Of a stretch of 64,000 bases of DNA, positions 1 through 64,000 are shown one piece after another (the first letter of the stretch is position 1; each line of letters starts with the position of its first letter). The stretch is from Tsukamurella sp. TY48 (GTDB taxonomy: Bacteria > Actinomycetota > Actinomycetes > Mycobacteriales > Mycobacteriaceae), in the NCBI RefSeq assembly GCF_019656655.1, contig NZ_BPMV01000001.1:1302001-1366000 (forward strand), in the 5' to 3' direction. The translations under genes were made by a program, and so were the position numbers. A model generated the notes under the pieces. It saw only the letters and a list, made by a program, of their open reading frames with translations. It was not told the origin of the DNA and ran no database searches.

Positions 1-595
1 AGACCATGGCGGTCACTCCGCCCTTGGCGAAGTAGGCGTTGGCGGAGGCCGCCTTCTGATCGCCCACGGCCCGCTCGAACTCCAGCACGAAGCCGGTGGC
101 GCCGGTGCCCTTCGGCAGGTCCTTGCGGGTGGTGGTCTGCTGGACCGCCCCGAGGCGCACCTGGGCGCACTCGCCGGTGCCGGCGGCCTCGAAGACGGAC
201 ACCTTGGCCTCACCGGGGAGGAAGTTCACGCCGTAGGTCACCTGCTGCCCCTTGGCGACGTTCTGCTGCGTCCCGTACTTGACGGTGTCGGCCACCTCCT
301 GCTGCGCGGCCACGTTCTTGTCCTTGCACGCGGCGGGGGTGATCTCCACGTCCTTCATCTGCTGCACCGCCTGCAGCGAGCTCATCAGTGCGCTGTCGGC
401 GGGCACCGTCGTCACGGTGTAGCCCTCGGGCAGGTCCGCCTGGACCAGCGCCTTCGAGGCCGCGGGCGAGGCACTGTCGGCGCTGGACGGCGACGGTGCG
501 CTCTCGCCCCCGCCCCCGCAGGCGGTGAGCGCGAGGCCTACCGCGGCCACTCCGGCGACGACGGAGCTGATACGAACCGGACCGGTGCGGCGCAA
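1..595 (-). CDS. exported lipoprotein, C-terminus cut by window edge
   Basis: The N-terminal 198 residues of a secreted lipoprotein are visible; the gene runs off the left edge. I chose the TTG start because AGGAGA lies 5 nt upstream, and translation from it gives a twin-arginine-like MRR start, a hydrophobic stretch and the lipobox LTAC at about residue 26, followed by a Gly/Ser/Pro linker. The mature part is soluble-looking with a few cysteines and no domain I recognise. It is probably diacylated and anchored on the outer face of the cytoplasmic membrane. The next gene (MFS fusion) lies downstream on the same strand order but is separated by about 37 bp, so co-transcription is possible. The family is unknown to me; small actinobacterial lipoproteins with this layout are common. 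Confidence 0.7.
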   Translation of the reverse strand, partial: MRRTGPVRISSVVAGVAAVGLALTACGGGGESAPSPSSADSASPAASKALVQADLPEGYTVTTVPADSALMSSLQAVQQMKDVEITPAACKDKNVAAQQEVADTVKYGTQQNVAKGQQVTYGVNFLPGEAKVSVFEAAGTGECAQVRLGAVQQTTTRKDLPKGTGATGFVLEFERAVGDQKAASANAYFAKGGVTAMV

Positions 596-632
596 GGGAA
601 TCTCCTCTGGGGCGGGGAACGACCGAAATCCG

Positions 633-3600
633 TTAGACCTTAGCGAAGCGCCGCAGGAAGGACTCGGTGAAGGCCGGATACCGGCCGTCGGCGAGCGCGC
701 GCCGGGCCTCGGCGGCGAGGGACACGAAGAAGTGCTCGTTGTGCAGGGTGCACAGGGTGACGGCGAGGCCCTCGTTCGCGGCGAACAGGTGGTGCACGTA
801 GGCGCGGGTGAAATCGTCGGCCGGGTTGGCCGGCCCGTGCCGCTCGGCACCGGGGTCGAGCGGCCGGAAGTCCGTGCGCAGCGCGGAATCCGTGACATCG
901 ACGATGCCGTCGCGGGTGTACACGCGCCCCTGGGCGGCGGCCTCCGCGGGGGCGGTTCCGTCGATCACGTCGATGCCCGCCTCGATGGCGGCGAACAGGT
1001 CGGCCGGGGTGGCGATGGCGGGCAGGTGCCGCGGGCGTTCCCGGTCGAGTTCCTCGACGGCGGCGCGCAGCTGGAGCGATTGCGCCGACGCGGAGCCGAT
1101 GCCGTCGATGCGGTAGCCACCGAATCCGAGGCCACCGGCCTGGACGTCCTGTTCGGAGAGGCGGCGCAGTCCGCGTGCGGCGGCGCGGCGCAGACCGGCG
1201 TCGGCGCCGCCGGTGACCACGGCCCACAACGATTGCCGGTCGCCGCGGTCGGCGGTCTGCCAGGAGTGCTCCACGAGGGCGCGGGCGGCCCACCGCTGGG
1301 AGCGGTCGACACCGGCCTGCAGCTGTGCGCGGGGCGCGGTCGCGGGCACCGGATCGGCCAGCGCGAAGGCGATGTCGACGCCGATGCGGTGCGCCACGCG
1401 GACGGCCTCCTCGGGGTCCCAGCGGTGCGCGCCACCGTCGAGCCGGCTCCGGAAGGCGATGCCCTCCTCGGTCACCCGGGTCTTCTTCGCCGCGGCGACG
1501 GCGGTGATGCCGGTGTCGCCCAGGGTGGGCGCGGTCCAGGCCATGGCCTTGCCGATGCCGCCGGCACCCTCGATGACGGCGGTGCCGGGCTGCAGGTAGA
1601 GCTCGTGCAGGTCCACGGTGAGCGCCTGCACGCCGAGTCCGGCCAGGACCTCGGGGGTGATGCCGGCCACGGCGCCGCGCGTGGCGACGGGCAGGTAGGC
1701 GGGCGTGGCGATCTCGCCGTGCGGGGTGCTGACGCGCCCGATCCGGGCGGCGCCGGGTCCCTGGGCCTCCACTCGGAAGGAGACGGGGTCGGACGCGCCC
1801 ACGGCGCGCAGCCGGGTGTGCCCGGCGATGGCGCGGTAGCCGGTGCGCAGCTCGGCGAGCTCGGCCGCCAGTTCCGCGTTCTGGGTGCGCAGCTCGGCGA
1901 TCTCGGCCATGGCCGGATCGACAGCGATGGGGCGGGTGCGTTCTTCGTCGGGCTGCACGGGATCGACGGTACGCGGCGGAGCCTTCGGCGTCTCCCCCGT
2001 GAGCGCGGCCGGAGCGCCGGCGGCCGGAGTGGTGGCGGCGGGGGTCTCGACCTCGGCGACGGGGCCGCCGGCGAGCACCGCGGTGGCGACCTCCTCCTGC
2101 ACCGACTCGATGGCCGGCCCGGTGCGCAGCGGCACCGACTTCCAGAACAGCACCAGCACCAGGCCGATCGCGGAGAGCACGGTCACGGCCAGGAAGACGG
2201 TGTCCATCGAGTCGGCGAACCCGGCCTTGAAGGGGTGCACCAGGGTCGACGGGAGCTTCTGCAGCGCCGAGGTGTCGGACATGATGCCGCTGACGGCGCT
2301 CGAATCGCGGTTGGCGAGCTTGGTGGCGAAGTCCTGGGCGGCCGGACCGTCGTGGCCGGCGGCGGCGCGCTGCAGCGCGGCCGTGTACTCCGGATCGGAT
2401 GCGGCGTCGGTGAGCCGGGACTGCATGTTCTTCGGCATCTCCGAGAACAGGACGGAGAGGAAGACGGCCACGCCGAGGGTGCCGCCGATCTGCCGGAAGA
2501 AGGTGGCGGCGGCGGTCGAGACGCCCATATCGCTGGGCGGCAGGATGTTCTGCATCGCCAGCGTGAGCGGCTGCATCAGGTTGCCGAGGCCGAAGCCGAT
2601 GAGCGCGGCGCCCGCCATCACGGCGCCGAGCTTCACATCGGCGGTCACGTAGTGCAGGGCGAACATGCCCACGGTGAGCAGGACGGCGCCGATGATCGGG
2701 TAGATCCGGTAGCGGCCGGTGCGCGAGATCATCTGGCCCGCCAGGATCGAGCCCATCATGAGTCCGAGCACCATGGGCAGCATCATGAATCCGGCCACGG
2801 TGGGGCTGGCGCCGCGGACCACCTGGAAGTACTGCGGCAGCAGCGAGATTCCGCCGAACATCGCGGCGCCCACGACCACCGAGATCAGCACGCCCTGCGC
2901 GAAGATCCGGTTCTTGAAGATCCGCAGCGGGATGATCGCGTCCTCGCCCATCATCTTCTCGACGATGATGAAGGCGAGCACACCGCCCGCGCCCACGGCG
3001 TAGCAGGTGATGGACTTGGTGGAGCCCCAGCCCCATTCGCGGCCCTGTTCGGCGACGATCAGCAGCGGGACGATGCCCAGGGCGAGGGTGAAGGCGCCCA
3101 CCCAGTCGATCCGGACGCCCTCGCGGCGGGTGTGCGGCAGGTGCAGGACGCGCGAGACCACGAGCAGCGCGATGATGCCGATCGGCACGTTCACCAGGAA
3201 CACCCAGCGCCAGCCGGTGATGCCCAGGATGGAGTCGGCGCCGGAGAAGACGCCACCCAGCACGGGCCCGAGCACTGAGCTGGTGCCGAAGACGGCCAGG
3301 AAGTAGCCCTGGTAGCGGGCGCGTTCGCGGGGCGGCACGATATCGCCCACGATGGTGAGCGCCAACGACATCAGGCCGCCGGCGCCCAGGCCCTGGACGG
3401 CGCGGAAGGCGGCGAGCTCGTACATCGAGGTCGAGAAGCTGCACAGCAGCGATCCGAGTACGAAGACGATGATCGCGAACATGAAGAAGGGCTTGCGCCC
3501 GTAGATGTCCGAGAGCTTGCCGTACAGCGGGGTCACGATCGTCGACGTGATGAGGTACGCGGTGGTCACCCAGGCCTGCAGCTGATATCCGCTCAGGTCG

Positions 3601-3758
3601 TCGGCGATGGTGCGGATCGCGGTGGAGACGATCGTCTGGTCGAGCGCGGCGAGGAACATGCCGGTCATCAGTCCGGCCAGGATGTAGAGGATCTGCTTGT
3701 GCGTCAGCCCCGGCGCCGCAGCGTCGTCGATCACGGGCTGTTCGGTGGTGGCTGTCAT
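633..3758 (-). CDS. DHA2 drug-efflux MFS protein fused to degenerate tRNA-guanine transglycosylase domain
   Basis: This 1041-residue protein has two parts. Residues 1 to about 560 are an EmrB/QacA-type, 14-helix proton antiporter: motif A is GKLSDIYGRKP, motif C is GPVLGGVFSG, and the start of helix 1 carries LDQTIVSTA. A Pro/Ala linker and a short coiled coil (AELRTQNAELAAELAELR) follow. Residues 654-1041 resemble the whole length of TGT: HGEIATPAYLPVATRG, TEEGIAFRSRLDGGAH, GIDVIDG near the nucleophile Asp, and TRAYVHHLFAANEGLA. The guanine-binding DSGGFQ is replaced by GDTGITA, GGLAVGE by GGLGFGG, and the CxCxxC zinc cysteines are gone, so normal base exchange is unlikely. The start ATG overlaps the stop of the MarR gene (ATGA), arguing for coupled translation and MarR control of a drug exporter. 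The fused domain may be regulatory or bind a nucleobase; that is inference. Confidence 0.85.
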   Translation of the reverse strand: MTATTEQPVIDDAAAPGLTHKQILYILAGLMTGMFLAALDQTIVSTAIRTIADDLSGYQLQAWVTTAYLITSTIVTPLYGKLSDIYGRKPFFMFAIIVFVLGSLLCSFSTSMYELAAFRAVQGLGAGGLMSLALTIVGDIVPPRERARYQGYFLAVFGTSSVLGPVLGGVFSGADSILGITGWRWVFLVNVPIGIIALLVVSRVLHLPHTRREGVRIDWVGAFTLALGIVPLLIVAEQGREWGWGSTKSITCYAVGAGGVLAFIIVEKMMGEDAIIPLRIFKNRIFAQGVLISVVVGAAMFGGISLLPQYFQVVRGASPTVAGFMMLPMVLGLMMGSILAGQMISRTGRYRIYPIIGAVLLTVGMFALHYVTADVKLGAVMAGAALIGFGLGNLMQPLTLAMQNILPPSDMGVSTAAATFFRQIGGTLGVAVFLSVLFSEMPKNMQSRLTDAASDPEYTAALQRAAAGHDGPAAQDFATKLANRDSSAVSGIMSDTSALQKLPSTLVHPFKAGFADSMDTVFLAVTVLSAIGLVLVLFWKSVPLRTGPAIESVQEEVATAVLAGGPVAEVETPAATTPAAGAPAALTGETPKAPPRTVDPVQPDEERTRPIAVDPAMAEIAELRTQNAELAAELAELRTGYRAIAGHTRLRAVGASDPVSFRVEAQGPGAARIGRVSTPHGEIATPAYLPVATRGAVAGITPEVLAGLGVQALTVDLHELYLQPGTAVIEGAGGIGKAMAWTAPTLGDTGITAVAAAKKTRVTEEGIAFRSRLDGGAHRWDPEEAVRVAHRIGVDIAFALADPVPATAPRAQLQAGVDRSQRWAARALVEHSWQTADRGDRQSLWAVVTGGADAGLRRAAARGLRRLSEQDVQAGGLGFGGYRIDGIGSASAQSLQLRAAVEELDRERPRHLPAIATPADLFAAIEAGIDVIDGTAPAEAAAQGRVYTRDGIVDVTDSALRTDFRPLDPGAERHGPANPADDFTRAYVHHLFAANEGLAVTLCTLHNEHFFVSLAAEARRALADGRYPAFTESFLRRFAKV

Positions 3759-4231
3759 CCGGGCTCCCGCATCAGTCGGAGGGCTTGTTCGAACTGGTGC
3801 AGGGCGCGGTTGCCCAGCTTGACGAACTGGTCGATCTCGTCGTCGGACCACTGGTCCAGCAGTGGCCGCAGTCGCTCGTTGCGGGATTCGCGGATGGCTG
3901 CGACCTTCGCCTTCCCGGTGTCGGTGGCGGCGACGAGGGCGGCGCGGCGGTCCGACGGGTCCGGGCTGCGTTCGGCGTACCCGAGATTGGTGAGGGTGGT
4001 CACGTACCGGCTGGCCGTCGACGGGTCGGTGTGGATCTGCTCGGCGAGCACGGAGGACCGCATGGGTCCGCCGTTGACCAGAGCGAACAGCGCCGAGTAT
4101 GCCGCGAGCTCGACCCCGTCGGGCGCCACGGCGTGCCGCGTCATCGCGGAGTGCCGTTCCTTGAGTCGGGTCAGGTCGGAGATCACGCGGACCAGATCCT
4201 CGATCCGGTCCGCCCGTTCATCGTCGGTCAT
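3755..4231 (-). CDS. MarR-family transcriptional regulator
   Basis: A 158-residue winged-helix repressor. The core is visible as the recognition segment HTDPSTASRYVTTL (about residues 66-80) and the wing with DPSDRRA, the signature of MarR proteins. I chose the ATG that has GGAGG 5 nt upstream, 18 codons inside the longest frame. Its stop codon overlaps the start of the efflux fusion gene, so the regulator and the pump form one translationally coupled unit. By analogy with MarR/EmrR it should repress this unit and be released by a small lipophilic ligand. The leader upstream contains a short CTGC-GT-GCAG inverted repeat, too small to call an operator. Confidence 0.88.
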   Translation of the reverse strand: MTDDERADRIEDLVRVISDLTRLKERHSAMTRHAVAPDGVELAAYSALFALVNGGPMRSSVLAEQIHTDPSTASRYVTTLTNLGYAERSPDPSDRRAALVAATDTGKAKVAAIRESRNERLRPLLDQWSDDEIDQFVKLGNRALHQFEQALRLMREPG

Positions 4232-4341
4232 CTCGCCTCCGCAGCTTCCACCCCGGGCCGCGCACCTGTGCGACCGCGGCATCAAACTGCGTGCAGCCTA
4301 CAACTATGTACTGCGATCGTCGATTCGGGCGAAGCGCCCGT

Positions 4342-4833
4342 TCACTCCGATGTCCGCACTATTCCGGCGCCGGTCAGGGCCACGAGCGCATCGAAATCGG
4401 TGCGGAAGATGGTGTCGTGCGTCCCGGCGGCGGCGTACAGATCGGGGTACTGGCGCAGCGATTCGTCGATCACGGTGACCAGGGGCGCCGGGTGTCCCAC
4501 GGGCGAGACTCCGCCGATCACCTGACCGGTGGCGGCGGCCACGTCGTCGGGTTTGGCGCGCGCGATCCGTCCGTAGCCGAGCCGCCCGGCCAGGCCCGCG
4601 GTGTCCACCCGGTGCCGCCCGCTGGACAGGACCAGCAGGGGCGCACCGTCGGCCAGGAAGACGAGGCTGTTGGCGATGGCGCCCACCTCGCAGCCGAGGG
4701 CGGCCGCCGCCTCGGCCGCGGTGGCGGCGCCGCCGGGGACGAACCGCACGGTGTCGGGGTGTCCGGCCGCGGCGAGCGCGGTGCGCACGGTCTCGGTGCG
4801 GCGACTGAAGGGAGTCGGGTCGGCCTCGGTCAT
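4342..4833 (-). CDS. YbaK/ProX-type aminoacyl-tRNA deacylase-like protein
   Basis: A 163-residue single-domain protein of the YbaK/EbsC superfamily, whose members hydrolyse mischarged tRNA in trans (for example Cys-tRNA(Pro)). Recognisable are TAAEAAAALGCEVGAIANSLVF (here split as TAAEAAAALG and IANSLVF), the Arg/His segment SSGRHRVD and the loop GVSPVGHPAPL, which matches the conserved GG-SP-GH active-site loop. The length fits the family. A CATACT box 8 nt before the ATG suggests a leaderless transcript. It is not obviously in an operon with either neighbour. Which tRNA it edits cannot be read from the sequence. Confidence 0.88.
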   Translation of the reverse strand: MTEADPTPFSRRTETVRTALAAAGHPDTVRFVPGGAATAAEAAAALGCEVGAIANSLVFLADGAPLLVLSSGRHRVDTAGLAGRLGYGRIARAKPDDVAAATGQVIGGVSPVGHPAPLVTVIDESLRQYPDLYAAAGTHDTIFRTDFDALVALTGAGIVRTSE

Positions 4834-4860
4834 GCCGACCAGTATGCCGCGGACCTGCGG

Positions 4861-5250
4861 TTACGCCGCCAGGAGGGAGGCGATGAGCTGCTGCGTGCGG
4901 GCGCCGCCCACGGGGCGCAGCACCACGGCGTCGGCCACCTCGGCGGCGTAGACGTCGTCGATCAGCGACTTCAGGCCCGACGGTGTGCCCACGTAGGTCA
5001 CGCCGTCGGTGGCGGCGCCGAGGCTGGCGTAGCTGGCGCGGGCCTGGGCGGCCTGCTCGTCGATCACCACGTCCACCTCGAGCGCGACCGCGCCCGGCTC
5101 CCGTCCGGCGCGCTCGGCCTCGGCGCGCAGGTAGTGCCGCTCCTTCTGGGCGAGCCGCAGATCGGCGGCGCGCACGCGCGTCAGCTCCGTGGCGGCGGGC
5201 TCGCCGTCGACGGCGATCACCAGGGCGGGGCGGGAGACGGTCGCGGTCAT
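4861..5250 (-). CDS. small protein resembling C-terminal half of luciferase-like monooxygenases
   Basis: A 129-residue protein. Its segment VDVVIDEQAAQARASYASLG followed by VGTPSGLKSLIDDVYAAEV and a terminal AVVLRPVGG resembles the last two beta/alpha units of luciferase-like (LLM) flavin enzymes, where GTP starts the helix that closes the barrel. The N-terminal half that binds FMN/F420 in intact enzymes is absent, so it is unlikely to be a stand-alone oxidoreductase. It starts 24 bp after the stop of the riboswitch-controlled aminotransferase with GGAGGAACACG before its ATG, so it belongs to that SAM-regulated operon. It could be an accessory subunit or a decayed enzyme; the lack of stops and normal codon use favour a functional protein. 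The homology call is tentative. Confidence 0.6.
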   Translation of the reverse strand: MTATVSRPALVIAVDGEPAATELTRVRAADLRLAQKERHYLRAEAERAGREPGAVALEVDVVIDEQAAQARASYASLGAATDGVTYVGTPSGLKSLIDDVYAAEVADAVVLRPVGGARTQQLIASLLAA

Positions 5251-5274
5251 CGTGTTCCTCCGGGTTCTCCAGGG

Positions 5275-6564
5275 TTACTTCGGTTGTGCGGTCAGGTCTT
5301 CGAGAGCGCGCACCAGGCGGTGCACATCGTTCTCGCCGGTGCCGAGGCCGAGGCTGGCGCGGACGGCACCGTCGTAGCATCCCAATCGGTTAACCACGGG
5401 ATGCGCGCAGAACTTCCCGTCGCGCACGCCGATCCCGTAGCGGGACGAGAGGAACTCGGCCACCTCGCGCGGGGTTCGTCCGTCCACGGTGAAGGCCACG
5501 ATGCCCACGCGGTCGGTGGAATCGGCCCAGATCCGCAGCGGGCGCACGCCGTCGATCCGGTTGAGCGAGCCCAGCAGCAGGTCGGTGAGGTAGTGCTCGT
5601 GTCGCGCGATCTCGGCCTCGCCGAGCTCGGCGATCGCCTCGCAGGCGGCGCCGATCGCGACCGCGCCCAGCACGTTCGGCGAGCCGGCCTCGTGCCGCGC
5701 GGGGCCGGTGTGCCAGGCCACCTCGACGGACTTCGCGACCGGAGTGCCGATCACCTCGTAGCTGGCGCCGCCGCCGCAGCGGTAGGGCTCGGCCTCGTCG
5801 AACCAGTCGGCCCGGCCCACGAGCACGCCCGAGCCGAAGGGGGCGTACAGCTTGTGTCCGGAGAAGGCGAGGTAGTCGATGCCGCTGTCCCGGAGCGAGA
5901 TCCGACGGTGCGGCACCAGCTGGGCGCCGTCCACGGCGATCCGGGCGCCGTGCCGGTGGGCGAGGGCGGCGAGGCGGCGGATGGGCAGCACCTCACCGGT
6001 CACGTTGGAGGCACCGGTCACGCTGAGCAGCGCGGCCGGGCGGCGGGACAGTTCGGCCTCGACGGCCGCGAGCGTGCCCTCGATCGACAGCGGCGCGGAG
6101 ACCACGCGGGCGCCGATCCGCTTCCAGGGCAGCAGGTTCGCGTGGTGCTCGCAGTCGAGCACCACCACCTCGCCGGGAACACAGGCGGCCAGCAGGTTGA
6201 GCGAGTCGGTGGTGTTGCCGGTGAAGATCACATGGTCGTCCGCGCGGGCGCCGATGAACTCGGCCACGATGTCGCGGGCGGCCTCGTAGCGGGCGGTGGA
6301 GCGCTGCGAGAGGTAGCCGGCGCCGCGGTGCACGCTGGCGTACTCGGCGAGCGCCCGCTGCACCGCCTCCTGCACCGGGAGCAGGGCCGGAGCACTGGCG
6401 GCGTAGTCGAAGTTGGCGTAGCGCACGGTGGCGCCGTCGGCGAGCGGGACGAACTCGTCGGCCCCTGTGACCTGGGCGATCGGCCCGAAGGCGAGCGGAT
6501 CGGCGGCGCGCGCGGGGCGGCGGGTGGGGGCGAGGCAGGCGGTCCGGTCGAGGATCGTGGTCAT
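5275..6564 (-). CDS. class V aminotransferase, cysteine-desulfurase-like, under SAM-IV riboswitch
   Basis: A 429-residue fold-type I PLP enzyme. Signatures are NFDYAASAPALLPV near the N-terminus, FTGNTTDSLNLLA, the cofactor-binding DGAQLVPHR (Asp-x-x-Gln) and the Schiff-base lysine in SGHKLYAPFGSG; the C-terminal RDGKFCAHP offers a Cys-His pair near the position of the SufS active-site loop. This places it with SufS/CsdA-like cysteine desulfurases and related C-S lyases rather than the housekeeping IscS, although the substrate is not certain. AAGGA precedes the ATG. The 5' leader carries a SAM-IV riboswitch, so expression should fall when S-adenosylmethionine is abundant. That ties the enzyme to sulfur or methionine supply. 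A half-size luciferase-like protein follows in the same operon. Confidence 0.85.
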   Translation of the reverse strand: MTTILDRTACLAPTRRPARAADPLAFGPIAQVTGADEFVPLADGATVRYANFDYAASAPALLPVQEAVQRALAEYASVHRGAGYLSQRSTARYEAARDIVAEFIGARADDHVIFTGNTTDSLNLLAACVPGEVVVLDCEHHANLLPWKRIGARVVSAPLSIEGTLAAVEAELSRRPAALLSVTGASNVTGEVLPIRRLAALAHRHGARIAVDGAQLVPHRRISLRDSGIDYLAFSGHKLYAPFGSGVLVGRADWFDEAEPYRCGGGASYEVIGTPVAKSVEVAWHTGPARHEAGSPNVLGAVAIGAACEAIAELGEAEIARHEHYLTDLLLGSLNRIDGVRPLRIWADSTDRVGIVAFTVDGRTPREVAEFLSSRYGIGVRDGKFCAHPVVNRLGCYDGAVRASLGLGTGENDVHRLVRALEDLTAQPK

Positions 6565-6573
6565 CGTGAAACA

Positions 6574-6589
6574 TCCTTCGTGTCAAGGA
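6574..6589 (-). promoter_or_regulatory. hairpin that would mask the aminotransferase ribosome-binding site
   Basis: In the mRNA sense, TCCTT, a 6-nt loop and AAGGA form a perfect 5-bp stem. AAGGA is the Shine-Dalgarno sequence of the aminotransferase gene. It lies about 45 nt after the riboswitch aptamer and is a plausible translational expression platform. There is no terminator-like hairpin plus U-run in the leader, which supports control at initiation of translation. The mechanism is inferred. Confidence 0.5.
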
Positions 6590-6632
6590 CTCGTCGCCCG
6601 ATGAGCCCGACACGTGCCGGGAAACGACGAAT

Positions 6633-6741
6633 CCGCGCTTGCCGCGCTCGTTCGGCGCGGCCAGGTCGTCACCCGGAGCACCCCACCGCGGTGGAGGGTT
6701 GCCGACCAGCGAGCCGGGGCTTCGCGCTGGCACTCATGACC
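6633..6741 (-). promoter_or_regulatory. SAM-IV riboswitch aptamer
   Basis: Read on the minus strand, the leader begins GGTCATGAGTGCCAGCG and continues with AGCCCCGGCT, GGCAACCCTCCACC, GCGGTGGGGTGCTCCGGGTG and ACGACC, then a pseudoknot-type tail ending GGCAAGCGCGG. From memory this is nearly base-for-base the actinobacterial SAM-IV class (the mycobacterial example used for structure work), including the P1 pairing of GGTCAT with the ACGACC side and the distal GGCAAGCGCGG that distinguishes SAM-IV from SAM-I. The ligand should be S-adenosylmethionine. It precedes a PLP enzyme of the cysteine-desulfurase type. Confidence 0.9.
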
Positions 6742-6748
6742 TGACGCA

Positions 6749-6778
6749 AGAATGCACTGCGCGCCCGGGCCTCGTCAA
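6749..6778 (-). promoter_or_regulatory. promoter of the SAM-IV transcript
   Basis: On the minus strand TTGACG (-35) is followed after 18 nt by CATTCT (-10). Transcription would start about 7 nt later, right at the first base of the riboswitch, which supports both calls. Confidence 0.6.
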
Positions 6779-6827
6779 GGCTGGAATCACGGCGCGCGAA
6801 AACCTGCGTGAGGCATCTCACCTTTTC

Positions 6828-6856
6828 TGGAATCATTCCAATTAACCGCGTAGGGT
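6828..6856 (+). promoter_or_regulatory. dps promoter with 13-bp palindrome over the -35 region
   Basis: TGGAATCATTCCA is a perfect odd palindrome (6828-6840). Its left half would serve as a weak -35 (TGGAAT), with TAGGGT as -10 after 17 bp. The half-site CTGGAATCA is repeated 46 bp upstream (6781-6789). The arrangement looks like a repressor operator on the dps promoter; the regulator is unknown. Confidence 0.5.
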
Positions 6857-6911
6857 CGGTTCCACCGGGTGAACAGCCCGTCGAGATCCATTCCCCACCA
6901 AGGAGGTAACG

Positions 6912-7385
6912 ATGTCGAACCCCATCACCAGCACCCTGTCCCCCGAGGCCCAGAAGGTGGCAGGCGATGCCCTGCAGGGCTCCCTCGTCGACCTGATCGA
7001 CCTCGGCCTGATCGCCAAGCAGGCCCACTGGAACGTGGTCGGCTCGCAGTTCCGGTCCGTGCATCTGCAGCTCGATGAGCTGGTCACCGATTCCCGGACC
7101 TTCGTCGACGAGGTGGCCGAGCGTGCCGCAGCGATCGGCGTGAGCCCCGACGGCCGCGCGGAGACCGTGGCCAAGACCGCCTCGACCGTCGGTTTCGAGG
7201 GCGGCTGGCAGCAGGACGGCACCGTGGTCGCGAAGATCGTGCAGAACCTGGCCGCCGTGGTGACCGCGCTGCGCGCACGGATCGAGGCCACCGAATCGGC
7301 CGATCCGGTCACCCAGGACCTGTTGATCTCCATCACCGCGCGTCTGGAGCAGCTGCACTGGATGTGGCAGGCCCAGCAGGCCTGA
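6912..7385 (+). CDS. dps: Dps-family DNA-binding ferritin-like protein
   Basis: A 157-residue Dps protein (starved-cell DNA protection, iron oxidation and storage in a 12-mer shell). The inter-subunit ferroxidase centre is visible: KQAHWNVVG with the His, then HLQLDELV and FVDEVAER supplying His/Asp/Glu ligands. The C-terminal helix ends in WQAQQA without a long lysine-rich tail, so direct DNA binding may be weak. AAGGAGG sits 5 nt before the ATG. A palindrome overlaps its predicted promoter. It is transcribed away from the SAM-IV operon, with their promoters back to back, and the NagD-like gene that follows has its own promoter. Confidence 0.92.
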   Translation: MSNPITSTLSPEAQKVAGDALQGSLVDLIDLGLIAKQAHWNVVGSQFRSVHLQLDELVTDSRTFVDEVAERAAAIGVSPDGRAETVAKTASTVGFEGGWQQDGTVVAKIVQNLAAVVTALRARIEATESADPVTQDLLISITARLEQLHWMWQAQQA

Positions 7386-7390
7386 CGGCG

Positions 7391-7396
7391 TAGATT
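7391..7396 (+). promoter_or_regulatory. -10 box of leaderless HAD-hydrolase transcript
   Basis: TAGATT ends 7 nt before the ATG of the HAD gene, which has no Shine-Dalgarno sequence. Transcription would start at the A of the ATG. Confidence 0.55.
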
Positions 7397-7402
7397 CGGC
7401 AC

Positions 7403-8188
7403 ATGACGCAGTGGCATTACCTGATGGACATGGACGGCGTGCTGATCCATGAGGATCATCTGATCCCCGGAGCGGACGCCTTCCTCGCGGAGCTCACCGC
7501 GAATGACACCCCGTACATGGTGCTGACCAACAACTCGATCCGCACGCCGCGCGATCTGCGCGCCCGGCTGCTGGCGACGGGAGTGGACATCCCGGAGCGC
7601 AGGATCTGGACGTCGGCGCTGGCCACTGCCAAGTTCCTGCAGGAACAGCGGCCGGGCGGCAGCGCCTACGTGGTGGGCGAATCGGGCCTGACCACCGCGC
7701 TGCACGAGGTGGGCTACGTGCTCACCGAGAACGATCCCGACTACGTGGTGCTCGGGGAGACCCGCAACTACTCCTTCGAGGCGATCACCACCGCCATCCG
7801 GCTGATCGAGCGCGGGGCGCGGTTCATCGCCACGAACCCCGACCCGACGGGGCCGTCCAAGGAGGGCTCACTGCCCGCCACCGGCGCGGTGGCCGCGCTG
7901 ATCCGCGAGGCCACCGGCCGGTCGCCGTACTACGTGGGCAAGCCGAACTCGCTGATGATGCGGTCGGCGCTGCGGGCGCTCGGGGCGCACTCCGAGGACA
8001 CCCTGATGATCGGGGACCGGATGGACACCGACATCGTCTGCGGCCTGGAGGCCGGCTTGCACACGATCCTCGTGCTCACCGGGATCTCCACCCCCGAGTC
8101 GGTCCCGCTGTTCCCCTACCGTGCCACCCGCGTCATCGATTCCGTCGCGGATCTCGTGGGGAGCACGGAGAACCCGTTCCCGGCCTGA
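7403..8188 (+). CDS. HAD-IIA sugar phosphatase, NagD-like
   Basis: A 261-residue haloacid-dehalogenase hydrolase of subfamily IIA. Motif I is MDMDGVLI (nucleophile Asp and acid/base Asp), motif II is VLTNNS, and the IIA cap carries [10 protein letters not shown] before motif III/IV at VGKPNSLMM and [10 protein letters not shown]. NagD-type enzymes dephosphorylate nucleotide monophosphates or sugar phosphates; the substrate is not evident here. There is no ribosome-binding site, and a -10 box lies 7 nt from the ATG, so the mRNA is probably leaderless. The gene converges with rtcB, with only 6 bp between the stop codons. Confidence 0.88.
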
Positions 8189-8194
8189 CCGACG

Positions 8195-9361
8195 TCACTG
8201 TCCCTTCACGTTGACGATCTGCCGCAGTACCGCGCGCACCGTCACCAGGTCGGTGGCATCGGCCATCACCCGGTCGATCGGCTTGTACGCCTGCGGGATC
8301 TCGTCGATGAAGTCGGCGCTGTCGCGGAACTCGATGCCCACCATGGCCTCCCGCAACTGCTCGTGCGTGAACGCCTTACGCGCGGCCGACCGGGAGTACT
8401 CCCTGCCTGCGCCGTGCGGCGAGCTGTTCAACGACGGGGCGTATCCCTTGCCCTCGACGATGTACGACGCGGTGCCCATCGAGCCCGGGATGAGGCCGAG
8501 CTTGCCCTCGGTGGCCTCGATGGCACCCTTCCTCGATACCCACACCTCCTTGCCGAAGTGCTTCTCGCGCTTGGTGAAGTTGTGGTGGCAGTTGATCCGC
8601 TCGGCCTCGACCACGGGTGTGCCCACCCACTCGCCGAGCTGCCGGATCACCCGGTCCATCATCTCCTCACGGTTGAGCAGCGCGAAGTGCTGCGCCCACT
8701 TCAGTTCGGCGATGTACCTGCGGAACTCCGGCGTTCCCTCCACGAGGTAGGCCAGATCCGGGTCGGGCAGCTCGATCCACCACTGCTTGCAGAGGTGGGT
8801 CGCCACGGCGATGTGGTGCTGGGCGATCTTGTTGCCCACGCCACGCGATCCCGAGTGCAGGAAGGCCCAGACGGTGTCGTCCTCATCGAGGCTGATCTCG
8901 ATGAAGTGATTACCTCCGCCCAGGGTGCCGAGCTGCAGCGCCCAGTTCCCCGCGTACGTGGCGGGATCGAACTCGGCGCGCTCGGCCAACGCCGTGAGCT
9001 CCGCGATGCGCGGCTCCGCGGTGGCTACGACCTTCTTGTTGTAGCGCCCCGGCGACAGCGGGATCGCCCGCTCGATCGCCTCACGGATCACTGAACGATC
9101 CTGGGGCAGATCGGTCTTCGTGAACTGGGTGCGGACCGCGATCATGCCGCAGCCGATGTCGACGCCGACCGCCGCGGGGATCACGGCGCCCAGGCTCGGG
9201 ATCACCGATCCGACGGTGGCCCCCTTACCGAGGTGGGCATCCGGCATCAAGGCGACGTGCGGGTAGATGAACGGCAGCCTCGCCGTGGTGATGGCCTGCT
9301 CGCGGGTCTTCTCGTCCAGGATGGACGCCCACGAGACCAGGGACTTGTTGATCTTCTCCAT
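8195..9361 (-). CDS. rtcB: RtcB RNA-splicing ligase
   Basis: A 388-residue RtcB ligase, which joins 2',3'-cyclic phosphate and 5'-OH RNA ends using GTP and manganese. Seen motifs are VGVDIGCGMIAVRT (metal-binding Asp/Cys), GTLGGGNHFIE, HSGSRGVGNKIAQHH, NCHHNFTKRE and SSPHGAGREYSRSAA with the His that becomes guanylylated. I start at MEKINK (GAGAAAG upstream) rather than the longer frame. No archease, RtcA or RtcR gene lies alongside, so it acts alone here, in RNA repair or tRNA healing. A 14-bp perfect palindrome lies about 170 bp upstream, the only regulatory-looking sequence in the 213-bp gap before the MFS gene. Confidence 0.93.
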   Translation of the reverse strand: MEKINKSLVSWASILDEKTREQAITTARLPFIYPHVALMPDAHLGKGATVGSVIPSLGAVIPAAVGVDIGCGMIAVRTQFTKTDLPQDRSVIREAIERAIPLSPGRYNKKVVATAEPRIAELTALAERAEFDPATYAGNWALQLGTLGGGNHFIEISLDEDDTVWAFLHSGSRGVGNKIAQHHIAVATHLCKQWWIELPDPDLAYLVEGTPEFRRYIAELKWAQHFALLNREEMMDRVIRQLGEWVGTPVVEAERINCHHNFTKREKHFGKEVWVSRKGAIEATEGKLGLIPGSMGTASYIVEGKGYAPSLNSSPHGAGREYSRSAARKAFTHEQLREAMVGIEFRDSADFIDEIPQAYKPIDRVMADATDLVTVRAVLRQIVNVKGQ

Positions 9362-9529
9362 GTCTTTCTCGTCTCGGTGTGGTTGGTCACCGGTCCGAGC
9401 GACCCTGCGTCTCACGCATGGCACCGGGCCGGCGGTGGAGCGACGGCCCGGGTTTGCCGCAGGTTATGCGGGCACGCCGAACCGGCGGCAGTAGCACTGA
9501 CGCAGTTCGGGGAGATGACGCATAACCAT

Positions 9530-9543
9530 ACTGTGCACAGTAG
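9530..9543 (-). promoter_or_regulatory. 14-bp perfect palindrome upstream of rtcB
   Basis: TACTGTGCACAGTA is a perfect palindrome in the 213-bp gap between rtcB and the MFS gene. On the rtcB strand it runs straight into TATGGT, a possible -10. It could be an operator for rtcB. The rest of the gap shows nothing else I can name. Confidence 0.45.
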
Positions 9544-9574
9544 CGAACCGAATGATGCCAGTCCACAGGATTTC

Positions 9575-10930
9575 TCAGCCGCGATCGGCGGCCCGAGACC
9601 CACGGTGTGCGACGAGCGCGCCGAAAGCTACGACACCCGCGATCACGGACATCAGGATGAAGGCGACGCGGTAGCTGGCCGCATCGTCGAGAATCGACGT
9701 CGTGGCAGCGACGAGGGCCGACAGCCCCAGTCCGCCGCCGACTTGTTTGGCGCAGTTCATTATTCCGGACGCGACTCCCTCAGTTCCGGCCGGAGCGCCC
9801 GCTACCGCCAGTTTCGTCAGCGGCAAGGTGAACAGCCCCGCACCGGCAGCGATGAAGACCGCGGGAACGAAGACCGCGCCGAGGTAGGTGTCTCCGGGCG
9901 CAAGGCGGCTCTGGAGAAGAAATCCGAAGGCCACCGAGGTGGCGCCGACCGCGATCAGCACGGGCGGGGGCAGGTGCCGCATCAGCACGGGCGTCGCCCG
10001 GAGACCGACTGCGAGTTGGATCAGCGTGTGCGGCACGAACCCCATGCCGGCCTGGAGCGCCGTGTACCCGAGAACACCCTGCATCTGCAGGCTGAGAAAT
10101 AGCCACATCGGTACCAGCGCGGCGCCGGAGAGCAGCACCCCGGCGTTGCCCCAACGAAACTGGCGCGCCGCGAGGACGCTGCGCGGGAGCAGCGGGTGCG
10201 CCGATCGCCGATCACACAGAAGGAACGCGCCGAGCAGCATCGCGCCCACTCCCGCGGCGACGCCGGCAGCCACGAGGTCCCGCTGACCCGCCGCGCTCAC
10301 GGCGTAGGCGGTCGCGAGGAGGCCGCCGGTCGCGAGGGCAGCGGGCGCACCGTCGAGCCTGGGGCGCGAGCGCGCCGTTCTGGTGGGCAGCGCCCGCGAC
10401 GCGAGAAGGAAGGCGACGATGCCCAGCGGCACGTTGACCAACAGGGTCGCGCGCCAACCGGCGAGCTCGGTGAGCAGTCCGCCACAGACATTGCCCGCGG
10501 TACCGCCCGCGACGCTCGTCGCGCTCCACCAGGCCATCGCGGTCGTCCGCTCCGCGTCGTCGACGAAGACGGACGTGATCGTCGCTAGAGCTGCAGGAGC
10601 GAGCACCGCCGCCGCCGATCCCTGGAGAGCACGGCCGGCGAGCAGAATCTCGGCGGAAGGGGCGGCGCCCGCCACGAGGCTCGCCGCCGCGAACGCCCCA
10701 CTGCCCGCCAGGAATGCCGCCCGAACGCCCAGAACGTCGGACAGGCGGCCACCCACCAGCAGGAGCCCCGCGTACGGCAACAGATATGCGGTCACCACCC
10801 ATTGCTGCCCCACCGCGGTCAGACCGAGTTCATCGCGCACCGTCGGTAGGGCGACGTTGACGACGGACACGTCCAGCGTGATCGATAGCTGCGCGAGGCA
10901 GGCTGCGACGAGGACCTGGCCGCGCATCAT
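9575..10930 (-). CDS. MFS drug transporter (DHA2-like), TetR-controlled
   Basis: A 451-residue exporter with 12-14 membrane helices. LSITLDVSVVNVALPT in helix 1 and GGRLSDVLGVR (motif A) are typical of EmrB/QacA-type proton-driven efflux proteins; ALQGSAAAVLAPAAL and the later GWRATLLVNVPLG segment also fit. Two consecutive ATGs are possible; GGTAGGGG upstream serves either. It faces a divergent TetR gene with three half-site repeats between them, so it is almost certainly repressed by that regulator and induced by its substrate. The substrate is unknown. Confidence 0.85.
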   Translation of the reverse strand: MMRGQVLVAACLAQLSITLDVSVVNVALPTVRDELGLTAVGQQWVVTAYLLPYAGLLLVGGRLSDVLGVRAAFLAGSGAFAAASLVAGAAPSAEILLAGRALQGSAAAVLAPAALATITSVFVDDAERTTAMAWWSATSVAGGTAGNVCGGLLTELAGWRATLLVNVPLGIVAFLLASRALPTRTARSRPRLDGAPAALATGGLLATAYAVSAAGQRDLVAAGVAAGVGAMLLGAFLLCDRRSAHPLLPRSVLAARQFRWGNAGVLLSGAALVPMWLFLSLQMQGVLGYTALQAGMGFVPHTLIQLAVGLRATPVLMRHLPPPVLIAVGATSVAFGFLLQSRLAPGDTYLGAVFVPAVFIAAGAGLFTLPLTKLAVAGAPAGTEGVASGIMNCAKQVGGGLGLSALVAATTSILDDAASYRVAFILMSVIAGVVAFGALVAHRGSRAADRG

Positions 10931-10949
10931 CACCCCTACCTGAGTCACG

Positions 10950-10980
10950 TGTATCAAGACAATGTGATACAAACGTATCA
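10950..10980. promoter_or_regulatory. TetR operator: three alternating half-sites
   Basis: TGTATCA (10950-10956), TGATACA (10965-10971) and GTATCA (10975-10980) form two overlapping inverted repeats, with 8-bp and about 4-bp spacers, between the divergent MFS and TetR genes. This suggests binding of two dimers and control of both promoters. Confidence 0.75.
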
Positions 10981-10994
10981 ACAAGGAGGTGCCG

Positions 10995-11573
10995 ATGCCA
11001 CGCACCGTCGACCACGACGAGCGGCGCGCGCAATTGGCCGATGCTCTGGCCCGCGTCGCGGCGCGAGACGGCCTGCACGCCGTCTCGATGCGGGCGGTCG
11101 CCGCAGAGGCAGGGACGTCACTTCGGCTCGTGCAGTACTACTTTGAGAACAAGCGGCAGCTGTTGATCGGCGCGATGCGGCAGCTGGAGGAGCGCTCGAA
11201 CGCCCGCTGGCAGGCGCGGCTGGCGAGGGCAACGGATCCGCGAGCAAGGTTGCGCGCCTTCATCGCCGAGGCGCTGCCCACCGATTCCGATAGCATCGAC
11301 TTCTACCGGGTGAGTGCCGCCTTCGGCGAGATGGCGACGACCGACCCCGAGCTCGCGGCAGAGCCGCTCGCGGGTGGAATCGCGCGACTGCGGTCCGCCG
11401 TGCTCGAGGCCTTCCGGGCCGCCGATCTCGCACCGGACGCGGTCCCGGAACACGAAACCGACGCCCTCATCTCCCTCTGCAACGGTCTTAGCACCGCCGT
11501 CCTCATCGGCCACCACACCGCCGACGCGGCCATCGCCATCGCGGAGTATCACATCGACCGCGCGTTCGGTTGA
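10995..11573 (+). CDS. TetR-family repressor of the adjacent MFS exporter
   Basis: A 192-residue TetR protein. The N-terminal helix-turn-helix reads VSMRAVAAEAGTSLRLVQYYFENKRQLL (given here in parts: AVAAEAGTSLRLVQYYF then NKRQLL), a strong match to the family. The C-terminal ligand domain is TetR_C-like. The ATG was preferred over an in-frame GTG two codons upstream because AAGGAGG lies 5 nt before it. Divergent placement and shared operator half-sites indicate autoregulation and control of the transporter. Confidence 0.9.
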   Translation: MPRTVDHDERRAQLADALARVAARDGLHAVSMRAVAAEAGTSLRLVQYYFENKRQLLIGAMRQLEERSNARWQARLARATDPRARLRAFIAEALPTDSDSIDFYRVSAAFGEMATTDPELAAEPLAGGIARLRSAVLEAFRAADLAPDAVPEHETDALISLCNGLSTAVLIGHHTADAAIAIAEYHIDRAFG

Positions 11574-11631
11574 TCTCGGCGGTCACGAGCATCCCAGGGC
11601 CGCAGCCAGTTCGCGCGACGGCAGATGTTTC

Positions 11632-12309
11632 TTAAAGCCCGTGGTCCCAAGGCGAGCGCCAATCCACGAAGAGTTCGGACACCCGATCCCGTTCCACCGG
11701 TGTCGGCAGGATGAGATCCGAGCCGCCGTCGTAGGGGTGGAGGACCCAGGTGACCTCCGAGCCCGTCACTATGACGTCGACGGCGCGCTCGTCAGCAGCA
11801 GCGCGAAACAGCTCCCGTAAGGCAGGTGCTTCGCGATGGACACGGTGCACGTACAGGTGTACCCAAGCCTGTTCTTCGTGCTCGTCCTCGCCTTCCGACA
11901 CGCTGCGCCAATAGCGCGGACGTGGAAGTAACCCGGCGAGCACAGAATTGCGCCGGACGGGACGCTGCGACCTCGAGAACGAGAACGAGCACGTCACCAC
12001 CGTCAGGATCTGTTCGTTGCCACGCAGCTCATCGAGGATGGCGAAGTAGCGCCGCAGCAGCTCCATGTACTCGGCCTCCGATTCCGCATAGCGCTTGCTC
12101 TCCGGAAGACTGTGCAGCCGCACCCACTTGCTGCGGTCCACGTAGCGCAGGTCGATCGCCCGCAAAGGGGTCCCACCGAACCTCCTCGTCCACGCACCGT
12201 CGAACTCGGCGAGCTCTGCCACCGTCGGCCGCCGAACCCAGTCCACATCACGGTTCGACGGCACGCGCTCCGCGCGCGGTCGCGAGTCCGGAGCCTCAGA
12301 TGATTGCAT
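11632..12309 (-). CDS. conserved hypothetical protein, soluble
   Basis: A 225-residue protein I do not recognise. It has no signal peptide or membrane segment. Visible features are an Arg-rich start, RWIRLHSLPESKRY-like sequence (here WVRLHSLPESKRYAESEAEY), several paired aromatics and an acidic patch GEDEHEEQ around residue 145. The ATG is chosen because TACCGT (a -10 box, 12317-12322) lies 8 nt upstream, giving a leaderless mRNA; an upstream in-frame GTG lies inside that box. It is divergent from the DUF222-HNH gene. No function can be inferred. Confidence 0.65.
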   Translation of the reverse strand: MQSSEAPDSRPRAERVPSNRDVDWVRRPTVAELAEFDGAWTRRFGGTPLRAIDLRYVDRSKWVRLHSLPESKRYAESEAEYMELLRRYFAILDELRGNEQILTVVTCSFSFSRSQRPVRRNSVLAGLLPRPRYWRSVSEGEDEHEEQAWVHLYVHRVHREAPALRELFRAAADERAVDVIVTGSEVTWVLHPYDGGSDLILPTPVERDRVSELFVDWRSPWDHGL

Positions 12310-12442
12310 GGCCCGCACGGTAGGCAGTTCGGCCGCTCAACGCCACCGAATTGATCGAACGCACTCGGGGGCGCGCGAGGTGTCAGTGAAATCACTTGGA
12401 TAAGTTGAGGTTTCAACTCGAAAACTTGTCAGTGGGTGGTCG

Positions 12443-12448
12443 TAGAGT
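12443..12448 (+). promoter_or_regulatory. -10 box of leaderless DUF222-HNH transcript
   Basis: TAGAGT ends 7 nt before the ATG. The preceding 100 bp hold several inverted repeats, AGTGA-AA-TCACT (12385-12396 region) and GTTGA-GGTT-TCAAC just before 12420, which could be binding sites. Confidence 0.5.
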
Positions 12449-12454
12449 TCGAGT

Positions 12455-13666
12455 ATGGAAGCGGAAGACATCACCTCTGGCACACCGAGCGACGTGATCG
12501 CCGAGCTCGGCGAGTTGGAGCGGTTGCGCGCGCGGGTGGCATTCGATCAGTACCGATTGATCGCCGCGCTGCTGCGGCAGCGGGTATGTGAGCGGATCGC
12601 CGCCGGGGTTCCCCAGGAACGCTGGGAGGCGGGAATCGCCTCCGAAGTAGCGCTGGCGTTGCACATCTCGCCGAATCGGGCCACCACTATGGTGTCGCGG
12701 GCGAAGGCACTGGAGAAGGATCTGCGCGAGACCTACGGCCGGCTGCGAGATGGAGCCGTCTCGCCGGAGGCGGTCGAGGTCATCGTAGCCGGAGTCTCCC
12801 ATCTGGAGCCGCGGCTGAAAGCAGCGGCTGATGCCGAACTGTGCGGGGAGAGCTTCGCCGCATCCGGTCTGGGGCTCAAGCGACTACACGACACGGTGCG
12901 GCAGACTGCGTATCAGCTCGACGCGCGGGCCACGGTAGACCGCGTCGCGCTGGCTGCCAAAGATCGCCGCGTCACCATCCGGCCGGCACCGGATTGCATG
13001 GCGCGGGTATCGGTCCTGCTTCCGGTCGCGCAGGCCGTCGGGCTGTACGCGTCTCTGAAGACCGCTGCAGACAGTCTGTTCGGCGCCCCCGGGGAGCCGC
13101 GGAATCGGGCGCAGATCATGGCCGATACCGCGTTCGCCCGGATCACCGGCCGCGACAGCGCCGAGGGCCAGCCGGTCACCGTCAACCTCACGATGCCCGC
13201 AACCGTGCTCTTCGGCGATGCGAAGGGCACCGCACACCTCGCCGGCGGCGGCACGCTCCCCGCGGAGATCGCACGCCACCTGATCGGCGCAGCAACCGCG
13301 AACTCGATCGCGTGGGTCAAACGCCTCTACGTGCAGCCGGAGTCGGGTGCCGTGGTCGCGTTGGATTCCCGGTCCCGACTGTTCCCGGCCGGGCTCGCCG
13401 AGGTGATCGCCGCACGAGATCGATACTGCCGCACCCCGTACTGCGATGCTCCGATCGCACATACAGACCACATCGTCCCGCACGCCAAGGGCGGCGCCAC
13501 GAGCCTGGACAACGGTCAGGGGCTCTGCGCGGCGTGCAACTACGCCAAGGAAGCCGGCGGTTGGTCCAGCCGCACCGTCGCCGATCCGACCGGGCGGCAC
13601 ACCGTCGAAACCCGCACCCCGACCGGGCATCTGCACCGATCCACCGCACCACCGAACGCGGCGTAG
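12455..13666 (+). CDS. DUF222 / HNH endonuclease protein (13E12 repeat family)
   Basis: A 403-residue protein. The N-terminal two thirds form the helical DUF222 domain found in the mycobacterial 13E12 repeat proteins; the C-terminus holds an HNH nuclease motif with CRTPYCDAPIAHTDHIVPHA, then GGATSLDNGQGLCAACNYAK, so the zinc cysteines and the catalytic DH are intact. The family is abundant and mobile in actinobacteria, and in M. tuberculosis copies carry prophage attachment sites (known from memory). This copy is full length and leaderless. I see no flanking direct repeats or integrase, so it is not obviously part of an active element. CutC follows 24 bp downstream with its own promoter. Confidence 0.88.
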   Translation: MEAEDITSGTPSDVIAELGELERLRARVAFDQYRLIAALLRQRVCERIAAGVPQERWEAGIASEVALALHISPNRATTMVSRAKALEKDLRETYGRLRDGAVSPEAVEVIVAGVSHLEPRLKAAADAELCGESFAASGLGLKRLHDTVRQTAYQLDARATVDRVALAAKDRRVTIRPAPDCMARVSVLLPVAQAVGLYASLKTAADSLFGAPGEPRNRAQIMADTAFARITGRDSAEGQPVTVNLTMPATVLFGDAKGTAHLAGGGTLPAEIARHLIGAATANSIAWVKRLYVQPESGAVVALDSRSRLFPAGLAEVIAARDRYCRTPYCDAPIAHTDHIVPHAKGGATSLDNGQGLCAACNYAKEAGGWSSRTVADPTGRHTVETRTPTGHLHRSTAPPNAA

Positions 13667-13689
13667 GTCCTCGGGCATACGCTGGCGAG

Positions 13690-14355
13690 GTGACCCAGCT
13701 CCTCGAAGTGATCGCCCTCGACGCCGCGGATGCCGTGGCGACGCAGGAGGGTGGAGCCGACCGGGTGGAGCTGGTCTCAGACATGGCTGCCGACGGGCTC
13801 AGCCCCACACCCCGCACCGTCTCCGAAGTCCGCGGAGCCGTCGATATCCCGATCCGTGTGATGATCCGGCGAACCAACGGCTTCGCAGCAGGCGACGTCG
13901 ATGAACTGCTGCGGCGCGCGGACACGCTGCGGGACGCGGGGGCCGAGGAGTTCGTGTTCGGCTTCCTCACCCCCGATGGCGATCCGGACCTTCCGGCGAT
14001 CGAGCGGATCGTGCACGAGCTCCACGGTGCGCCCTGGACCTTCCACCGCGCCATCGATCACTGCGCGGACCGCGCGGCGCTCCGCGCAGCCGTCGCTGAG
14101 CTGCCTGGACTCGACGGGTTCCTCACCGCGGGTGCCACCGCCGGCGTCGATGACGGGATCGCCACGCTCGTCGCGGAAGCGCAAGGACCGCAACGAATCC
14201 TGGCCGGCGGCGGCCTGCGGATCGATCATCTCCCGCGCCTGCAGGCGGCAGGCATCGACGCCTTTCACATCGGCAGCGGAGCACGCCCGAACGGCTGGGG
14301 CTCCCCCGTGTCGGCGACAGCGGTGCGACTGTGGCGGGACGCGATCGACGGCTGA
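13690..14355 (+). CDS. cutC: CutC-family protein (PF03932)
   Basis: A 221-residue TIM-barrel protein of the CutC family, linked historically to copper homeostasis though its enzymatic role is not settled. Conserved stretches are GGADRVELVSDMAADGLSPT, IRVMIRRTNGF, FGFLTPDGDPD, TFHRAIDHCADR and ILAGGGLR. Length fits the family (about 220-250). The GTG start is supported by TACGCT ending 7 nt upstream (13678-13683), a leaderless promoter, rather than readthrough from the HNH gene. It converges with metZ. Confidence 0.88.
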   Translation: MTQLLEVIALDAADAVATQEGGADRVELVSDMAADGLSPTPRTVSEVRGAVDIPIRVMIRRTNGFAAGDVDELLRRADTLRDAGAEEFVFGFLTPDGDPDLPAIERIVHELHGAPWTFHRAIDHCADRAALRAAVAELPGLDGFLTAGATAGVDDGIATLVAEAQGPQRILAGGGLRIDHLPRLQAAGIDAFHIGSGARPNGWGSPVSATAVRLWRDAIDG

Positions 14356-14382
14356 CGCGGCAGCTACTCCCCGCCATCAGAC

Positions 14383-15582
14383 TCAGCCCAGCGCGCGATC
14401 CAGATCCGCGATCAGATCGTCCACGTTCTCCAGGCCCACGGACAGCCGCAGCATCGAATCGGTGAGGCCGATCTTCGCCCGGCCCTCCGGTCCCGTGGCC
14501 CGATGGGTTGTGGTGGCGGGGTGAGTGATCAGCGATTTCGCATCGCCGAAGTTGTTGGAGATGTCGATCACCTGCAACCGGTTGAGGAACTGGAAGGCCC
14601 TGTCCTTACCCACCAGATCGCCATCCGCGAGCTCCAGCGTGATCACCGTGCCACCGGCCTTCATCTGCCGCTTCGCCAATTCGTACTGCGGATGCGAGGG
14701 CAGGAACGGGTAGATCACCTTCGACACGCGCGGATCGGCGTCGAGGAACTCGGCCACCTTCTGCGCGTTGCCGCTGATCCGCTCGGCCCGCAGGTCCAGC
14801 GTCTCCAACGCCTTCACCAGCACCCAGGCGTTGAACGGCGCCATGGCCGGACCGGTGTGCCGCATGAGCTGCTTGACCGGACCGTCGATGTAGTCGAAGG
14901 TGCCGAGGATCGCACCGCCCATCACGCGGCCCTGCCCGTCCATCGACTTGGTGGACGAGTGCACGATCACGTCCGCGCCCAGACCGAAGCAGTCCTGGTA
15001 CCCGACGGGGGTGAATCCGGCGTCGAGCACCACCTGGGCGCCCGCGGCGTGCGCGAGGTCGGAGACGGCGCGCACATCGACCAGGCCCTGCATCGGGTTC
15101 GCCGGGGTCTCGAAGAAGACCGCCTGCGCCGGCTTGGCGAGCGCGGCCTCCCACTGCGCGAGGTCCTCCCCGTCCACGAACTCGGTCTCGATCCCCCAGC
15201 GCGGCAGGATCTCGTTGCACACCACGTAGCAGGAACCGAACAGCGAGCGGGCGGCCACGAGCCGGTCACCCGCCTGCAGCAGCGCGCCGAGTGCGGTGAA
15301 CACCGCCGACATGCCGGACGCGGTGGCGAAGCACGCCTCCGCGCCTTCGAGCAGGCGCAGCCGCTCCTGGAACATCGCCACCGTCGGGTTGCCGTAGCGG
15401 GAGTACACGAACCGGTCGATGTCGCCGTTGAACGCGGCCTCCGCGGCCTCGGCGCTCTCGTACGTGTAGCCCGAGTTCAGGTACAGCGCCTCGGAGGTCT
15501 CCTCGTAGTTGCTGCGCAGCAACCCGCCGCGCACGCCGAGAGTCTCGGACCGGACACCGTCGGGGAGGTGGTTGAACTCCAT
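14383..15582 (-). CDS. metZ: O-succinylhomoserine sulfhydrylase
   Basis: A 399-residue Cys/Met-metabolism PLP enzyme (fold type I). It makes homocysteine from O-succinylhomoserine and sulfide. Identifying features are YSRYGNPTVAMFQERLRLLE, ATASGMSAVFTAL, and the PLP lysine in HSSTKSMDGQGRVMGG, the DGQG continuation being typical of MetZ rather than MetB. The cofactor Asp loop reads LDAGFTPVGY, one residue shorter than the usual LDNVFATP. It lies 9 bp after the rhodanese gene, as in M. tuberculosis Rv0390-Rv0391 (from memory), but TAGACT (15589-15594) ends 7 nt before the ATG, so it likely also has its own leaderless promoter. Rhodanese could supply sulfide or persulfide. Confidence 0.92.
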   Translation of the reverse strand: MEFNHLPDGVRSETLGVRGGLLRSNYEETSEALYLNSGYTYESAEAAEAAFNGDIDRFVYSRYGNPTVAMFQERLRLLEGAEACFATASGMSAVFTALGALLQAGDRLVAARSLFGSCYVVCNEILPRWGIETEFVDGEDLAQWEAALAKPAQAVFFETPANPMQGLVDVRAVSDLAHAAGAQVVLDAGFTPVGYQDCFGLGADVIVHSSTKSMDGQGRVMGGAILGTFDYIDGPVKQLMRHTGPAMAPFNAWVLVKALETLDLRAERISGNAQKVAEFLDADPRVSKVIYPFLPSHPQYELAKRQMKAGGTVITLELADGDLVGKDRAFQFLNRLQVIDISNNFGDAKSLITHPATTTHRATGPEGRAKIGLTDSMLRLSVGLENVDDLIADLDRALG

Positions 15583-15588
15583 GACCGA

Positions 15589-15594
15589 AGTCTA
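15589..15594 (-). promoter_or_regulatory. -10 box of leaderless metZ transcript
   Basis: On the minus strand TAGACT, beginning with the stop codon of the rhodanese gene, ends 7 nt before the metZ ATG, and no Shine-Dalgarno sequence is present. Confidence 0.5.
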
Positions 15595-16005
15595 GAACTG
15601 CCGCCAGGGAAGGCCCTCGGCCCGCCAGCCCACGGCGCCGCGATGACCCTGCGCGTCCAGCCCGCCCTCGAAGCCGTCGAGCACGTTGAAGGCGTTGTGC
15701 ACACCGGCCGCAGTGGCGGCCTCGGCGGCACCGATGGAGCGGTGGCCGGACCGGCACAGGAAGGCGACCGGCGCATCGTCGGTCACGCCTTTACGACGGA
15801 GCTCGTCGACGAAGGTGGGGTTGAGCGCCCCGTCCGGGTAGGTCTGCCATTCGACCAGCACGACGGCGCGCCGCAGCTCAGTGAGATCGGGGATGCCGAC
15901 GTAGTTCCACTCGGCCTCGGTGCGGCAGTCGACGAGAACGGCGTTCGGGTCGTCCTGCAGCAGTTTCCAGGCCTGGCCCGGCGTGATGTCTCCCGCGTAG
16001 CTCAC
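15592..16005 (-). CDS. rhodanese-domain sulfurtransferase
   Basis: A 137-residue single rhodanese domain. The active-site loop is CRSGHRS (Cys followed by the cradle for persulfide); VLVDCRTEAEWNYVGIPD is the conserved CH2A-like entry. I start at the GTG that overlaps the previous stop (GTGA) because GGAAGAAG lies 5 nt upstream; a longer start would only add five residues. It is translationally coupled to the membrane protein gene upstream and sits before metZ. A role in passing sulfane sulfur to the homocysteine pathway is inferred from context. Confidence 0.88.
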   Translation of the reverse strand: MSYAGDITPGQAWKLLQDDPNAVLVDCRTEAEWNYVGIPDLTELRRAVVLVEWQTYPDGALNPTFVDELRRKGVTDDAPVAFLCRSGHRSIGAAEAATAAGVHNAFNVLDGFEGGLDAQGHRGAVGWRAEGLPWRQF

Positions 16006-16469
16006 GAGCACTTCTTCCACTTGTCGTCCTCGCGGACGAACTTCGCCTGCTCGGTCTTCTCCGGAATCTTGCTGTACTTGATCACCAGATCGGCCGTGGC
16101 GTTATCGCCGTTGACCTGCACGTTCTTGATCCCGTTCTCGTCCAGGACGGCGTCGCCCTCACGCTCGACGGCGGCCTTACGGGCGTCGGCGAAGCCGGCC
16201 TCCTGCGGGAAATCGGCCGCGGCTCGATCCTTGGCGCAGGTATTGGCGACGAGGTCGGCGTAGCGGCCGTGGTTGAGGGCGCCGTAGTACTGCCCGACGG
16301 TCTGGGCGATCTGCCCGGAATCGGGGACCCGCTGCTCGGAGGGGCGGACGATGTTCCAGCTCAGGATGCCACCGATGGCGATCACCGCGATGATCAGCGC
16401 GATCAGGAAGGGTTTGGCGGTGGTGCCCCGCTCATCGGCCTGGTCGGGGGTGTCCTTGTCTGCGGTCAC
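16002..16469 (-). CDS. single-pass membrane protein with small extracytoplasmic domain
   Basis: A 155-residue protein: a charged N-terminus, one membrane helix (PFLIALIIAVIAIGGILSW, residues 20-38) and an outer domain with the pattern QIAQTVGQYYGALNHGRYADLVANTC ... FVREDDKWKKCS (quoted in parts) that resembles lumazine-binding-like/DUF4878 folds (cystatin-like alpha+beta). Two cysteines (about 75 and 154) could form a disulfide. The same fold type ends the larger membrane protein near 38-39 kb. It opens the rhodanese operon. Function unknown. Confidence 0.7.
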   Translation of the reverse strand: MTADKDTPDQADERGTTAKPFLIALIIAVIAIGGILSWNIVRPSEQRVPDSGQIAQTVGQYYGALNHGRYADLVANTCAKDRAAADFPQEAGFADARKAAVEREGDAVLDENGIKNVQVNGDNATADLVIKYSKIPEKTEQAKFVREDDKWKKCS

Positions 16470-16491
16470 GGAAGCCTCTACCCTCTGCTAC

Positions 16492-16505
16492 TAGAACACG
16501 TTCCA
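16492..16505. promoter_or_regulatory. KstR-like operator between membrane-protein/rhodanese unit and fprA
   Basis: TAGAACACGTTCCA matches the TnnAACnnGTTnnA consensus of KstR, the TetR repressor of the cholesterol-catabolism regulon in mycobacteria and rhodococci. With flanks it is an 18-bp palindrome with one mismatch (ACTAGAAC/GTTCCAGT). It lies 23 bp upstream of the membrane-protein start and about 112 bp upstream of fprA. Confidence 0.65.
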
Positions 16506-16616
16506 GTGGCCCGACCGGGGTGGGATGTGCCACCCGAACTAGGAACGGCCTATTAGTCCGCACTAACCTAGTGGGGACAGGACCACTGGTTTGCAGACAA
16601 AGGTAGCCGACTCTCT

Positions 16617-18005
16617 ATGACCGAACAGAACCGCCCGCTGCGGGTAGCGATCGTGGGTGCTGGCCCCGCCGGCATCTACGCGGCCGACGCACTCATGAAG
16701 TCCGACGAGGCCAAGGACCCCGGCGTCAGCATCGACCTCTTCGAGAAGATGCCCGCCCCGTTCGGCCTGATCCGCTACGGCGTCGCCCCCGATCACCCGC
16801 GCATCAAGGGCATCATCACCGCCCTGCACAAGGTGCTCGACAAGCCGCAGGTGCGCCTGCTCGGCAACCTCGACTTCGGCAAGGACTTCTCCCTCGCCGA
16901 GGTGCGCAAGCACTACGACGCGGTGATCTTCTCCACCGGTGCCGTGGCCGACCGCAACCTCGACATCCCCGGCATCGACCTGGACGGCAGCTACGGCGCC
17001 GCCGAGTTCGTGGCCTGGTACGACGGCCACCCGGACTTCGCGCGTGAGTGGCCGCTGGAGGCCGAGAAGGTCGCCGTCCTCGGCGTCGGCAACGTGGGCC
17101 TCGACGTGGCCCGCGTGCTGGCCAAGACGGCCGACGAGCTGCTGCCGACCGAGATCCCGCCGAACGTCTACGAGGGCCTCAAGGTCAACAAGGCCAAGGA
17201 GGTGCACGTCTTCGGTCGCCGCGGTCCGGCGCAGGTGAAGTTCACCCCGCTCGAGCTCAAGGAGCTCGATCACTCGCAGACCATCGAGGTGGTCGTGAGC
17301 CCCGAGGACATCGAGTACGACGAGGGCTCGGCGAAGGCCCGCCGCGAGTCGAAGATCACCGATCAGGTGGCCGTGATCCTCGAGAACTACGCGATCCGCG
17401 AGCCCAACAACCGCCCGCACAAGCTGTTCATCCACCTCTTCGAGTCGCCGGTCGAGATCCTCGGCGAGGACGGCAAGGTCACCGGCCTGCGCACCGAGCG
17501 CACCGAGCTGGACGGCACGGGCAACGTCAAGGGCACCGGCAAGTTCACCGACTGGGAGCTGGGCGCCGTGTACCGCGCGGTGGGTTACCTCTCGAACGAC
17601 CTGCCGGAGATTCCCTTCGACGATCAGGCCGGCGTGATCCCGAACGAGGCCGGCCGCGTCATCGACGCAGGTCAGCACATTCCCGGCGTGTACACCACCG
17701 GCTGGATCAAGCGCGGTCCCGTGGGCCTGATCGGCCACACCAAGGGCGACGCCAACGAGACCATCGCCTGCCTGCTGGAGGACTTCCACGCCGGCAAGCT
17801 GAACCAGCCCGCCGACCCCTCGCTGGAGGGCGTCACCGACTGGCTCGACGAGCACGAGACGCCGTACACCACCTGGGACGGCTGGTACCGCCTCGATGAG
17901 CACGAGCGCAGCCTGGGCGAGGCCGAGGGCCGCGAGCGCGTGAAGGTCGTCGAGCGCGACGACATGCTCGCCGCTTCGGAGCCGAGCAAGGTCCAGCCGA
18001 GCTAG
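16617..18005 (+). CDS. fprA: NADPH-ferredoxin reductase FprA
   Basis: A 462-residue adrenodoxin-reductase-type flavoenzyme that passes electrons from NADPH to ferredoxins, which in turn feed cytochromes P450 and Rieske oxygenases. FAD site: VAIVGAGPAGIYAADAL; NADP site: VAVLGVGNVGLDVARVL; the C-terminal GWIKRGPVGLIGHTKGDA closes over FAD. EKMPAPFGLIRYGVAPDHP is diagnostic. Length matches FprA. A KstR-like operator upstream suggests regulation with sterol catabolism, where P450 and KshA-type enzymes need reduced ferredoxin. A clear terminator follows. Confidence 0.95.
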   Translation: MTEQNRPLRVAIVGAGPAGIYAADALMKSDEAKDPGVSIDLFEKMPAPFGLIRYGVAPDHPRIKGIITALHKVLDKPQVRLLGNLDFGKDFSLAEVRKHYDAVIFSTGAVADRNLDIPGIDLDGSYGAAEFVAWYDGHPDFAREWPLEAEKVAVLGVGNVGLDVARVLAKTADELLPTEIPPNVYEGLKVNKAKEVHVFGRRGPAQVKFTPLELKELDHSQTIEVVVSPEDIEYDEGSAKARRESKITDQVAVILENYAIREPNNRPHKLFIHLFESPVEILGEDGKVTGLRTERTELDGTGNVKGTGKFTDWELGAVYRAVGYLSNDLPEIPFDDQAGVIPNEAGRVIDAGQHIPGVYTTGWIKRGPVGLIGHTKGDANETIACLLEDFHAGKLNQPADPSLEGVTDWLDEHETPYTTWDGWYRLDEHERSLGEAEGRERVKVVERDDMLAASEPSKVQPS

Positions 18006-18025
18006 TCTCCGACCTCACGACGACG

Positions 18026-18063
18026 GTGCCGCCGTCCCGATCATTCGGGGCGGCGGCACTTTT
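18026..18063 (+). terminator. intrinsic terminator of fprA
   Basis: GTGCCGCCG and CGGCGGCAC pair, with further inner pairing of CCCGA/TCGGGG, followed by TTTT. It lies 20 bp after the fprA stop. Confidence 0.85.
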
Positions 18064-18096
18064 CGCTCACGATGATTCTAATTCAGACCCGCTGGC

Positions 18097-18477
18097 TCAC
18101 TGCCATGTGAAACCGAAGGGCCCGTGCGTGCACGTGAGGAGGCCGCCGACTCCGACCTTCTGCGCGCCCACGACGGTGCACTTCTGCCCCTCGCGGGGAA
18201 CACCGCTCGCCCTCGGCTCCCACTTGCCCGCGGCGCTGCACCGCAGGCGCGGCGCGGTCTCGCCGAAGGAGCAGGACTTGCCCTCGCGCGGCGGCGAGTA
18301 GTCGGGCTTCCACTGCCCGGATCGGCACTCGTAGCCGGGCTTGGTCTCGAACATGCGGCATTCATCGGTGCCGTACGGGCTGCGCACCGGATCGGCCGAG
18401 GCCGCGACCGGGCTCATCGCCAGCGCGGCCAGCGCCGCTCCCACCAGTCCGGACATGCGCAGAGTTCGCGATGCCAT
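18097..18477 (-). CDS. small secreted cysteine-containing protein
   Basis: A 126-residue exported protein. From the ATG with GGGGAGGGG upstream, residues 1-29 form a Sec signal peptide ending ASA. The mature part of about 97 residues carries six cysteines, which could make three disulfides, and two similar stretches (REGKSCSFGETAPRLRC and REGQKCTVVGAQ...LLTC) hinting at an internal duplication with Trp/Pro-rich turns (GKWEPR, SGQWKPD). It ends GPFGFTWQ. I know no family for it. It sits downstream of the secreted serine protease on the same strand, separated from it by a terminator. Confidence 0.7.
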   Translation of the reverse strand: MASRTLRMSGLVGAALAALAMSPVAASADPVRSPYGTDECRMFETKPGYECRSGQWKPDYSPPREGKSCSFGETAPRLRCSAAGKWEPRASGVPREGQKCTVVGAQKVGVGGLLTCTHGPFGFTWQ

Positions 18478-18550
18478 GGGTCCCCTCCCCTTGTTTCGAA
18501 TGTCACAACAATAAGGGATGTCGCCGGGCCCCGGGGCCGTCTCCCACCGA

Positions 18551-18597
18551 CGAAAGAACACCGGCGCGGGCCGCGATGTCGCGGTCCGCGCCGGTGT
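18551..18597 (-). terminator. intrinsic terminator of the serine protease gene
   Basis: A near-perfect 19-bp stem (ACACCGGCGCGG...CCGCGCCGGTGT) with a 2-nt loop is followed on the minus strand by TTCTTTCG. It lies between the protease stop and the small secreted protein gene. Confidence 0.75.
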
Positions 18598-18622
18598 CGT
18601 CGTTCGGCGTCGAGGAGCCTGG

Positions 18623-19468
18623 TCAGAAGGCGCCGACGGGCACCGTTGCGTCGACGGTGATCACCTCGCGCACCTCCGGCGAGGAGACGAGCTGAGGCGC
18701 GGGGGCTCCGGCGGTCACCAGACGGAGGCCACCGCCCTGGGCCAGGGCGTCGCGAAGGCTCCAGTAGAAGGTCATCCGGGGAACGTCGCGCGGGGCTTCC
18801 TTCGCGGTACCGCCGCTGACGAGCCCGAGCGCGGCACCGTCGGACAGGCGCACCAGCGGGCCGCCACTGTCGCCGGGCGCACCGTCGATATCGGTGCGGA
18901 TCTGCGTGGGCGACACGCCCTTCACCACGCCGCAGCGCCAGCCCGAGGTCACGCCCTGCTGGCACACGCGATCACCCACGCAGGCATCGCCGACGCGCGT
19001 CGGCCGCACCGGGCCGCGATTGGCGGTGCTCTTGGTCTGCGGAGCGAGGTCGATGACCGCCCAGTCGGGAGCACCGAGGTCCTCGGGGAGGACGTATCCC
19101 TCGGGGTTCTTCCGTGCCGGCGGGTTCGACGACTGCGCGACGGTGCCGACTCGCACCAGGGCATCGGGGCGGCCCGGAACCGGCGCACCGACCGCCTGGC
19201 CCCGCTTACCGCAGTGCCCCGCGGTCAACCCCACGCGGCGCCCGTCCGGGCGCTCGGCGATGAAACCCAGGGTGCACGTCGACGCGAGTACCCGGCCGTC
19301 CGCGCTGCGCTCCTGCACGACGCCGATCTCCGATCCCGGCCCCACCACCGGTGCCGCGACCCGCACCGGGCCGGGAGCGGGTGCCGCCATCGCCGACGGT
19401 GCCGCAACACCGCCGACCATCGCTGCCACTGCCACCGACGTGGCGATTACGCGCCCAACCCGAACCAT
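18623..19468 (-). CDS. secreted trypsin-like serine protease (S1 family)
   Basis: A 281-residue exported chymotrypsin-fold protease. From MVRVGRV (GGAGG upstream) there is a signal peptide ending near AMAAPAP. The catalytic triad is visible: His in LTAGHCG, Asp in APDWAVIDL and Ser in PGDSGGPLV. Cysteines at STC, GHC, DACVG, VCQQ and WRCG can form disulfides. No transmembrane or PDZ domain follows, so it is not HtrA-like. Actinobacterial S1 proteases of this size act outside the cell on proteins or wall-associated substrates. Direct repeats GTGAC-N6-GTCAC lie upstream (see separate entry). Confidence 0.88.
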   Translation of the reverse strand: MVRVGRVIATSVAVAAMVGGVAAPSAMAAPAPGPVRVAAPVVGPGSEIGVVQERSADGRVLASTCTLGFIAERPDGRRVGLTAGHCGKRGQAVGAPVPGRPDALVRVGTVAQSSNPPARKNPEGYVLPEDLGAPDWAVIDLAPQTKSTANRGPVRPTRVGDACVGDRVCQQGVTSGWRCGVVKGVSPTQIRTDIDGAPGDSGGPLVRLSDGAALGLVSGGTAKEAPRDVPRMTFYWSLRDALAQGGGLRLVTAGAPAPQLVSSPEVREVITVDATVPVGAF

Positions 19469-19528
19469 TCCGACCCCATCCTCCAAATTGTTAATTGCCA
19501 GCAACAAACCTAGGTGGCGACCTCCGTC

Positions 19529-19568
19529 CGCGACAAGTCGCGACGCGCCATTGTGACGTTACCGTCAC
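19529..19568. promoter_or_regulatory. inverted and GTNAC repeats upstream of the protease
   Basis: CGCGAC-AA-GTCGCG (19529-19542) and GTGACGTTACCGTCAC (19553-19568) lie in the 149-bp gap upstream of the protease. The second contains GTGAC and GTCAC 11 bp apart, compatible with a tandem response-regulator site such as MtrA, or can be read as an imperfect palindrome. Confidence 0.35.
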
Positions 19569-19617
19569 TATTTGCATGAGCATTCGGCCTCGCTCACCGG
19601 CGTGAACGGTTAGTCGC

Positions 19618-19935
19618 TCACGGCGCGTCCGCGCTAGCCCAATCCCACACCGGCCACAGCGACCGGCCGAGCGCGGCACCGCGAGGGCTCAGCTCGTACT
19701 GCTTATCGGCGAGCTTGAGGGCGATCCCCTTCTCGACCAGCAGGGCCAGGCGTGCGGCCAGCACACTGGAACTGCAATTGCCCATGCGCCTGCGCAATTC
19801 GAGGAATCCGAGCGCGCCGGGTTCGAGCTCCCAGACGATCCTCAGCACCCAGCGCTGCCCCAAGAGCTCCATCGCAGCGAGCACGTCGGGATCGGATTCC
19901 TCCCGCCGTTGCGGCACCACATCGCGAACTGACAC
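19618..19935 (-). CDS. HxlR-family transcriptional regulator
   Basis: A 105-residue winged-helix protein. The HxlR hallmark appears as DVLAAMELLGQRWVLRIVWEL, then FLELRRRMGNCSSSVLAARLALL for the recognition helix region, and YELSPRGAALG for the wing and strand. It has a Cys in the recognition region (NCSSS), of interest because many HxlR proteins sense aldehydes or oxidants through cysteine. It is divergent from an SDR gene, with two inverted repeats between, so it probably controls that gene and itself. Confidence 0.85.
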   Translation of the reverse strand: MSVRDVVPQRREESDPDVLAAMELLGQRWVLRIVWELEPGALGFLELRRRMGNCSSSVLAARLALLVEKGIALKLADKQYELSPRGAALGRSLWPVWDWASADAP

Positions 19936-19950
19936 CTCCCGAGCCTACTT

Positions 19951-19998
19951 GCGCTTCTGAATTCGAAGCGCCATGCTATCGACAGTTCTTTTTTAGAA
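19951..19998. promoter_or_regulatory. two inverted repeats between HxlR regulator and SDR
   Basis: GCGCTTC-N7-GAAGCGC (19951-19971) and TTCT-N5-AGAA (19986-19998) share a TTC...GAA core. They occupy the 78-bp divergent gap and are good candidates for HxlR operators. Confidence 0.55.
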
Positions 19999-20013
19999 GC
20001 ATGGAGGTATCCG

Positions 20014-20760
20014 ATGGCAGCCAAGGTGGTCGTGGTGACCGGAGCATCCCGTGGCGTAGGCGCTGAGACGGCCGTCGCCCTCGGCACGCGCGGCTACGAC
20101 GTGATGGTCAACTACCGCGAGAAGGTCAAGCGCGCCGAGAAGGTGTGCGAGCTGGTCGCCGAGGCCGGCGGGCGAGCACTCGCGGTGGGTGCCGATGCCA
20201 CCGCACCAGACGGGCCCACCCGGCTGGTCGACGCCACGATCGCCGAGTTCGGGCGTCTGGACGCGATGGTCCTCAACGCCTCGGGCGGCCTCGAGATAGG
20301 TGCGCAGGACGACTACGCAATGCGCCTGAACCGCGATGCCCAGGTGGCACTCGCCCGCGCCGCTGTCACCCGCATGCGCCCCGGCGGACGGATCGTCTTC
20401 GTGACCAGCCATCAGGCGCACTTCTCCGAATCACACCTCCCTCCAAAGGAGTACCAAGAGATCGCGGCGAGCAAACTCGCGGGCGAGCGAGCCCTGCGCG
20501 CACTGATCCCCGAGTTCGACGCAGCCGGTATCGCGCTGCACGTGGTCTCCGGCGACATGATCGACGGGACGATCATCGTGCGATTGCTGGAACGCCGAAA
20601 TCCCGCCGCCGTCGACGAACGCCGGGCACACGGCCCACTGCCCACCGTCACCGAGTTCGCGGCGGCCATCGCCGGCGCGGTCGAGAGCACCGCACCGTCG
20701 GGGCACACCACATACCTCGGCGGCGCAGACCTGGTCGACTACTCCGACCGAAAGAGTTAG
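20014..20760 (+). CDS. short-chain dehydrogenase/reductase
   Basis: A 248-residue Rossmann-fold SDR with the cofactor motif TGASRGVGAETA and structural NASG (LNASGGLE). The catalytic region departs from the classical Ser-Tyr-x3-Lys: it reads FVTSHQAHF then EYQEIAASKLAGE, so Lys is seven residues after Tyr. This could be a subgroup with altered active-site geometry or an unusual substrate. GGAGG precedes the ATG. It is divergent from an HxlR regulator, which fits an inducible detoxifying reductase. Its stop codon lies inside the IdeR-like box of the next gene. Confidence 0.85.
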   Translation: MAAKVVVVTGASRGVGAETAVALGTRGYDVMVNYREKVKRAEKVCELVAEAGGRALAVGADATAPDGPTRLVDATIAEFGRLDAMVLNASGGLEIGAQDDYAMRLNRDAQVALARAAVTRMRPGGRIVFVTSHQAHFSESHLPPKEYQEIAASKLAGERALRALIPEFDAAGIALHVVSGDMIDGTIIVRLLERRNPAAVDERRAHGPLPTVTEFAAAIAGAVESTAPSGHTTYLGGADLVDYSDRKS

Positions 20761-20775
20761 GGTAGGCTCAGCTGC
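20757..20775 (+). promoter_or_regulatory. IdeR/DtxR-type iron box overlapping leaderless -10
   Basis: TTAGGGTAGGCTCAGCTGC matches 14 of 19 positions of the iron-box consensus TTAGGTTAGGCTAACCTAA, with a strong left half. TAGGCT inside it (20763-20768) is a good -10 ending 8 nt before the ATG of the siderophore-interacting protein. Iron-loaded regulator would therefore block the promoter directly. Confidence 0.65.
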
Positions 20776-21498
20776 ATGGGTAGAGGGGTGACCGGCCTGA
20801 TCCTCAAAGCGATGCGGGCCGACGACTACGTGTTCACCGTGCTCTCGACCGAGAAGGTCAACGAGCACTATCGGCGGATCCGTTTCGACGGCGGCGACTT
20901 CCTGACCGAGAACCCGTGGTTCCCGACCATGTGGGTGCGCCTTTGGATCCCGAAGAGCGGCGAGGCCACCACCGACGAGGACGACGGCACCCTCGTACAG
21001 CGCGGCTACACGATCATCGATCCGCAGGGCAGCGAGTTCACGATCGAGTTCGCGATCCACGACGGTCCCGCCCCGCGCTGGGCCGGTGACGCGGCGCCCG
21101 GCGACCGGATCGCCGCCACCATGATGGGGGCCGATCTGACGGTGCCGGAATCGCCGGCCCCGTCGGAGTTCGTGCTGGTGGGAGACGCCGCCTCGATACC
21201 GGCGATCAACTCGCTGCTCAGCACCGCGAAGGCGCCGTGCCGGGTGTTCCTCGAATACCAGCACGACGCCGAGCGCGAACTGCCGGTGCACACGGAGAAC
21301 GTGACCTGGGTGCCACGCGAGAGCCGCGGCGCCACCCTCGTCTCCACCGTCACGAAGGCATCGATCGCTGCGGACGCGTTCCTGTTCGTCGCAGCGGAGA
21401 CCAAGGCGACCCGGGAGATCACCAGGGCCGCCAAGAAGGACTTCGGCCTCCCCAAGGAGCGGATCAAGTCTCAGGCCTACTGGTTGCAGCGGGGCTGA
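20776..21498 (+). CDS. siderophore-interacting protein (ViuB-like FAD reductase)
   Basis: A 240-residue protein of the SIP/ViuB family, which releases iron from ferric siderophores by reduction using FAD. The FAD-binding entry RGYTIID replaces the more usual RxYTxR, and LTEN...MWVRLWIP, FVLVGDAASIPAINSLL and FLFVAAETKATREIT are typical; FAD-binding and SIP domains fill the chain. The ATG has no ribosome-binding site but sits at the expected start point of the promoter inside the iron box. Regulation by iron through IdeR is inferred from that box. Confidence 0.85.
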   Translation: MGRGVTGLILKAMRADDYVFTVLSTEKVNEHYRRIRFDGGDFLTENPWFPTMWVRLWIPKSGEATTDEDDGTLVQRGYTIIDPQGSEFTIEFAIHDGPAPRWAGDAAPGDRIAATMMGADLTVPESPAPSEFVLVGDAASIPAINSLLSTAKAPCRVFLEYQHDAERELPVHTENVTWVPRESRGATLVSTVTKASIAADAFLFVAAETKATREITRAAKKDFGLPKERIKSQAYWLQRG

Positions 21499-21508
21499 CC
21501 GAAACCGG

Positions 21509-21539
21509 TTGACACCGAACCCCACCCCGTCGTTACCCT
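21509..21539 (+). promoter_or_regulatory. promoter of the erm leader
   Basis: TTGACA (21509-21514) and TACCCT (21534-21539) with a 19-bp spacer. The -10 ends 8 nt before the leader-peptide ATG, so the leader peptide would be translated from a leaderless end. Confidence 0.55.
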
Positions 21540-21546
21540 GACGGGC

Positions 21547-21588
21547 ATGGGAGCCTCAGCAGCAGTTGTGGATCGCGGCCGCGCCTAG
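21547..21588 (+). CDS. erm leader peptide (13 aa)
   Basis: A 13-codon reading frame, MGASAAVVDRGRA then stop, lies directly at the predicted start of the erm transcript and about 100 nt before the methylase. Inducible erm genes commonly carry such short peptides, on which a macrolide-bound ribosome stalls. Its stop is one nucleotide from the first leader hairpin. Translation is inferred from position and not from similarity to a known peptide. Confidence 0.5.
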   Translation: MGASAAVVDRGRA

Positions 21589-21589
21589 C

Positions 21590-21680
21590 GCGGTGAAGCG
21601 TCCACACCGAATTCACTTCACCGCCTCAGCATTTCCGCTGGGCGGCGATCTGCGCTGCCCGGGTCACATCGAACCCGGAG
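21590..21680 (+). promoter_or_regulatory. erm attenuator: mutually exclusive hairpins
   Basis: Hairpin A pairs GCGGTGAAG (21590-21598) with CTTCACCGC (21616-21624). Hairpin B pairs CCGCCTCAGC (21621-21630) with GCTGGGCGG (21637-21645) and shares CCGC with A, so the two exclude each other. Hairpin C pairs CCGGGT (21659-21664) with ACCCGG (21673-21678), which overlaps the GGAG ribosome-binding site of erm. This resembles translational attenuators of inducible erm genes. Confidence 0.55.
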
Positions 21681-21687
21681 ATTCTCC

Positions 21688-22449
21688 ATGCCCACCCATC
21701 GTGGCGGCCGGCACGAGCACGGCCAGAACTTCCTCACCGATCGCCCCACCATCGCGGGCGTCGTCGACCTCGTCGCCGGGACCGACGGACCGATCCTCGA
21801 GATCGGCCCCGGCGCCGGCGCCCTGACGCTCCCCCTGGCCCGGCTGGGCCGCCCGCTCACCGCGGTCGAGATCGACGAGCGACACGTGCGGTCGCTCCAG
21901 CCAAAAGTCCCCGACGCCACAGTGGTTCACGGTGACTTCCTGCGATACCGCATCCCCGATCACCCCCTCGCGGTGGTCGGCAACCTCCCCTTCCACCTGA
22001 CCACGGCGATCCTGCGCACACTGCTGCACGCACCGCACTGGACCGATGCCGTACTCATCACCCAGTGGGAGGTCGCCCGCCGGCGCGCCGGAGTCGGTGG
22101 CACCACACTGATGACCGCGCAGTGGTCACCGTGGTACGAATTCCGGTTGATCCGAAGGATTCCCGCATCGTCGTTCACTCCCCGCCCCAGCGTGGACGCG
22201 GGCCTCCTCACGATCACGCGACGACCCTCGCCCCTGCTGCCCTGGCGGGATCGCAGTGCCTACGCCGGTTTCGCGCACGCCGTCTTCACCGGCCGGGGCC
22301 ACGGCCTCGCAGCCGTACTCGGCGGGGTGGCTCGGCACCGTCGTACCGAGGCTCGGCGCTGGGTGGCCGCCCAGAAGTTCCGCGGCACACCGCTTCCCCG
22401 CGATCTCGACGCCGACCAATGGGTCGACGCCTTCACGAGATTCGGCTGA
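21688..22449 (+). CDS. erm: 23S rRNA adenine N6-methyltransferase (Erm family)
   Basis: A 253-residue KsgA/Erm-type methylase that modifies A2058 of 23S rRNA and gives resistance to macrolides, lincosamides and streptogramin B. Motifs: HGQNFL at the N-terminus, SAM-binding LEIGPGAGALTLPLA, acidic TAVEIDERHV and catalytic NLPFHLTT (the N-[IL]-P-[YF] motif). SSFTPRPSVDAGLL is typical of the family. Proteins of this size resemble the intrinsic erm genes of mycobacteria, and the leader suggests inducibility. The gene converges with purT, 3 bp between stops. Confidence 0.92.
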   Translation: MPTHRGGRHEHGQNFLTDRPTIAGVVDLVAGTDGPILEIGPGAGALTLPLARLGRPLTAVEIDERHVRSLQPKVPDATVVHGDFLRYRIPDHPLAVVGNLPFHLTTAILRTLLHAPHWTDAVLITQWEVARRRAGVGGTTLMTAQWSPWYEFRLIRRIPASSFTPRPSVDAGLLTITRRPSPLLPWRDRSAYAGFAHAVFTGRGHGLAAVLGGVARHRRTEARRWVAAQKFRGTPLPRDLDADQWVDAFTRFG

Positions 22450-22452
22450 GGC

Positions 22453-24258
22453 CTAGCCGTCCTGCGGTCGCTGCGGGGCGAGCCCCATCGACGTGGGCGG
22501 ATTGTGGTCGTACTCCTCCGTACCGGGATCGGTGTTCGGCGCCTCGGCGGCGGACGGCCGGGTCACCGGCTGGCGACGCGCGGGCTGGATCGGCCGGGGC
22601 TGTGCCGGACGGCGGTTCGCGACGGGGTGCATCGCCGTCGGGCCGGGGGCGTCACCGGGCGTTCCACCGGCCGGCGGCGCCACGCGGCCGGCGCCCGGCG
22701 GCACCACGGGCGACGCAGCCGTCGGCGGAGCAGGCGGCACCACCGGCGACGCAGCCGTCGGCGGAGCAGGCGGCACCACCGGCGACGCAGCCGTCGGCGG
22801 AGCAGGCGGCACCACCGGCGACGCAGCCGTCGGCGGAGCGGGCGGTGCTGCGGGCGGTGCTGCGGGCGGTGCTGCGGGCGGTGCTGCCGGGAGCGGCGAC
22901 GCGGGCGCCGCCGGACGCTGCGTCGGGATCGCGCGCGTCGACATGTCCTCCTGCACCTGCGGGCGCTGGACGGGCACGGCGACCGTGGCCGGCGCACCCG
23001 GATCGACCGGGTCGGCGCTGTCGACCACGTTCACGCGGTTCGCGGCCTCCTGGGCGTTCGCCCGCGCCAGCTCAACGGTGTCGGCGGTCGCGACCACCAC
23101 ACCGAGGCGGCGCTTGGCGTACCCCTCGGGCTTGCCGAACAGCCGGATGTCGGTCTCCGGCACATCCAGTGCGCGGGCCACGTTGTCGAAGGCCACCGAC
23201 GAGCTGTCCTTGGAGCCGTAGATCACCGCGGAGGCCGCCGGGGACATCAGCGAGGAGTCGACGGGCAGGCCCAGCACGGCGCGGGCGTGCAGCTCGAACT
23301 CGGAGAGCCGCTGCGAACCCAGCGTCACCAGACCGGTGTCGTGCGGTCGCGGCGAGACCTCCGAGAAGTACACGTCGTCACCCTTGACGAACAGCTCGAC
23401 GCCGAACACGCCCCGTCCGCCCGCGCCACCGTCGCCGAGCGCCGTGGTGATCCGCCCGGCCACCGAGGTCGCCGCGTCGTAGGCGGCCTGGCTCATCGGC
23501 TGCGGCTGCCACGACTCCACGTAGTCGCCGCCCTGCTGGCGATGCCCGATCGGCTCGCAGAACCGGGTGATCACCTTGCCGCGCTCGGCGTCGAAGACGC
23601 GCACGGTGAGAAGCGTGATCTCGTAGTCGAAGTCGACGAATCCCTCCACGATCACCCGCTCGTTGCGGACCCGGCCGCCGGTCACCGCCGCCTCCCAGGC
23701 GGCCTCGACCTCGTCGGGCGTGCGGACCACCGTCTGCCCCTTGCCCGAGCTGGACATCACCGGCTTCACCACGCACGGGAAGCCCACCTCGCGCGCTCCG
23801 GCGCGCAGTTCCTCGACCGTGGACGCGAAGGCGTACGGCGAACAGGGCAGGCCCTGCTCCTCCGCGGCCAGCTTGCGGATGCCCTCGCGGTCCATCGTCA
23901 GCGAGACGGCCCGCGCGGTGGGGATCACCTCGGCGACGCCCTCCTCTTCGACCGCGATCAGCGCATCGGTGGCGAGCGCCTCGATCTCGGGGACCACGTA
24001 CCGCGGCTTCTCCTCGTCGATCACACGGCGCACCTCGGCGGCGTCGGTCATGTCGATCACGTGGCTGCGGTGCGCCACTTGCATCGCGGGCGCGTCCGCG
24101 TACCGGTCGACGGCGATCGTCTCCACCCCGAGGCGCTGGAAGGCGATCACCACCTCCTTGCCCAGCTCACCGGACCCGAGCAGCAGCACCTTCGTCGCTC
24201 CGGGCGTCAGGGCGGTGCCGATCCTGGGGTTTCCGCCGGTCTCGGTGAGGTTCGTCAT
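22453..24258 (-). CDS. purT: formate-dependent GAR transformylase PurT with long Pro/Ala tail
   Basis: A 601-residue protein. Residues 1-410 are a complete PurT ATP-grasp enzyme, which uses formate and ATP to formylate glycinamide ribonucleotide in purine synthesis: [59 protein letters not shown] and [11 protein letters not shown] are all present. The last 190 residues are an added low-complexity tail, rich in Pro and Ala, containing four [12 protein letters not shown] repeats and a charged end; E. coli PurT stops at about 392. The start MTNLTE is chosen by alignment with PurT from memory; two ATGs lie just upstream. The tail has no transmembrane segment. Its role is unknown. Confidence 0.9.
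22701..22888. repeat. tandem repeats in purT tail (4 x 36 bp and 4 x 12 bp)
   Basis: Four nearly identical 36-bp units occupy 22701-22844, followed by four 12-bp GGCGGTGCTGCG-type units at 22841-22888. Both keep the purT frame, encoding [12 protein letters not shown] and AAPP repeats. Copy number probably varies between strains by slippage. Confidence 0.85.
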
Positions 24259-24360
24259 GGGGACCATCATGGCAAACCGACCCGCCCGGAAGCACGCCGC
24301 AGATCCGTCGCCGCGCGTTCGCCCCGTTGTTCCACGGAGAAACGGCCACCCGCGCTGGGC

Positions 24361-24516
24361 GGCGGCACGACCTTCTCCATATCCTTCGTGGTGATGATCC
24401 TCCAGCTGGTCTGGGTGATCCGCGTGATGCCGGAGACCACGGGCGTCCCGCTCGAAGAGATGGAGGCCGCGGTGGGCGTCGACGACGACGCTCCGCAGGC
24501 CGCGAAGGGACACTGA
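24361..24516 (+). pseudogene. remnant: C-terminus of an MFS sugar porter
   Basis: This frame reads [20 protein letters not shown] then [18 protein letters not shown] and ends at a TGA 1 bp before the sugar-kinase ATG. The last membrane helix followed by PETKG-x-[ST]-LEE is the hallmark end of SP-family sugar transporters. About 50 codons survive and there is no start or upstream part; the preceding bases belong to the purT promoter side. A deletion probably joined purT to the end of a sugar transporter-kinase operon. Confidence 0.7.
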
Positions 24517-24517
24517 T

Positions 24518-25468
24518 ATGACCGACCGGACCCTGTGCCTCGGCGAGGCCCTCGTCGACGTCGTGCTGCGCGAGGGCACCGAGCCCGCCGAGCACGTGGG
24601 CGGCAGCCTGTTCAACGTGGCCTGCGGCCTGTCGACGCTGGGCGACCCGGCCTCGATCCTGTCCTGGTGGGGCCGCGACGAACGCGGCGCGCGGATCACC
24701 GACGCCGCCACCCGCGCGGGGGTCGAGATCGTTCCGGGCACCGACGGTGCGCCGGCCACCCCGCTCGCGTACGCGCACCTCGACGCCGAGGGCCGGGCCA
24801 CCTACGAGTTCGACCTCGGCTGGCAGGTGCCGCCGGTGGGCGGGCTCGAGCGGTACGGGCACCTGCACACGGGCAGCTTCGCGGCCACGCTCGCGCCCGG
24901 GGCCGACGGTGTGCGCGACATCGCCGCCCGCATCCGCGACCACGCCACGATCTCCTACGACCCGAACATCCGGCCCGCGCTCATGGGAACGCCCGAGGCG
25001 GTGCTGCCGCGGATCACCGAGCTGATCGGCCTCGCGGACGTGGTGAAGGCCAGCGATGAGGACATCGCCTGGCTGCACCCCGGTGAGCCGGTCGAGGACG
25101 TGATGCGCCGTTGGATCGCCGCCGGTCCGGCACTGGTGGTGGTGACCCGCGGGCCGTGGGGCGCCTACGCCCTGCTCGCCGGGAACCGGGACATGCTGCA
25201 CGTGGACCAGCTGACCGTCGAGGTCGCGGACACCGTGGGTGCCGGTGACTCGTTCATGGCCGGACTCGTCTCGGGCCTGCTGGAGGCCGGCTACCTGGGA
25301 TCGCGGTACGCCGCCCGGCGACTGCGGTCCGCGCAGTGGAGCGACGTCCAGCCCGCGCTGCACCGCGCGGTGATCACGTCCGCGCTCACGGTGAGCCGAG
25401 CGGGCGCCCATGCACCGTCGCGGGACGAGGTCGAGGTCGTCCGCGCGGGGGACCCCACCCTGCGCTGA
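24518..25468 (+). CDS. PfkB-family carbohydrate kinase
   Basis: A 316-residue ribokinase-fold sugar kinase. [15 protein letters not shown] and [17 protein letters not shown] form the N-terminal substrate site, and [17 protein letters not shown] holds the catalytic Asp and anion hole. Fructokinase is the closest functional guess. It starts 1 bp after the remnant of a sugar porter, so it once was, and perhaps still is, expressed with a transporter; I see no promoter of its own in the 100 bp upstream. The van operon begins 70 bp after its stop. Confidence 0.85.
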
Positions 25469-25476
25469 CGCCGGGA

Positions 25477-25493
25477 TATCGCCGACGTATCGA
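25477..25493 (+). promoter_or_regulatory. candidate VanR box upstream of vanH
   Basis: TATCGCCGACGTATCGA: two TATCG half-sites 11 bp apart, as expected for an OmpR-type response regulator, 46 bp before vanH. The same arrangement occurs upstream of vanR (31085-31101). The rest of the 70-bp gap shows no clear -10. Confidence 0.6.
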
Positions 25494-25538
25494 AAAACGC
25501 ATACGCCCCGGCAACACCCGGCCTCGTTGACTGGGTGC

Positions 25539-26537
25539 ATGACCCAGTCGACGATCGCTCCGATCGCGGTCCGTGCACCGCGCCCCACCGGCATCACCGT
25601 CTACGGCTGCGTGGACGACGAGGCCGCCCTGTTCCGCACGGCCGCTCCCCGGTGGGGAGTGCCCCTCATCATCACCGAGATGCCCCTGTCGGAGGAGAAC
25701 GTCCTCCTGGCCTTCGGGCGGCGCGCCATCAGCGTGGGCCACCGCACCCCGGTGCCGAATCCCGTTCTGCTGGCGCTGAGCCGGATCGGCGTGCGGTACG
25801 TCTCCACCCGCAGCGCCGGCTTCGACCACATCGATGTGGACTACGCCGCCGGCATCGGGATCACGGTGGGCAACGTCGACTACTCGCCCGACAGCGTGGC
25901 CGACTACACCCTGATGCTCATGCTCATGGCGATCCGCGATGCCAAGGCGATGGTGCGGCGCACCGATTCCCACGACTACCGGCTCAGCGGACGCCGCGGC
26001 CGGGAGCTGCGGGATCTGACCGTCGGCGTGGTGGGCGCGGGCCGCATCGGCGGCGCCGTCCTCGACCGGCTCACCGGCTTCGGGTGCCGGACCCTGACCT
26101 CCGACATCCGGGCCCACGACGGCCACGTCGATCTCGATCATCTCCTCGCGCAGAGCGATATCGTCACGCTGCACACCCCGCTCACCCTGGAGACCCACCA
26201 CCTGTTGGACGCCGAGCGCATCGGGCGGATGAAGCCGGGCGCCATCGTGATCAACACCGGCCGCGGCGCACTGATCGATACCGATGCCCTCGTCGACGCG
26301 TTGGAGAGCGGCCGTCTCGGCGGCGCCGGTCTGGACGTGATCGAGGGTGAGCACGGCATCTTCTACTCCGACCGCCGCGAGCACCCCGTCGAGAACTCCG
26401 CGCTGCTGCGTCTGCAGCACCTGCCGAACGCCGTGATCAGCCCGCACACCGCCTACTTCACCGATCACGCGCTCCGCGACACGGTGGAGAACAGCCTGAT
26501 CAACTGCGTCAACTTCGAGAAGCGGGAGATCGCATGA
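25539..26537 (+). CDS. vanH: D-lactate dehydrogenase VanH
   Basis: A 332-residue 2-hydroxyacid dehydrogenase that reduces pyruvate to D-lactate for glycopeptide-resistant peptidoglycan ends. NAD motif GVVGAGRIGGAVLDRL; catalytic Arg in STRSAGFDHID, Glu in the DVIEGEHG region and His in ISPHTAYFTDHAL. EHGIFYSDRR is a stretch I associate with VanH rather than generic DdlD enzymes. The ATG overlaps nothing and has a poor ribosome-binding site, but a VanR-like box lies just upstream. The stop overlaps the ligase start (ATGA). It is the first gene of a four-gene coupled operon. Confidence 0.92.
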   Translation: MTQSTIAPIAVRAPRPTGITVYGCVDDEAALFRTAAPRWGVPLIITEMPLSEENVLLAFGRRAISVGHRTPVPNPVLLALSRIGVRYVSTRSAGFDHIDVDYAAGIGITVGNVDYSPDSVADYTLMLMLMAIRDAKAMVRRTDSHDYRLSGRRGRELRDLTVGVVGAGRIGGAVLDRLTGFGCRTLTSDIRAHDGHVDLDHLLAQSDIVTLHTPLTLETHHLLDAERIGRMKPGAIVINTGRGALIDTDALVDALESGRLGGAGLDVIEGEHGIFYSDRREHPVENSALLRLQHLPNAVISPHTAYFTDHALRDTVENSLINCVNFEKREIA

Positions 26538-27571
26538 GCAGGACCAGGATCGGCATCGTCTTCGGCGGAATGTCCGAGGAGCACCCCGTCTCGGTGAAGT
26601 CCGCGCGCGAGGTGGCGCAGCATCTCGATCCGGCCCGCTACGAGCCCTTCTGGATCGGGATCACCCGTGACGGGGCCTGGCGGCTGTGTTCCGGACCCGA
26701 CGAGGGCTGGGACGGAGCGGATTCGGTGCCGGTACTGCTGTCCCCCGACCGCGGCGATCACGGACTCCTCGTGCGCGCCGGCGACGGCTTCCGGAGCATC
26801 CGGCTCGATGTGCTGCTGCCCGTGCTGCACGGACGGTACGGCGAAGACGGTGCGGTGCAGGGCCTGTTCGAGCTGTCCGGCGTGCCCTACGTGGGATGTG
26901 ATGTGCAGAGCTCCGCCGTCTGCATGGACAAGTCGCTCGCCTACGTGGTCGCCGCGAGCGCCGGGATCCCGACGCCGGAGTTCTGGACGGTGACCGACGA
27001 GCGGCCCACACCGCGATCACTGCCCATCCCGGCGTTCGTCAAGCCCGCCCGATCGGGATCATCGTTCGGCGTCACCAAGGTGACCAGCGCCGACGACCTG
27101 CCCGGGGCGATCGCCACCGCCCGGGAGTACGACCCGAAGGTGCTCATCGAGGCCGCCGTCACCGGCAGCGAGGTGGGCTGCGCCGTACTGGGCGATGACC
27201 GCGGCCTCACCGTCGGCGAGGTGGACCACATCGCCCTCTCGCACGGCTTCTTCCGCATCCACCAGGAGGACTCCCCCGAGACCGGATCCGAGAACTCGAC
27301 CCCGATCGTGCCCGCCGACATCCCCGCCGAATCGCGGGCGCTGGTGCAGCAGACCGCGATCGCCGTGTACCGCGCGCTGGGCTGCCGGGGCCTGGCACGA
27401 GTGGACCTGTTCCTGCGGCCCGACGGTGCGGTGGTCCTCAACGAGGTGAACACCCTGCCGGGACTCACCTCGTACAGCCGCTATCCGCGGATGATGGCGG
27501 CCGCCGGCATTCCCCTCTCCGATGTCATCGACCGGCTCGTCTCCCTCGCCCGCACAGGAGGTGCACGATGA
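26534..27571 (+). CDS. vanO: D-alanine--D-lactate ligase, VanA/VanO type
   Basis: A 345-residue ATP-grasp ligase that makes the D-Ala-D-Lac depsipeptide. The omega-loop HGFFRIHQED matches VanA (the His that selects lactate at neutral pH) and not the Tyr/Phe of D-Ala-D-Ala ligases. FVKPARSGSSFGVTKV, GSENSTPIVPADI, RGLARVDLFL and NEVNTLPGLTSYSRYPRMM are typical. Translation is coupled to vanH and vanX by ATGA overlaps. The combination with a murG paralogue recalls the vanO operon of Rhodococcus equi as I remember it; the subtype name is tentative, the function is not. Confidence 0.92.
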   Translation: MSRTRIGIVFGGMSEEHPVSVKSAREVAQHLDPARYEPFWIGITRDGAWRLCSGPDEGWDGADSVPVLLSPDRGDHGLLVRAGDGFRSIRLDVLLPVLHGRYGEDGAVQGLFELSGVPYVGCDVQSSAVCMDKSLAYVVAASAGIPTPEFWTVTDERPTPRSLPIPAFVKPARSGSSFGVTKVTSADDLPGAIATAREYDPKVLIEAAVTGSEVGCAVLGDDRGLTVGEVDHIALSHGFFRIHQEDSPETGSENSTPIVPADIPAESRALVQQTAIAVYRALGCRGLARVDLFLRPDGAVVLNEVNTLPGLTSYSRYPRMMAAAGIPLSDVIDRLVSLARTGGAR

Positions 27572-28200
27572 ACACCGATTTCGTCTTCGTCGACGAGTAC
27601 GTCCCCGGAATCCGCTGGGACGCCAAATACGCCACGTGGGACAACTTCACCGGCACACCGGTGGACGGCTACCTGGCGAACCGGATCGTGGGCACCCGCG
27701 CCCTCTGCGCGGCCCTGCGGACCGCGCAGGAGCACGCCCAGGAGCACGGCTTCGGCCTGCTGCTGTGGGACGGGTACCGGCCCCAGCGGGCCGTCGACCA
27801 CTTCGTGCGGTGGTCGCGGCAGCCCGAGACCGGGCGCACCAAGGCCCGGCACTACCCGAACATCGACAAGCGCGGCATGTTCGACGGGGGCTACGTGGCG
27901 GAGCGTTCGGGGCACAGCCGCGGTAGCACCGTGGATCTCACGCTGTACCACCGTGACACCGGCGAGCTCGCCGATATGGGTGGCGGCCACGATCTGATGG
28001 ATGCGCTCTCGCACCACGAGGCCCCCGGCGTCCCACCGGAGGCGGCGGCCAACCGCCGCCGCCTGTGCGCGGTCATGGAGGACGCCGGATTCCTGCGGTA
28101 CCCCAGCGAGTGGTGGCACTACACGCTGCGCGACGAGCCCTTCCCGAACACGTACTTCGACTTCCCGATCACGGTCTCCGTGGGACACCGCGCGGCATGA
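27568..28200 (+). CDS. vanX: D-Ala-D-Ala dipeptidase VanX
   Basis: A 210-residue zinc dipeptidase that removes the normal D-Ala-D-Ala so that only D-Ala-D-Lac enters the wall. Zinc ligands and catalytic residues are visible in SGHSRGSTVDLTL (His, Asp) and PSEWWHYTL (catalytic Glu, His); IRWDAKYATWDNFTG and WDGYRPQRAV are family-specific. Length is that of VanX (about 202). The start overlaps the ligase stop and its stop overlaps the murG start. Confidence 0.94.
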   Translation: MNTDFVFVDEYVPGIRWDAKYATWDNFTGTPVDGYLANRIVGTRALCAALRTAQEHAQEHGFGLLLWDGYRPQRAVDHFVRWSRQPETGRTKARHYPNIDKRGMFDGGYVAERSGHSRGSTVDLTLYHRDTGELADMGGGHDLMDALSHHEAPGVPPEAAANRRRLCAVMEDAGFLRYPSEWWHYTLRDEPFPNTYFDFPITVSVGHRAA

Positions 28201-29330
28201 CCCCGGAGGCTCCACCCCGGATCGTGGTGGCGGGCGGCCACTCGGCCGGGCACATCGAACCCGCGATGAACCTCGCCGACGCGATCCGCCGGCGGGAACC
28301 CGCGGCCGCGATCACCGCCCTCGGCACCGTTCGGGGACTCGACACCGCGTTGATCCCGGCACGCGGGTATCCGCTCGCACTGATTGCGCCGGTACCGCTT
28401 CCACGCTCGCTCGGCGTCGAGCTGCTCCGCACCCCGGGCAGGCTCGCGGCGGCGGTCCGCGCGGCCGGTGCGGTGCTCGACCGCACCGGTGCAGAGGTCG
28501 CGGTGGGCTTCGGCGGCTACGTCGCCCTCCCGGCGTACCTCGCGGCCCGCCGCCGTGGCATCCCGATCCTGGTGCACGAGGCGAATGCGTTCCCCGGCAT
28601 CGCGAACCGGATCGGCGCCCGACTGACGGACCGCGTCTTCACCGCGGTCCCCGGCGTGCGGCTGCCGCACGCCACCGTGCTCGGTATCCCATTGCGACCG
28701 GAGATCGCAGCGCTGAACCGCGGCGCGGTGCGCGCGGCGGCACGAGGGCGGTTCGGGCTCCGCGCGGACGGCCCCGTCCTCCTGGTGACCGGCGGCTCCC
28801 AGGGCGCCGAGACGATCAACGCGGCCGCCTCCGCCGCGGCGCCGGCGCTCCTGCGTGCGGGGGTGCAGGTCCTGCACATCACCGGCCCCGGCCGCGACGT
28901 GCCGCCGTCCGGTCCCGGATACGTCGCCGTGCCCTACGTCGACGCGATGCGATACGCCTACGCCGCAGCCGATCTCGCGATCTGCCGCGCCGGCGCGATG
29001 ACCTGCGCCGAGCTCGCCGCCGTGGGCCTGCCCGCGGCCTACGTCCCGCTCCCGCTCCGCGGCGGCGAGCAGTGGCGCAACGCCGAACCGGCCGTCGCGG
29101 CCGGTGGCGGGGTGGTGATCGACGATGCCGCGCTCGATGCGGCATGGATCGAACGGACGCTCGTCCCCCTCCTGCTCGCGCCGGACCGCATCGCGGCGAT
29201 GGCCGACCGCGCCGCCTCCGTCGGTGCGGCGGACGCGGGCGATCTCCTGGCGGTGCGGGCGCTCGACGCGGTCAGGGCGCGGCGGGCAGGCGCACCACGA
29301 CCCGGAGGCCACCGTCGGGCCGGGGCGTGA
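28197..29330 (+). CDS. murG2: second MurG: UDP-GlcNAc transferase paralogue in van operon
   Basis: A 377-residue GT28 enzyme that adds GlcNAc to lipid I to give lipid II. The N-terminal loop reads VVAGGHSAGHIEPAMNLADA, a variant of GGGTAGH; GGSQGAETIN binds the nucleotide, and FGGYVALPAYLAAR and VHEANAFPGIANR fit MurG. It is translationally coupled to vanX. A spare MurG could prefer lipid I ending in D-Ala-D-Lac or raise lipid II synthesis under glycopeptide stress (inference). Its last 59 bp overlap the end of vanS on the other strand. Confidence 0.88.
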   Translation: MTPEAPPRIVVAGGHSAGHIEPAMNLADAIRRREPAAAITALGTVRGLDTALIPARGYPLALIAPVPLPRSLGVELLRTPGRLAAAVRAAGAVLDRTGAEVAVGFGGYVALPAYLAARRRGIPILVHEANAFPGIANRIGARLTDRVFTAVPGVRLPHATVLGIPLRPEIAALNRGAVRAAARGRFGLRADGPVLLVTGGSQGAETINAAASAAAPALLRAGVQVLHITGPGRDVPPSGPGYVAVPYVDAMRYAYAAADLAICRAGAMTCAELAAVGLPAAYVPLPLRGGEQWRNAEPAVAAGGGVVIDDAALDAAWIERTLVPLLLAPDRIAAMADRAASVGAADAGDLLAVRALDAVRARRAGAPRPGGHRRAGA

Positions 29331-30390
29331 GGGCGAGCGCACCGTCGTGCGCACGGACGATGCGGTCCACGATCGCGAGGCCGAGCCCGACTCCGGCGTG
29401 GTCGCCGCTGATCCGGCCGGTGCCGCGCTGGAAGGGCTCGGTGAGGGTGGCCACCACCTGCGGGCTGAGCGGCGGGCCGGTGTTCTCCACCGTGAGGATC
29501 GCGCTGCCGGAGTCGGTGCGGGTGTCGACCCGCACGCTGCCGCCCCCGGGGAGGTTGTGCACGATCGCGTTGTGCACGAGGTTCGTGGCCACCTGCTGGA
29601 TCAGCGCCGGGGAGCCGGCGGTGGGGGTGATGTCGCCGGATGCTTCCAGGCCCACGCCGCGGCTCTCCGCGAGTGGGAGCAGGGTCTCGACGGCCTCCTC
29701 CGCGATGAGCGACAGGTCGACCGGTTCGCGGGCGAAGGAGCGGCGGTCGGCGCGGCTGAGCATCAGCAGCGCCTCGGTGAGGTCGATGGCGCGGGTGTTC
29801 ACGAAGTGGAGCCGCTCGACCAGCTCGTCGTCCTCGCGCTTCGGATCGCTGCGGGCCACCTCGAGCAGGGTCTGCGTGATGGCGAGCGGAGTGCGCAGCT
29901 CGTGCGAGGCGTTGGCGGCGAAGCGCTGCTGCTCGGCCATGTGCGCCTCCAGTTGCGCGAGCATCGCATCGAAACTGTCCGCCAGTTCCCGGAATTCGTC
30001 GTCGCGGCCCTCCAGCTGGATCCGGTGCGCGAGCGAGCCGTCCGCGGCGAGCCGCGTGGCGTGCGTGATCCGGGTGAGCGGCGCCAGCATGCGGCCGGCC
30101 AGGAGCCACCCGCCGATCAGACCGAAGACCAGCAGGAAGCCCAGCATCAGGAAGGCCTTGGGCGCGAACGCGGTCTGCAGGTCGGCGCGATTCGGGATCC
30201 CCATCAGCTGCGGGCCCGCGCCCGAGCCCGGTTCCCGGGGCCCGGGATACGGGACCGCGATCACCTCGGGCACGTAGCGCAGCAGGAACACCCACACCAC
30301 GGCCAGCAGCAGCCCGCCGGCCACCATGAGGAAGGCCGCATAGCTGAGCGTGAGCTTGAGGCGGACGCTGAGCCCGGGCCGCCTAGGCAT
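29272..30390 (-). CDS. vanS: sensor histidine kinase VanS
   Basis: A 372-residue two-component kinase: membrane helix 1 (LTLSYAAFLMVAGGLLLAVV), a short outer loop of about 45 residues, helix 2 (AFLMLGFLLVFGLIGGWLLA), HAMP (APLTRITHATR...), a dimerisation helix with phospho-acceptor His in ANASHELRTPLAIT, and ATP-binding NLVHNAIVHN, GVGLGLAIVDRIV. The outer loop is short, as in VanS of actinomycetes that are thought to bind the drug or sense wall damage. Its ATG lies inside the end of vanR (8-nt overlap). It converges on murG2. Confidence 0.88.
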   Translation of the reverse strand: MPRRPGLSVRLKLTLSYAAFLMVAGGLLLAVVWVFLLRYVPEVIAVPYPGPREPGSGAGPQLMGIPNRADLQTAFAPKAFLMLGFLLVFGLIGGWLLAGRMLAPLTRITHATRLAADGSLAHRIQLEGRDDEFRELADSFDAMLAQLEAHMAEQQRFAANASHELRTPLAITQTLLEVARSDPKREDDELVERLHFVNTRAIDLTEALLMLSRADRRSFAREPVDLSLIAEEAVETLLPLAESRGVGLEASGDITPTAGSPALIQQVATNLVHNAIVHNLPGGGSVRVDTRTDSGSAILTVENTGPPLSPQVVATLTEPFQRGTGRISGDHAGVGLGLAIVDRIVRAHDGALALTPRPDGGLRVVVRLPAAP

Positions 30391-31060
30391 CGGCGACCCC
30401 GCCGGTGTCGATGCGGTAGCCCACGCCCGGCACCGTGGCCACGATGCCCGGTTCCCCGAGGCGTTTCCGCAACGCCGACACCGTGATCCGCACGGCATTG
30501 GTGAACGGGTCGGCGTTCTCGTCCCAGGCCCGCTCCAGCAGTTCCTCTGCGCTGATCACGCCGCCCTCCGCGGCGACCAGCACTTCGAGGACCGCGAACT
30601 GCTTGCGCGTGAGGGCCACGTACCTGCCGTCGCGGTACACCTCGCGGCGGAACGGGTCCAGCCGCAGCCCCGCCAGTTCCCGCACCGGCGGGCGGCTGTG
30701 CGCCCGGCGGCGATCGAGGGCGCGCAGCCGCAGCACCAGCTCCCGCAGTTCGAAGGGTTTGGTCAGGTAGTCGTCGGCACCCAGCTCGAAGCCGGACTCC
30801 TTATCGTCGAGCCGGTCGGCGGCGGTGAGCATGAGGATCGGCATACCCGTGCCGGACGCCACGATGCTCGCCGCGATCTCGTCGCCCGACGGTCCGGGGA
30901 TGTCCCGGTCCAGCACCGCGATGTCGTAGGAGTTCACGCCCAGCAACTCCAGCGCGGTATCGCCGTCCCCGGCGATGTCGGCGGCGATCGCCTCCAAGCG
31001 GAGGCCGTCGCGCACCGCCTCCGCCAGATACAGCTCGTCTTCGACGACCAGGACACGCAT
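30383..31060 (-). CDS. vanR: response regulator VanR (OmpR/PhoB type)
   Basis: A 225-residue regulator with receiver domain (acidic pocket VVEDE, phospho-acceptor Asp in AVLDRDIPGPSG, KPFELREL) and a winged-helix DNA-binding domain (LTRKQFAVLEVLV, TNAVRITVSALRKRLG, VPGVGYRID). It overlaps vanS. The direct repeat TATCG-N6-TATCG lies 24 bp upstream of its start and again before vanH, so it probably activates both its own operon and vanHOX-murG2. Confidence 0.9.
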   Translation of the reverse strand: MRVLVVEDELYLAEAVRDGLRLEAIAADIAGDGDTALELLGVNSYDIAVLDRDIPGPSGDEIAASIVASGTGMPILMLTAADRLDDKESGFELGADDYLTKPFELRELVLRLRALDRRRAHSRPPVRELAGLRLDPFRREVYRDGRYVALTRKQFAVLEVLVAAEGGVISAEELLERAWDENADPFTNAVRITVSALRKRLGEPGIVATVPGVGYRIDTGGVADA

Positions 31061-31084
31061 GACCCCATGCTACGAGCCGCCACC

Positions 31085-31101
31085 TATCGCGGGCGTATCG
31101 A
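31085..31101 (-). promoter_or_regulatory. candidate VanR box upstream of vanR
   Basis: On the plus strand TATCGCGGGCGTATCGA: 14 of 17 bases are identical to the box before vanH, with the same 11-bp period. Relative to its gene it is inverted compared with the vanH copy. Confidence 0.55.
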
Positions 31102-31120
31102 TTTCCGCGGATCGGCGCAG

Positions 31121-31744
31121 TCAGGCGTCGGTGATCTTCAGGCCGTCGGTGAGGGTCCGGACATCGCCGCGCAGGTCGTTCGCCTGCTTGTCGGTGGTGG
31201 TCACCAGGAGCTGGACCGCCAGGCGCTGATCCTTGGTGCTGTGGATGACGTAGGTCGAGGAGACGGCGAGCCGGCGGCCCTTACCGTCGTCGTAGCTGCC
31301 GCTGATCGTCGACGAGGGGTCGCCGTCGCGGGTGCCCACCTGCACGGCGTCCTGCCGGAATCCGAGGTACCGCGTGGTGTCAACGGGGCCGCGGCGGACC
31401 GCTTCGGCGGGATCGACATCGCCGGTGAGCCGGTGCACGAGCACGGTGGCGTTCGGTGTGAAACCGTCGCTGGTGGCGCGGGTGTTGGCGATCACCGCGA
31501 AGGTGTTCGGGAGCTGGAAGGCACTGTCGACGAACCAGTTCGGTGGCTGCTGGACAGCGATGCGCACACCCTTGAGGTCGGCGGCGGTCTGCGCGACCAC
31601 GGTGACCCCGTGCGATTTGAGGTACTCGTCGAGGGTCATATCGGTCGCGGCGGAGGCGCTCGTGGGCGCCTCGTCGCCGGACCCCGAGCATCCTCCGGCG
31701 GCGAGAAGCGCGACCGCCACCACGGCGGAGAGCGTGCGGCGCAC
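31121..31744 (-). CDS. LpqN-like lipoprotein
   Basis: A 207-residue lipoprotein with signal peptide and lipobox LLAAGGC (Cys at about residue 19). The pattern GVRIAVQQPPNWFVDSAF, AVIANTRATSDGFTPNATVLVHRLTG resembles the mycobacterial LpqN/LpqT family, proteins on the outer membrane face linked to cell-envelope functions. The GTG start shares a base with the stop of the preceding gene (TAGTG), so the two are coupled. It is separated from vanR by 60 bp that contain the VanR box. Confidence 0.72.
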   Translation of the reverse strand: MRRTLSAVVAVALLAAGGCSGSGDEAPTSASAATDMTLDEYLKSHGVTVVAQTAADLKGVRIAVQQPPNWFVDSAFQLPNTFAVIANTRATSDGFTPNATVLVHRLTGDVDPAEAVRRGPVDTTRYLGFRQDAVQVGTRDGDPSSTISGSYDDGKGRRLAVSSTYVIHSTKDQRLAVQLLVTTTDKQANDLRGDVRTLTDGLKITDA

Positions 31745-33366
31745 TACTTCTCCTTGCCGAGCGTGACGCCGATGAGGCCGCCGATCGTGCCGACGGCGAG
31801 GTTCGCGGCGCCGCCGATGCCGCCACCGATCGTGCGCCCGATGAGCTCGGCCGTCGGTCCGACGATCCGGGGCAGTCCCGGGACGTCGAACGGGGATGCG
31901 CCGACCTTGCCGATGAGCTCGCCGACCGCTGCGCCCAGCGTGGGGAACTGCGTCGCGGCGCCGACCACGGCGCCTGCGGGGCCGGCCTGTCCGGCACCCT
32001 TGAGCGCGGCGTCGGCGGAGGCCCGCAGCGCGGCGAGCAGCGGGGTGCCGGAGGTCGCGGAATCGATACCGCCGCCGATGATCCCACCGATGTCGCCGCC
32101 CGCGGCGGCGGCCTTGAAGCCGCCGGTGAGTGCGTCGCCGACCACATCGCCCACAACACCGCCGATCGATCCGCCGATGCGGGCGCCGGCGTAGGGCAGG
32201 CCCGCGGCGAGGAAGGGCACCAGGACCACGCCGACGCCGGTGACCGAGGCGGCAGCGGAGGCGACGGCGGCCAGCGAGGTTCCGATCGCGCCGCCGACCG
32301 CCGTGCCGGTGGCTCCGGCCACGGTCTTGGACAGCGGCACGAGCACCTGCTCGGCGGAGGTGAGGACAGCGCCGCCGACGCCCGGCAGGCTGCGGGCCAG
32401 CTCCGTGGTCAGCCCCTTGACCGTGGCACCCGCGATGCCGAGGCCGCCGCCGATCAGGTCCAGTCCGTGGTTCCAGCCGATCAGCTCGCCCGCCGCACCC
32501 TCGACCGTACCGGCGGCCACCGCCGCGATCGCGGAGCCGAGCGAGGAGCCCAAGGTCCGTGCGGGAGTGGCGAAATCGGCGCCACCGACCACGCCGACCA
32601 CGCCGCCCGCACCGGTGCCGAGGAGGCCGCCCACCGCGCCACCGAGGGACTGTGCGAGCTGCACGAACGGGCTCTGCGGGGCCGGGACGGTCGTGGCAGT
32701 GCCCGAGCCCGCGGACGGTGTGATCGTCGGCTTCGACGCATCCGCCGACGTCGCGCCGTCGGACGGTGCGGTGGCGCCGGTCGCCGGCGACGCGGTCGCC
32801 TCGGTCTTGGGCGCCTCGGTCGTGGCCGTCTCGGTCTTCGGCGTCTCGGTCTTCGGCGCCTCAGTCTTGGGCGCCTCGGTCTTGGGCGTCTCGGTCTTGG
32901 GCGTCTCGGTCTTGGGCGTCTCGGTCTTGGGCGTCTCGGTCTTGGGGGGTTCGGTCTTGGGGGTTTCGGTCTTGGGGGTTTCGGTCTTCGGACCGTCCGT
33001 CGATTCGGTCGCGGACGATCCGGCCGTCGAGGCCCCGGCCTTGGGGGTGTCGGTTTTCGGTTCGTCGGCGGTGGGCGCATCGGCCGTGGCCGGCCCGGCC
33101 GCGGCACCGGTGTCGCCGGAGCCCGCGGCGGCGGCCCCCTTGGAATCGTCTGCGGTGGAGGATGATCCGGACGAATCCGCGCCGGACGAGGCGCCGGCAC
33201 CGTCGGTCGGATCACCCGCGGTGAGGACGTATTCGACGGTCGGCGCCGCGCGCTCCGCGGTCGGCGGGGCCACGAGCTGGGCACCCACCACCCCGACCAC
33301 GGTGGCGGCGGCGAGCACCGATGTCAGCGCGCCACTACGGATGGACTTCCACGTCTTCAGCTGCAT
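31744..33366 (-). CDS. exported PKTE-repeat, Ala/Gly-rich protein
   Basis: A 540-residue protein in three parts: an N-terminal signal/anchor (SGALTSVLAAATVVGVVGAQL), a disordered region rich in Ser/Ala with about 13 PKTE[TAP] pentads (residues about 125-195), and a hydrophobic Gly/Ala-rich C-terminal half with repeated GGxxGxxxG patterns (for example GGAVGGLLGTGAGG, GGSIGGVVGDVVGD) that could form several membrane helices or an amyloid-like sheet. The start is the ATG of MQLKTWKS. It is coupled to the LpqN-like lipoprotein. The layout, a Pro/Lys stalk plus Gly-rich membrane part, suggests a wall-spanning surface protein. I know no homologue. Confidence 0.7.
   Translation of the reverse strand: MQLKTWKSIRSGALTSVLAAATVVGVVGAQLVAPPTAERAAPTVEYVLTAGDPTDGAGASSGADSSGSSSTADDSKGAAAAGSGDTGAAAGPATADAPTADEPKTDTPKAGASTAGSSATESTDGPKTETPKTETPKTEPPKTETPKTETPKTETPKTETPKTEAPKTEAPKTETPKTETATTEAPKTEATASPATGATAPSDGATSADASKPTITPSAGSGTATTVPAPQSPFVQLAQSLGGAVGGLLGTGAGGVVGVVGGADFATPARTLGSSLGSAIAAVAAGTVEGAAGELIGWNHGLDLIGGGLGIAGATVKGLTTELARSLPGVGGAVLTSAEQVLVPLSKTVAGATGTAVGGAIGTSLAAVASAAASVTGVGVVLVPFLAAGLPYAGARIGGSIGGVVGDVVGDALTGGFKAAAAGGDIGGIIGGGIDSATSGTPLLAALRASADAALKGAGQAGPAGAVVGAATQFPTLGAAVGELIGKVGASPFDVPGLPRIVGPTAELIGRTIGGGIGGAANLAVGTIGGLIGVTLGKEK
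32801..32991. repeat. 15-bp tandem repeat encoding PKTET pentads
   Basis: About 13 copies of a 15-bp unit (GGCGTCTCGGTCTTG on the plus strand) lie in frame within the exported protein. The central copies are almost identical, the outer ones diverged, indicating recent expansion. Confidence 0.85.
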
Positions 33367-33475
33367 GAGCGCCCCAGGGTATGAGAGGACCGGCACGGGA
33401 GATGAGCCTCCGCGACGGCATCGCCGGAGACCCGAGTTCCGAAGGCCGGCACCGCGTTTCGCTGTGCAATATCAA

Positions 33476-33505
33476 CAACCAAGGTTGCTGTTCGGCCAAC
33501 GTTGG
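33476..33505. promoter_or_regulatory. two inverted repeats upstream of the PKTE gene
   Basis: CAACC-AA-GGTTG (33476-33487) and CCAACGTTGG (33496-33505) lie in the 226-bp gap between purA and the PKTE gene. They are possible operators; I see no consensus promoter around them. Confidence 0.35.
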
Positions 33506-33566
33506 TAACCCTAAGGCCGGAACCCCGCGGCCGCTACCCGTGGACGCTGTGAGGACCGTCTCACCA

Positions 33567-33583
33567 CCGGGCGGTCCGCCCGG
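33567..33583 (-). terminator. U-less hairpin after purA
   Basis: CCGGGCGG-T-CCGCCCGG, a perfect 8-bp GC stem 10 bp past the purA stop, without a U-tract. This is the I-shaped terminator form often proposed for mycobacteria. Confidence 0.5.
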
Positions 33584-33592
33584 ACGTGCGGC

Positions 33593-34939
<1,347 letters not shown>

Positions 34940-34950
34940 TACTGCGACCT

Positions 34951-34956
34951 TACAGT
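34951..34956 (+). promoter_or_regulatory. -10 box of leaderless Rv0358-like transcript
   Basis: TACAGT ends 8 nt before the GTG start, and there is no ribosome-binding site. Confidence 0.5.
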
Positions 34957-34963
34957 AGGTGCG

Positions 34964-35599
34964 GTGAGCTCCGTGACCCAGAGCACCGTCGTGCTGCGTG
35001 CGCCAGACGTCCGTATCCCCGGAAGTCTGCGCGACCTCGAGACCGTCACCGTCGACCTGGATTCGGTCAAGGCCGAACTCAAGAAGAAGATGCCGTACCC
35101 CAAGCGACTCGTCGTGGCCGGCCCGGACGAGCTGCTCGCGGCCGTGATCGCGCGGCTGCTCGCGGCCGAGCGGCTCGACGTGGAGGTGGCCTTCGCGCCG
35201 TCCGAGAACTCGCGGGCGTCGGCGATCTACCCGCCGGGCGATCCGCTGACCGGCGCGCCGCGCTCGGTGCCGCTGATCCGCGACGACCGCGGCTTCGTGC
35301 TGGTGGGCCAGGCCCGGATCACCGGACCCGACGGTGGGCCGCTGACCGGCGAGACCTTCGTGGATTCGGAGAAACTGTTCACCGGGCAGGCGAAGGCGAT
35401 CATCGTCGAGCCCACCGGCGAGGGGGCCGGCGTGCGGGCGCGGCTCGCCAAGGGCATGCGCCGCAAGTGGGTGACCGGACGCGCCGCACAGACCGGCGGC
35501 CTGGAGCTCGTGGTGACCCGCGACGGCCGCACCGATCCGACGGTGGTGACCCGCTCGACCTTCTACCGGCACACCGACGACTGGCTGCTGATCAGCTGA
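34964..35599 (+). CDS. conserved hypothetical protein (Rv0358-like)
   Basis: A 211-residue soluble protein with no signal peptide. It has a Lys-rich segment (VKAELKKKMPYPKRLVVAGPDELLAAV, in parts), then a beta-rich region with GQARITGPDGGPLTGETFVDSEKLF and a basic KGMRRKWVTGR. Its place divergent to purA matches Rv0358 of M. tuberculosis as I remember it. AAGPDELLAAVIARLLAAERLDVEV might be a Rossmann-like start (diacylglycerol-kinase-like), but no catalytic motif is evident. Leaderless start chosen from the -10 position. It converges with the FUSC gene, 1 bp between stops. Confidence 0.75.
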   Translation: MSSVTQSTVVLRAPDVRIPGSLRDLETVTVDLDSVKAELKKKMPYPKRLVVAGPDELLAAVIARLLAAERLDVEVAFAPSENSRASAIYPPGDPLTGAPRSVPLIRDDRGFVLVGQARITGPDGGPLTGETFVDSEKLFTGQAKAIIVEPTGEGAGVRARLAKGMRRKWVTGRAAQTGGLELVVTRDGRTDPTVVTRSTFYRHTDDWLLIS

Positions 35600-35600
35600 T

Positions 35601-36767
35601 TCAGGTGGGCTGCTCGGGCTTGGGACGCGCGCGCAGCACCGCGATCGCCGAGGTGCGCTTGAGGCCCGCGACCTGCAGCAGGTCGACGATCGTCGAGCGC
35701 AGCTGCGCGTAGATCACCATCTCGTTGAGCGAGCCGCCGTCCTCGACGTGCAGCTGGTTCGCGCGCCGCGCCGCCGACCGCAGCACGCGGGCCGCGTCCG
35801 CCTGATCGGGCTTCGCGCCCGGCTCCGCCAGCACAACGTCCCGCAGGATCTTGAACGACTCGGCGAGCCTGCCGACCTCGGTGATCAGCGCCGGGTCGAT
35901 CCGCTCGCCCTCCTGGTTCGAGGCGATCGCGCGCCGCGCCATCACCCGGATGTTGCGCACCGCGTTGTCCAGCGGATCGGCGATCGCCTGCAACCGGTCC
36001 ATCCGGCCGCGGGAGCTCCAGAACACCGGCGAGACCTTGGCGATCTCGATGCCGCCCGCCAGATCGGCGGTCAGCTGGTCCAGATCGGGCTGGGTGGAGC
36101 GGGCGGTCTCCAGGGCCCAGTCCAGCGAGGAACGGTCACCGTCGGTCAGTCCGGCCGCGATGGAGGCCACCACGCGGCGCATGGTGTCGAGCACCTTCGC
36201 GGCGTCCTTGCGGGGCCGGCGCGCGGGGTTGTTCGGGATCAGCGCGGCGATCACCACGCCCACGAGTCCGCCGATGAGGGCGTCGAGCATGCGGTTCCAG
36301 CTGGCCGCCGAGCCGGGCGGCAGCAGCGTGGCGATGAGGACCGCGGACGAGGCGGCCTGCATCGGCACCAGGGGCCCGCGATCGGCCAGCACGGCGACCG
36401 ACATCGCGATCGCCACCACGAGGGCCAGCTGCCACGGTCCGGTGCCGATCTGGCTGACCAGCAGGTCTCCGACGCCGATACCCACGGTGACGCCGCCGAC
36501 GAGTTCGAGCGACCTGCGCAGCCGCTGGGTGAGCGAGAGTCCCAGCGAGATGACCGCGGCGATCGGCGCGAAGAAGGGCGAGACGTGCCCGACCAGGTCG
36601 TTCGCGATGTACCAGGCGATGCCCGCGGCGAGCGCGCACTGCAGGATCGGCAGCTTGGAACTCCACAGCCGCCGGGTGCGGCTCTGGATGACCTGCGGCA
36701 GCTCGTTGTGCCGCCGCCGGAGGCGACTAGTCGGCGAGGCCGAGCCGGCCGGCGGCTTCGGGGTCAC
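35601..36767 (-). CDS. FUSC-family inner-membrane transporter
   Basis: A 388-residue protein with six predicted helices in the N-terminal half (ILQCALAAGIAWYIANDLV, FFAPIAAVISLGLSLTQRL, LELVGGVTVGIGVGDLLV, LALVVAIAMSVAVLA, VLIATLLPPGSA, LIGGLVGVVIAALIPNNP) and a cytoplasmic helical C-terminus. RRSLELVGGVTVGIGVGDLL is characteristic of the fusaric-acid-resistance/aromatic-acid exporter family. The GTG start lies 41 nt inside the DUF3151 gene; no closer start exists in frame, so the overlap is probably real and the genes are co-transcribed. Confidence 0.78.
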   Translation of the reverse strand: MTPKPPAGSASPTSRLRRRHNELPQVIQSRTRRLWSSKLPILQCALAAGIAWYIANDLVGHVSPFFAPIAAVISLGLSLTQRLRRSLELVGGVTVGIGVGDLLVSQIGTGPWQLALVVAIAMSVAVLADRGPLVPMQAASSAVLIATLLPPGSAASWNRMLDALIGGLVGVVIAALIPNNPARRPRKDAAKVLDTMRRVVASIAAGLTDGDRSSLDWALETARSTQPDLDQLTADLAGGIEIAKVSPVFWSSRGRMDRLQAIADPLDNAVRNIRVMARRAIASNQEGERIDPALITEVGRLAESFKILRDVVLAEPGAKPDQADAARVLRSAARRANQLHVEDGGSLNEMVIYAQLRSTIVDLLQVAGLKRTSAIAVLRARPKPEQPT

Positions 36768-37146
36768 TGTCGTTCAACAGGTCGAGGCAGCGGAGGTACT
36801 CGTCCTCTTCACCGATGGTCTTGGCGGCGAGTGCGAGCGCCGCGACCGCCCGCAGGAAGCCGCGGTTGTTCTCGTGGCTGTACGGGACGGGGCCGAAGCC
36901 CTTCCAGCCCTGCCGCCGCAGCTGGTCCAGGCCGCGGTGGTAGCCGGTGCGGGCGTACGCGTACGCCGCGACGGGCTGGCCATCGGCGAGGGCGGCCTCC
37001 GCGAGCGTGGCCCAGGCCAGCGAGGACGTGGGGTTCTCGGCCGCGACCTCGACCGCCGGGCGGCCCTTGGTCAGCTGCAATTCGGGTTCCTCGTCGATGT
37101 CGAGGAGCACCGGGGGCGGGCCGAGGAGATCACCGAACGACGTCAT
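36727..37146 (-). CDS. DUF3151 protein (Rv0360c-like)
   Basis: A 139-residue soluble helical protein. LPPPVLLDIDEEPELQL-like start, ENPTSSLAWATLAEAAL, AYAYARTGYHRGLDQLRRQGWKG, and EEDEYLRCLDLLNDSDPEAA fit DUF3151, a family restricted to actinobacteria. The repeats of small helices look TPR-like. It lies at the same relative place as Rv0360c, between purA and fba. Function unknown. Confidence 0.85.
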   Translation of the reverse strand: MTSFGDLLGPPPVLLDIDEEPELQLTKGRPAVEVAAENPTSSLAWATLAEAALADGQPVAAYAYARTGYHRGLDQLRRQGWKGFGPVPYSHENNRGFLRAVAALALAAKTIGEEDEYLRCLDLLNDSDPEAAGRLGLAD

Positions 37147-37251
37147 GGTCCCAGTCTTGCACGAGGGCGGGCGGCTAGTCTGTCAGGTGTTCCGCACGCG
37201 GCGTGCCGACTGCGGAGGACGTTCGACGGTGACTGAGGGGATGGCTGATCA

Positions 37252-39054
37252 ATGGCGCGGGATTCATACCGGCGGGCGTTCTCGCGAGTGCGGGATCAGG
37301 TGGCACCGCGGGTCTCCGAAGGCGCCAAGAACGCGTACTCCGCCTATCGCACGTTCCGCGAGACGCGGGAGGCGGCTCGTCCGGACGCCCGCGCCACGAA
37401 TGCCGCGAAGGCGCTCGGCAGCGCCCCCGGCGACGCGGTGACGCCCTCGCATTCCGATTCGCTCGCCGAGCTCGTCGAGTCCGCGGCGCCGCCCGCCGCG
37501 CCGAGCGAGGCCGAGACCACCGCGTTCGCCGCGGCCGCGAAGCCCGACGAGGCCGACGCGGCTCAGTCCGGCGAGGCTCAGGCCGAGGAGGAGCCGGCGC
37601 GCTCCCAGGCCGTCAGCGCCTCCGAGGCCGAGACCCGGGTGATCCCCGTGGCCCAGCGCGCCGGCGCCGCGAAGGACGAGGAGCCCGAGGCTCAGGACTC
37701 CGCCGAGACCGAGGAATCGACGGAATCCGCGGAGACCGAGAACGAGGCCGCCGCGCCGAGCGAAGCCGAGACCCGGGCCATCCCGGTGGTGCAGCGCGAT
37801 CAGGTCGAGCACGACGACACCGCGACTCCCGACGAGGCCGACTCGGAGCCGGAGACCGCCGACGAGGCCGACGAGGCCGACGAGGCCGACGAGGCCGACG
37901 AGGCCGACGAGGAGGCAGCGAAGCAGACGGCCGAGGCGCCCTCGCCGCTGCGCACCGTGGGACCGGTCGCCTCCGCACCCGTCGTGGCGACCGAGGACGC
38001 GGCCGCCGACGACGCGGACACCCCGGATGACGTCGCCGAGGACGAGGACGCAGCCGACGAGCCCGAGGCCGCAGCCGACGACGCGGAGGACACCGCGCCG
38101 GACACGGCCGCACCGTCACCGCTGCGGACCGTCGGCCCCGCCGCGACCGTGCCTTCGACGGCCGCCGACGCCGACGCGACCGACCCCGACCCCGACCCCG
38201 ATGACGAGGCCGAGGCCGAGGCCGAGGCGCCCGCACCGGAGGACGACGCCGAAGCCGCGACCGAGGCGATCCCCGTCGTCGAGCGGCCCGCTACCGAGGC
38301 GCCCGCACCGGAGGAGGACGCCTCCGAGTCTGAGGACACCACTGACGAGGCGGCCACCGAGGCCATCCCCGTCGCGACTGCGCAGCCCGACCAGGCGGTC
38401 ATCGACACCGAGCGGAACGAGCTGCCGGACGCGACGCCCGCGACCGAGATGATCCCGCTGTCCGGTGCCTCCGCTGCCGCGGCGGCACCCACCGAGCAGG
38501 CCCCGGTGCCGGCGACGCCGGACGCGCCGCCCGCACCCGCCGCCGAGCGGTCGGTCCCCGAGTACTACGCGCCCACCGCGCAGGGCACCACGCCGCCGGA
38601 GAAGTCGGGCGGTCGCACCAAGTGGATCGTGGCGGCCGCAGTGGTGGTGATCGCCGCGATCGTCGCCGCGGTGCTGCTGCTGACCGGTGGCGGCGGCACG
38701 ACCGATCCGTCGGACCCGCGCCAGCAGGCGGCCGCCGCGACCACCTCCTTCGTCGGCGCCGTCAACAGCGGCGATCTCACTGCACTGCGCGAGCAGACCT
38801 GCGGCGCCGCGAAGCAGTACTACGACGGGATCGAACCCGACGAGTTCCAGCGGGTGCACACGAACGCCAAGGCCGACGGCCTGCTCCCCGAGCTCGACAG
38901 CCTGCAGGCCGTCGCCATCCAGGACGATCGCGCCGAGGTCCAGGTCGAGGTGCACTACTCCGGCCAGCCCGACGCCAAGGTGAAGAACACCCTGAACCTG
39001 TCCAAGGACGGCGGCGGGGCCTGGAAGGTGTGCACGCAGATGGGCGCCCCATGA
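37252..39054 (+). CDS. acidic-repeat single-pass membrane protein (Rv0361-like)
   Basis: A 600-residue protein. Residues 1-455 are cytoplasmic, very acidic and disordered: a basic start, DEA repeats (residues about 200-220), two SPLRTVGP copies and five short motifs of the form ET/AT-x-IPV (ETRVIPVAQR, ETRAIPVVQR, ATEAIPVVER, ATEAIPVATA, ATEMIPL). One membrane helix follows (KWIVAAAVVVIAAIVAAVLLL, around 460-480) and a 115-residue outer domain of the lumazine-binding-like/DUF4878 type with two cysteines. The repeated IPV motif could be a docking peptide for an intracellular partner. It sits where Rv0361 lies in M. tuberculosis, and is coupled to the next gene by ATGA. Confidence 0.78.
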   Translation: MARDSYRRAFSRVRDQVAPRVSEGAKNAYSAYRTFRETREAARPDARATNAAKALGSAPGDAVTPSHSDSLAELVESAAPPAAPSEAETTAFAAAAKPDEADAAQSGEAQAEEEPARSQAVSASEAETRVIPVAQRAGAAKDEEPEAQDSAETEESTESAETENEAAAPSEAETRAIPVVQRDQVEHDDTATPDEADSEPETADEADEADEADEADEADEEAAKQTAEAPSPLRTVGPVASAPVVATEDAAADDADTPDDVAEDEDAADEPEAAADDAEDTAPDTAAPSPLRTVGPAATVPSTAADADATDPDPDPDDEAEAEAEAPAPEDDAEAATEAIPVVERPATEAPAPEEDASESEDTTDEAATEAIPVATAQPDQAVIDTERNELPDATPATEMIPLSGASAAAAAPTEQAPVPATPDAPPAPAAERSVPEYYAPTAQGTTPPEKSGGRTKWIVAAAVVVIAAIVAAVLLLTGGGGTTDPSDPRQQAAAATTSFVGAVNSGDLTALREQTCGAAKQYYDGIEPDEFQRVHTNAKADGLLPELDSLQAVAIQDDRAEVQVEVHYSGQPDAKVKNTLNLSKDGGGAWKVCTQMGAP

Positions 39055-39584
39055 CCTCGCCCTCGGACCACCCCACGCGGCGCACCGGACGCCCGGCCGA
39101 CGCGGCGCCCCCGGCGAGCGGCCCGGGCCCGCAGCAACCCCCGGCACCGTCCACGCAGGCGGCCCCGATGCGCAAGCCGAGCCCGGCACCGTCGGCCCCG
39201 AAACTGGCCTACTCGGAAGTGCCGCAGCCGCAGGCACCGTCGAACACCGAACAGATCGCGCGCGGCTCGTCCCGGATCAAGCCGCCGCCGCGCACCCCGC
39301 GCAGCCCGGCCCGGCCCGGACAGCCCGCGCCGCAGCGACAGATCGCCCCGAACGCCGAGACCATGCGCCGGCCGCTGCCGCCGCAGGCTGCGGAGCCCGC
39401 ACGGCCCGCCGCTCCTGCACCGCAGGCTCCCGCGCCCGCCGCGGCGGCCGCCCCGGCGGAACCGGCGCCGCAACCGCACCCGGCCCCCCACGCACGACCG
39501 CGGCTCACCGGCCCGGAATGGGCGGCGGCCGCGGTCATGGTGTTCCTGGTGCTGGCCGTGGTCGTGGGCGTGGCCCTGGCCTAG
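39051..39584 (+). CDS. proline-rich tail-anchored membrane protein
   Basis: A 177-residue protein with about 150 residues of Pro/Ala/Gln/Arg-rich disorder and a single C-terminal membrane helix (WAAAAVMVFLVLAVVVGVALA) that ends the chain, so it is tail-anchored with the Pro-rich part most likely inside. PRxSxxK-like and APKLAYSEVPQPQAP peptides stand out. The ATG overlaps the stop of the acidic-repeat membrane protein, so both are made together and may interact. No family recognised. It converges with fba. Confidence 0.7.
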   Translation: MTSPSDHPTRRTGRPADAAPPASGPGPQQPPAPSTQAAPMRKPSPAPSAPKLAYSEVPQPQAPSNTEQIARGSSRIKPPPRTPRSPARPGQPAPQRQIAPNAETMRRPLPPQAAEPARPAAPAPQAPAPAAAAAPAEPAPQPHPAPHARPRLTGPEWAAAAVMVFLVLAVVVGVALA

Positions 39585-39590
39585 CGGGTA

Positions 39591-40619
39591 CTACTTCGCG
39601 CTGATCGACTTCCCGGCCGAGTGCAGGTCGTTGCAGGCCTCGACGACACGCTCGGCCATCGAGGTCTCGGCCTTCTTCAGGTACGCGCGCGGGTCGTAGG
39701 TCTTCTTGTTGCCCACCTCGCCGTCGATCTTCAGCACACCGTCGTAGTTGCTGAACATGTGGCCGGCCACCGGGCGGGTGAAGGCGTACTGGGTGTCGGT
39801 GTCGACGTTCATCTTCACCACGCCGTAGCTCAGCGACTCCTCGATCTCGCTCTTGAGCGAGCCCGAGCCACCGTGGAAGACGAAGGAGAAGGGCTTGCTG
39901 CCCTCGGGCAGGCCCAGCTTCTCCGAGGCCACGGCCTGGCCGTCGCGGAGCACCTCGGGACGCAGCTTGACGTTGCCCGGCTTGTACACGCCGTGGACGT
40001 TGCCGAAGGTGGCGGCCAGCAGGTAGCCGTCGGCCCCCAGGGCGTCGACGGTCTTGCCGAAGTCCTCGTTGCTGGTGAACAGCTTGTCGTTGATCTCGTT
40101 CTCGACGCCGTCCTCCTCGCCGCCGACCACGCCGATCTCGATCTCCAGGATGATGTTGGCGGCCTTGCACTTGGCCAGCAGCTCCTGGGCGATCTCCAGG
40201 TTCTCGTCGAGCGGCACGGCCGAGCCGTCCCACATGTGCGACTGGAACAGCGGGTTCTGGCCGTTGTTCACCCGCTCCTGCGAGATCTCGATGAGCGGGC
40301 GGACCAGGCCGTCCAGCTTGTCCTTGGGGCAGTGGTCGGTGTGCAGCGCGACCGTGACGTCGTACTTCGCGGCCACCACGTGCGCGAACTCGGCCAGCGC
40401 CACGGCACCGGTCACCATGTCCTTCACGCCCAGGCCCGAGCCGAACTCCGAGCCACCGGTCGAGAACTGGATGATGCCGTCGCTGCCGGCGTCGGCGAAG
40501 CCCTTGATGGCCGCGTTGATCGTCTCGCTCGACGTGCAGTTGATGGCGGGGAAGGCGTAACCGCCCTTCCGAGCGCGGTCCAGCATCTCCCGGTAGGCCT
40601 CGGGGGTTGCGATGGGCAT
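39591..40619 (-). CDS. fba: class II fructose-bisphosphate aldolase
   Basis: A 342-residue zinc aldolase of glycolysis and gluconeogenesis. Zinc ligands and catalytic residues appear in LHTDHCPKD (His, Asp), EIEIGVVGGEEDG, FGNVHGVYKPGN (His) and FVFHGGSGS (His), followed by KMNVDTDTQYAF. AGGAGG precedes the ATG. Length and sequence match actinobacterial Fba (Rv0363c-like). It is divergent from the antiporter gene. Confidence 0.96.
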   Translation of the reverse strand: MPIATPEAYREMLDRARKGGYAFPAINCTSSETINAAIKGFADAGSDGIIQFSTGGSEFGSGLGVKDMVTGAVALAEFAHVVAAKYDVTVALHTDHCPKDKLDGLVRPLIEISQERVNNGQNPLFQSHMWDGSAVPLDENLEIAQELLAKCKAANIILEIEIGVVGGEEDGVENEINDKLFTSNEDFGKTVDALGADGYLLAATFGNVHGVYKPGNVKLRPEVLRDGQAVASEKLGLPEGSKPFSFVFHGGSGSLKSEIEESLSYGVVKMNVDTDTQYAFTRPVAGHMFSNYDGVLKIDGEVGNKKTYDPRAYLKKAETSMAERVVEACNDLHSAGKSISAK

Positions 40620-40669
40620 GTCTATGTCCTCCTGAGCGGTCTGCGTTACTTCAGTGTCAGACTATCGCC

Positions 40670-42541
40670 ATGGAGCTCGCAGTTGGGCTGGTCGCCCTGG
40701 TAGCGACCGTTCTGGTGGTCAGTGCGTTCTGCGACAGACTCGGTCTGGCCGCGCCGCTGGTGCTCACCGTGATCGGTATCGCCGCCTCGTTCATCCCGCA
40801 GATCCCCGAGGTGCCGCTGCACCCGGATGTGGTTCTGCTGGGCCTGCTTCCACCGTTGCTGTACGCCGCGGCGTCGCGGGCCTCGCTGGTGGATTTCAAG
40901 GAGAACATCCGCCCGATCGGCATGCTCTCGGTGGGCCTGGTGCTGTTCACCGCGGCCGCCGTGGGCGTGGTCACGTCCTGGCTGCTGGACATCCCGTTCG
41001 CCGCGGGACTGGCGCTGGGCGCCATCGTCGGGCCGCCCGATGCGGTGGCCGCGACCGCCGTGGGCCGCCGCATCGGCCTGCCCCGCAAGGTGACCACTCT
41101 GCTCGAGGGTGAATCGCTGTTCAACGACGCCACCTCCATCGTGCTGCTGCGCACGGCGATCGCCGCGGTGGCCGGGACCATCGGCTTCTGGCAGGTGCTC
41201 GGCTCGTTCGCGCTCAGCGCTGTGGGCGGTGTCGCGGTGGGCGTGCTGGCCGCGATGCTGATCCGCTACGCGCTGCGCCGGGTCACCGATCCGATCCTCA
41301 CCACGGGCATCACGCTGATCAGCCCGTGGATCGCCTACCTGCCGGCCGAGCACATCCACGCCTCGGGCGTGGTGTCGGTGGTGGTGGCCGGGCTGATCGT
41401 CGGCTTCTGGGCCCCCACCGATCAGACGGCGGTGGGCCGGATGTCGGCGCGGATCAACTGGAGCACGGTGCAGTTCCTGTTGGAGAACGCCGTCTTCCTC
41501 TTGATCGGCCTGCAGATGCGCACCATCTTCGAGGGCGCCGACGCCTCGCCGATCGGCTGGCCGCTGATCCTCACCACCTGCGCCGCCGTCATGGTGACCG
41601 TGATCTTGGCGCGGATGGTCTTCTGCGCGCCCGCCGCGCTCGTCGCGGTCCGGGTGGACGAGACCGCCCAGCGACTCAACGTGGGCGAGGTGACGGTGCT
41701 GTCCTGGGCGGGGATGCGCGGGGTGGTCACCCTGGCGGCGGCGTTCATCCTCCCGCTCGACTTCCCCGACCGGGAGGTGCTGCTGTTCGCCGCCATGACG
41801 GTGGTGGCCGGCAGCCTGCTGATCCAGGGCTCGACGCTGCCCGCGCTGGCCCGGGTGCTGCACGTGCGCGGCCCCAACGCCCGCACCGACGCCCTGCAGC
41901 AGGCCGTGGTGATGCGCTCGGCCATCAACGCCGGCCTGGAGCGGCTCGACCAGATCGAGGCGAGCCCGCAGAACACCGTCCCCGCGCCGGTGATCGACGG
42001 GATCCGCGAGCGCGCCATCAGCCGCGAGCGCTCCTTCTGGGAGCGGCTCGGCCCGGAATCCCACGACACCCCGGCGGCGCAGGTCCGCGAGGTGCGCTTG
42101 CAGATGCTCGACGCCGAGCGCGCGGAGGTGCTGCGGCTGCGCGACAACGGGCAGGGCGACCACGAGGTGCTGGAGCAGGTGCTGGCGATGCTCGACGTCG
42201 AGGAGGCCATGCTCACCGTCTCGGCGAACCGCAGCGAGCGCGTGGCCGTGGCCGAACTGCTGACCCCGCCGTGGACGTCCGACGAGTGCGATCACCTCCG
42301 TGTGTCCGATTCGTTCAACGATCCGATTCCGCTGAGCGAGAACTGCCTCGAATGCGTCGCGGCGGGCGAGAATCCCGTGGCCCTGAGACTGTGCCTGACC
42401 TGCGGACACGTGGGTTGTTGCGATAGCTCCGAGGGCAAGCACGCCACGGCCCATCACGAGCACACCAACCACCCCGTGATCCGCAGTTTCCAGCCCGGGG
42501 AGTCCTGGCGCTGGTGTTACATCGACGAACTACTCAAATAG
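40670..42541 (+). CDS. Na+/H+ antiporter (CPA1) with C-terminal UBP-type zinc finger
   Basis: A 623-residue protein. Residues 1-430 are an NhaP/CPA1 antiporter with 11-13 helices: LLPPLLYAAA, ALGAIVGPPDAVAATAV (the ion-binding Asp region), LEGESLFNDATSIVL and SWAGMRGVVTLAAAF. Residues 430-545 form a charged helical cytoplasmic segment. Residues 545-623 are a UBP-type zinc finger: CDHLRV, NCLECVAAGENP, LRLCLTCGHVGCCDSS, KHATAHHEHTNHPV, RWCYIDELL, with the Cys/His ligands intact. In eukaryotes that fold binds ubiquitin C-termini or cysteine/histidine sensors; in bacteria the ligand is unknown. CAGACT 7 nt before the ATG hints at a leaderless mRNA. Confidence 0.9.
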   Translation: MELAVGLVALVATVLVVSAFCDRLGLAAPLVLTVIGIAASFIPQIPEVPLHPDVVLLGLLPPLLYAAASRASLVDFKENIRPIGMLSVGLVLFTAAAVGVVTSWLLDIPFAAGLALGAIVGPPDAVAATAVGRRIGLPRKVTTLLEGESLFNDATSIVLLRTAIAAVAGTIGFWQVLGSFALSAVGGVAVGVLAAMLIRYALRRVTDPILTTGITLISPWIAYLPAEHIHASGVVSVVVAGLIVGFWAPTDQTAVGRMSARINWSTVQFLLENAVFLLIGLQMRTIFEGADASPIGWPLILTTCAAVMVTVILARMVFCAPAALVAVRVDETAQRLNVGEVTVLSWAGMRGVVTLAAAFILPLDFPDREVLLFAAMTVVAGSLLIQGSTLPALARVLHVRGPNARTDALQQAVVMRSAINAGLERLDQIEASPQNTVPAPVIDGIRERAISRERSFWERLGPESHDTPAAQVREVRLQMLDAERAEVLRLRDNGQGDHEVLEQVLAMLDVEEAMLTVSANRSERVAVAELLTPPWTSDECDHLRVSDSFNDPIPLSENCLECVAAGENPVALRLCLTCGHVGCCDSSEGKHATAHHEHTNHPVIRSFQPGESWRWCYIDELLK

Positions 42542-42547
42542 ACCCGG

Positions 42548-42553
42548 TATCCT
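42548..42553 (+). promoter_or_regulatory. -10 box of leaderless dedA transcript
   Basis: TATCCT ends 7 nt before the GTG start of the first DedA gene; no ribosome-binding site. Confidence 0.5.
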
Positions 42554-42559
42554 TGCCAG

Positions 42560-43279
42560 GTGTATTTCAATGACCTGACGCTGGCCTCTTCGACCACCCT
42601 TCAGGCCTTCTCGATCTCGGACATCACCGATCCGGTGGCCGTCCTCAACGCCTTCGGGCCGATCGCGCTCGTGGGTCTGCTGCTGGTCGTGTTCATCGAG
42701 TCCGGCGTGCTGTTCCCCGTGCTCCCGGGCGATTCGCTGCTGTTCGTCGCCGGGCTGCTGACCGCCGCCGGCACCGGCGCCGCGGTCGGCGAGGCCACCT
42801 ACACGGGCTCGGCGATGTCGCTGCCCGTGCTGCTGATCGGCGTCCCGATCGCCGCGATCCTCGGCTCGCAGGTGGGTTACTTCATCGGTCGCTTCGGCGG
42901 CGAGAAGCTGTTCAAGCCCGACGCCCGCTTCCTCAAGACCAAGTACCTCGACGAGTCGCACGAGTTCTTCGAGAAGTACGGCCCCGCCACCCTGGTGCTG
43001 GCCCGCTTCGTGCCCTTCGTGCGCACCTTCGCGCCCGTGGCTGCCGGCGCCGCGCACATGAACTACGTCAAGTTCGTCATCTGGAACGCCATCGGCGCCA
43101 TCATCTGGGGCGACGGCATCCTGTTGCTCGGCGTCTGGCTGGGCCAGATCGACTGGGTGCGCGACAACATCGACAAGATCTTCATCGGCATCGTGCTGGT
43201 GTCGGTGCTCCCGATCGTCTGGGGCGTCGCGAAGAAGTACCTGTCCGACCGCCGCGCGAACTCCTCCGCCAGCGCGTAG
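42560..43279 (+). CDS. DedA-family membrane protein
   Basis: A 239-residue DedA/SNARE-associated protein, a family of lipid (undecaprenyl phosphate or phospholipid) flippases needed for envelope integrity. FIESGVLFPVLPGDSLLFVAGLL (E and the PGD loop), FIGRFGGEKLF, FEKYGPATLVLARFVPFVRTFAPVAAG with the conserved Arg pair, and NAIGAIIWGDG are all present. A second DedA starts 6 bp later. Leaderless GTG start. Confidence 0.92.
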   Translation: MYFNDLTLASSTTLQAFSISDITDPVAVLNAFGPIALVGLLLVVFIESGVLFPVLPGDSLLFVAGLLTAAGTGAAVGEATYTGSAMSLPVLLIGVPIAAILGSQVGYFIGRFGGEKLFKPDARFLKTKYLDESHEFFEKYGPATLVLARFVPFVRTFAPVAAGAAHMNYVKFVIWNAIGAIIWGDGILLLGVWLGQIDWVRDNIDKIFIGIVLVSVLPIVWGVAKKYLSDRRANSSASA

Positions 43280-43285
43280 GCCGCC

Positions 43286-43920
43286 GTGCTCGAATTCGTC
43301 CAGAACGCCGGGCCGGTGATGATCTGGCTCGTCGTGGCCGGGTTCGTCTTCGCCGAGTGCGCCTTCATCATCGGTCTGTTCCTCCCCGGTGATTCCCTGC
43401 TGCTCACCGCCGGCCTGGCCATGGCCACCACCGGCCACTCGGCGGCCTCGGTGTGGGGTCTGGCGCTGGCCGCCTTCCTCGCCGCCATCGCGGGCAACCA
43501 CGTGGGCTACGGGATCGGCGAGAAGATGGGCGATCACGTGCTCGCCAAGCAGGACGGGCGCTACCTCAACGCGAACAACCTGCACCGGGTCAAGGAACTG
43601 ATGGACAAGCACGGCTTCTTCTCCGTGCTCATCGCCCGGTGGATCCCGTGGGTCCGCACCCTGTGCCCGCTGGTCGCGGGCGCGGTGGGCATGGACAAGC
43701 GCAAGTTCACCATCGCCTCGATCCTCGGCTCGCTGATCTGGGCCCCCTTCCTGCTCCTGGTGGGCTACTACGCGTCGTCGGCGCTGCAGGACTACAAGTG
43801 GGTCCTGGACTGGGCGCTGCGCGGCATGATCGTGATGCTGATCGTGGGCACGATCGTCGGGATCGTGGGCTACCGGCGCGAGATGGCCAAGCCGAACGTC
43901 TCCGTCGATCTCGAGGACTA

Positions 43921-43921
<1 letters not shown>
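43286..43921 (+). CDS. second DedA-family membrane protein
   Basis: A 211-residue DedA paralogue: FAECAFIIGLFLPGDSLLLTAGL, YGIGEKMGDHVL, MDKHGFFSVLIARWIPWVRTLCPLVAGAVGM, and a final three helices. It resembles Rv0364 of M. tuberculosis in place and size. Only about a quarter of its residues match its neighbour, so the pair is old or the two have different lipids. GTG start 6 bp after the first gene; its stop shares a base with the ABC-F start. Confidence 0.9.
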
Positions 43922-45560
<1,639 letters not shown>

Positions 45561-45564
<4 letters not shown>

Positions 45565-46682
45565 GCCCGGGCGAGCGCCGCGGCGGCCTCCATGGCCATC
45601 CAGCCGCCGATCTGCACCGAGAGGTCGCGCTCCGGCGTTTCGCTGGAACGCACTGTGCCACCGGTGAAGTAGGCCGCCTGGCCGGTAGAGCCCGGAATGC
45701 GAGCATCGCGGGTCCAGTCGGCGCTGAAGAGCACCTTGCCGTCCACCTCGCGGGCGCCGCGCCATGCCGCCTCCGCGGAGGCGAAGACGATCTCGGCGGC
45801 GGCGTCGCGCACGTCGTCGGTGCCGGGGCCGCCGCGCAGCTGCACCGCCGCGAGCGCCAGGTAGCGGATCAGGATGCCGTTGAACAGGCCGCCGTCGCCG
45901 CCGTCGCCACCGGCGATCACGTGCCTCTCCGTCATCCGCCGGGACACCGCGGCGATCAGCTTCGCGACCCGCTGGGCGTGCTCCGGATCGTCGTCGGCGG
46001 AGAGCTCGGTGTCGAGTCCGATGGTGACGCCCTGGCAGTAGGTGTACTTCTCCGGGTACAGCTTTCCGTTCTCGGGATCGTCGTAGCTGCCGTCGACGCC
46101 GTCGTTGATGAGCCCGGTCTCGGGGTCCAGTAGGCGCCGGTACAGCCAGTCGGCGGTCTCCTCCGCGCGCTCGAACTCCCCCATCCGCGCCAGGTAGATC
46201 CCGGCGGGTCCGTTCGCCGGTGCGTTGAGGAACAGTCCCGTGGTGCGCCACGGAATACCGCCGCCCGCCTCGGGCACCCACGCCTTGAGGAAGGTGCCGG
46301 TCAGGGTGCGCAGCCGCCGGGCCGCGTTCACGCCCGCGTACCGCTGCGCCCGCTCCAGGGCGAGCCCCATCCACGCCATATCGTCGTAGTAGGAGTTGGT
46401 GACGCGCAACAGGTTCCGGAGCCGGTGCCCGCGCGCCAGCTCGACCACCAGCTTGCGGGTGCTGGGCGCGCCGTCGCGGATGTAGGCGTCGACCGCCACG
46501 TCCAGCAGGTGCGCCTGCCACCAGTAGTTCCAGCTCAGCAGCAGCGCGTCGCGCCGGGTGGGCGGGTACGCCGGGATCCCGAGCCGGGTTCCCGGAATCC
46601 CCCACACCGGGCGGACGTGCCGGTCCACCACCGCGGACTGCGCCGCCGCCGCGCGCTGGTTCCATTCCACCGCCGTCGTCAT
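45561..46682 (-). CDS. glycoside hydrolase family 76 protein (Rv0365c-like)
   Basis: A 373-residue (alpha/alpha)6-barrel protein of GH76, the alpha-1,6-mannanase family. The catalytic Asp pair is in SYYDDMAWMGLAL; NDGVDG, EKYTYCQGVTIG and WTRDARIPG fit. No signal peptide, so it may act inside the cell on mannan-type glycans or be released otherwise. It matches Rv0365c in neighbourhood. The first ATG with MTTAVEW was preferred over a GTG two codons upstream. The four bases CTAG form the stop of this gene and of the ABC-F gene on the other strand. Confidence 0.85.
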
Positions 46683-46771
46683 ACCCACATCAGACCATGG
46701 TTAGCCGACCGAAGTCTGAGCGGACGGCGAGATTTCTGTCGCAGTTCGGGCCCGGACGGCCTCGGCTCGCT

Positions 46772-47449
46772 CTACCAGGCGGCGTCGAGGTCGGCGTGCT
46801 CGCGCACCCAGGCGTGCATGGCGATCCCGGCGGCCACACCCACGTTGATCGACCGGGTCGATCCGAACTGGGCGATCGACACCGTGGTCCCGGCGATCTG
46901 CCGGGCGTCGCCGGACACGCCGGGCCCCTCCTGCCCGAACAGCAGCACGCACCGTCGGGGCAGCGAGCCCCGCTCCAGCGGCACCGATCCGGGCTGGTTG
47001 TCGACGGCCACGATGGGAAGCTCGCGCTCCGCGCACCAGGCCGCGAAGGCCTCGGCGTCGGGGTGGTGCCGGATGTGCTGGTAGCGGTCGGTCACCATGG
47101 CACCCCGTCGATTCCACCGCTTGCGGCCGATGATGTGCACGGCCTTCGCGCCGAAGGCGTTGGCGGTGCGCACCACGGTGCCGATGTTCGCGTCGTGGCC
47201 GAGGTTCTCGATGGCCACCTCGAACGGATGCCGGCGGGTGTCCAGGTCGGCGACGATGGCCTCGCGCGTCCAGTACCGGTAGCCGTCGACCACGTTGCGG
47301 CGGTCGCCGTCGGCGAGCAGCTCGGGGTCGTACTTCGGGTCCTGCGGTGGTTCGGTTCCGTACTCGTCGCGCCAGGGTCCGAGCCCGACGGTGTGCGGTC
47401 CGGGCACGCCGGTCACCCACTCGGTGGGACCGAGGTCGGACTCGCTCAC
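46772..47449 (-). CDS. TrmH/SpoU-family RNA 2'-O-methyltransferase
   Basis: A 225-residue SPOUT methylase with the knot motifs: ENLGHDANIGTVVRTANAFG (motif 1), VLLFGQEGPGVSGD (motif 2) and VSIAQFGSTRSINVGVAAGIAMH (motif 3). The target RNA is unknown. It starts 8 bp after pyrE and is the Rv0380c counterpart by position. The GTG start fits the coupling. Confidence 0.9.
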   Translation of the reverse strand: MSESDLGPTEWVTGVPGPHTVGLGPWRDEYGTEPPQDPKYDPELLADGDRRNVVDGYRYWTREAIVADLDTRRHPFEVAIENLGHDANIGTVVRTANAFGAKAVHIIGRKRWNRRGAMVTDRYQHIRHHPDAEAFAAWCAERELPIVAVDNQPGSVPLERGSLPRRCVLLFGQEGPGVSGDARQIAGTTVSIAQFGSTRSINVGVAAGIAMHAWVREHADLDAAW

Positions 47450-47457
47450 GGGCTCGG

Positions 47458-48003
47458 TCAGAGTCCGAGATCGGCGAGGCCGAGCACCGAGCGGTACTCG
47501 AGGCCCTCCGCCGCGATCACGGTGGCGGCGTCGGTCTCGCGGTCCACCACGGTGGCCACACCCACGACCTCGGCGCCGATCTCACGCAGCGCGCGCACCG
47601 CCGTGAGCGGCGAGTTGCCGGTGGTGGTGGTGTCCTCGACCACGAGGACGCGCTTGCCGACCACGTCGGGGCCCTCCACCTGCCGCTGCATGCCGTGCGC
47701 CTTGGCGGCCTTGCGGACCACGAAGGCGTCGATCGGGCGGCCGGGTGCGTGCATCACGGAGGTGGCCACCGGATCGGCCCCCAGGGTGAGTCCGCCGACC
47801 GCGGCGAAGTCCCAGTCGGCGGTGAGCTCGCGCAGCAGGCGGCCGATCAGCGGCGAGGCCTCGTGATGCAGCGTTGCGCGGCGCAGGTCCACGTAGTAGT
47901 CGGCCTCGCGACCGCTGGAGAGCGTGACCTTGCCGTGCACCACCGCGAGCTCGCGCACCAGTTCGGCGAGTCGGCTCTTGGCCGCCGGATCGAGAGCGCT
48001 CAC
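47458..48003 (-). CDS. pyrE: orotate phosphoribosyltransferase
   Basis: A 181-residue PRTase that makes orotidine 5'-phosphate. The PRPP loop VLVVEDTTTTGNSPL and the catalytic LSSGREADYYVDLR and KAAKAHGMQRQVEG are diagnostic. I use the GTG that overlaps the stop of the upstream gene (GTGA), giving the normal OPRT length. Confidence 0.93.
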   Translation of the reverse strand: MSALDPAAKSRLAELVRELAVVHGKVTLSSGREADYYVDLRRATLHHEASPLIGRLLRELTADWDFAAVGGLTLGADPVATSVMHAPGRPIDAFVVRKAAKAHGMQRQVEGPDVVGKRVLVVEDTTTTGNSPLTAVRALREIGAEVVGVATVVDRETDAATVIAAEGLEYRSVLGLADLGL

Positions 48004-48689
48004 CGTCGGGACTCCGAGCGCACCGGAACGGGCTGGCCCGGATCGCGGGGGCCGCCCGAGGTGACCACGCGGGCGTGGCCCTCCGGCGGGAGCACGCGGA
48101 GCAGGTCGCCGAAGCGGCGCACGGCCTCGAGGGCCTCGTCGAGATCGTCGGGATCGTCGGTGGCGGGCATCTGGCCCAGCGTCCAGGCGCCCTCGTTCCA
48201 CAGTGACTCGATGTGGGCGGGCACCTGTTCGGCGAAGGTGATCATGCGGCGGTCGGCCACCCGGCGGCCCACCTCGGCGTTGTTGGTGTACAGGATCCGC
48301 GGTCCCAGGGCGCCCAGGGGCTCCATCCCGGGCTCGGTCGGCGGGTGCGCGTTCTCGGGGCGCAGGTCGAGCAGGGCGCCCGACGTGGCGCCGCGGTGCA
48401 CGGCGGCGATGGTGGCGCTCTCGGCCAGGTCGAAGACGTAGGCGTTGGCACCGAAGTAGGTGCCGTGCGCCACGTCGACCACCGGCGGATCGCCGGGCAT
48501 CGCCATGCCACCGCGGTGGAACTCGTCCTTGAGCGACGGGTCCTTCGCGGTGTAGACGAACTCGCGGCTCTCGGCCCAGGCCGCGCGCTCGGAGTGGACA
48601 TTCGGCGTGTGCCCGCGGTCGTACCAGATGAGAGCAGCGGCGAGCGCCGCGCAGACCACCGCGAGGATCAGGAACACTACGTACGACAT
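48000..48689 (-). CDS. membrane-anchored hypothetical protein (Rv0383c-like)
   Basis: A 229-residue protein with an N-terminal membrane helix (YVVFLILAVVCAALAAALIWY) and a soluble remainder, probably outside. TPNVHSERAAWAESREFVYTAKD, GTYFGANAYVFDLAES and ILYTNNAEVGRRVADRRMITFAEQ are the most distinctive stretches. Position beside pyrE equals Rv0383c. Start ATG with AGGTGG upstream. Function unknown; GTGA coupling to pyrE is probably an accident of operon packing. Confidence 0.75.
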   Translation of the reverse strand: MSYVVFLILAVVCAALAAALIWYDRGHTPNVHSERAAWAESREFVYTAKDPSLKDEFHRGGMAMPGDPPVVDVAHGTYFGANAYVFDLAESATIAAVHRGATSGALLDLRPENAHPPTEPGMEPLGALGPRILYTNNAEVGRRVADRRMITFAEQVPAHIESLWNEGAWTLGQMPATDDPDDLDEALEAVRRFGDLLRVLPPEGHARVVTSGGPRDPGQPVPVRSESRR

Positions 48690-48721
48690 CGCCACCTACA
48701 GTAGCCGGTCGGTCGGCGGTT

Positions 48722-49168
48722 TCACCCGACCGATGGGGTACCGGCCACGGAGATCTGACCGGCATAGATGGCCAGCGCCGAGGAACCGTCGGCGCTCACC
48801 TGGATCATCACGACGTCGCCCACCTTGAGATCGGTGAGCTTGCCGCCGTGCGTGGTGGTCACCTGCGTCTCCGGTCCGGTCCGGAGTTCGACGGTGTTCC
48901 CGCCGGGCGCCGAGCGCACCTTGACCACCGACGAATCGATGCTGAGGATCGCTCCGATCACCTCGCGACCAGGCGTAATCGCAACACCGGAGACCTTCTG
49001 ATTCACCGGCACACCGGCCGAGGAGGCCGCGGGCGCAGCCCGGCGCACGCTGCCGAGTTCGGAGGAGATGTGCAGGCTGTAGGCGATGCCGGCACCGACC
49101 ACGCCGATACCGATGAGGCTGAGGATCGTGGCGAGCCAGGGGCCGCGGGACCGCGGTTCGTCGGTCAT
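48722..49168 (-). CDS. membrane-anchored OB-like (DUF5666-type) protein
   Basis: A 148-residue protein: one helix (ATILSLIGIGVVGAGIAYSL) and an outer beta-rich domain with VIGAILSIDSSVVKVRSAPG, VELRTGPETQVTTTHGGKL and DLKVGDVVMIQV, the pattern of small OB-fold DUF5666-like domains. GGAGG lies 6 nt before the ATG. Function unknown. Confidence 0.7.
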   Translation of the reverse strand: MTDEPRSRGPWLATILSLIGIGVVGAGIAYSLHISSELGSVRRAAPAASSAGVPVNQKVSGVAITPGREVIGAILSIDSSVVKVRSAPGGNTVELRTGPETQVTTTHGGKLTDLKVGDVVMIQVSADGSSALAIYAGQISVAGTPSVG

Positions 49169-49301
49169 GCGCCACCTCCTCGCACCGTGTCGATCCTCCT
49201 CATTCCATGGTGCACGTGCTCCCGTGCCACCCCTGCAGAAACTAAGCCCCGTGTCTGAGATGCACCTGTGAATGGGGCGGGCGAATCACTATGACCCCCG
49301 C

Positions 49302-49307
49302 TAGCGT
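49302..49307 (+). promoter_or_regulatory. -10 box of leaderless DUF202 transcript
   Basis: TAGCGT ends 8 nt before the GTG at 49315, deciding that start over the ATG at 49291. Confidence 0.5.
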
Positions 49308-49314
49308 TGTCGGC

Positions 49315-49686
49315 GTGGCCGCTTTCCGCAGGTTCTGGCCGCCCCGCGAGCTCACCGAGGGCGAGGCGCCGGACGCACGATTCACCCTCGCCAACGAACG
49401 CACCTTCCTGGCCTGGATCCGCACGTCACTGGGCCTGATCGCCGCCGCGGTCGGGTTGGAGGCCTTCGCCCCGGAGGTGGTGCCCGAGGCGGTGCGCACC
49501 CCGCTGGTGGTGGTGCTGCTGGTCCTCGCCGCGCTACTCGCCGGGTACGCCTTCCGACGGTGGCTGCGCGTCGAGGGAGCCATCCGCACCGGCCGAGCAC
49601 CCGGCGGCTCCCCCGCCACGGTGGTGCTCGCTGCGGCGATCGCCGCAGCGGGCCTGGTGCTGGCCGCCGCGATCGCCTTCACATGA
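49315..49686 (+). CDS. DUF202 membrane protein
   Basis: A 123-residue protein with three membrane helices and the DUF202 signature DARFTLANERTFLAWIRTSLGLIAAAVG. Such small membrane proteins occur alone or in pairs and as the C-terminal domain of fungal VTC complexes; function in bacteria is unknown. The stop overlaps the start of a second DUF202-like gene (ATGA). Confidence 0.85.
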   Translation: MAAFRRFWPPRELTEGEAPDARFTLANERTFLAWIRTSLGLIAAAVGLEAFAPEVVPEAVRTPLVVVLLVLAALLAGYAFRRWLRVEGAIRTGRAPGGSPATVVLAAAIAAAGLVLAAAIAFT

Positions 49687-49949
49687 GCGCCCCGTCGACC
49701 CTTGCGACGGAGCGCACGCAGCTCGCCCGGGTCCGCACTGTGATGGCGCTGGTGCTGGTGGCGGCGCTGGTGGGACGGCTGACGCTCGGTGGGCGGGCGT
49801 GGGCGGCGATCCTCTGTGCGGCCGTCGCGGTGGTGGGGCTGGGACTGGCGGTGCGGCTCGGCCGGGCGCCGACGGGGGCCGGACGCGCCCTGCTCCTGTC
49901 CGGCGCGGTGGTGGTGCTGGCGTCCGCCGCTGGACTCGGGCTGATCTGA
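49683..49949 (+). CDS. second, shorter DUF202-like membrane protein
   Basis: An 88-residue three-helix protein starting MSAPSTLATERTQLARVRTVMAL, a divergent DUF202 motif that keeps the ERT-x-LA-x-xR core. Coupled by ATGA to the first copy, so the two probably form a hetero-oligomer. Confidence 0.75.
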   Translation: MSAPSTLATERTQLARVRTVMALVLVAALVGRLTLGGRAWAAILCAAVAVVGLGLAVRLGRAPTGAGRALLLSGAVVVLASAAGLGLI

Positions 49950-50015
49950 CGGCGTGCGTTTCCGGCCGACTCGTGCCACGTTGGAAAGTGACCCCAACGA
50001 AACGAGGAGCCACGC

Positions 50016-51167
50016 ATGTCCGACACCGTCAGCACCGCGATCTTCGCCAGCCCGTCCCGCTACGTGCAGGGCCGAGGCGCTCTCGACTCCCTCGGCGAGC
50101 ACGTCGCCAAGCTGGGGTCCACTCCCCTGATCGTGAGTGACGACACCGTGTGGGGCATCGTGCAGGACGGGGTGAGCGCCAGCTTCGACGCCGCCGGGCT
50201 CGCCGTGACGCGGGTGCCCTTCAAGCAGTTCGCGACGCCGGCCGCGGTGGACGAGCTGGTGGCGACGATCAGCTCCGGCGGCCACGACGTGATCCTCGGC
50301 GTGGGCGGCGGGTCCGCGATCGACGCCGCGAAGGCCGCCGGGCACCTCGCCGGCATCCGCTGGGTGAGCGTTCCCACCGCCGCCTCGTCCGACGCGCCCA
50401 CCTCGACGCTCGCCGTGATCTACACGGAGACGGGCGAATTCCTGGAGTACCGCTTCTTCCCACGGAACCCGGACCTGGTGCTAATCGACACCCAGCTGGT
50501 GGCGAACGCCCCGGTGAGCCTGCTGGTGGCGGGCATCGGCGATGCGCTGGCCACCTGGATCGAGGCCCGCGCCACGCGCCGCGGACGGGGCACCACGATG
50601 GCGGGCGGTCGCCCCACCCGCGCGGGCACCGCGCTCGCCGAGCTGTCGTGGGACATCCTGTGGGAGAACGCACTCCTGGCGATCGACGCCGTCCGCAGCA
50701 AGGTGGTGACCCCGGCGCTGGAATCGGTGGTGGAGGCGAACACGCTGCTCTCCGGCCTCGGCTTCGAGTCCGGCGGTCTCGCCGCCGCGCACGCGATCCA
50801 CAACGGTCTCACCGCCGCGCCGCAGACGCACGGCCTCACTCACGGTCAGAAGGTGAACATCGGCTCGGTCACGCAGCTGGTGCTGGAGGGGGCACCGTCG
50901 GTGGAGATCGAGGACTTCATCGAGTTCACCACGCAGGTGGGACTTCCCAACTCGCTCACCGAGATCGGCCTCACGCCCGAGAACACCACCGAGCTGGAGG
51001 CCATCGCCGAGGCCGCGACCGCCGCGGCGGAGACCATCCACAACCTGCCCTCGCCGGTGACGCCCGCGCAGGTCGTCGACGCCCTCAAGGCCGTGGAGGC
51101 CATCTCCCGTCGCGTGCGCATCGAGCGCGGTCTCCCCGAGCCGGTGAAGTACATCGCCCCCCACTGA
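50016..51167 (+). CDS. gldA: glycerol dehydrogenase-like Fe/Zn alcohol dehydrogenase
   Basis: A 383-residue group III polyol dehydrogenase. NAD site GVGGGSAIDAAKAAGHL; metal ligands in AGIGDALATWIEA (Asp), AAAHAIHNG (His) and HGLTHGQKVNIG (His). VPTAASSDAPTSTLAVIY is typical of GldA and glycerol-1-phosphate dehydrogenases. GAGGAG precedes the ATG. No dihydroxyacetone kinase lies nearby, so a role in glycerol use is unproven. Confidence 0.88.
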   Translation: MSDTVSTAIFASPSRYVQGRGALDSLGEHVAKLGSTPLIVSDDTVWGIVQDGVSASFDAAGLAVTRVPFKQFATPAAVDELVATISSGGHDVILGVGGGSAIDAAKAAGHLAGIRWVSVPTAASSDAPTSTLAVIYTETGEFLEYRFFPRNPDLVLIDTQLVANAPVSLLVAGIGDALATWIEARATRRGRGTTMAGGRPTRAGTALAELSWDILWENALLAIDAVRSKVVTPALESVVEANTLLSGLGFESGGLAAAHAIHNGLTAAPQTHGLTHGQKVNIGSVTQLVLEGAPSVEIEDFIEFTTQVGLPNSLTEIGLTPENTTELEAIAEAATAAAETIHNLPSPVTPAQVVDALKAVEAISRRVRIERGLPEPVKYIAPH

Positions 51168-51172
51168 CCTCA

Positions 51173-51234
51173 CATCTTCGGTGCCGAATTGCGACGCAGA
51201 GATGTGTTGTCACCGCAGTTCGGCACCGAAGATG
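51173..51234. repeat. 62-bp palindromic element, copy 1
   Basis: Arms of 21 bp with one mismatch (consensus ATCTTCGGTGCCGAACTGCG) flank a 20-bp spacer. It starts 6 bp after the gldA stop and ends 1 bp before the stop codon of the AbiEi/DUF559 gene. A second copy bounds the other end of that gene. As RNA it would be a strong hairpin for both converging transcripts. Confidence 0.85.
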
Positions 51235-51235
51235 C

Positions 51236-52084
51236 TCAGCCGCTCCAGCCACGGTCACGCAGGGCGGCCCGCGCGCGTCGGATCAGCGCATCGCGACCGC
51301 CGCCGAGTGACGACGCGGTAGCGAGCACGATGTCCCAGCCGTAGTCGTAGCGCAGGGTGTTCCACCGCTCGACGTCGAGTCGGTGCTGCTCAGGATCACG
51401 GTGGTGGGCGCCGTCGTACTCGACTGCCACCCGGTACTCCTCCGCACCGAGATCCACCCGGAACCGCCCGCGATCGATCGCCACCTGCGGCTCGAAGACG
51501 GTCAGGCCCGCGCGGTGCAGCGCGAGCCGGGTGTGCGTCTCCGGTGGCGACTCCGCCCGCCCGTCCGCCGCCCCCAGCACGGCCGCGACGCGGCGCGATC
51601 GATGCAGGTTCCGGTGCTGGTCCAGGTACCGCCGCATCTCCTCGACGGTGGTTGCCGCTCGGCCCGCCTCGTCGAAGCGAAGGCACTGATCGACTGCCGC
51701 GACCGCATCATCACCCGGGACGTAACGGGCCAGATCGACCGCGGTGCGCACCCCGGTCGTGAAGGCGACGCCGTCGACGTCGACCACGTCCTCCTCCGGG
51801 AGAACGCAGCGGCGGATCACGAGCCCTCGGCGGCGGCGATGCTCCGGCAGCCACACCTCCGTCGGCTTCCCTGCGCAGTAGGCCACCGAATGCAGAGCCG
51901 CAGCGGTCCACCCGCAGAAGACCGCATCCGGGTACAGGAGCAGGACGGCGTCGATGCGATCACGCAGTGTGATCTCGCGGCCGACCGGCGAGCGCACGCC
52001 GTGGAGCACCTGTCGAAACGCACTCCGAACCAGGTGCGGTGATGCCACCGCGTTCAAGTCCCGAGTGCGAATCGCCACATCCAT
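51236..52084 (-). CDS. AbiEi N-domain / DUF559 Vsr-like nuclease protein
   Basis: A 282-residue protein. The N-terminal third resembles the winged-helix start of AbiEi-type antitoxins (a helical start, then ITLRDRIDAVLLLYPDAVFCGWTAAALHS). The C-terminal third resembles DUF559/Vsr-like PD-(D/E)XK nucleases: RFRVDLGAEEYRVAVEYDGAHH (split here as RFRVDLG and VAVEYDGAHH), then RLDVERWNTLRYDYGWDIV, so Asp, Glu and the basic/aromatic tail are present. I start at MDVAIR; an upstream ATG would run into the flanking repeat. The gene lies exactly between two related 61-62 bp palindromes, unlike any neighbour, which suggests the whole 1.0-kb unit moves or is maintained as one piece. Confidence 0.75.
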   Translation of the reverse strand: MDVAIRTRDLNAVASPHLVRSAFRQVLHGVRSPVGREITLRDRIDAVLLLYPDAVFCGWTAAALHSVAYCAGKPTEVWLPEHRRRRGLVIRRCVLPEEDVVDVDGVAFTTGVRTAVDLARYVPGDDAVAAVDQCLRFDEAGRAATTVEEMRRYLDQHRNLHRSRRVAAVLGAADGRAESPPETHTRLALHRAGLTVFEPQVAIDRGRFRVDLGAEEYRVAVEYDGAHHRDPEQHRLDVERWNTLRYDYGWDIVLATASSLGGGRDALIRRARAALRDRGWSG

Positions 52085-52120
52085 TGGACGCATCGGCAGC
52101 GCCGATGGTCCCCAACCACA

Positions 52121-52181
52121 CATCTTCGGTGCACAACTGCGAGGAATCTGGAGTCTCCGCCGCAGTTCGGCACCGAAGATC
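52121..52181. repeat. 61-bp palindromic element, copy 2
   Basis: The right arm CGCAGTTCGGCACCGAAGAT is identical over 20 bp to that of copy 1; the left arm ATCTTCGGTGCACAACTGCG differs by 2 from the consensus, and the 19-bp spacer is unrelated to that of copy 1. It lies 37 bp upstream of the AbiEi/DUF559 start and 14 bp past the PPOX stop. Confidence 0.85.
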
Positions 52182-52194
52182 GCCTCGGTGAGGG

Positions 52195-52575
52195 TCAGGC
52201 GGCGTCGCGGACCCGGATCCCGACGGTGCCGTTCGCGCCCCGTCGGATCTTGGAACCGGTCACGGTGAGCCAGCCGAGGATGCCGTACTTGCTGCGGATC
52301 TGGGTGCCGGCGTCACCGCCGTCGACGATCTCCGCGACACCGGCGACCTGCGGGCCCTCGGTCTTCTTGCCGCGGGCGTCGCAGGCCTGCACCAGGACGG
52401 CCGGATTCTTGCGGATCCGCTTGACCTTCCAGGAGTCGGTCACGGTCCACATCACCAGATCGGCACCGTCGCGCACGGCCCAGAGCGGGGTGGCCACCGC
52501 GCTGCCGTCCTTGCGGTAGGTGGTGAGCATGACGTACTTGGCGTCGGCGACACTGGCGACGGTGGCTGCACTCAT
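52195..52575 (-). CDS. PPOX-class (F420/FMN split-barrel) protein
   Basis: A 126-residue split-barrel protein of the pyridoxamine-phosphate-oxidase-like class common in F420-using actinobacteria. KYVMLTTYRKDGSAVATPLWAV, TVTDSWKVKRIRKNPAVLVQACDARG and the final GTVGIRVRDA are typical of PPOX-class F420-dependent enzymes. TACGCT (52582-52587) ends 7 nt before the ATG, so it is leaderless. The substrate is unknown. Confidence 0.82.
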   Translation of the reverse strand: MSAATVASVADAKYVMLTTYRKDGSAVATPLWAVRDGADLVMWTVTDSWKVKRIRKNPAVLVQACDARGKKTEGPQVAGVAEIVDGGDAGTQIRSKYGILGWLTVTGSKIRRGANGTVGIRVRDAA

Positions 52576-52581
52576 GGGATC

Positions 52582-52587
52582 AGCGTA
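52582..52587 (-). promoter_or_regulatory. -10 box of leaderless PPOX transcript
   Basis: On the minus strand TACGCT ends 7 nt before the ATG. Confidence 0.5.
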
Positions 52588-52594
52588 GACGCGG

Positions 52595-53632
52595 TCAGCC
52601 CGCGGAGTGCAGCTCCGCCGGACCGGGCCACCGATCGGGCACGCGGGTGGCGATCCAGCGGACGAGCGCCGCATTGACATCGGCGGGACGTTCCTCCGCC
52701 ATCCAGTGCCCCGAGTCGACGATCACCTCGGTGAGATCGGAGCACGCCGCGCGCATCGGATCGGCCAGCCGCGAGCGCACCGTCTCCAGGGTGGCGTCGT
52801 AGCGGCCGTGCAGGAACAGCACCGGCACATCGATCCGCCCGCCGGCGAGTTCCCGGGAGGCGTACTCGGCATCGGCGGGACCGTTGACGTACCAGGAGTT
52901 GGGGCCCGCCATGCCGTTCCGTTCGAACGCGGCGACGTAGATCGCATGGTCCTGCGGCGTCAGCACAGCGGGGTCGATCGGCAGCTGCGGCACGGGTCCA
53001 CCGCCGAACCAGCCGCCGTTGCGGCTGATCAGCGCGGTGGGACCGGGGCCGTCGAGGTGCGAGGCATCACCGGGACGGAACAGGGCGGCGATGAAATGCG
53101 GTATGTCGCTCTCGAACTGGGCCGTGATCGCGTCGAAGGACTTGAGGTACTGGACCTGGTAGTCCCACTGACCGTACGGGTACTCGTCGGCCGGGTACTT
53201 CGCGCGGTCGATCAGATCGACGGGCCCGGGTCCGCCCGAGGGGAAGTGCGGCACGTTGAGGGAGGCGACGGCGTCGACCACCTCGGGATGGTGGGTGGCG
53301 ATGTTCCAGACGACGGGTGAGCCCCAGTCGTGGCCGATCCAGATCGCGGTGCTGCGGCCGAGGGCGGCCAGCAGTTCCAGCATGTCGGCCACGATCTCCT
53401 CCCGACGGTACGCGGCCTTCTCGGCGGGCACGCTGGAGGTTCCGTAGCCCCGCATGTCCGGTGCCACACAGCGGAATCCGAGCTCGCCGAGCGCACGGAG
53501 CTGGTGTCGCCAGGAGTGCGAGAGCTCGGGCCAGCCGTGGCAGAGGATCAGCAGCGGACCGTCGTCCGGCCCGGACGCGAGGTAGCCGGTGGTGTGCCGT
53601 TCCGTGCGCACCGTGTGCGGGGTGATCGTCAT
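52595..53632 (-). CDS. alpha/beta-hydrolase, epoxide-hydrolase-like
   Basis: A 345-residue alpha/beta-hydrolase. CHGWPELSHSWRHQL gives the oxyanion HGxP motif of epoxide hydrolases, GHDWGSPVVWNIA carries a nucleophilic Asp, and the C-terminal SGHWMAEERP holds the His, with Asp in LHGRYDATLE. A cap domain with Tyr/Trp residues (EYPYGQWDYQVQYLK) fits. It could open epoxides of lipids or xenobiotics. GGAG precedes the ATG. A terminator from clpB lies upstream. Confidence 0.85.
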   Translation of the reverse strand: MTITPHTVRTERHTTGYLASGPDDGPLLILCHGWPELSHSWRHQLRALGELGFRCVAPDMRGYGTSSVPAEKAAYRREEIVADMLELLAALGRSTAIWIGHDWGSPVVWNIATHHPEVVDAVASLNVPHFPSGGPGPVDLIDRAKYPADEYPYGQWDYQVQYLKSFDAITAQFESDIPHFIAALFRPGDASHLDGPGPTALISRNGGWFGGGPVPQLPIDPAVLTPQDHAIYVAAFERNGMAGPNSWYVNGPADAEYASRELAGGRIDVPVLFLHGRYDATLETVRSRLADPMRAACSDLTEVIVDSGHWMAEERPADVNAALVRWIATRVPDRWPGPAELHSAG

Positions 53633-53675
53633 GGCTCCAGCCTGTCACCGAACCGTCCGCGGCGCCCCCGGACAC

Positions 53676-53710
53676 ACGAAAGCGGGCGCGACCGTGTGGT
53701 CGCGCCCGCT
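53676..53710 (-). terminator. intrinsic terminator of clpB
   Basis: On the minus strand AGCGGGCGCGACC and GGTCGCGCCCGCT form a 13-bp stem with a 4-nt loop, followed by TTCGTGT. It starts 14 bp after the clpB stop. Confidence 0.75.
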
Positions 53711-53723
53711 CATCGTGTGCGGG

Positions 53724-56276
53724 TCAGCTGATGATCAGCCGGTCGCCGTCGTCGCTGACGGTGACCTTCACCGGATCGCCGTCGCGGACATCCCCCGCGA
53801 GCAGCGACTTGGCGAGCTGGTCGCCGATCGACTGCTGCACCAGGCGGCGCAGCGGCCGCGCACCGTACAGCGGGTCGAAACCGCGCTCGGCGAGCCAGGA
53901 CTTCGCCTCGTCGGACACCTGCAGGTCGAGCCGGCGCTGGGACAGCCGCTTGCGCAGCTGGTCCAGCTGGATGTCCACGATGCCGGTCAGCTGGCCGGAA
54001 TCGAGCGAGTCGAAGATGAGCACATCGTCGAGCCGGTTGATGAACTCCGGCTTGAACTTCGCGCGCACCGCGTTCATCACGTGGTCCTTATCGCCACCCG
54101 CACCGAGGTTGGAGGTGAGGATCAGGATCGTGTTGCGGAAGTCCACGGTACGACCCTGGCCGTCGGTGAGACGGCCCTCGTCGAGCACCTGCAGCAGCAC
54201 GTCGAAGACGTCCGGGTGCGCCTTCTCGACCTCGTCGAACAGCACCACCGTGTAGGGGCGGCGCCGCACGGCCTCGGTCAGCTGGCCGCCGGCCTCGTAG
54301 CCGACGTACCCGGGAGGCGCGCCGACGAGCCGTGCGACGGAGTGCTTCTCGCCGTACTCGGACATGTCGATGCGCACCATGGCGCGCTCGTCGTCGAACA
54401 GGAACTCCGCGAGCCCCTTGGCCAGCTCCGTCTTGCCCACGCCGGTGGGGCCGAGGAACAGGAACGAGCCGGTGGGACGGTTCGGATCGGAGACGCCGGC
54501 ACGGGTGCGGCGCACCGCATCCGAGACCGCCTCCACGGCGGCCTCCTGGCCGATCACGCGCTTGCCGATCTCCGACTCCATGCGCAGCAGCTTCGCCGTC
54601 TCGCCCTCGAGCATGCGGCCGGCGGGGATGCCGGTCCAGGCGGAGACCACGTCGGCCACGTCGTCGGGGCCGACCTCCTCCTTGAGCATGACGTCGCCGT
54701 CGGACGCGGCGCCCGAGTGGGCCACCGCCTCGTCGAGCTCCTTCTCCAGCGCGGGGATCTGGCCGTAGCGCAGCTCCGCCGCGCGGCCGAGATCGCCGTC
54801 GCGCTCGGCGCGCTCGGACTCACCCTTGAGGTTCTCGAGCTGCTCCTTGAGCGTGCGCACCGAGTCGATCGCCGACTTCTCGTTCTGCCAGCGCGAATTC
54901 AGCTGCGCCAGCTTCTCCTTGTGGTCGGCGAGTTCGCCGCGCAGCTTCTCCAGCCGGTCGACGGAGGCCGCGTCGGTCTCCTTCGACAGCGCCATCTCCT
55001 CGATCTCGAGGCGACGGACCAGCCGCTCCTCCGCGTCGATCTCCTCCGGGCGGGAGTCGATCTCCATGCGCAGGCGCGACGCGGCCTCATCGACGAGGTC
55101 GATCGCCTTGTCGGGCAGGAAGCGCGAGGTGATGTACCGGTCCGACAGCGATGCGGCCGAGACGAGCGCGGAGTCGGTGATGCGCACACCGTGGTGCACC
55201 TCGTACCGCTCCTTGAGCCCGCGCAGGATGCCGATCGTGTCCTCGACCGAGGGCTCGCCCACCAGCACCTGCTGGAAGCGGCGCTCGAGCGCGGCGTCCT
55301 TCTCGATGTACTGCCGGTACTCGTCGAGCGTGGTGGCGCCCACGAGCCGGAGCTCGCCGCGCGCCAGCATCGGCTTGATCATGTTGCCCGCGTCCATCGC
55401 GGAATCGCCGGTGGCACCGGCCCCCACGATGGTGTGCAGCTCGTCGATGAAGGTGATGATCTGCCCGGCCGAATTCTTGATCTCGTCCAGCACGGCCTTG
55501 AGCCGCTCCTCGAACTCGCCGCGGTACTTCGCGCCGGCGACCATCGCGCCCAGGTCGAGCGAGATCACCGTCTTACCGCGCAGCGATTCGGGCACGTCGC
55601 CCGTCACCACGCGCTGGGCCAGGCCCTCGACGATGGCGGTCTTGCCGACGCCGGGCTCGCCGATGAGCACCGGGTTGTTCTTGGTGCGGCGGGACAGTAC
55701 CTGGACCACGCGACGGATCTCGTTGTCGCGCCCGATGACCGGGTCGAGCTTGCCCTCGCGGGCCCGCGCGGTGAGGTCGGTCGAGTACTTCTCCAGGGCC
55801 TGGTACTGGCCCTCGGGATCCTGCGAGGTGACCTTCGCGCTACCGCGGACGGCGGTGAAGGCCTCCCGGATCGCCTGCGGGGTGGCGCCGGCGTTCACCA
55901 GGATCTGGGCGGTCTCGCCGCCGGCCTCGGACAGGCCGTAGAGCACGTGCTCGGTGGAGACGTACTGGTCGCCCATCTCGGTGGCGAGCTTCTGCGCAGC
56001 CGTGATGGACGCGAGTGACTCGCGGCTCAGCTGCGGCTGCGTGGTGGAACCGCTGGCCTTGGGCTTGCGGTCCACGAGCTCCTGCGCACGGTTGCGCACG
56101 GTGACGGGATCGACGCCCACCGCCTTGAGCAGCGGCGCGGCGATGCCGTCGGTCTGGTCCAGCAGCGCGACCAGCAGGTGCGCCGGAGAGATCTCCGGGT
56201 TGCCCGCGGCCGATGCCGCCTGCAGAGCCGAGGTGAGCGCGGCCTGCGTCTTGGTGGTGGGATTGAACGAATCCAC
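53724..56276 (-). CDS. clpB: ClpB/Hsp104 disaggregase
   Basis: An 850-residue AAA+ chaperone that works with DnaK to resolubilise aggregates. N-domain ([14 protein letters not shown]), ATPase 1 with [15 protein letters not shown] and Walker [20 protein letters not shown], the middle coiled coil (residues about 400-530), ATPase 2 with [15 protein letters not shown] and the C-terminal segment. Complete and normal length. The GTG start has AGGAGG upstream. Two HAIR sites precede it, so it is in the HspR heat-shock regulon, as in mycobacteria. Confidence 0.96.
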
Positions 56277-56317
56277 TCTTCTGTGCCCTCCTGGGTCGTC
56301 TCGAACATGTCGTGCAA

Positions 56318-56338
56318 CCTGAGCCCTACTGGCTCAAG
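56318..56338 (-). promoter_or_regulatory. HAIR site 1 (HspR operator) of clpB
   Basis: On the minus strand CTTGAGC-N7-GCTCAGG, a variant of the HspR-associated inverted repeat CTTGAGT-N7-ACTCAAG, 42 bp upstream of the clpB start. Confidence 0.7.
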
Positions 56339-56370
56339 TATGCCCTTATGTAGAGAACAACGCACCAAGA

Positions 56371-56391
56371 GTTGAGTCTGTTCCACTCAAG
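56371..56391 (-). promoter_or_regulatory. HAIR site 2 (HspR operator) of clpB
   Basis: GTTGAGT-N7-ACTCAAG on the plus strand differs in one base from the consensus. With site 1 it brackets the likely promoter. Confidence 0.8.
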
Positions 56392-56432
56392 GCAGAGAAT
56401 TTTTCGCAGCACCCCGGCACGGGTGCGCCGAA

Positions 56433-57299
56433 TCAGGCGAGGGCGGCCACGCGCTCCGCGATCTGGGCATGTGCACCGGCGGCCGGGTGACCATCGGCCT
56501 GCGCCGGGTACTGCCAGCCCTCACCCAGCGGCGAGATGACCTTCACCGACGGGTCCACCGAGCGGGCGGCGTCGATGATCGTCGCGTCCGTGCGGTTGGC
56601 GGCCGCGCCGCTGCGCACCGACGGGAACACGGTGACCACCGCGACCTGCGCGCGCGGCGCCTGGGCGCGCACCGTCTGGACCACCTTCCGGACCTGTCCG
56701 GCCACCACGGCGTCGGGGACTCCGACGTCGTTCGACCCGGCCTGCAGCACCACCAGGCCCGGGTTCCGGGCGGGCAGGTTCGCGGCCGAGGTGAGGCGGG
56801 CGATCGATCCGTCCGCGTACCCGGCGCCGGTCTTGGCGCTCACGTACACCGGGCGGCCGGTCTCGGCACTCACCCGGCTCGGGTAGGCGGAGGTCTTCGA
56901 GACGCCGTAGCCGGTGGAGATCGACGCGCCGATCACCACGATGGAGCGACGGTCCGCTGATCGCTGCGACTTGGGCTGTGCCACCGGACGCTGGACGGGC
57001 GCGCGCTGGGCGACCGGGCGCTCGACGGCCACCCGCTGCACGACGGCCTTATCGACGGTGGCGGTCGCGGCGGGGACCTTCGCGACCGCGGCGCGGATGG
57101 CGGGCGTCGTGGCGGCGGGAGCCTTCACGACCGAGACCTTGGCGGCGGGAGCCTTCGCGACGGCGGGGACCTCGGCGGCCGGCGGCGTCGGTTCCGCGGA
57201 GGCCTGGGCGGCGGCGAAGGGCGCCAGGGCCATTCCCGCTCCGATCGCCAGGCCGTAGCCCCAGCGCCGCAGGTTCTTCCGACCACGCAGTCCGGCCAT
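56433..57299 (-). CDS. exported SGNH/GDSL hydrolase
   Basis: A 288-residue secreted esterase/acyl hydrolase. After a signal peptide with RGRKNLRR (twin-basic) and ending ASA, there is a 70-residue Ala/Val/Pro-rich linker with repeats such as VAKAPAAKVSVVKAPAA, then the SGNH domain: GASISTGYGV (nucleophile Ser), TGAGYADGSI (Gly), LQAGSNDVGV (Asn) and ADGHPAAGAH (Asp-x-x-His). Possible roles are cutting acyl or acetyl groups of envelope polymers or mycolates. The ATG MAGLRG was chosen for its AAGGG; a longer start gives eight more residues. Confidence 0.85.
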   Translation of the reverse strand: MAGLRGRKNLRRWGYGLAIGAGMALAPFAAAQASAEPTPPAAEVPAVAKAPAAKVSVVKAPAATTPAIRAAVAKVPAATATVDKAVVQRVAVERPVAQRAPVQRPVAQPKSQRSADRRSIVVIGASISTGYGVSKTSAYPSRVSAETGRPVYVSAKTGAGYADGSIARLTSAANLPARNPGLVVLQAGSNDVGVPDAVVAGQVRKVVQTVRAQAPRAQVAVVTVFPSVRSGAAANRTDATIIDAARSVDPSVKVISPLGEGWQYPAQADGHPAAGAHAQIAERVAALA

Positions 57300-57441
57300 G
57301 CGGATAGCCCTTCTCTCGATCATGTGCGAACACCTCGCCGCGGGATTCGCGACAGATCACTTCCGCCGGCCTGCGCCTCGCGGTCGACGCCCTGAAATGT
57401 ACTCGACCAGGGGCCCGCGCAGCCATACCGACACCGCGACC

Positions 57442-57477
57442 GTGACCAAGATGCGACACACTTCGCAACCGTGTCAC
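57442..57477 (+). promoter_or_regulatory. nested inverted repeat upstream of the flavohaemoglobin
   Basis: TGCGA-N6-TCGCA (57452-57467) sits inside GTGAC...GTCAC (57442-57477). It lies 31 bp before a TAGGAT -10 box in the 257-bp gap before the gene; the rest of the gap has no other feature I can name. A nitric-oxide or redox sensor is a reasonable guess. Confidence 0.4.
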
Positions 57478-57507
57478 AGGGTCCGGGTGGTGCCCCGAAT
57501 CCGCAGG

Positions 57508-57513
57508 TAGGAT
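57508..57513 (+). promoter_or_regulatory. -10 box of the flavohaemoglobin gene
   Basis: TAGGAT would start a transcript with a leader of about 37 nt, which contains GGAG at a workable distance from the GTG at 57557. Confidence 0.4.
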
Positions 57514-57556
57514 GGCCCGGTCGGAAACTGATGCCAGCAGCAGGAGCGTGAGAGTC

Positions 57557-58705
57557 GTGGGTTCGCATTCGCGGCACGGTCTGACGCAGATCGCGAACGA
57601 CCTGCGTCCGCTGTCGGACGAGTTCACCAAGCACCTCTTCGCGCGGCTGTTCGCACTCGATCCGTCGCTGCGCGACCTGTTCCCCGCCAGCATGTCTTCG
57701 CACCGCGATGTCTTCTACCGGGTGCTCGACCACGTGCTCACCACCATCCCGCGCGCCGAGGACCACGAGGAGCTGATCGAGTTCCTCGCCCAGCTGGGCC
57801 GCGACCACCGCAAGTACGGGCTCACCGAGGCGCATTACGCCACCATGGGCACGGCGCTCTCGGCGGAGGTGCACGCCGTCTACCAGCCGCACGGCGGACT
57901 CGACGCCGACGACACCGCGGTGCTCGACCAGGCGATCCAGTTGATGACCGGCGTGATGCGCGGCGGCGCCCACTCCGATCCGACGCCGGCGCGCCGCAGC
58001 GCCCAGGTGGTCGACGTGCTGCGGCCGCACCCCGGGCTCACCGTCGTGCGCCTGGTGGCCGAGCAGCCCCTGCTGTTCCGCCCCGGACAGTACGTGGAGA
58101 CGCAGATCCCGCAGGTGCCCCGGCAGTGGCGCCCCTTCTCCCTGGCGATGCCGCCGAACACGCAGGGCCAGATGGAGTTCCACGTGCGCGCGGTACCCGG
58201 CGGCGATCTGTCCAGCACCGTGCACTCGGAGACCCGGCCCGGGGATCAGTGGCAGTTCGGCCAGGTACACGGGCTGATGCGGGTCGACGGTACGCGGCCG
58301 GTCACCATGATCGCGGGCGGCACCGGGCTGGCGCCGATGAAGTCGATCCTGTTGGCGATGGCCGCCAGCGCGAACAATCCCGACGTGCACCTGCTGATGG
58401 GGGCTCGCTCGCCCGGACTGCTGTACGACGCGGAATCGCTCGCGATGCTGGCCGCCACCAACCCGTGGCTGCGGATCACCCAGGTGACCGATACGCGGCG
58501 GGATCCGTGGTGGCTCAAGACGCCGGCCACGCCGGCGCGGGCCCTGCCGCTGCGGCACGGCTCCGTGGTCGAGGCGATGGCGGGGCTGGATCTGCGCGAG
58601 CAGCGGGTGCTCATCGCCGGACCGTCCGGCCTGGTCCACTCGGCCCGCGACGCCGCGCTGCGCGCCGGCGCCGATCCCGATGAGGTTCTGCACGATCCGA
58701 TCTGA
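57557..58705 (+). CDS. flavohaemoglobin-type globin-reductase (Rv0385-like)
   Basis: A 382-residue protein: globin domain (residues 1-130) with proximal His in LGRDHRKYGLTEAHY and the CD-region LFPASMSSHRDVF, FAD-binding domain (RPGQYVETQIPQVPRQWRPFSLA, with RPFS as the flavin motif), and NAD domain (IAGGTGLAPMKSILLAM, LMGARSPGLLYD). This organisation oxidises NO to nitrate or reduces other ligands. It matches Rv0385 in place and layout. The GTG chosen has GGAG 10 nt upstream; the longer frame runs into the promoter. A nested inverted repeat upstream may be its operator. Confidence 0.88.
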   Translation: MGSHSRHGLTQIANDLRPLSDEFTKHLFARLFALDPSLRDLFPASMSSHRDVFYRVLDHVLTTIPRAEDHEELIEFLAQLGRDHRKYGLTEAHYATMGTALSAEVHAVYQPHGGLDADDTAVLDQAIQLMTGVMRGGAHSDPTPARRSAQVVDVLRPHPGLTVVRLVAEQPLLFRPGQYVETQIPQVPRQWRPFSLAMPPNTQGQMEFHVRAVPGGDLSSTVHSETRPGDQWQFGQVHGLMRVDGTRPVTMIAGGTGLAPMKSILLAMAASANNPDVHLLMGARSPGLLYDAESLAMLAATNPWLRITQVTDTRRDPWWLKTPATPARALPLRHGSVVEAMAGLDLREQRVLIAGPSGLVHSARDAALRAGADPDEVLHDPI

Positions 58706-58707
58706 GG

Positions 58708-59469
58708 TCAGCCGAGGGTGTCGGTGAGCAGGCGCCCCAGCCGCTCCCCCGCCAGCCGAAGTTGCGCCTCGGCGATCGGGCGGTACTTCGCGGTGTAGTC
58801 GGCGCCGATCACCGACGACGACGGGTACGCGTCCACCGCGATCCGGCAGCTCTCCTGCGCCCACTGTGCGGGGTCGGTCGATCCGGTCTGCGGCGCGGGC
58901 AGCGCGGTGACGCGGGCGCCGCTGCCGCCGTCGAGCAGGCCGGAGTCCCAGACCGCGTGCAGGTTCGTGGACCTGCCGTTGTAGGTGAGCTTGACGCTGT
59001 TGCCGCCGCGGTCCTTGGCGTAGCCGGTGTGCATGGGCTGCTCGATGTCGCCGACGAAGTGCACCAGGAACTTCAGTGCGTCGCGGCGTTGGTCGGCGGG
59101 CTTGGACTTGTCGGCGAGGATCGCGGTCTGGTTGCGGATCGTCTCGATCACGTTGGCGCCGCCGGAGCCGTTGATCTCGGGTGCGTAGACGCAGCCGTTC
59201 TCGGCGATGTTCACGAAGTGCCAGGGCGCGGTTGCTGCGCCCTCCGGGGTGGAGCGGTAGTCATCGGCCCAGGAGGCGACACCGGCGAGCGTCGGATTCG
59301 GTTCGCCCTGTAGCAGGTTCGCGACCTCCGCGGTGGCCGCGGGGCTGAGCCGCGCGGCGGCCACGGAGCCCACGATGCCGTGGCCCTCGACGCCCCAGGC
59401 GGAGGCCGGGGCGATGGAGACGAACGTCAGGGCGGTGGCGGTGGCCAGGACCGTCGCGATTCGTTTCAT
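58708..59469 (-). CDS. secreted S1/P1-type nuclease
   Basis: A 253-residue exported zinc-dependent nuclease. A signal peptide ends ASA, so the mature protein begins with Trp (WGVEGHGIVG), whose N-terminus ligates zinc in this family. Other ligand motifs: SWADDYRST, WHFVNIAENG, HFVGDIEQPMHTGYAKDRGGN and NLHAVWDSGLL. It would degrade single-stranded DNA/RNA outside the cell, perhaps for phosphate or nucleoside scavenging. Not operonic; it converges with the globin gene. GATAGT lies 7 nt before the ATG (possible leaderless start). Confidence 0.9.
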   Translation of the reverse strand: MKRIATVLATATALTFVSIAPASAWGVEGHGIVGSVAAARLSPAATAEVANLLQGEPNPTLAGVASWADDYRSTPEGAATAPWHFVNIAENGCVYAPEINGSGGANVIETIRNQTAILADKSKPADQRRDALKFLVHFVGDIEQPMHTGYAKDRGGNSVKLTYNGRSTNLHAVWDSGLLDGGSGARVTALPAPQTGSTDPAQWAQESCRIAVDAYPSSSVIGADYTAKYRPIAEAQLRLAGERLGRLLTDTLG

Positions 59470-59513
59470 ACGATAACTATCAGGGCCGGGGACGGAGCCC
59501 GCAACCCGAGCCG

Positions 59514-59774
59514 TCACACGGGCCAGGCGTCCAGGCGCTCCCACGTCCCGAAGTGCGGCGGTTCGCCGCAGGAGACGACGAGACCCGCGTCGCTCACGAG
59601 CGAACGCGGGTCGTAGTCGTCGATGAAGTACAGCGCCGCCGGGTCGACGGTCGCCTCGTCCGGCACCTCCCCGTCGACGATGGCCAGCCGGAAGCCGGCC
59701 CCGTCGTCGGTGGGGTGGTGCCGCACGGTGGTCCGGCCGCCGTCGCTGCGACGGAAGACGATGCGCTCGCTCAT
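59514..59774 (-). CDS. small hypothetical protein
   Basis: An 86-residue soluble protein with no signal or membrane segment, rich in Asp/Glu and Tyr/Trp (IDDYDPRSL, GTWERLDAW). The C-terminal half has one Cys (SCGEPP). The chain lies just downstream of hspR, 21 bp between, and may be the end of the dnaK operon. No family recognised. Confidence 0.55.
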   Translation of the reverse strand: MSERIVFRRSDGGRTTVRHHPTDDGAGFRLAIVDGEVPDEATVDPAALYFIDDYDPRSLVSDAGLVVSCGEPPHFGTWERLDAWPV

Positions 59775-59795
59775 GGGAGCGATGCTGCCACCGAT

Positions 59796-60194
59796 TCAGT
59801 CGCGGCGCCGGGTGCGCGGTTGCCACACCACGAGCGCGCTGGACTTGGGCACGTGCACGAGCTCGGCACCGGTGCGGTGCACGTTCTCGAGCTGCGTGGT
59901 CAGTTCCTGCACGCGCCGTTGCAGCGCGTCCACCTGGTTGGTCAGGTCGATGATCCGTTTGATGCCGGCGAGGTTCACGCCCTCGTCCTGCGAGAGTCGC
60001 TGCACCTCGCGGAGCAGGTCCACATCGCGGGTGGAGTACCGCCGGCCCCCGCCCGCCGACCGCTCGGGCTTCACGAGCCCGAGGCGGTCGTACGTGCGGA
60101 GTGTCTGTGCATGCATCCCGGCCAGCTGTGCGGCCACCGAGATCATGAAGACGTGGGCGTCCGGATCGTCAGGAATCTCCGGAGGTCGGTTCAT
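59796..60194 (-). CDS. hspR: heat-shock repressor HspR (MerR family)
   Basis: A 132-residue MerR-type regulator that represses the dnaK operon and clpB through HAIR sites, with DnaK as corepressor in related actinomycetes. The DNA-binding part reads VFMISVAAQLAGMHAQTLRTYDRLGLVKPERSAGGGRRYS (given here in short: SVAAQLAGMHAQTLRTYDRL then GGGRRYS). A coiled coil (TNQVDALQRRVQELTTQLEN) follows. The ATG shares one base with the dnaJ stop (TAATG). Its targets are visible upstream of dnaK and clpB. Confidence 0.94.
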   Translation of the reverse strand: MNRPPEIPDDPDAHVFMISVAAQLAGMHAQTLRTYDRLGLVKPERSAGGGRRYSTRDVDLLREVQRLSQDEGVNLAGIKRIIDLTNQVDALQRRVQELTTQLENVHRTGAELVHVPKSSALVVWQPRTRRRD

Positions 60195-61387
60195 TACGCA
60201 CCCGCCCATCCGCTCCGCGGATCGAAGCCGGAGGCCCGTTCCGCTTCCGCGTACGCGCGCAGCGCATCCTGTGCCGCATCGTCCAGCGACGAGGGCACCG
60301 CCACCTGCACCTTGACCAGCAGATCGCCGTGGCCGCCCGACCGCTTGGGCACACCGCGACCGCGCACCCGGAGGGTGCGGCCGTCGGTGGTGCCCGCGGG
60401 GATCTTCACGCCCACCGGCTGCGCCAGCGTCGGCACGGTGACCGTGGCGCCCAGCGCCAGCTCCGAGAAGCTGACGGGCAGGGTCACCAGCAGATCGTCC
60501 CCGTTGCGGGTGAAGACGTCGTCCGCCTTCACGTGCACGGTCACGAACAGATCGCCCGACGGTGCGCCGCGCATCCCGGCCTGTCCCTGGCCGGCCAGGC
60601 GGATGCGCTGACTGTCCTTGACGCCGGGCGGGATCTTCACGTTCACCGTGCGGGTGCGCACGGTGACGCCGGTGCCGTTGCAATCGGTGCAGGGATCGTC
60701 GATCACCGAGCCGGTGCCGCGGCAGTCCGGGCAGGGCTCGGAGAAGCTGAACGCTCCCTGGTTCCGGCTCACGAGCCCGGAACCGTTGCAGGACTGGCAC
60801 ACCCGCGGGCTGGTGCCCGGCTTGGCGCCAGAGCCGTGGCAGGTGGTGCAAGGCGACGGTGACGTCAGCGTGATCGGTGTGGTGACACCGAGCGTGGCGT
60901 CCCGGAAGCCGAGGGTGATCTCGGATTCCAGATCGTTGCCCCGCCGCGGCCGCGAGGGCTGCGGACCGGGGCCCGGAGCCGCGCCACCGGCACGGTTGAA
61001 CAGCCCCTCGAAGATGTCCCCGAATCCACCGCCGCCGCCGTTCGTGGCGCCGTCGAAGATGTCGGAGAACGAGAAGCCGCCCGAACCGCCACCGGTGTTG
61101 CCGAAGCCGCCGGTACCGAAGCCGCCACCGCCGGAGCCGAATCGACCGCCGCCGAACAGGCGCCGGGTCTCGTCGTACTCCTTGCGCTTGGCCGGATCCG
61201 ACAGCACCGAGTTCGCCTCGGAAACGCGCTTGAACCGCTCCTCCGCCTTCGCGTCCCCCGGATTGCGGTCCGGGTGCAGCTCGGCGGCCAGTTTCCGGTA
61301 GGCCTTCTTGATGTCGTCCTGGCTGGCATCGGAGCTGACACCCAGTTCCTTGTAGAAGTCCTGTTCAACCCATTCCCTCTGGGTCAC
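60194..61387 (-). CDS. dnaJ: chaperone DnaJ
   Basis: A 397-residue type I J-protein that stimulates the DnaK ATPase. J-domain with HPD ([19 protein letters not shown]), a Gly/Phe region with several GGGGFG runs, four zinc motifs ([32 protein letters not shown]) and a C-terminal substrate domain. The GTG start has GGAGGTGATG upstream, 17 nt after grpE. Confidence 0.95.
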
Positions 61388-61403
61388 CGGGCATCACCTC
61401 CTT

Positions 61404-61993
61404 CTAGGACTCTTCCTGATCGGCGCCGGTCGCGCCCGCGCCGGACGCATCCGACTCGGGACGGTCGACCACGGCCACCATCGCGTTGCGGATCACCTTG
61501 CCGTCGATCTGATAGCCCTGGCGCAGCACCGTTCCCAGGACGGGATCGGCGCCGTCGCCCTCGTGCTGGACGGCCTCGTGGATGGACGGATCGAACTCGT
61601 CGCCCTCGGCGCCGAAGGACTCGAGACCGAGTCCGGCGAGCACGCCGTCGAGCTTGTCGGACACGGACTTGAGCGGGCCTGCTTCGAGGTCGCCGTGGCT
61701 GCGTGCGCGGTCGAGATCGTCGAGGACCACCAGCAGTTCGGCCACCACGTACGCCTTGCCCGCGGCGCGGGCGTCGACCACATCGCGCGCGGTGCGCTTG
61801 CGGTAGTTGGCGTACTCGGCGGTCACGCGCTGCAGATCGGCGGTCAGCTCGGCGACCTCGTCCGACGGTGCGTCGGTGCTGTCGGCCTCGGCCGCGGCGG
61901 ACTCCTCCGCCGCGGCCGTGACAGTCCCTGCCTCGACCCCCTCAGCCTCCGTGTTCACCTCTTCCGGATCCACCGGATTCTCGGGGGTCGTCA

Positions 61994-61994
<1 letters not shown>
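61404..61994 (-). CDS. grpE: nucleotide exchange factor GrpE
   Basis: A 196-residue GrpE: a disordered acidic N-terminus (residues 1-45, Glu/Ala rich), the long dimerising helix (ELTADLQRVTAEYANYRKR) and a C-terminal beta domain with FDPSIHEAVQHEGDGADPV and VLRQGYQIDGKVIRNAMV. It releases ADP from DnaK. The ATG overlaps the dnaK stop by one base (TAATG). Confidence 0.95.
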
Positions 61995-63835
<1,841 letters not shown>

Positions 63836-63896
63836 ACTTTCCTCCTATGTTCCGGCCGGTTCGCGGCCGTTGGGTTTCACTTGCCTGCTCGTTAGA

Positions 63897-63917
63897 CTTC
63901 AGCGCCCCCGGCTCAAG
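63897..63917 (-). promoter_or_regulatory. HAIR site 1 (HspR operator) of dnaK
   Basis: CTTCAGC-N7-GCTCAAG, 62 bp before the dnaK start, fits the HAIR spacing with two deviations from the consensus. Confidence 0.65.
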
Positions 63918-63941
63918 GGGCGAACGCTTCCGTTCTACCTC

Positions 63942-63962
63942 ATTGAGCGCAGGCCACTCAAG
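63942..63962 (-). promoter_or_regulatory. HAIR site 2 (HspR operator) of dnaK
   Basis: ATTGAGC-N7-ACTCAAG, with a perfect right half. The two dnaK sites are 45 bp apart, close to the 53 bp between the clpB sites. Confidence 0.75.
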
Positions 63963-64000
63963 TCCTACGTGAGTTCCAACGAGCGGTCCGCAGATGTTGT

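Follow-up and report, generated by a model that had tools for sequence, protein, structure and literature searches.

The window analysed here, a stretch of 64,000 nucleotides of the Tsukamurella sp. TY48 genome, carries a gene for an AbiEi/Vsr-like (MTES_1575/DUF559) nuclease (51236..52123, minus strand; 295 aa in its longest frame) enclosed by two palindromic elements, neither of which is assigned a strand. Element 1 (62 bp; 51173..51234) has 21-bp arms with one mismatch and a 20-base spacer. It lies one base from the stop codon of the nuclease gene and 5 bases past that of an iron-containing alcohol dehydrogenase (Fe-ADH) gene (50016..51167, plus strand), whose 3′ end faces it. Element 2 (59 bp; 52122..52180) overlaps the start of the longest nuclease-gene frame and is faced by the 3′ end of a pyridoxamine-oxidase-like (PNPOx-like) gene (52195..52575, minus strand), whose start was placed at the ATG at 52575 inside a longer frame reaching 52680. 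Both neighbours are context, the Fe-ADH gene lying outside the unit considered below.

The original prediction, made from the letters of the window, described paired hairpins of 61–62 bp with a common 20-bp right arm and unrelated spacers. These are real, with sizes of 62 and 59 bp: the right arms are identical at 20/20 bases, the spacers are unrelated and the left arms differ from the right-arm 20-mer by 1 and 2 bases. The claimed distance of 1 bp between hairpin and stop is also correct (the stop, TCA, occupies 51236-51238 and hairpin 1 ends at 51234). The distance of 37 bp before the gene start holds for an ATG at 52084 but not for the longest frame, whose ATG (52123-52121) lies inside an arm of hairpin 2, nor for the start suggested by the family consensus [VM]RPM, which places the likely true start at 52093 (MRPM...). 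The arms were matched four times in the 64 kb window with up to 3 mismatches, against 0.01 expected from shuffles, and the hairpins rank first and third among its palindromes by our own scoring. Both fold strongly as single-stranded DNA on either strand (z -6.3 to -8.9). Neither is followed by a T-run, reading the sequence by eye revealed no GTAG/CTAC or CGTC/GACG beside either stem, and no Rfam match was obtained between 50900 and 52500 up to E 0.5.

The window protein matches only AbiEi_1, MTES_1575 and DUF559 among Pfam models up to E 1, all weakly, and no HUH tyrosine transposase (IS200/IS605 type) is among these matches. The AbiEi_1 match (E 1.6e-05), the only one above its curated cut-off, lies in the middle of the protein, and PADLOC also reports AbiEi (E 6e-08). 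The C-terminal part matches MTES_1575 at 24.8 bits, under the curated cut-off of 38.2. A search of PDB sequences returned one weak nuclease match (3hrl, E 0.012). The MTES_1575 model is matched by 23/23 aligned family members at E <= 0.01 and AbiEi_1 by 2/23. Among the homologs in the same genome, L003 exceeds the MTES_1575 cut-off, whereas no Pfam model matches L004 or L005 at E <= 0.05. The antitoxin-like N-terminal domain originally proposed thus survives as a weak AbiEi likeness but not in its position: it is placed mid-protein, AbiEi_1 is rare in the family and no AbiEii toxin gene adjoins the window gene, whose two neighbours are those described above. A toxin-antitoxin or defence function was discarded as the main explanation, since there is no partner gene and the AbiEi matches are weak, and nothing was found in support of the suggested role as a self-protecting element. 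Carriage as phage or plasmid cargo was likewise rejected, matches occurring in 0 of 50,697 phage and 6 of 72,556 plasmid records.

Homologs of the window protein are numerous and most of those examined are bracketed in the same manner. At a threshold of E <= 0.001 its own genome contains five, including two weak ones (E 4e-05 and 3e-04), and 5/5 are bracketed, each by a pair with its own sequence (flank-to-flank scores for L001-L005 of 56, 69, 35, 84 and 65, L003 being the weakest). All 16 Tsukamurella genomes have homologs (91 matches in total). From these, 33 loci were taken into a comparison of flanks, 2 were dropped as too short and 28 of the 31 usable loci scored at least 34. The three below this value are L004, which scores 84 with corrected gene ends, L017, whose pair is plain by eye in the sequence, and L028. 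Members of the family occur in many other actinobacterial genera. When the best 80 of at least 510 relatives in the genome collection were examined, 57 were bracketed, scoring beyond the 99% point set by mismatched pairs of flanks, and 23 failed. This null reaches values as high as 94 because distant genera have real palindromes in common, and neighbouring genes were therefore taken as a second control. Only 8/218 of these (reading frames called by a rough codon-composition rule, with 8 loci left out) exceeded the same score, and chance pairing was rejected on this comparison.

Within the same best 80 of at least 510, Tsukamurella accounts for 22/24 bracketed loci and other genera for 35/56, although one of these 56, L128, titled as an Acidobacteriaceae MAG, is apparently the same contig as L034 (G012, contig 779), which is placed in Tsukamurella. 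The two have the same bracket sequence and contig number, and the record title disagrees with the genus placement. Bracketed relatives in this sample include Gordonia (1/1), Williamsia (7/7), Arthrobacter (2/2), Kitasatospora (1/1), Mycobacterium and kin (9/21), Nocardia (1/7) and a Dormiibacterota MAG. Several individual loci have features of their own. At L153 (Arthrobacter) each side of the gene carries the bracket repeat as a tandem run instead of a single copy. The brackets of L148 (Kitasatospora) and L139 (Williamsia) have long stretches in common, CCCGATGATGTGC... and TTTTGGCG, which hints at horizontal spread. The highest score among the control genes (L165:1274-2496, score 110; Mycolicibacterium xanthum) comes from a third copy of the local palindrome beyond this neighbouring gene, which presumably encodes a DUF2293 protein. 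Copies of the nuclease gene split between frames or carrying a stop were seen, for example, at G008:C1:730463/730720, G010:C1:2628592/2629047, G001:C2:8555/8818, G001:C21:248845/249429 and G003:C3:995559, and suggest that the gene often decays, with assembly errors a possible contributor.

Palindromes of the same families also occur alone. The original prediction had noticed the window hairpins nowhere else; this is true of the window, but the genome holds one more hairpin of this family, with no gene (C1:2387705, L006). Its other three arm matches, with 3 mismatches each, lack a matching inverted partner. A further two family hairpins lie 142 bp apart in the genome G004. Other families are more abundant. 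F1, defined as TTGAACNNNGTT...AACNNNGTTCAA, is present in 11/16 Tsukamurella genomes at 0-20 copies per genome, bracket copies included, and its reversed-pattern control gave 0; the search pattern fixes TTGAAC, GTT and their partners, so that conservation there is by construction and the counts are lower bounds. Genomes with an F1-type gene (n=7, six with bracketed genes and G010 with a broken one) have 7-20 F1 copies and those without (n=9) 0-13 (Mann-Whitney p 0.0009, a test which ignores kinship and includes the bracket copies themselves). G005 is an exception, with 13 F1 palindromes and no F1-type gene. By a rough ORF call, 14 F1 solos of G003 adjoin gene ends, several between convergent genes. 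The F6 family, that of L002 in the window's own genome, has a different geometry: the gene lies between inverted arms, and the solos have arms about 46 bp apart. The 18 F6 arm matches in this genome comprise 6 single arms, two arms at the gene and 5 solos that are complete by arm spacing, one of which was read in the sequence. F6 solos occur in 11/16 genomes (control, 1).

The F1 palindrome was further characterised using 40 distinct hairpins. Stem positions pair in 90.9% of cases (78.3% in shuffles), part of the outer stem being fixed by the search pattern, and the covariation score is 0.335 against 0.140 in shuffles, a value reached by 0 of 500. Both sides change in 10/19 pairs, a count that 162 of the 500 shuffles also reach. 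Compensatory changes keep the stems paired. The loop motif around CAGGT is nearly fixed (37/40, with CAGTT in 3), and no hairpin was dropped for want of it. A fixed loop on a variable yet paired stem would fit recognition of the folded strand.

Palindrome family and gene clade go together. Units are found at conserved loci in several species, and the protein tree groups them by palindrome family and not by locus: the F1 genes of loci D and E fall together (support 97/94), as do the F2 genes of loci D and F (support 99/97). L029 and L030, both at locus D, have flanks 92-93% identical and proteins only 55% identical. Likeness between palindromes correlates with likeness between proteins (Spearman 0.23, Mantel p 0.001, 41/42 loci, at least one locus being entered twice as L032 = L147 with identical flanks), and L017, the G004 gene at the site of the window, falls below the cut here in spite of its evident pair. 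Mean protein identity is 79% for the 35 pairs with like palindromes and 38% for pairs with unlike ones. Exceptions, with proteins in the range 64-87%, include L133/L136 (87% protein identity, palindrome likeness 0.34) and L139/L141 (66%, 0.09). The correlation is 0.25, 0.28 and 0.16 for the N-terminal, middle and C-terminal parts of the protein. At locus G, where the flanks are the same, the F6 gene with its inverted arms points one way in one species (L036/L132) and the other way in another (L133), as expected from recombination between inverted brackets.

Comparison of orthologous sites revealed empty, one-hairpin and hairpin-gene-hairpin states at the same locus in related species. Locus D carries a bracketed gene in G003, G004 and G010, a broken gene in G008, one hairpin in G005 and G009 and none in G014; in G000 no match to its downstream flank was obtained. 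The G009 solo agrees at its two junctions with the outermost junctions of the G003 unit, and no target duplication was noticed at the locus D junctions, the empty and filled sites coming from different species. Locus E is full in G003 and G009, has a broken gene in G010 and a solo in G005, G004 and G000. At this locus G014 and G008 (L293, L297) carry a GC-rich terminator-like hairpin at the place of the F1 palindrome of G005, G004 and G000 (L292, L294, L304), which gives the impression that palindromes land on terminators or take their place. At locus B the unit is present in G003, where the gene has an internal stop, and in G014, and absent from G009, G005, G010 and G008. The purU site, examined in 14/16 genomes, holds a full unit of another family in the window's own genome, a solo F1 in six, no palindrome in six and other DNA in G004. 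The sodA site is full in the own genome, while in seven genomes sodA is directly followed by the next gene and the other seven found differ downstream. Presence or absence of the gene at an orthologous site was thus seen at loci D, E, B and C and at the sodA and purU sites. The window's own slot is a poor empty-site test, the Fe-ADH gene being missing from the stretch in 12/13 other genomes. The original prediction had named two outcomes that would count against it, palindromes at random places with no link to the gene family and orthologous loci always lacking the elements; neither was seen, and the genome and its relatives yielded palindromes both with and without a gene.

Palindromes at a fixed slot can differ in sequence between genomes. 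At the window site of G004 the nuclease is 58% identical, against 84-95% for the hydrolase, PNPOx-like and Fe-ADH proteins, and it is bracketed by a different matched pair. For 42 F1 hairpins from 8 slots and 8 genomes, mean identity is 0.80 between different slots of one genome (117 pairs), 0.73 between genomes at the same slot (98 pairs) and 0.70 for the remaining 646 pairs; none of 2000 shuffles of the labels within slots attained the observed value. Two of these hairpins show the motif on either strand and entered the comparison in a single orientation. Between G003 and G009, 4/8 slots have clearly different hairpins (identity 0.68-0.79, flanks 0.91-0.93), the other 4/8 are alike (0.93-0.98, flanks 0.93-0.97) and hairpin orientation is the same at 8/8. 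Among more distantly related species, two slots differ in orientation. The L198 slot is taken by an F6 hairpin in the window's own genome and lacks a palindrome in G004; the L200 slot is without a palindrome in G000, G007, G008 and G014. These comparisons show that palindromes at fixed orthologous slots are replaced in a concerted way. Swapping of this kind points to a break mended from a cognate copy, instead of or along with new insertion. Part of the pattern could also arise by general recombination, by the transfer of entire loci from lineage to lineage or by selection on terminator function, none of which can be told from nuclease action by sequence comparison alone; the first two could account for concerted change with no part played by the nuclease.

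We therefore consider the window locus, with a probability of about 0.7, to be a full unit of a palindrome-plus-nuclease system that resembles REP/RAYT systems and uses an unrelated enzyme. In this system a low-copy AbiEi/Vsr-like nuclease gene would lie between two copies of its own palindrome of about 60 bp, with more palindromes of the same family standing alone in intergenic slots. We infer that the folded palindrome is what the protein recognises and that it cleaves at palindromes or at target slots. A break repaired from a cognate copy would then spread or convert palindromes, in a homing-like manner, and recombination between the two direct copies could remove the gene, with one palindrome left alone. 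Binding and cutting of palindromes by the protein, and any transposition, are thus predictions of this reading. The REP/RAYT analogy of the original prediction agrees well with the brackets on most examined family members, the dispersed solos and the empty, solo and full states, but not with the lack of an HUH transposase match and of a tag, and mobility is a conjecture drawn from these patterns. A bolder form of the proposal, to which we give clearly less than an even chance, is that these are palindrome-homing nucleases, forming a class of selfish or domesticated element that would be new. The AbiEi/Vsr-like enzyme would recognise a folded palindrome; in intergenic slots it would break palindromes that are non-cognate, or terminator-like hairpins, and repair from the cognate copy would overwrite them. 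The palindromes of a genome would in this way come to match its resident gene, and the gene itself could enter a slot between two copies.

Other explanations appear less probable. In an ordinary transposon the nuclease would be a cut-and-paste or copy-paste transposase, the brackets its terminal repeats, the solos MITE-like elements and the swapping repeated insertion at favoured slots. This would suit the F6 gene, whose inverted arms resemble terminal inverted repeats and recur about 46 bp apart in solos, as well as the filled and empty sites, the use of one slot by different families and the changed orientation at two slots in more distant species. The units, however, occupy conserved loci in several species and have not multiplied within a genome, the junctions compared, which come from different species, gave no sign of a target duplication, and all eight slots retain their orientation between G003 and G009 though four hairpins changed. 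Such a transposon is in our opinion unlikely.

We rate lower still the view that the palindromes, as intergenic terminators or structural repeats, are maintained for the host and homogenised by general recombination, the nuclease genes having merely landed beside them. It does not account for paired brackets far more frequent than at neighbouring genes, for palindrome families that follow gene clades, for several slots devoid of any palindrome in related species or for window hairpins lacking a T-run, even if solos do occur close to the ends of genes, in some cases convergent ones, and a terminator-like hairpin occupies locus E in two genomes where others hold a palindrome. Least probable, with a very small chance, is a type IV toxin-antitoxin-like gene or autoregulator for which the palindromes serve as operators bound by the gene's own product: the weak AbiEi similarity (the AbiEi_1 and PADLOC matches) and the palindrome at the gene start are offset by a matching palindrome at the gene end, solos far from such genes, the missing AbiEii partner and the occurrence of AbiEi_1 in few members.

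If palindrome homing by this nuclease family is true, it would be a new kind of system. Should the main reading be right, AbiEi/Vsr-like (MTES_1575/DUF559) genes, for which no assigned role was found, would be the enzyme partner of palindromic repeat families, a RAYT counterpart arisen with another nuclease fold. As originally supposed, no description of DUF559 or MTES_1575 genes with palindromes was found in the literature searched, a scope which leaves aside preprints and most subscription papers. Slots with differing palindromes in close relatives (flanks 91-97% identical) provide a natural experiment on repeat spread, and the gene, its palindromes and the empty sites are of a length that permits direct testing at the bench.

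Homing endonuclease genes can be present or absent at an orthologous site and may spread by cutting and repair. The genes described here share presence and absence at orthologous sites with them, may spread likewise, and differ in having palindromes at both ends which are also scattered singly over many sites. The AbiEi antitoxins of type IV toxin-antitoxin systems are resembled through the weak mid-protein match to AbiEi models; unlike AbiE, the window gene is without an adjacent AbiEii, its product has a nuclease-like C-terminal part and palindromes are found at both gene ends and dispersed. The Vsr-like MTES_1575 domain is described as part of a very large multidomain protein with HEPN, helicase and transglutaminase domains (PMC3710099). 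The C-terminal part of the window protein matches the Pfam model built on MTES_1575, but here it belongs to a stand-alone protein of about 295 aa with palindromes. The closest known systems are REP/REPIN palindromes with their RAYT (TnpA-REP) genes, REPtrons and TIRtrons (PMC3733652, PMC8049555, PMC8266576). In comparison with these accounts, the protein is MTES_1575/DUF559-like with no HUH transposase match; the palindromes are about 60 bp long with 20-bp stems and no GTAG tag, F1 having a CAGGT loop motif instead; and the host phylum is mainly Actinomycetota. The transposase fold and the tag thus set the system apart, while flanking palindromes and dispersed solos are present in F1 and F6, the window family having one solo in its own genome. 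What it has in common with REP/RAYT systems, so described, is a low-copy nuclease-type gene flanked by palindromes (terminal inverted repeats in TIRtrons), short palindromes dispersed near 3′ ends and between convergent genes, and a palindrome sequence tied to the resident gene.
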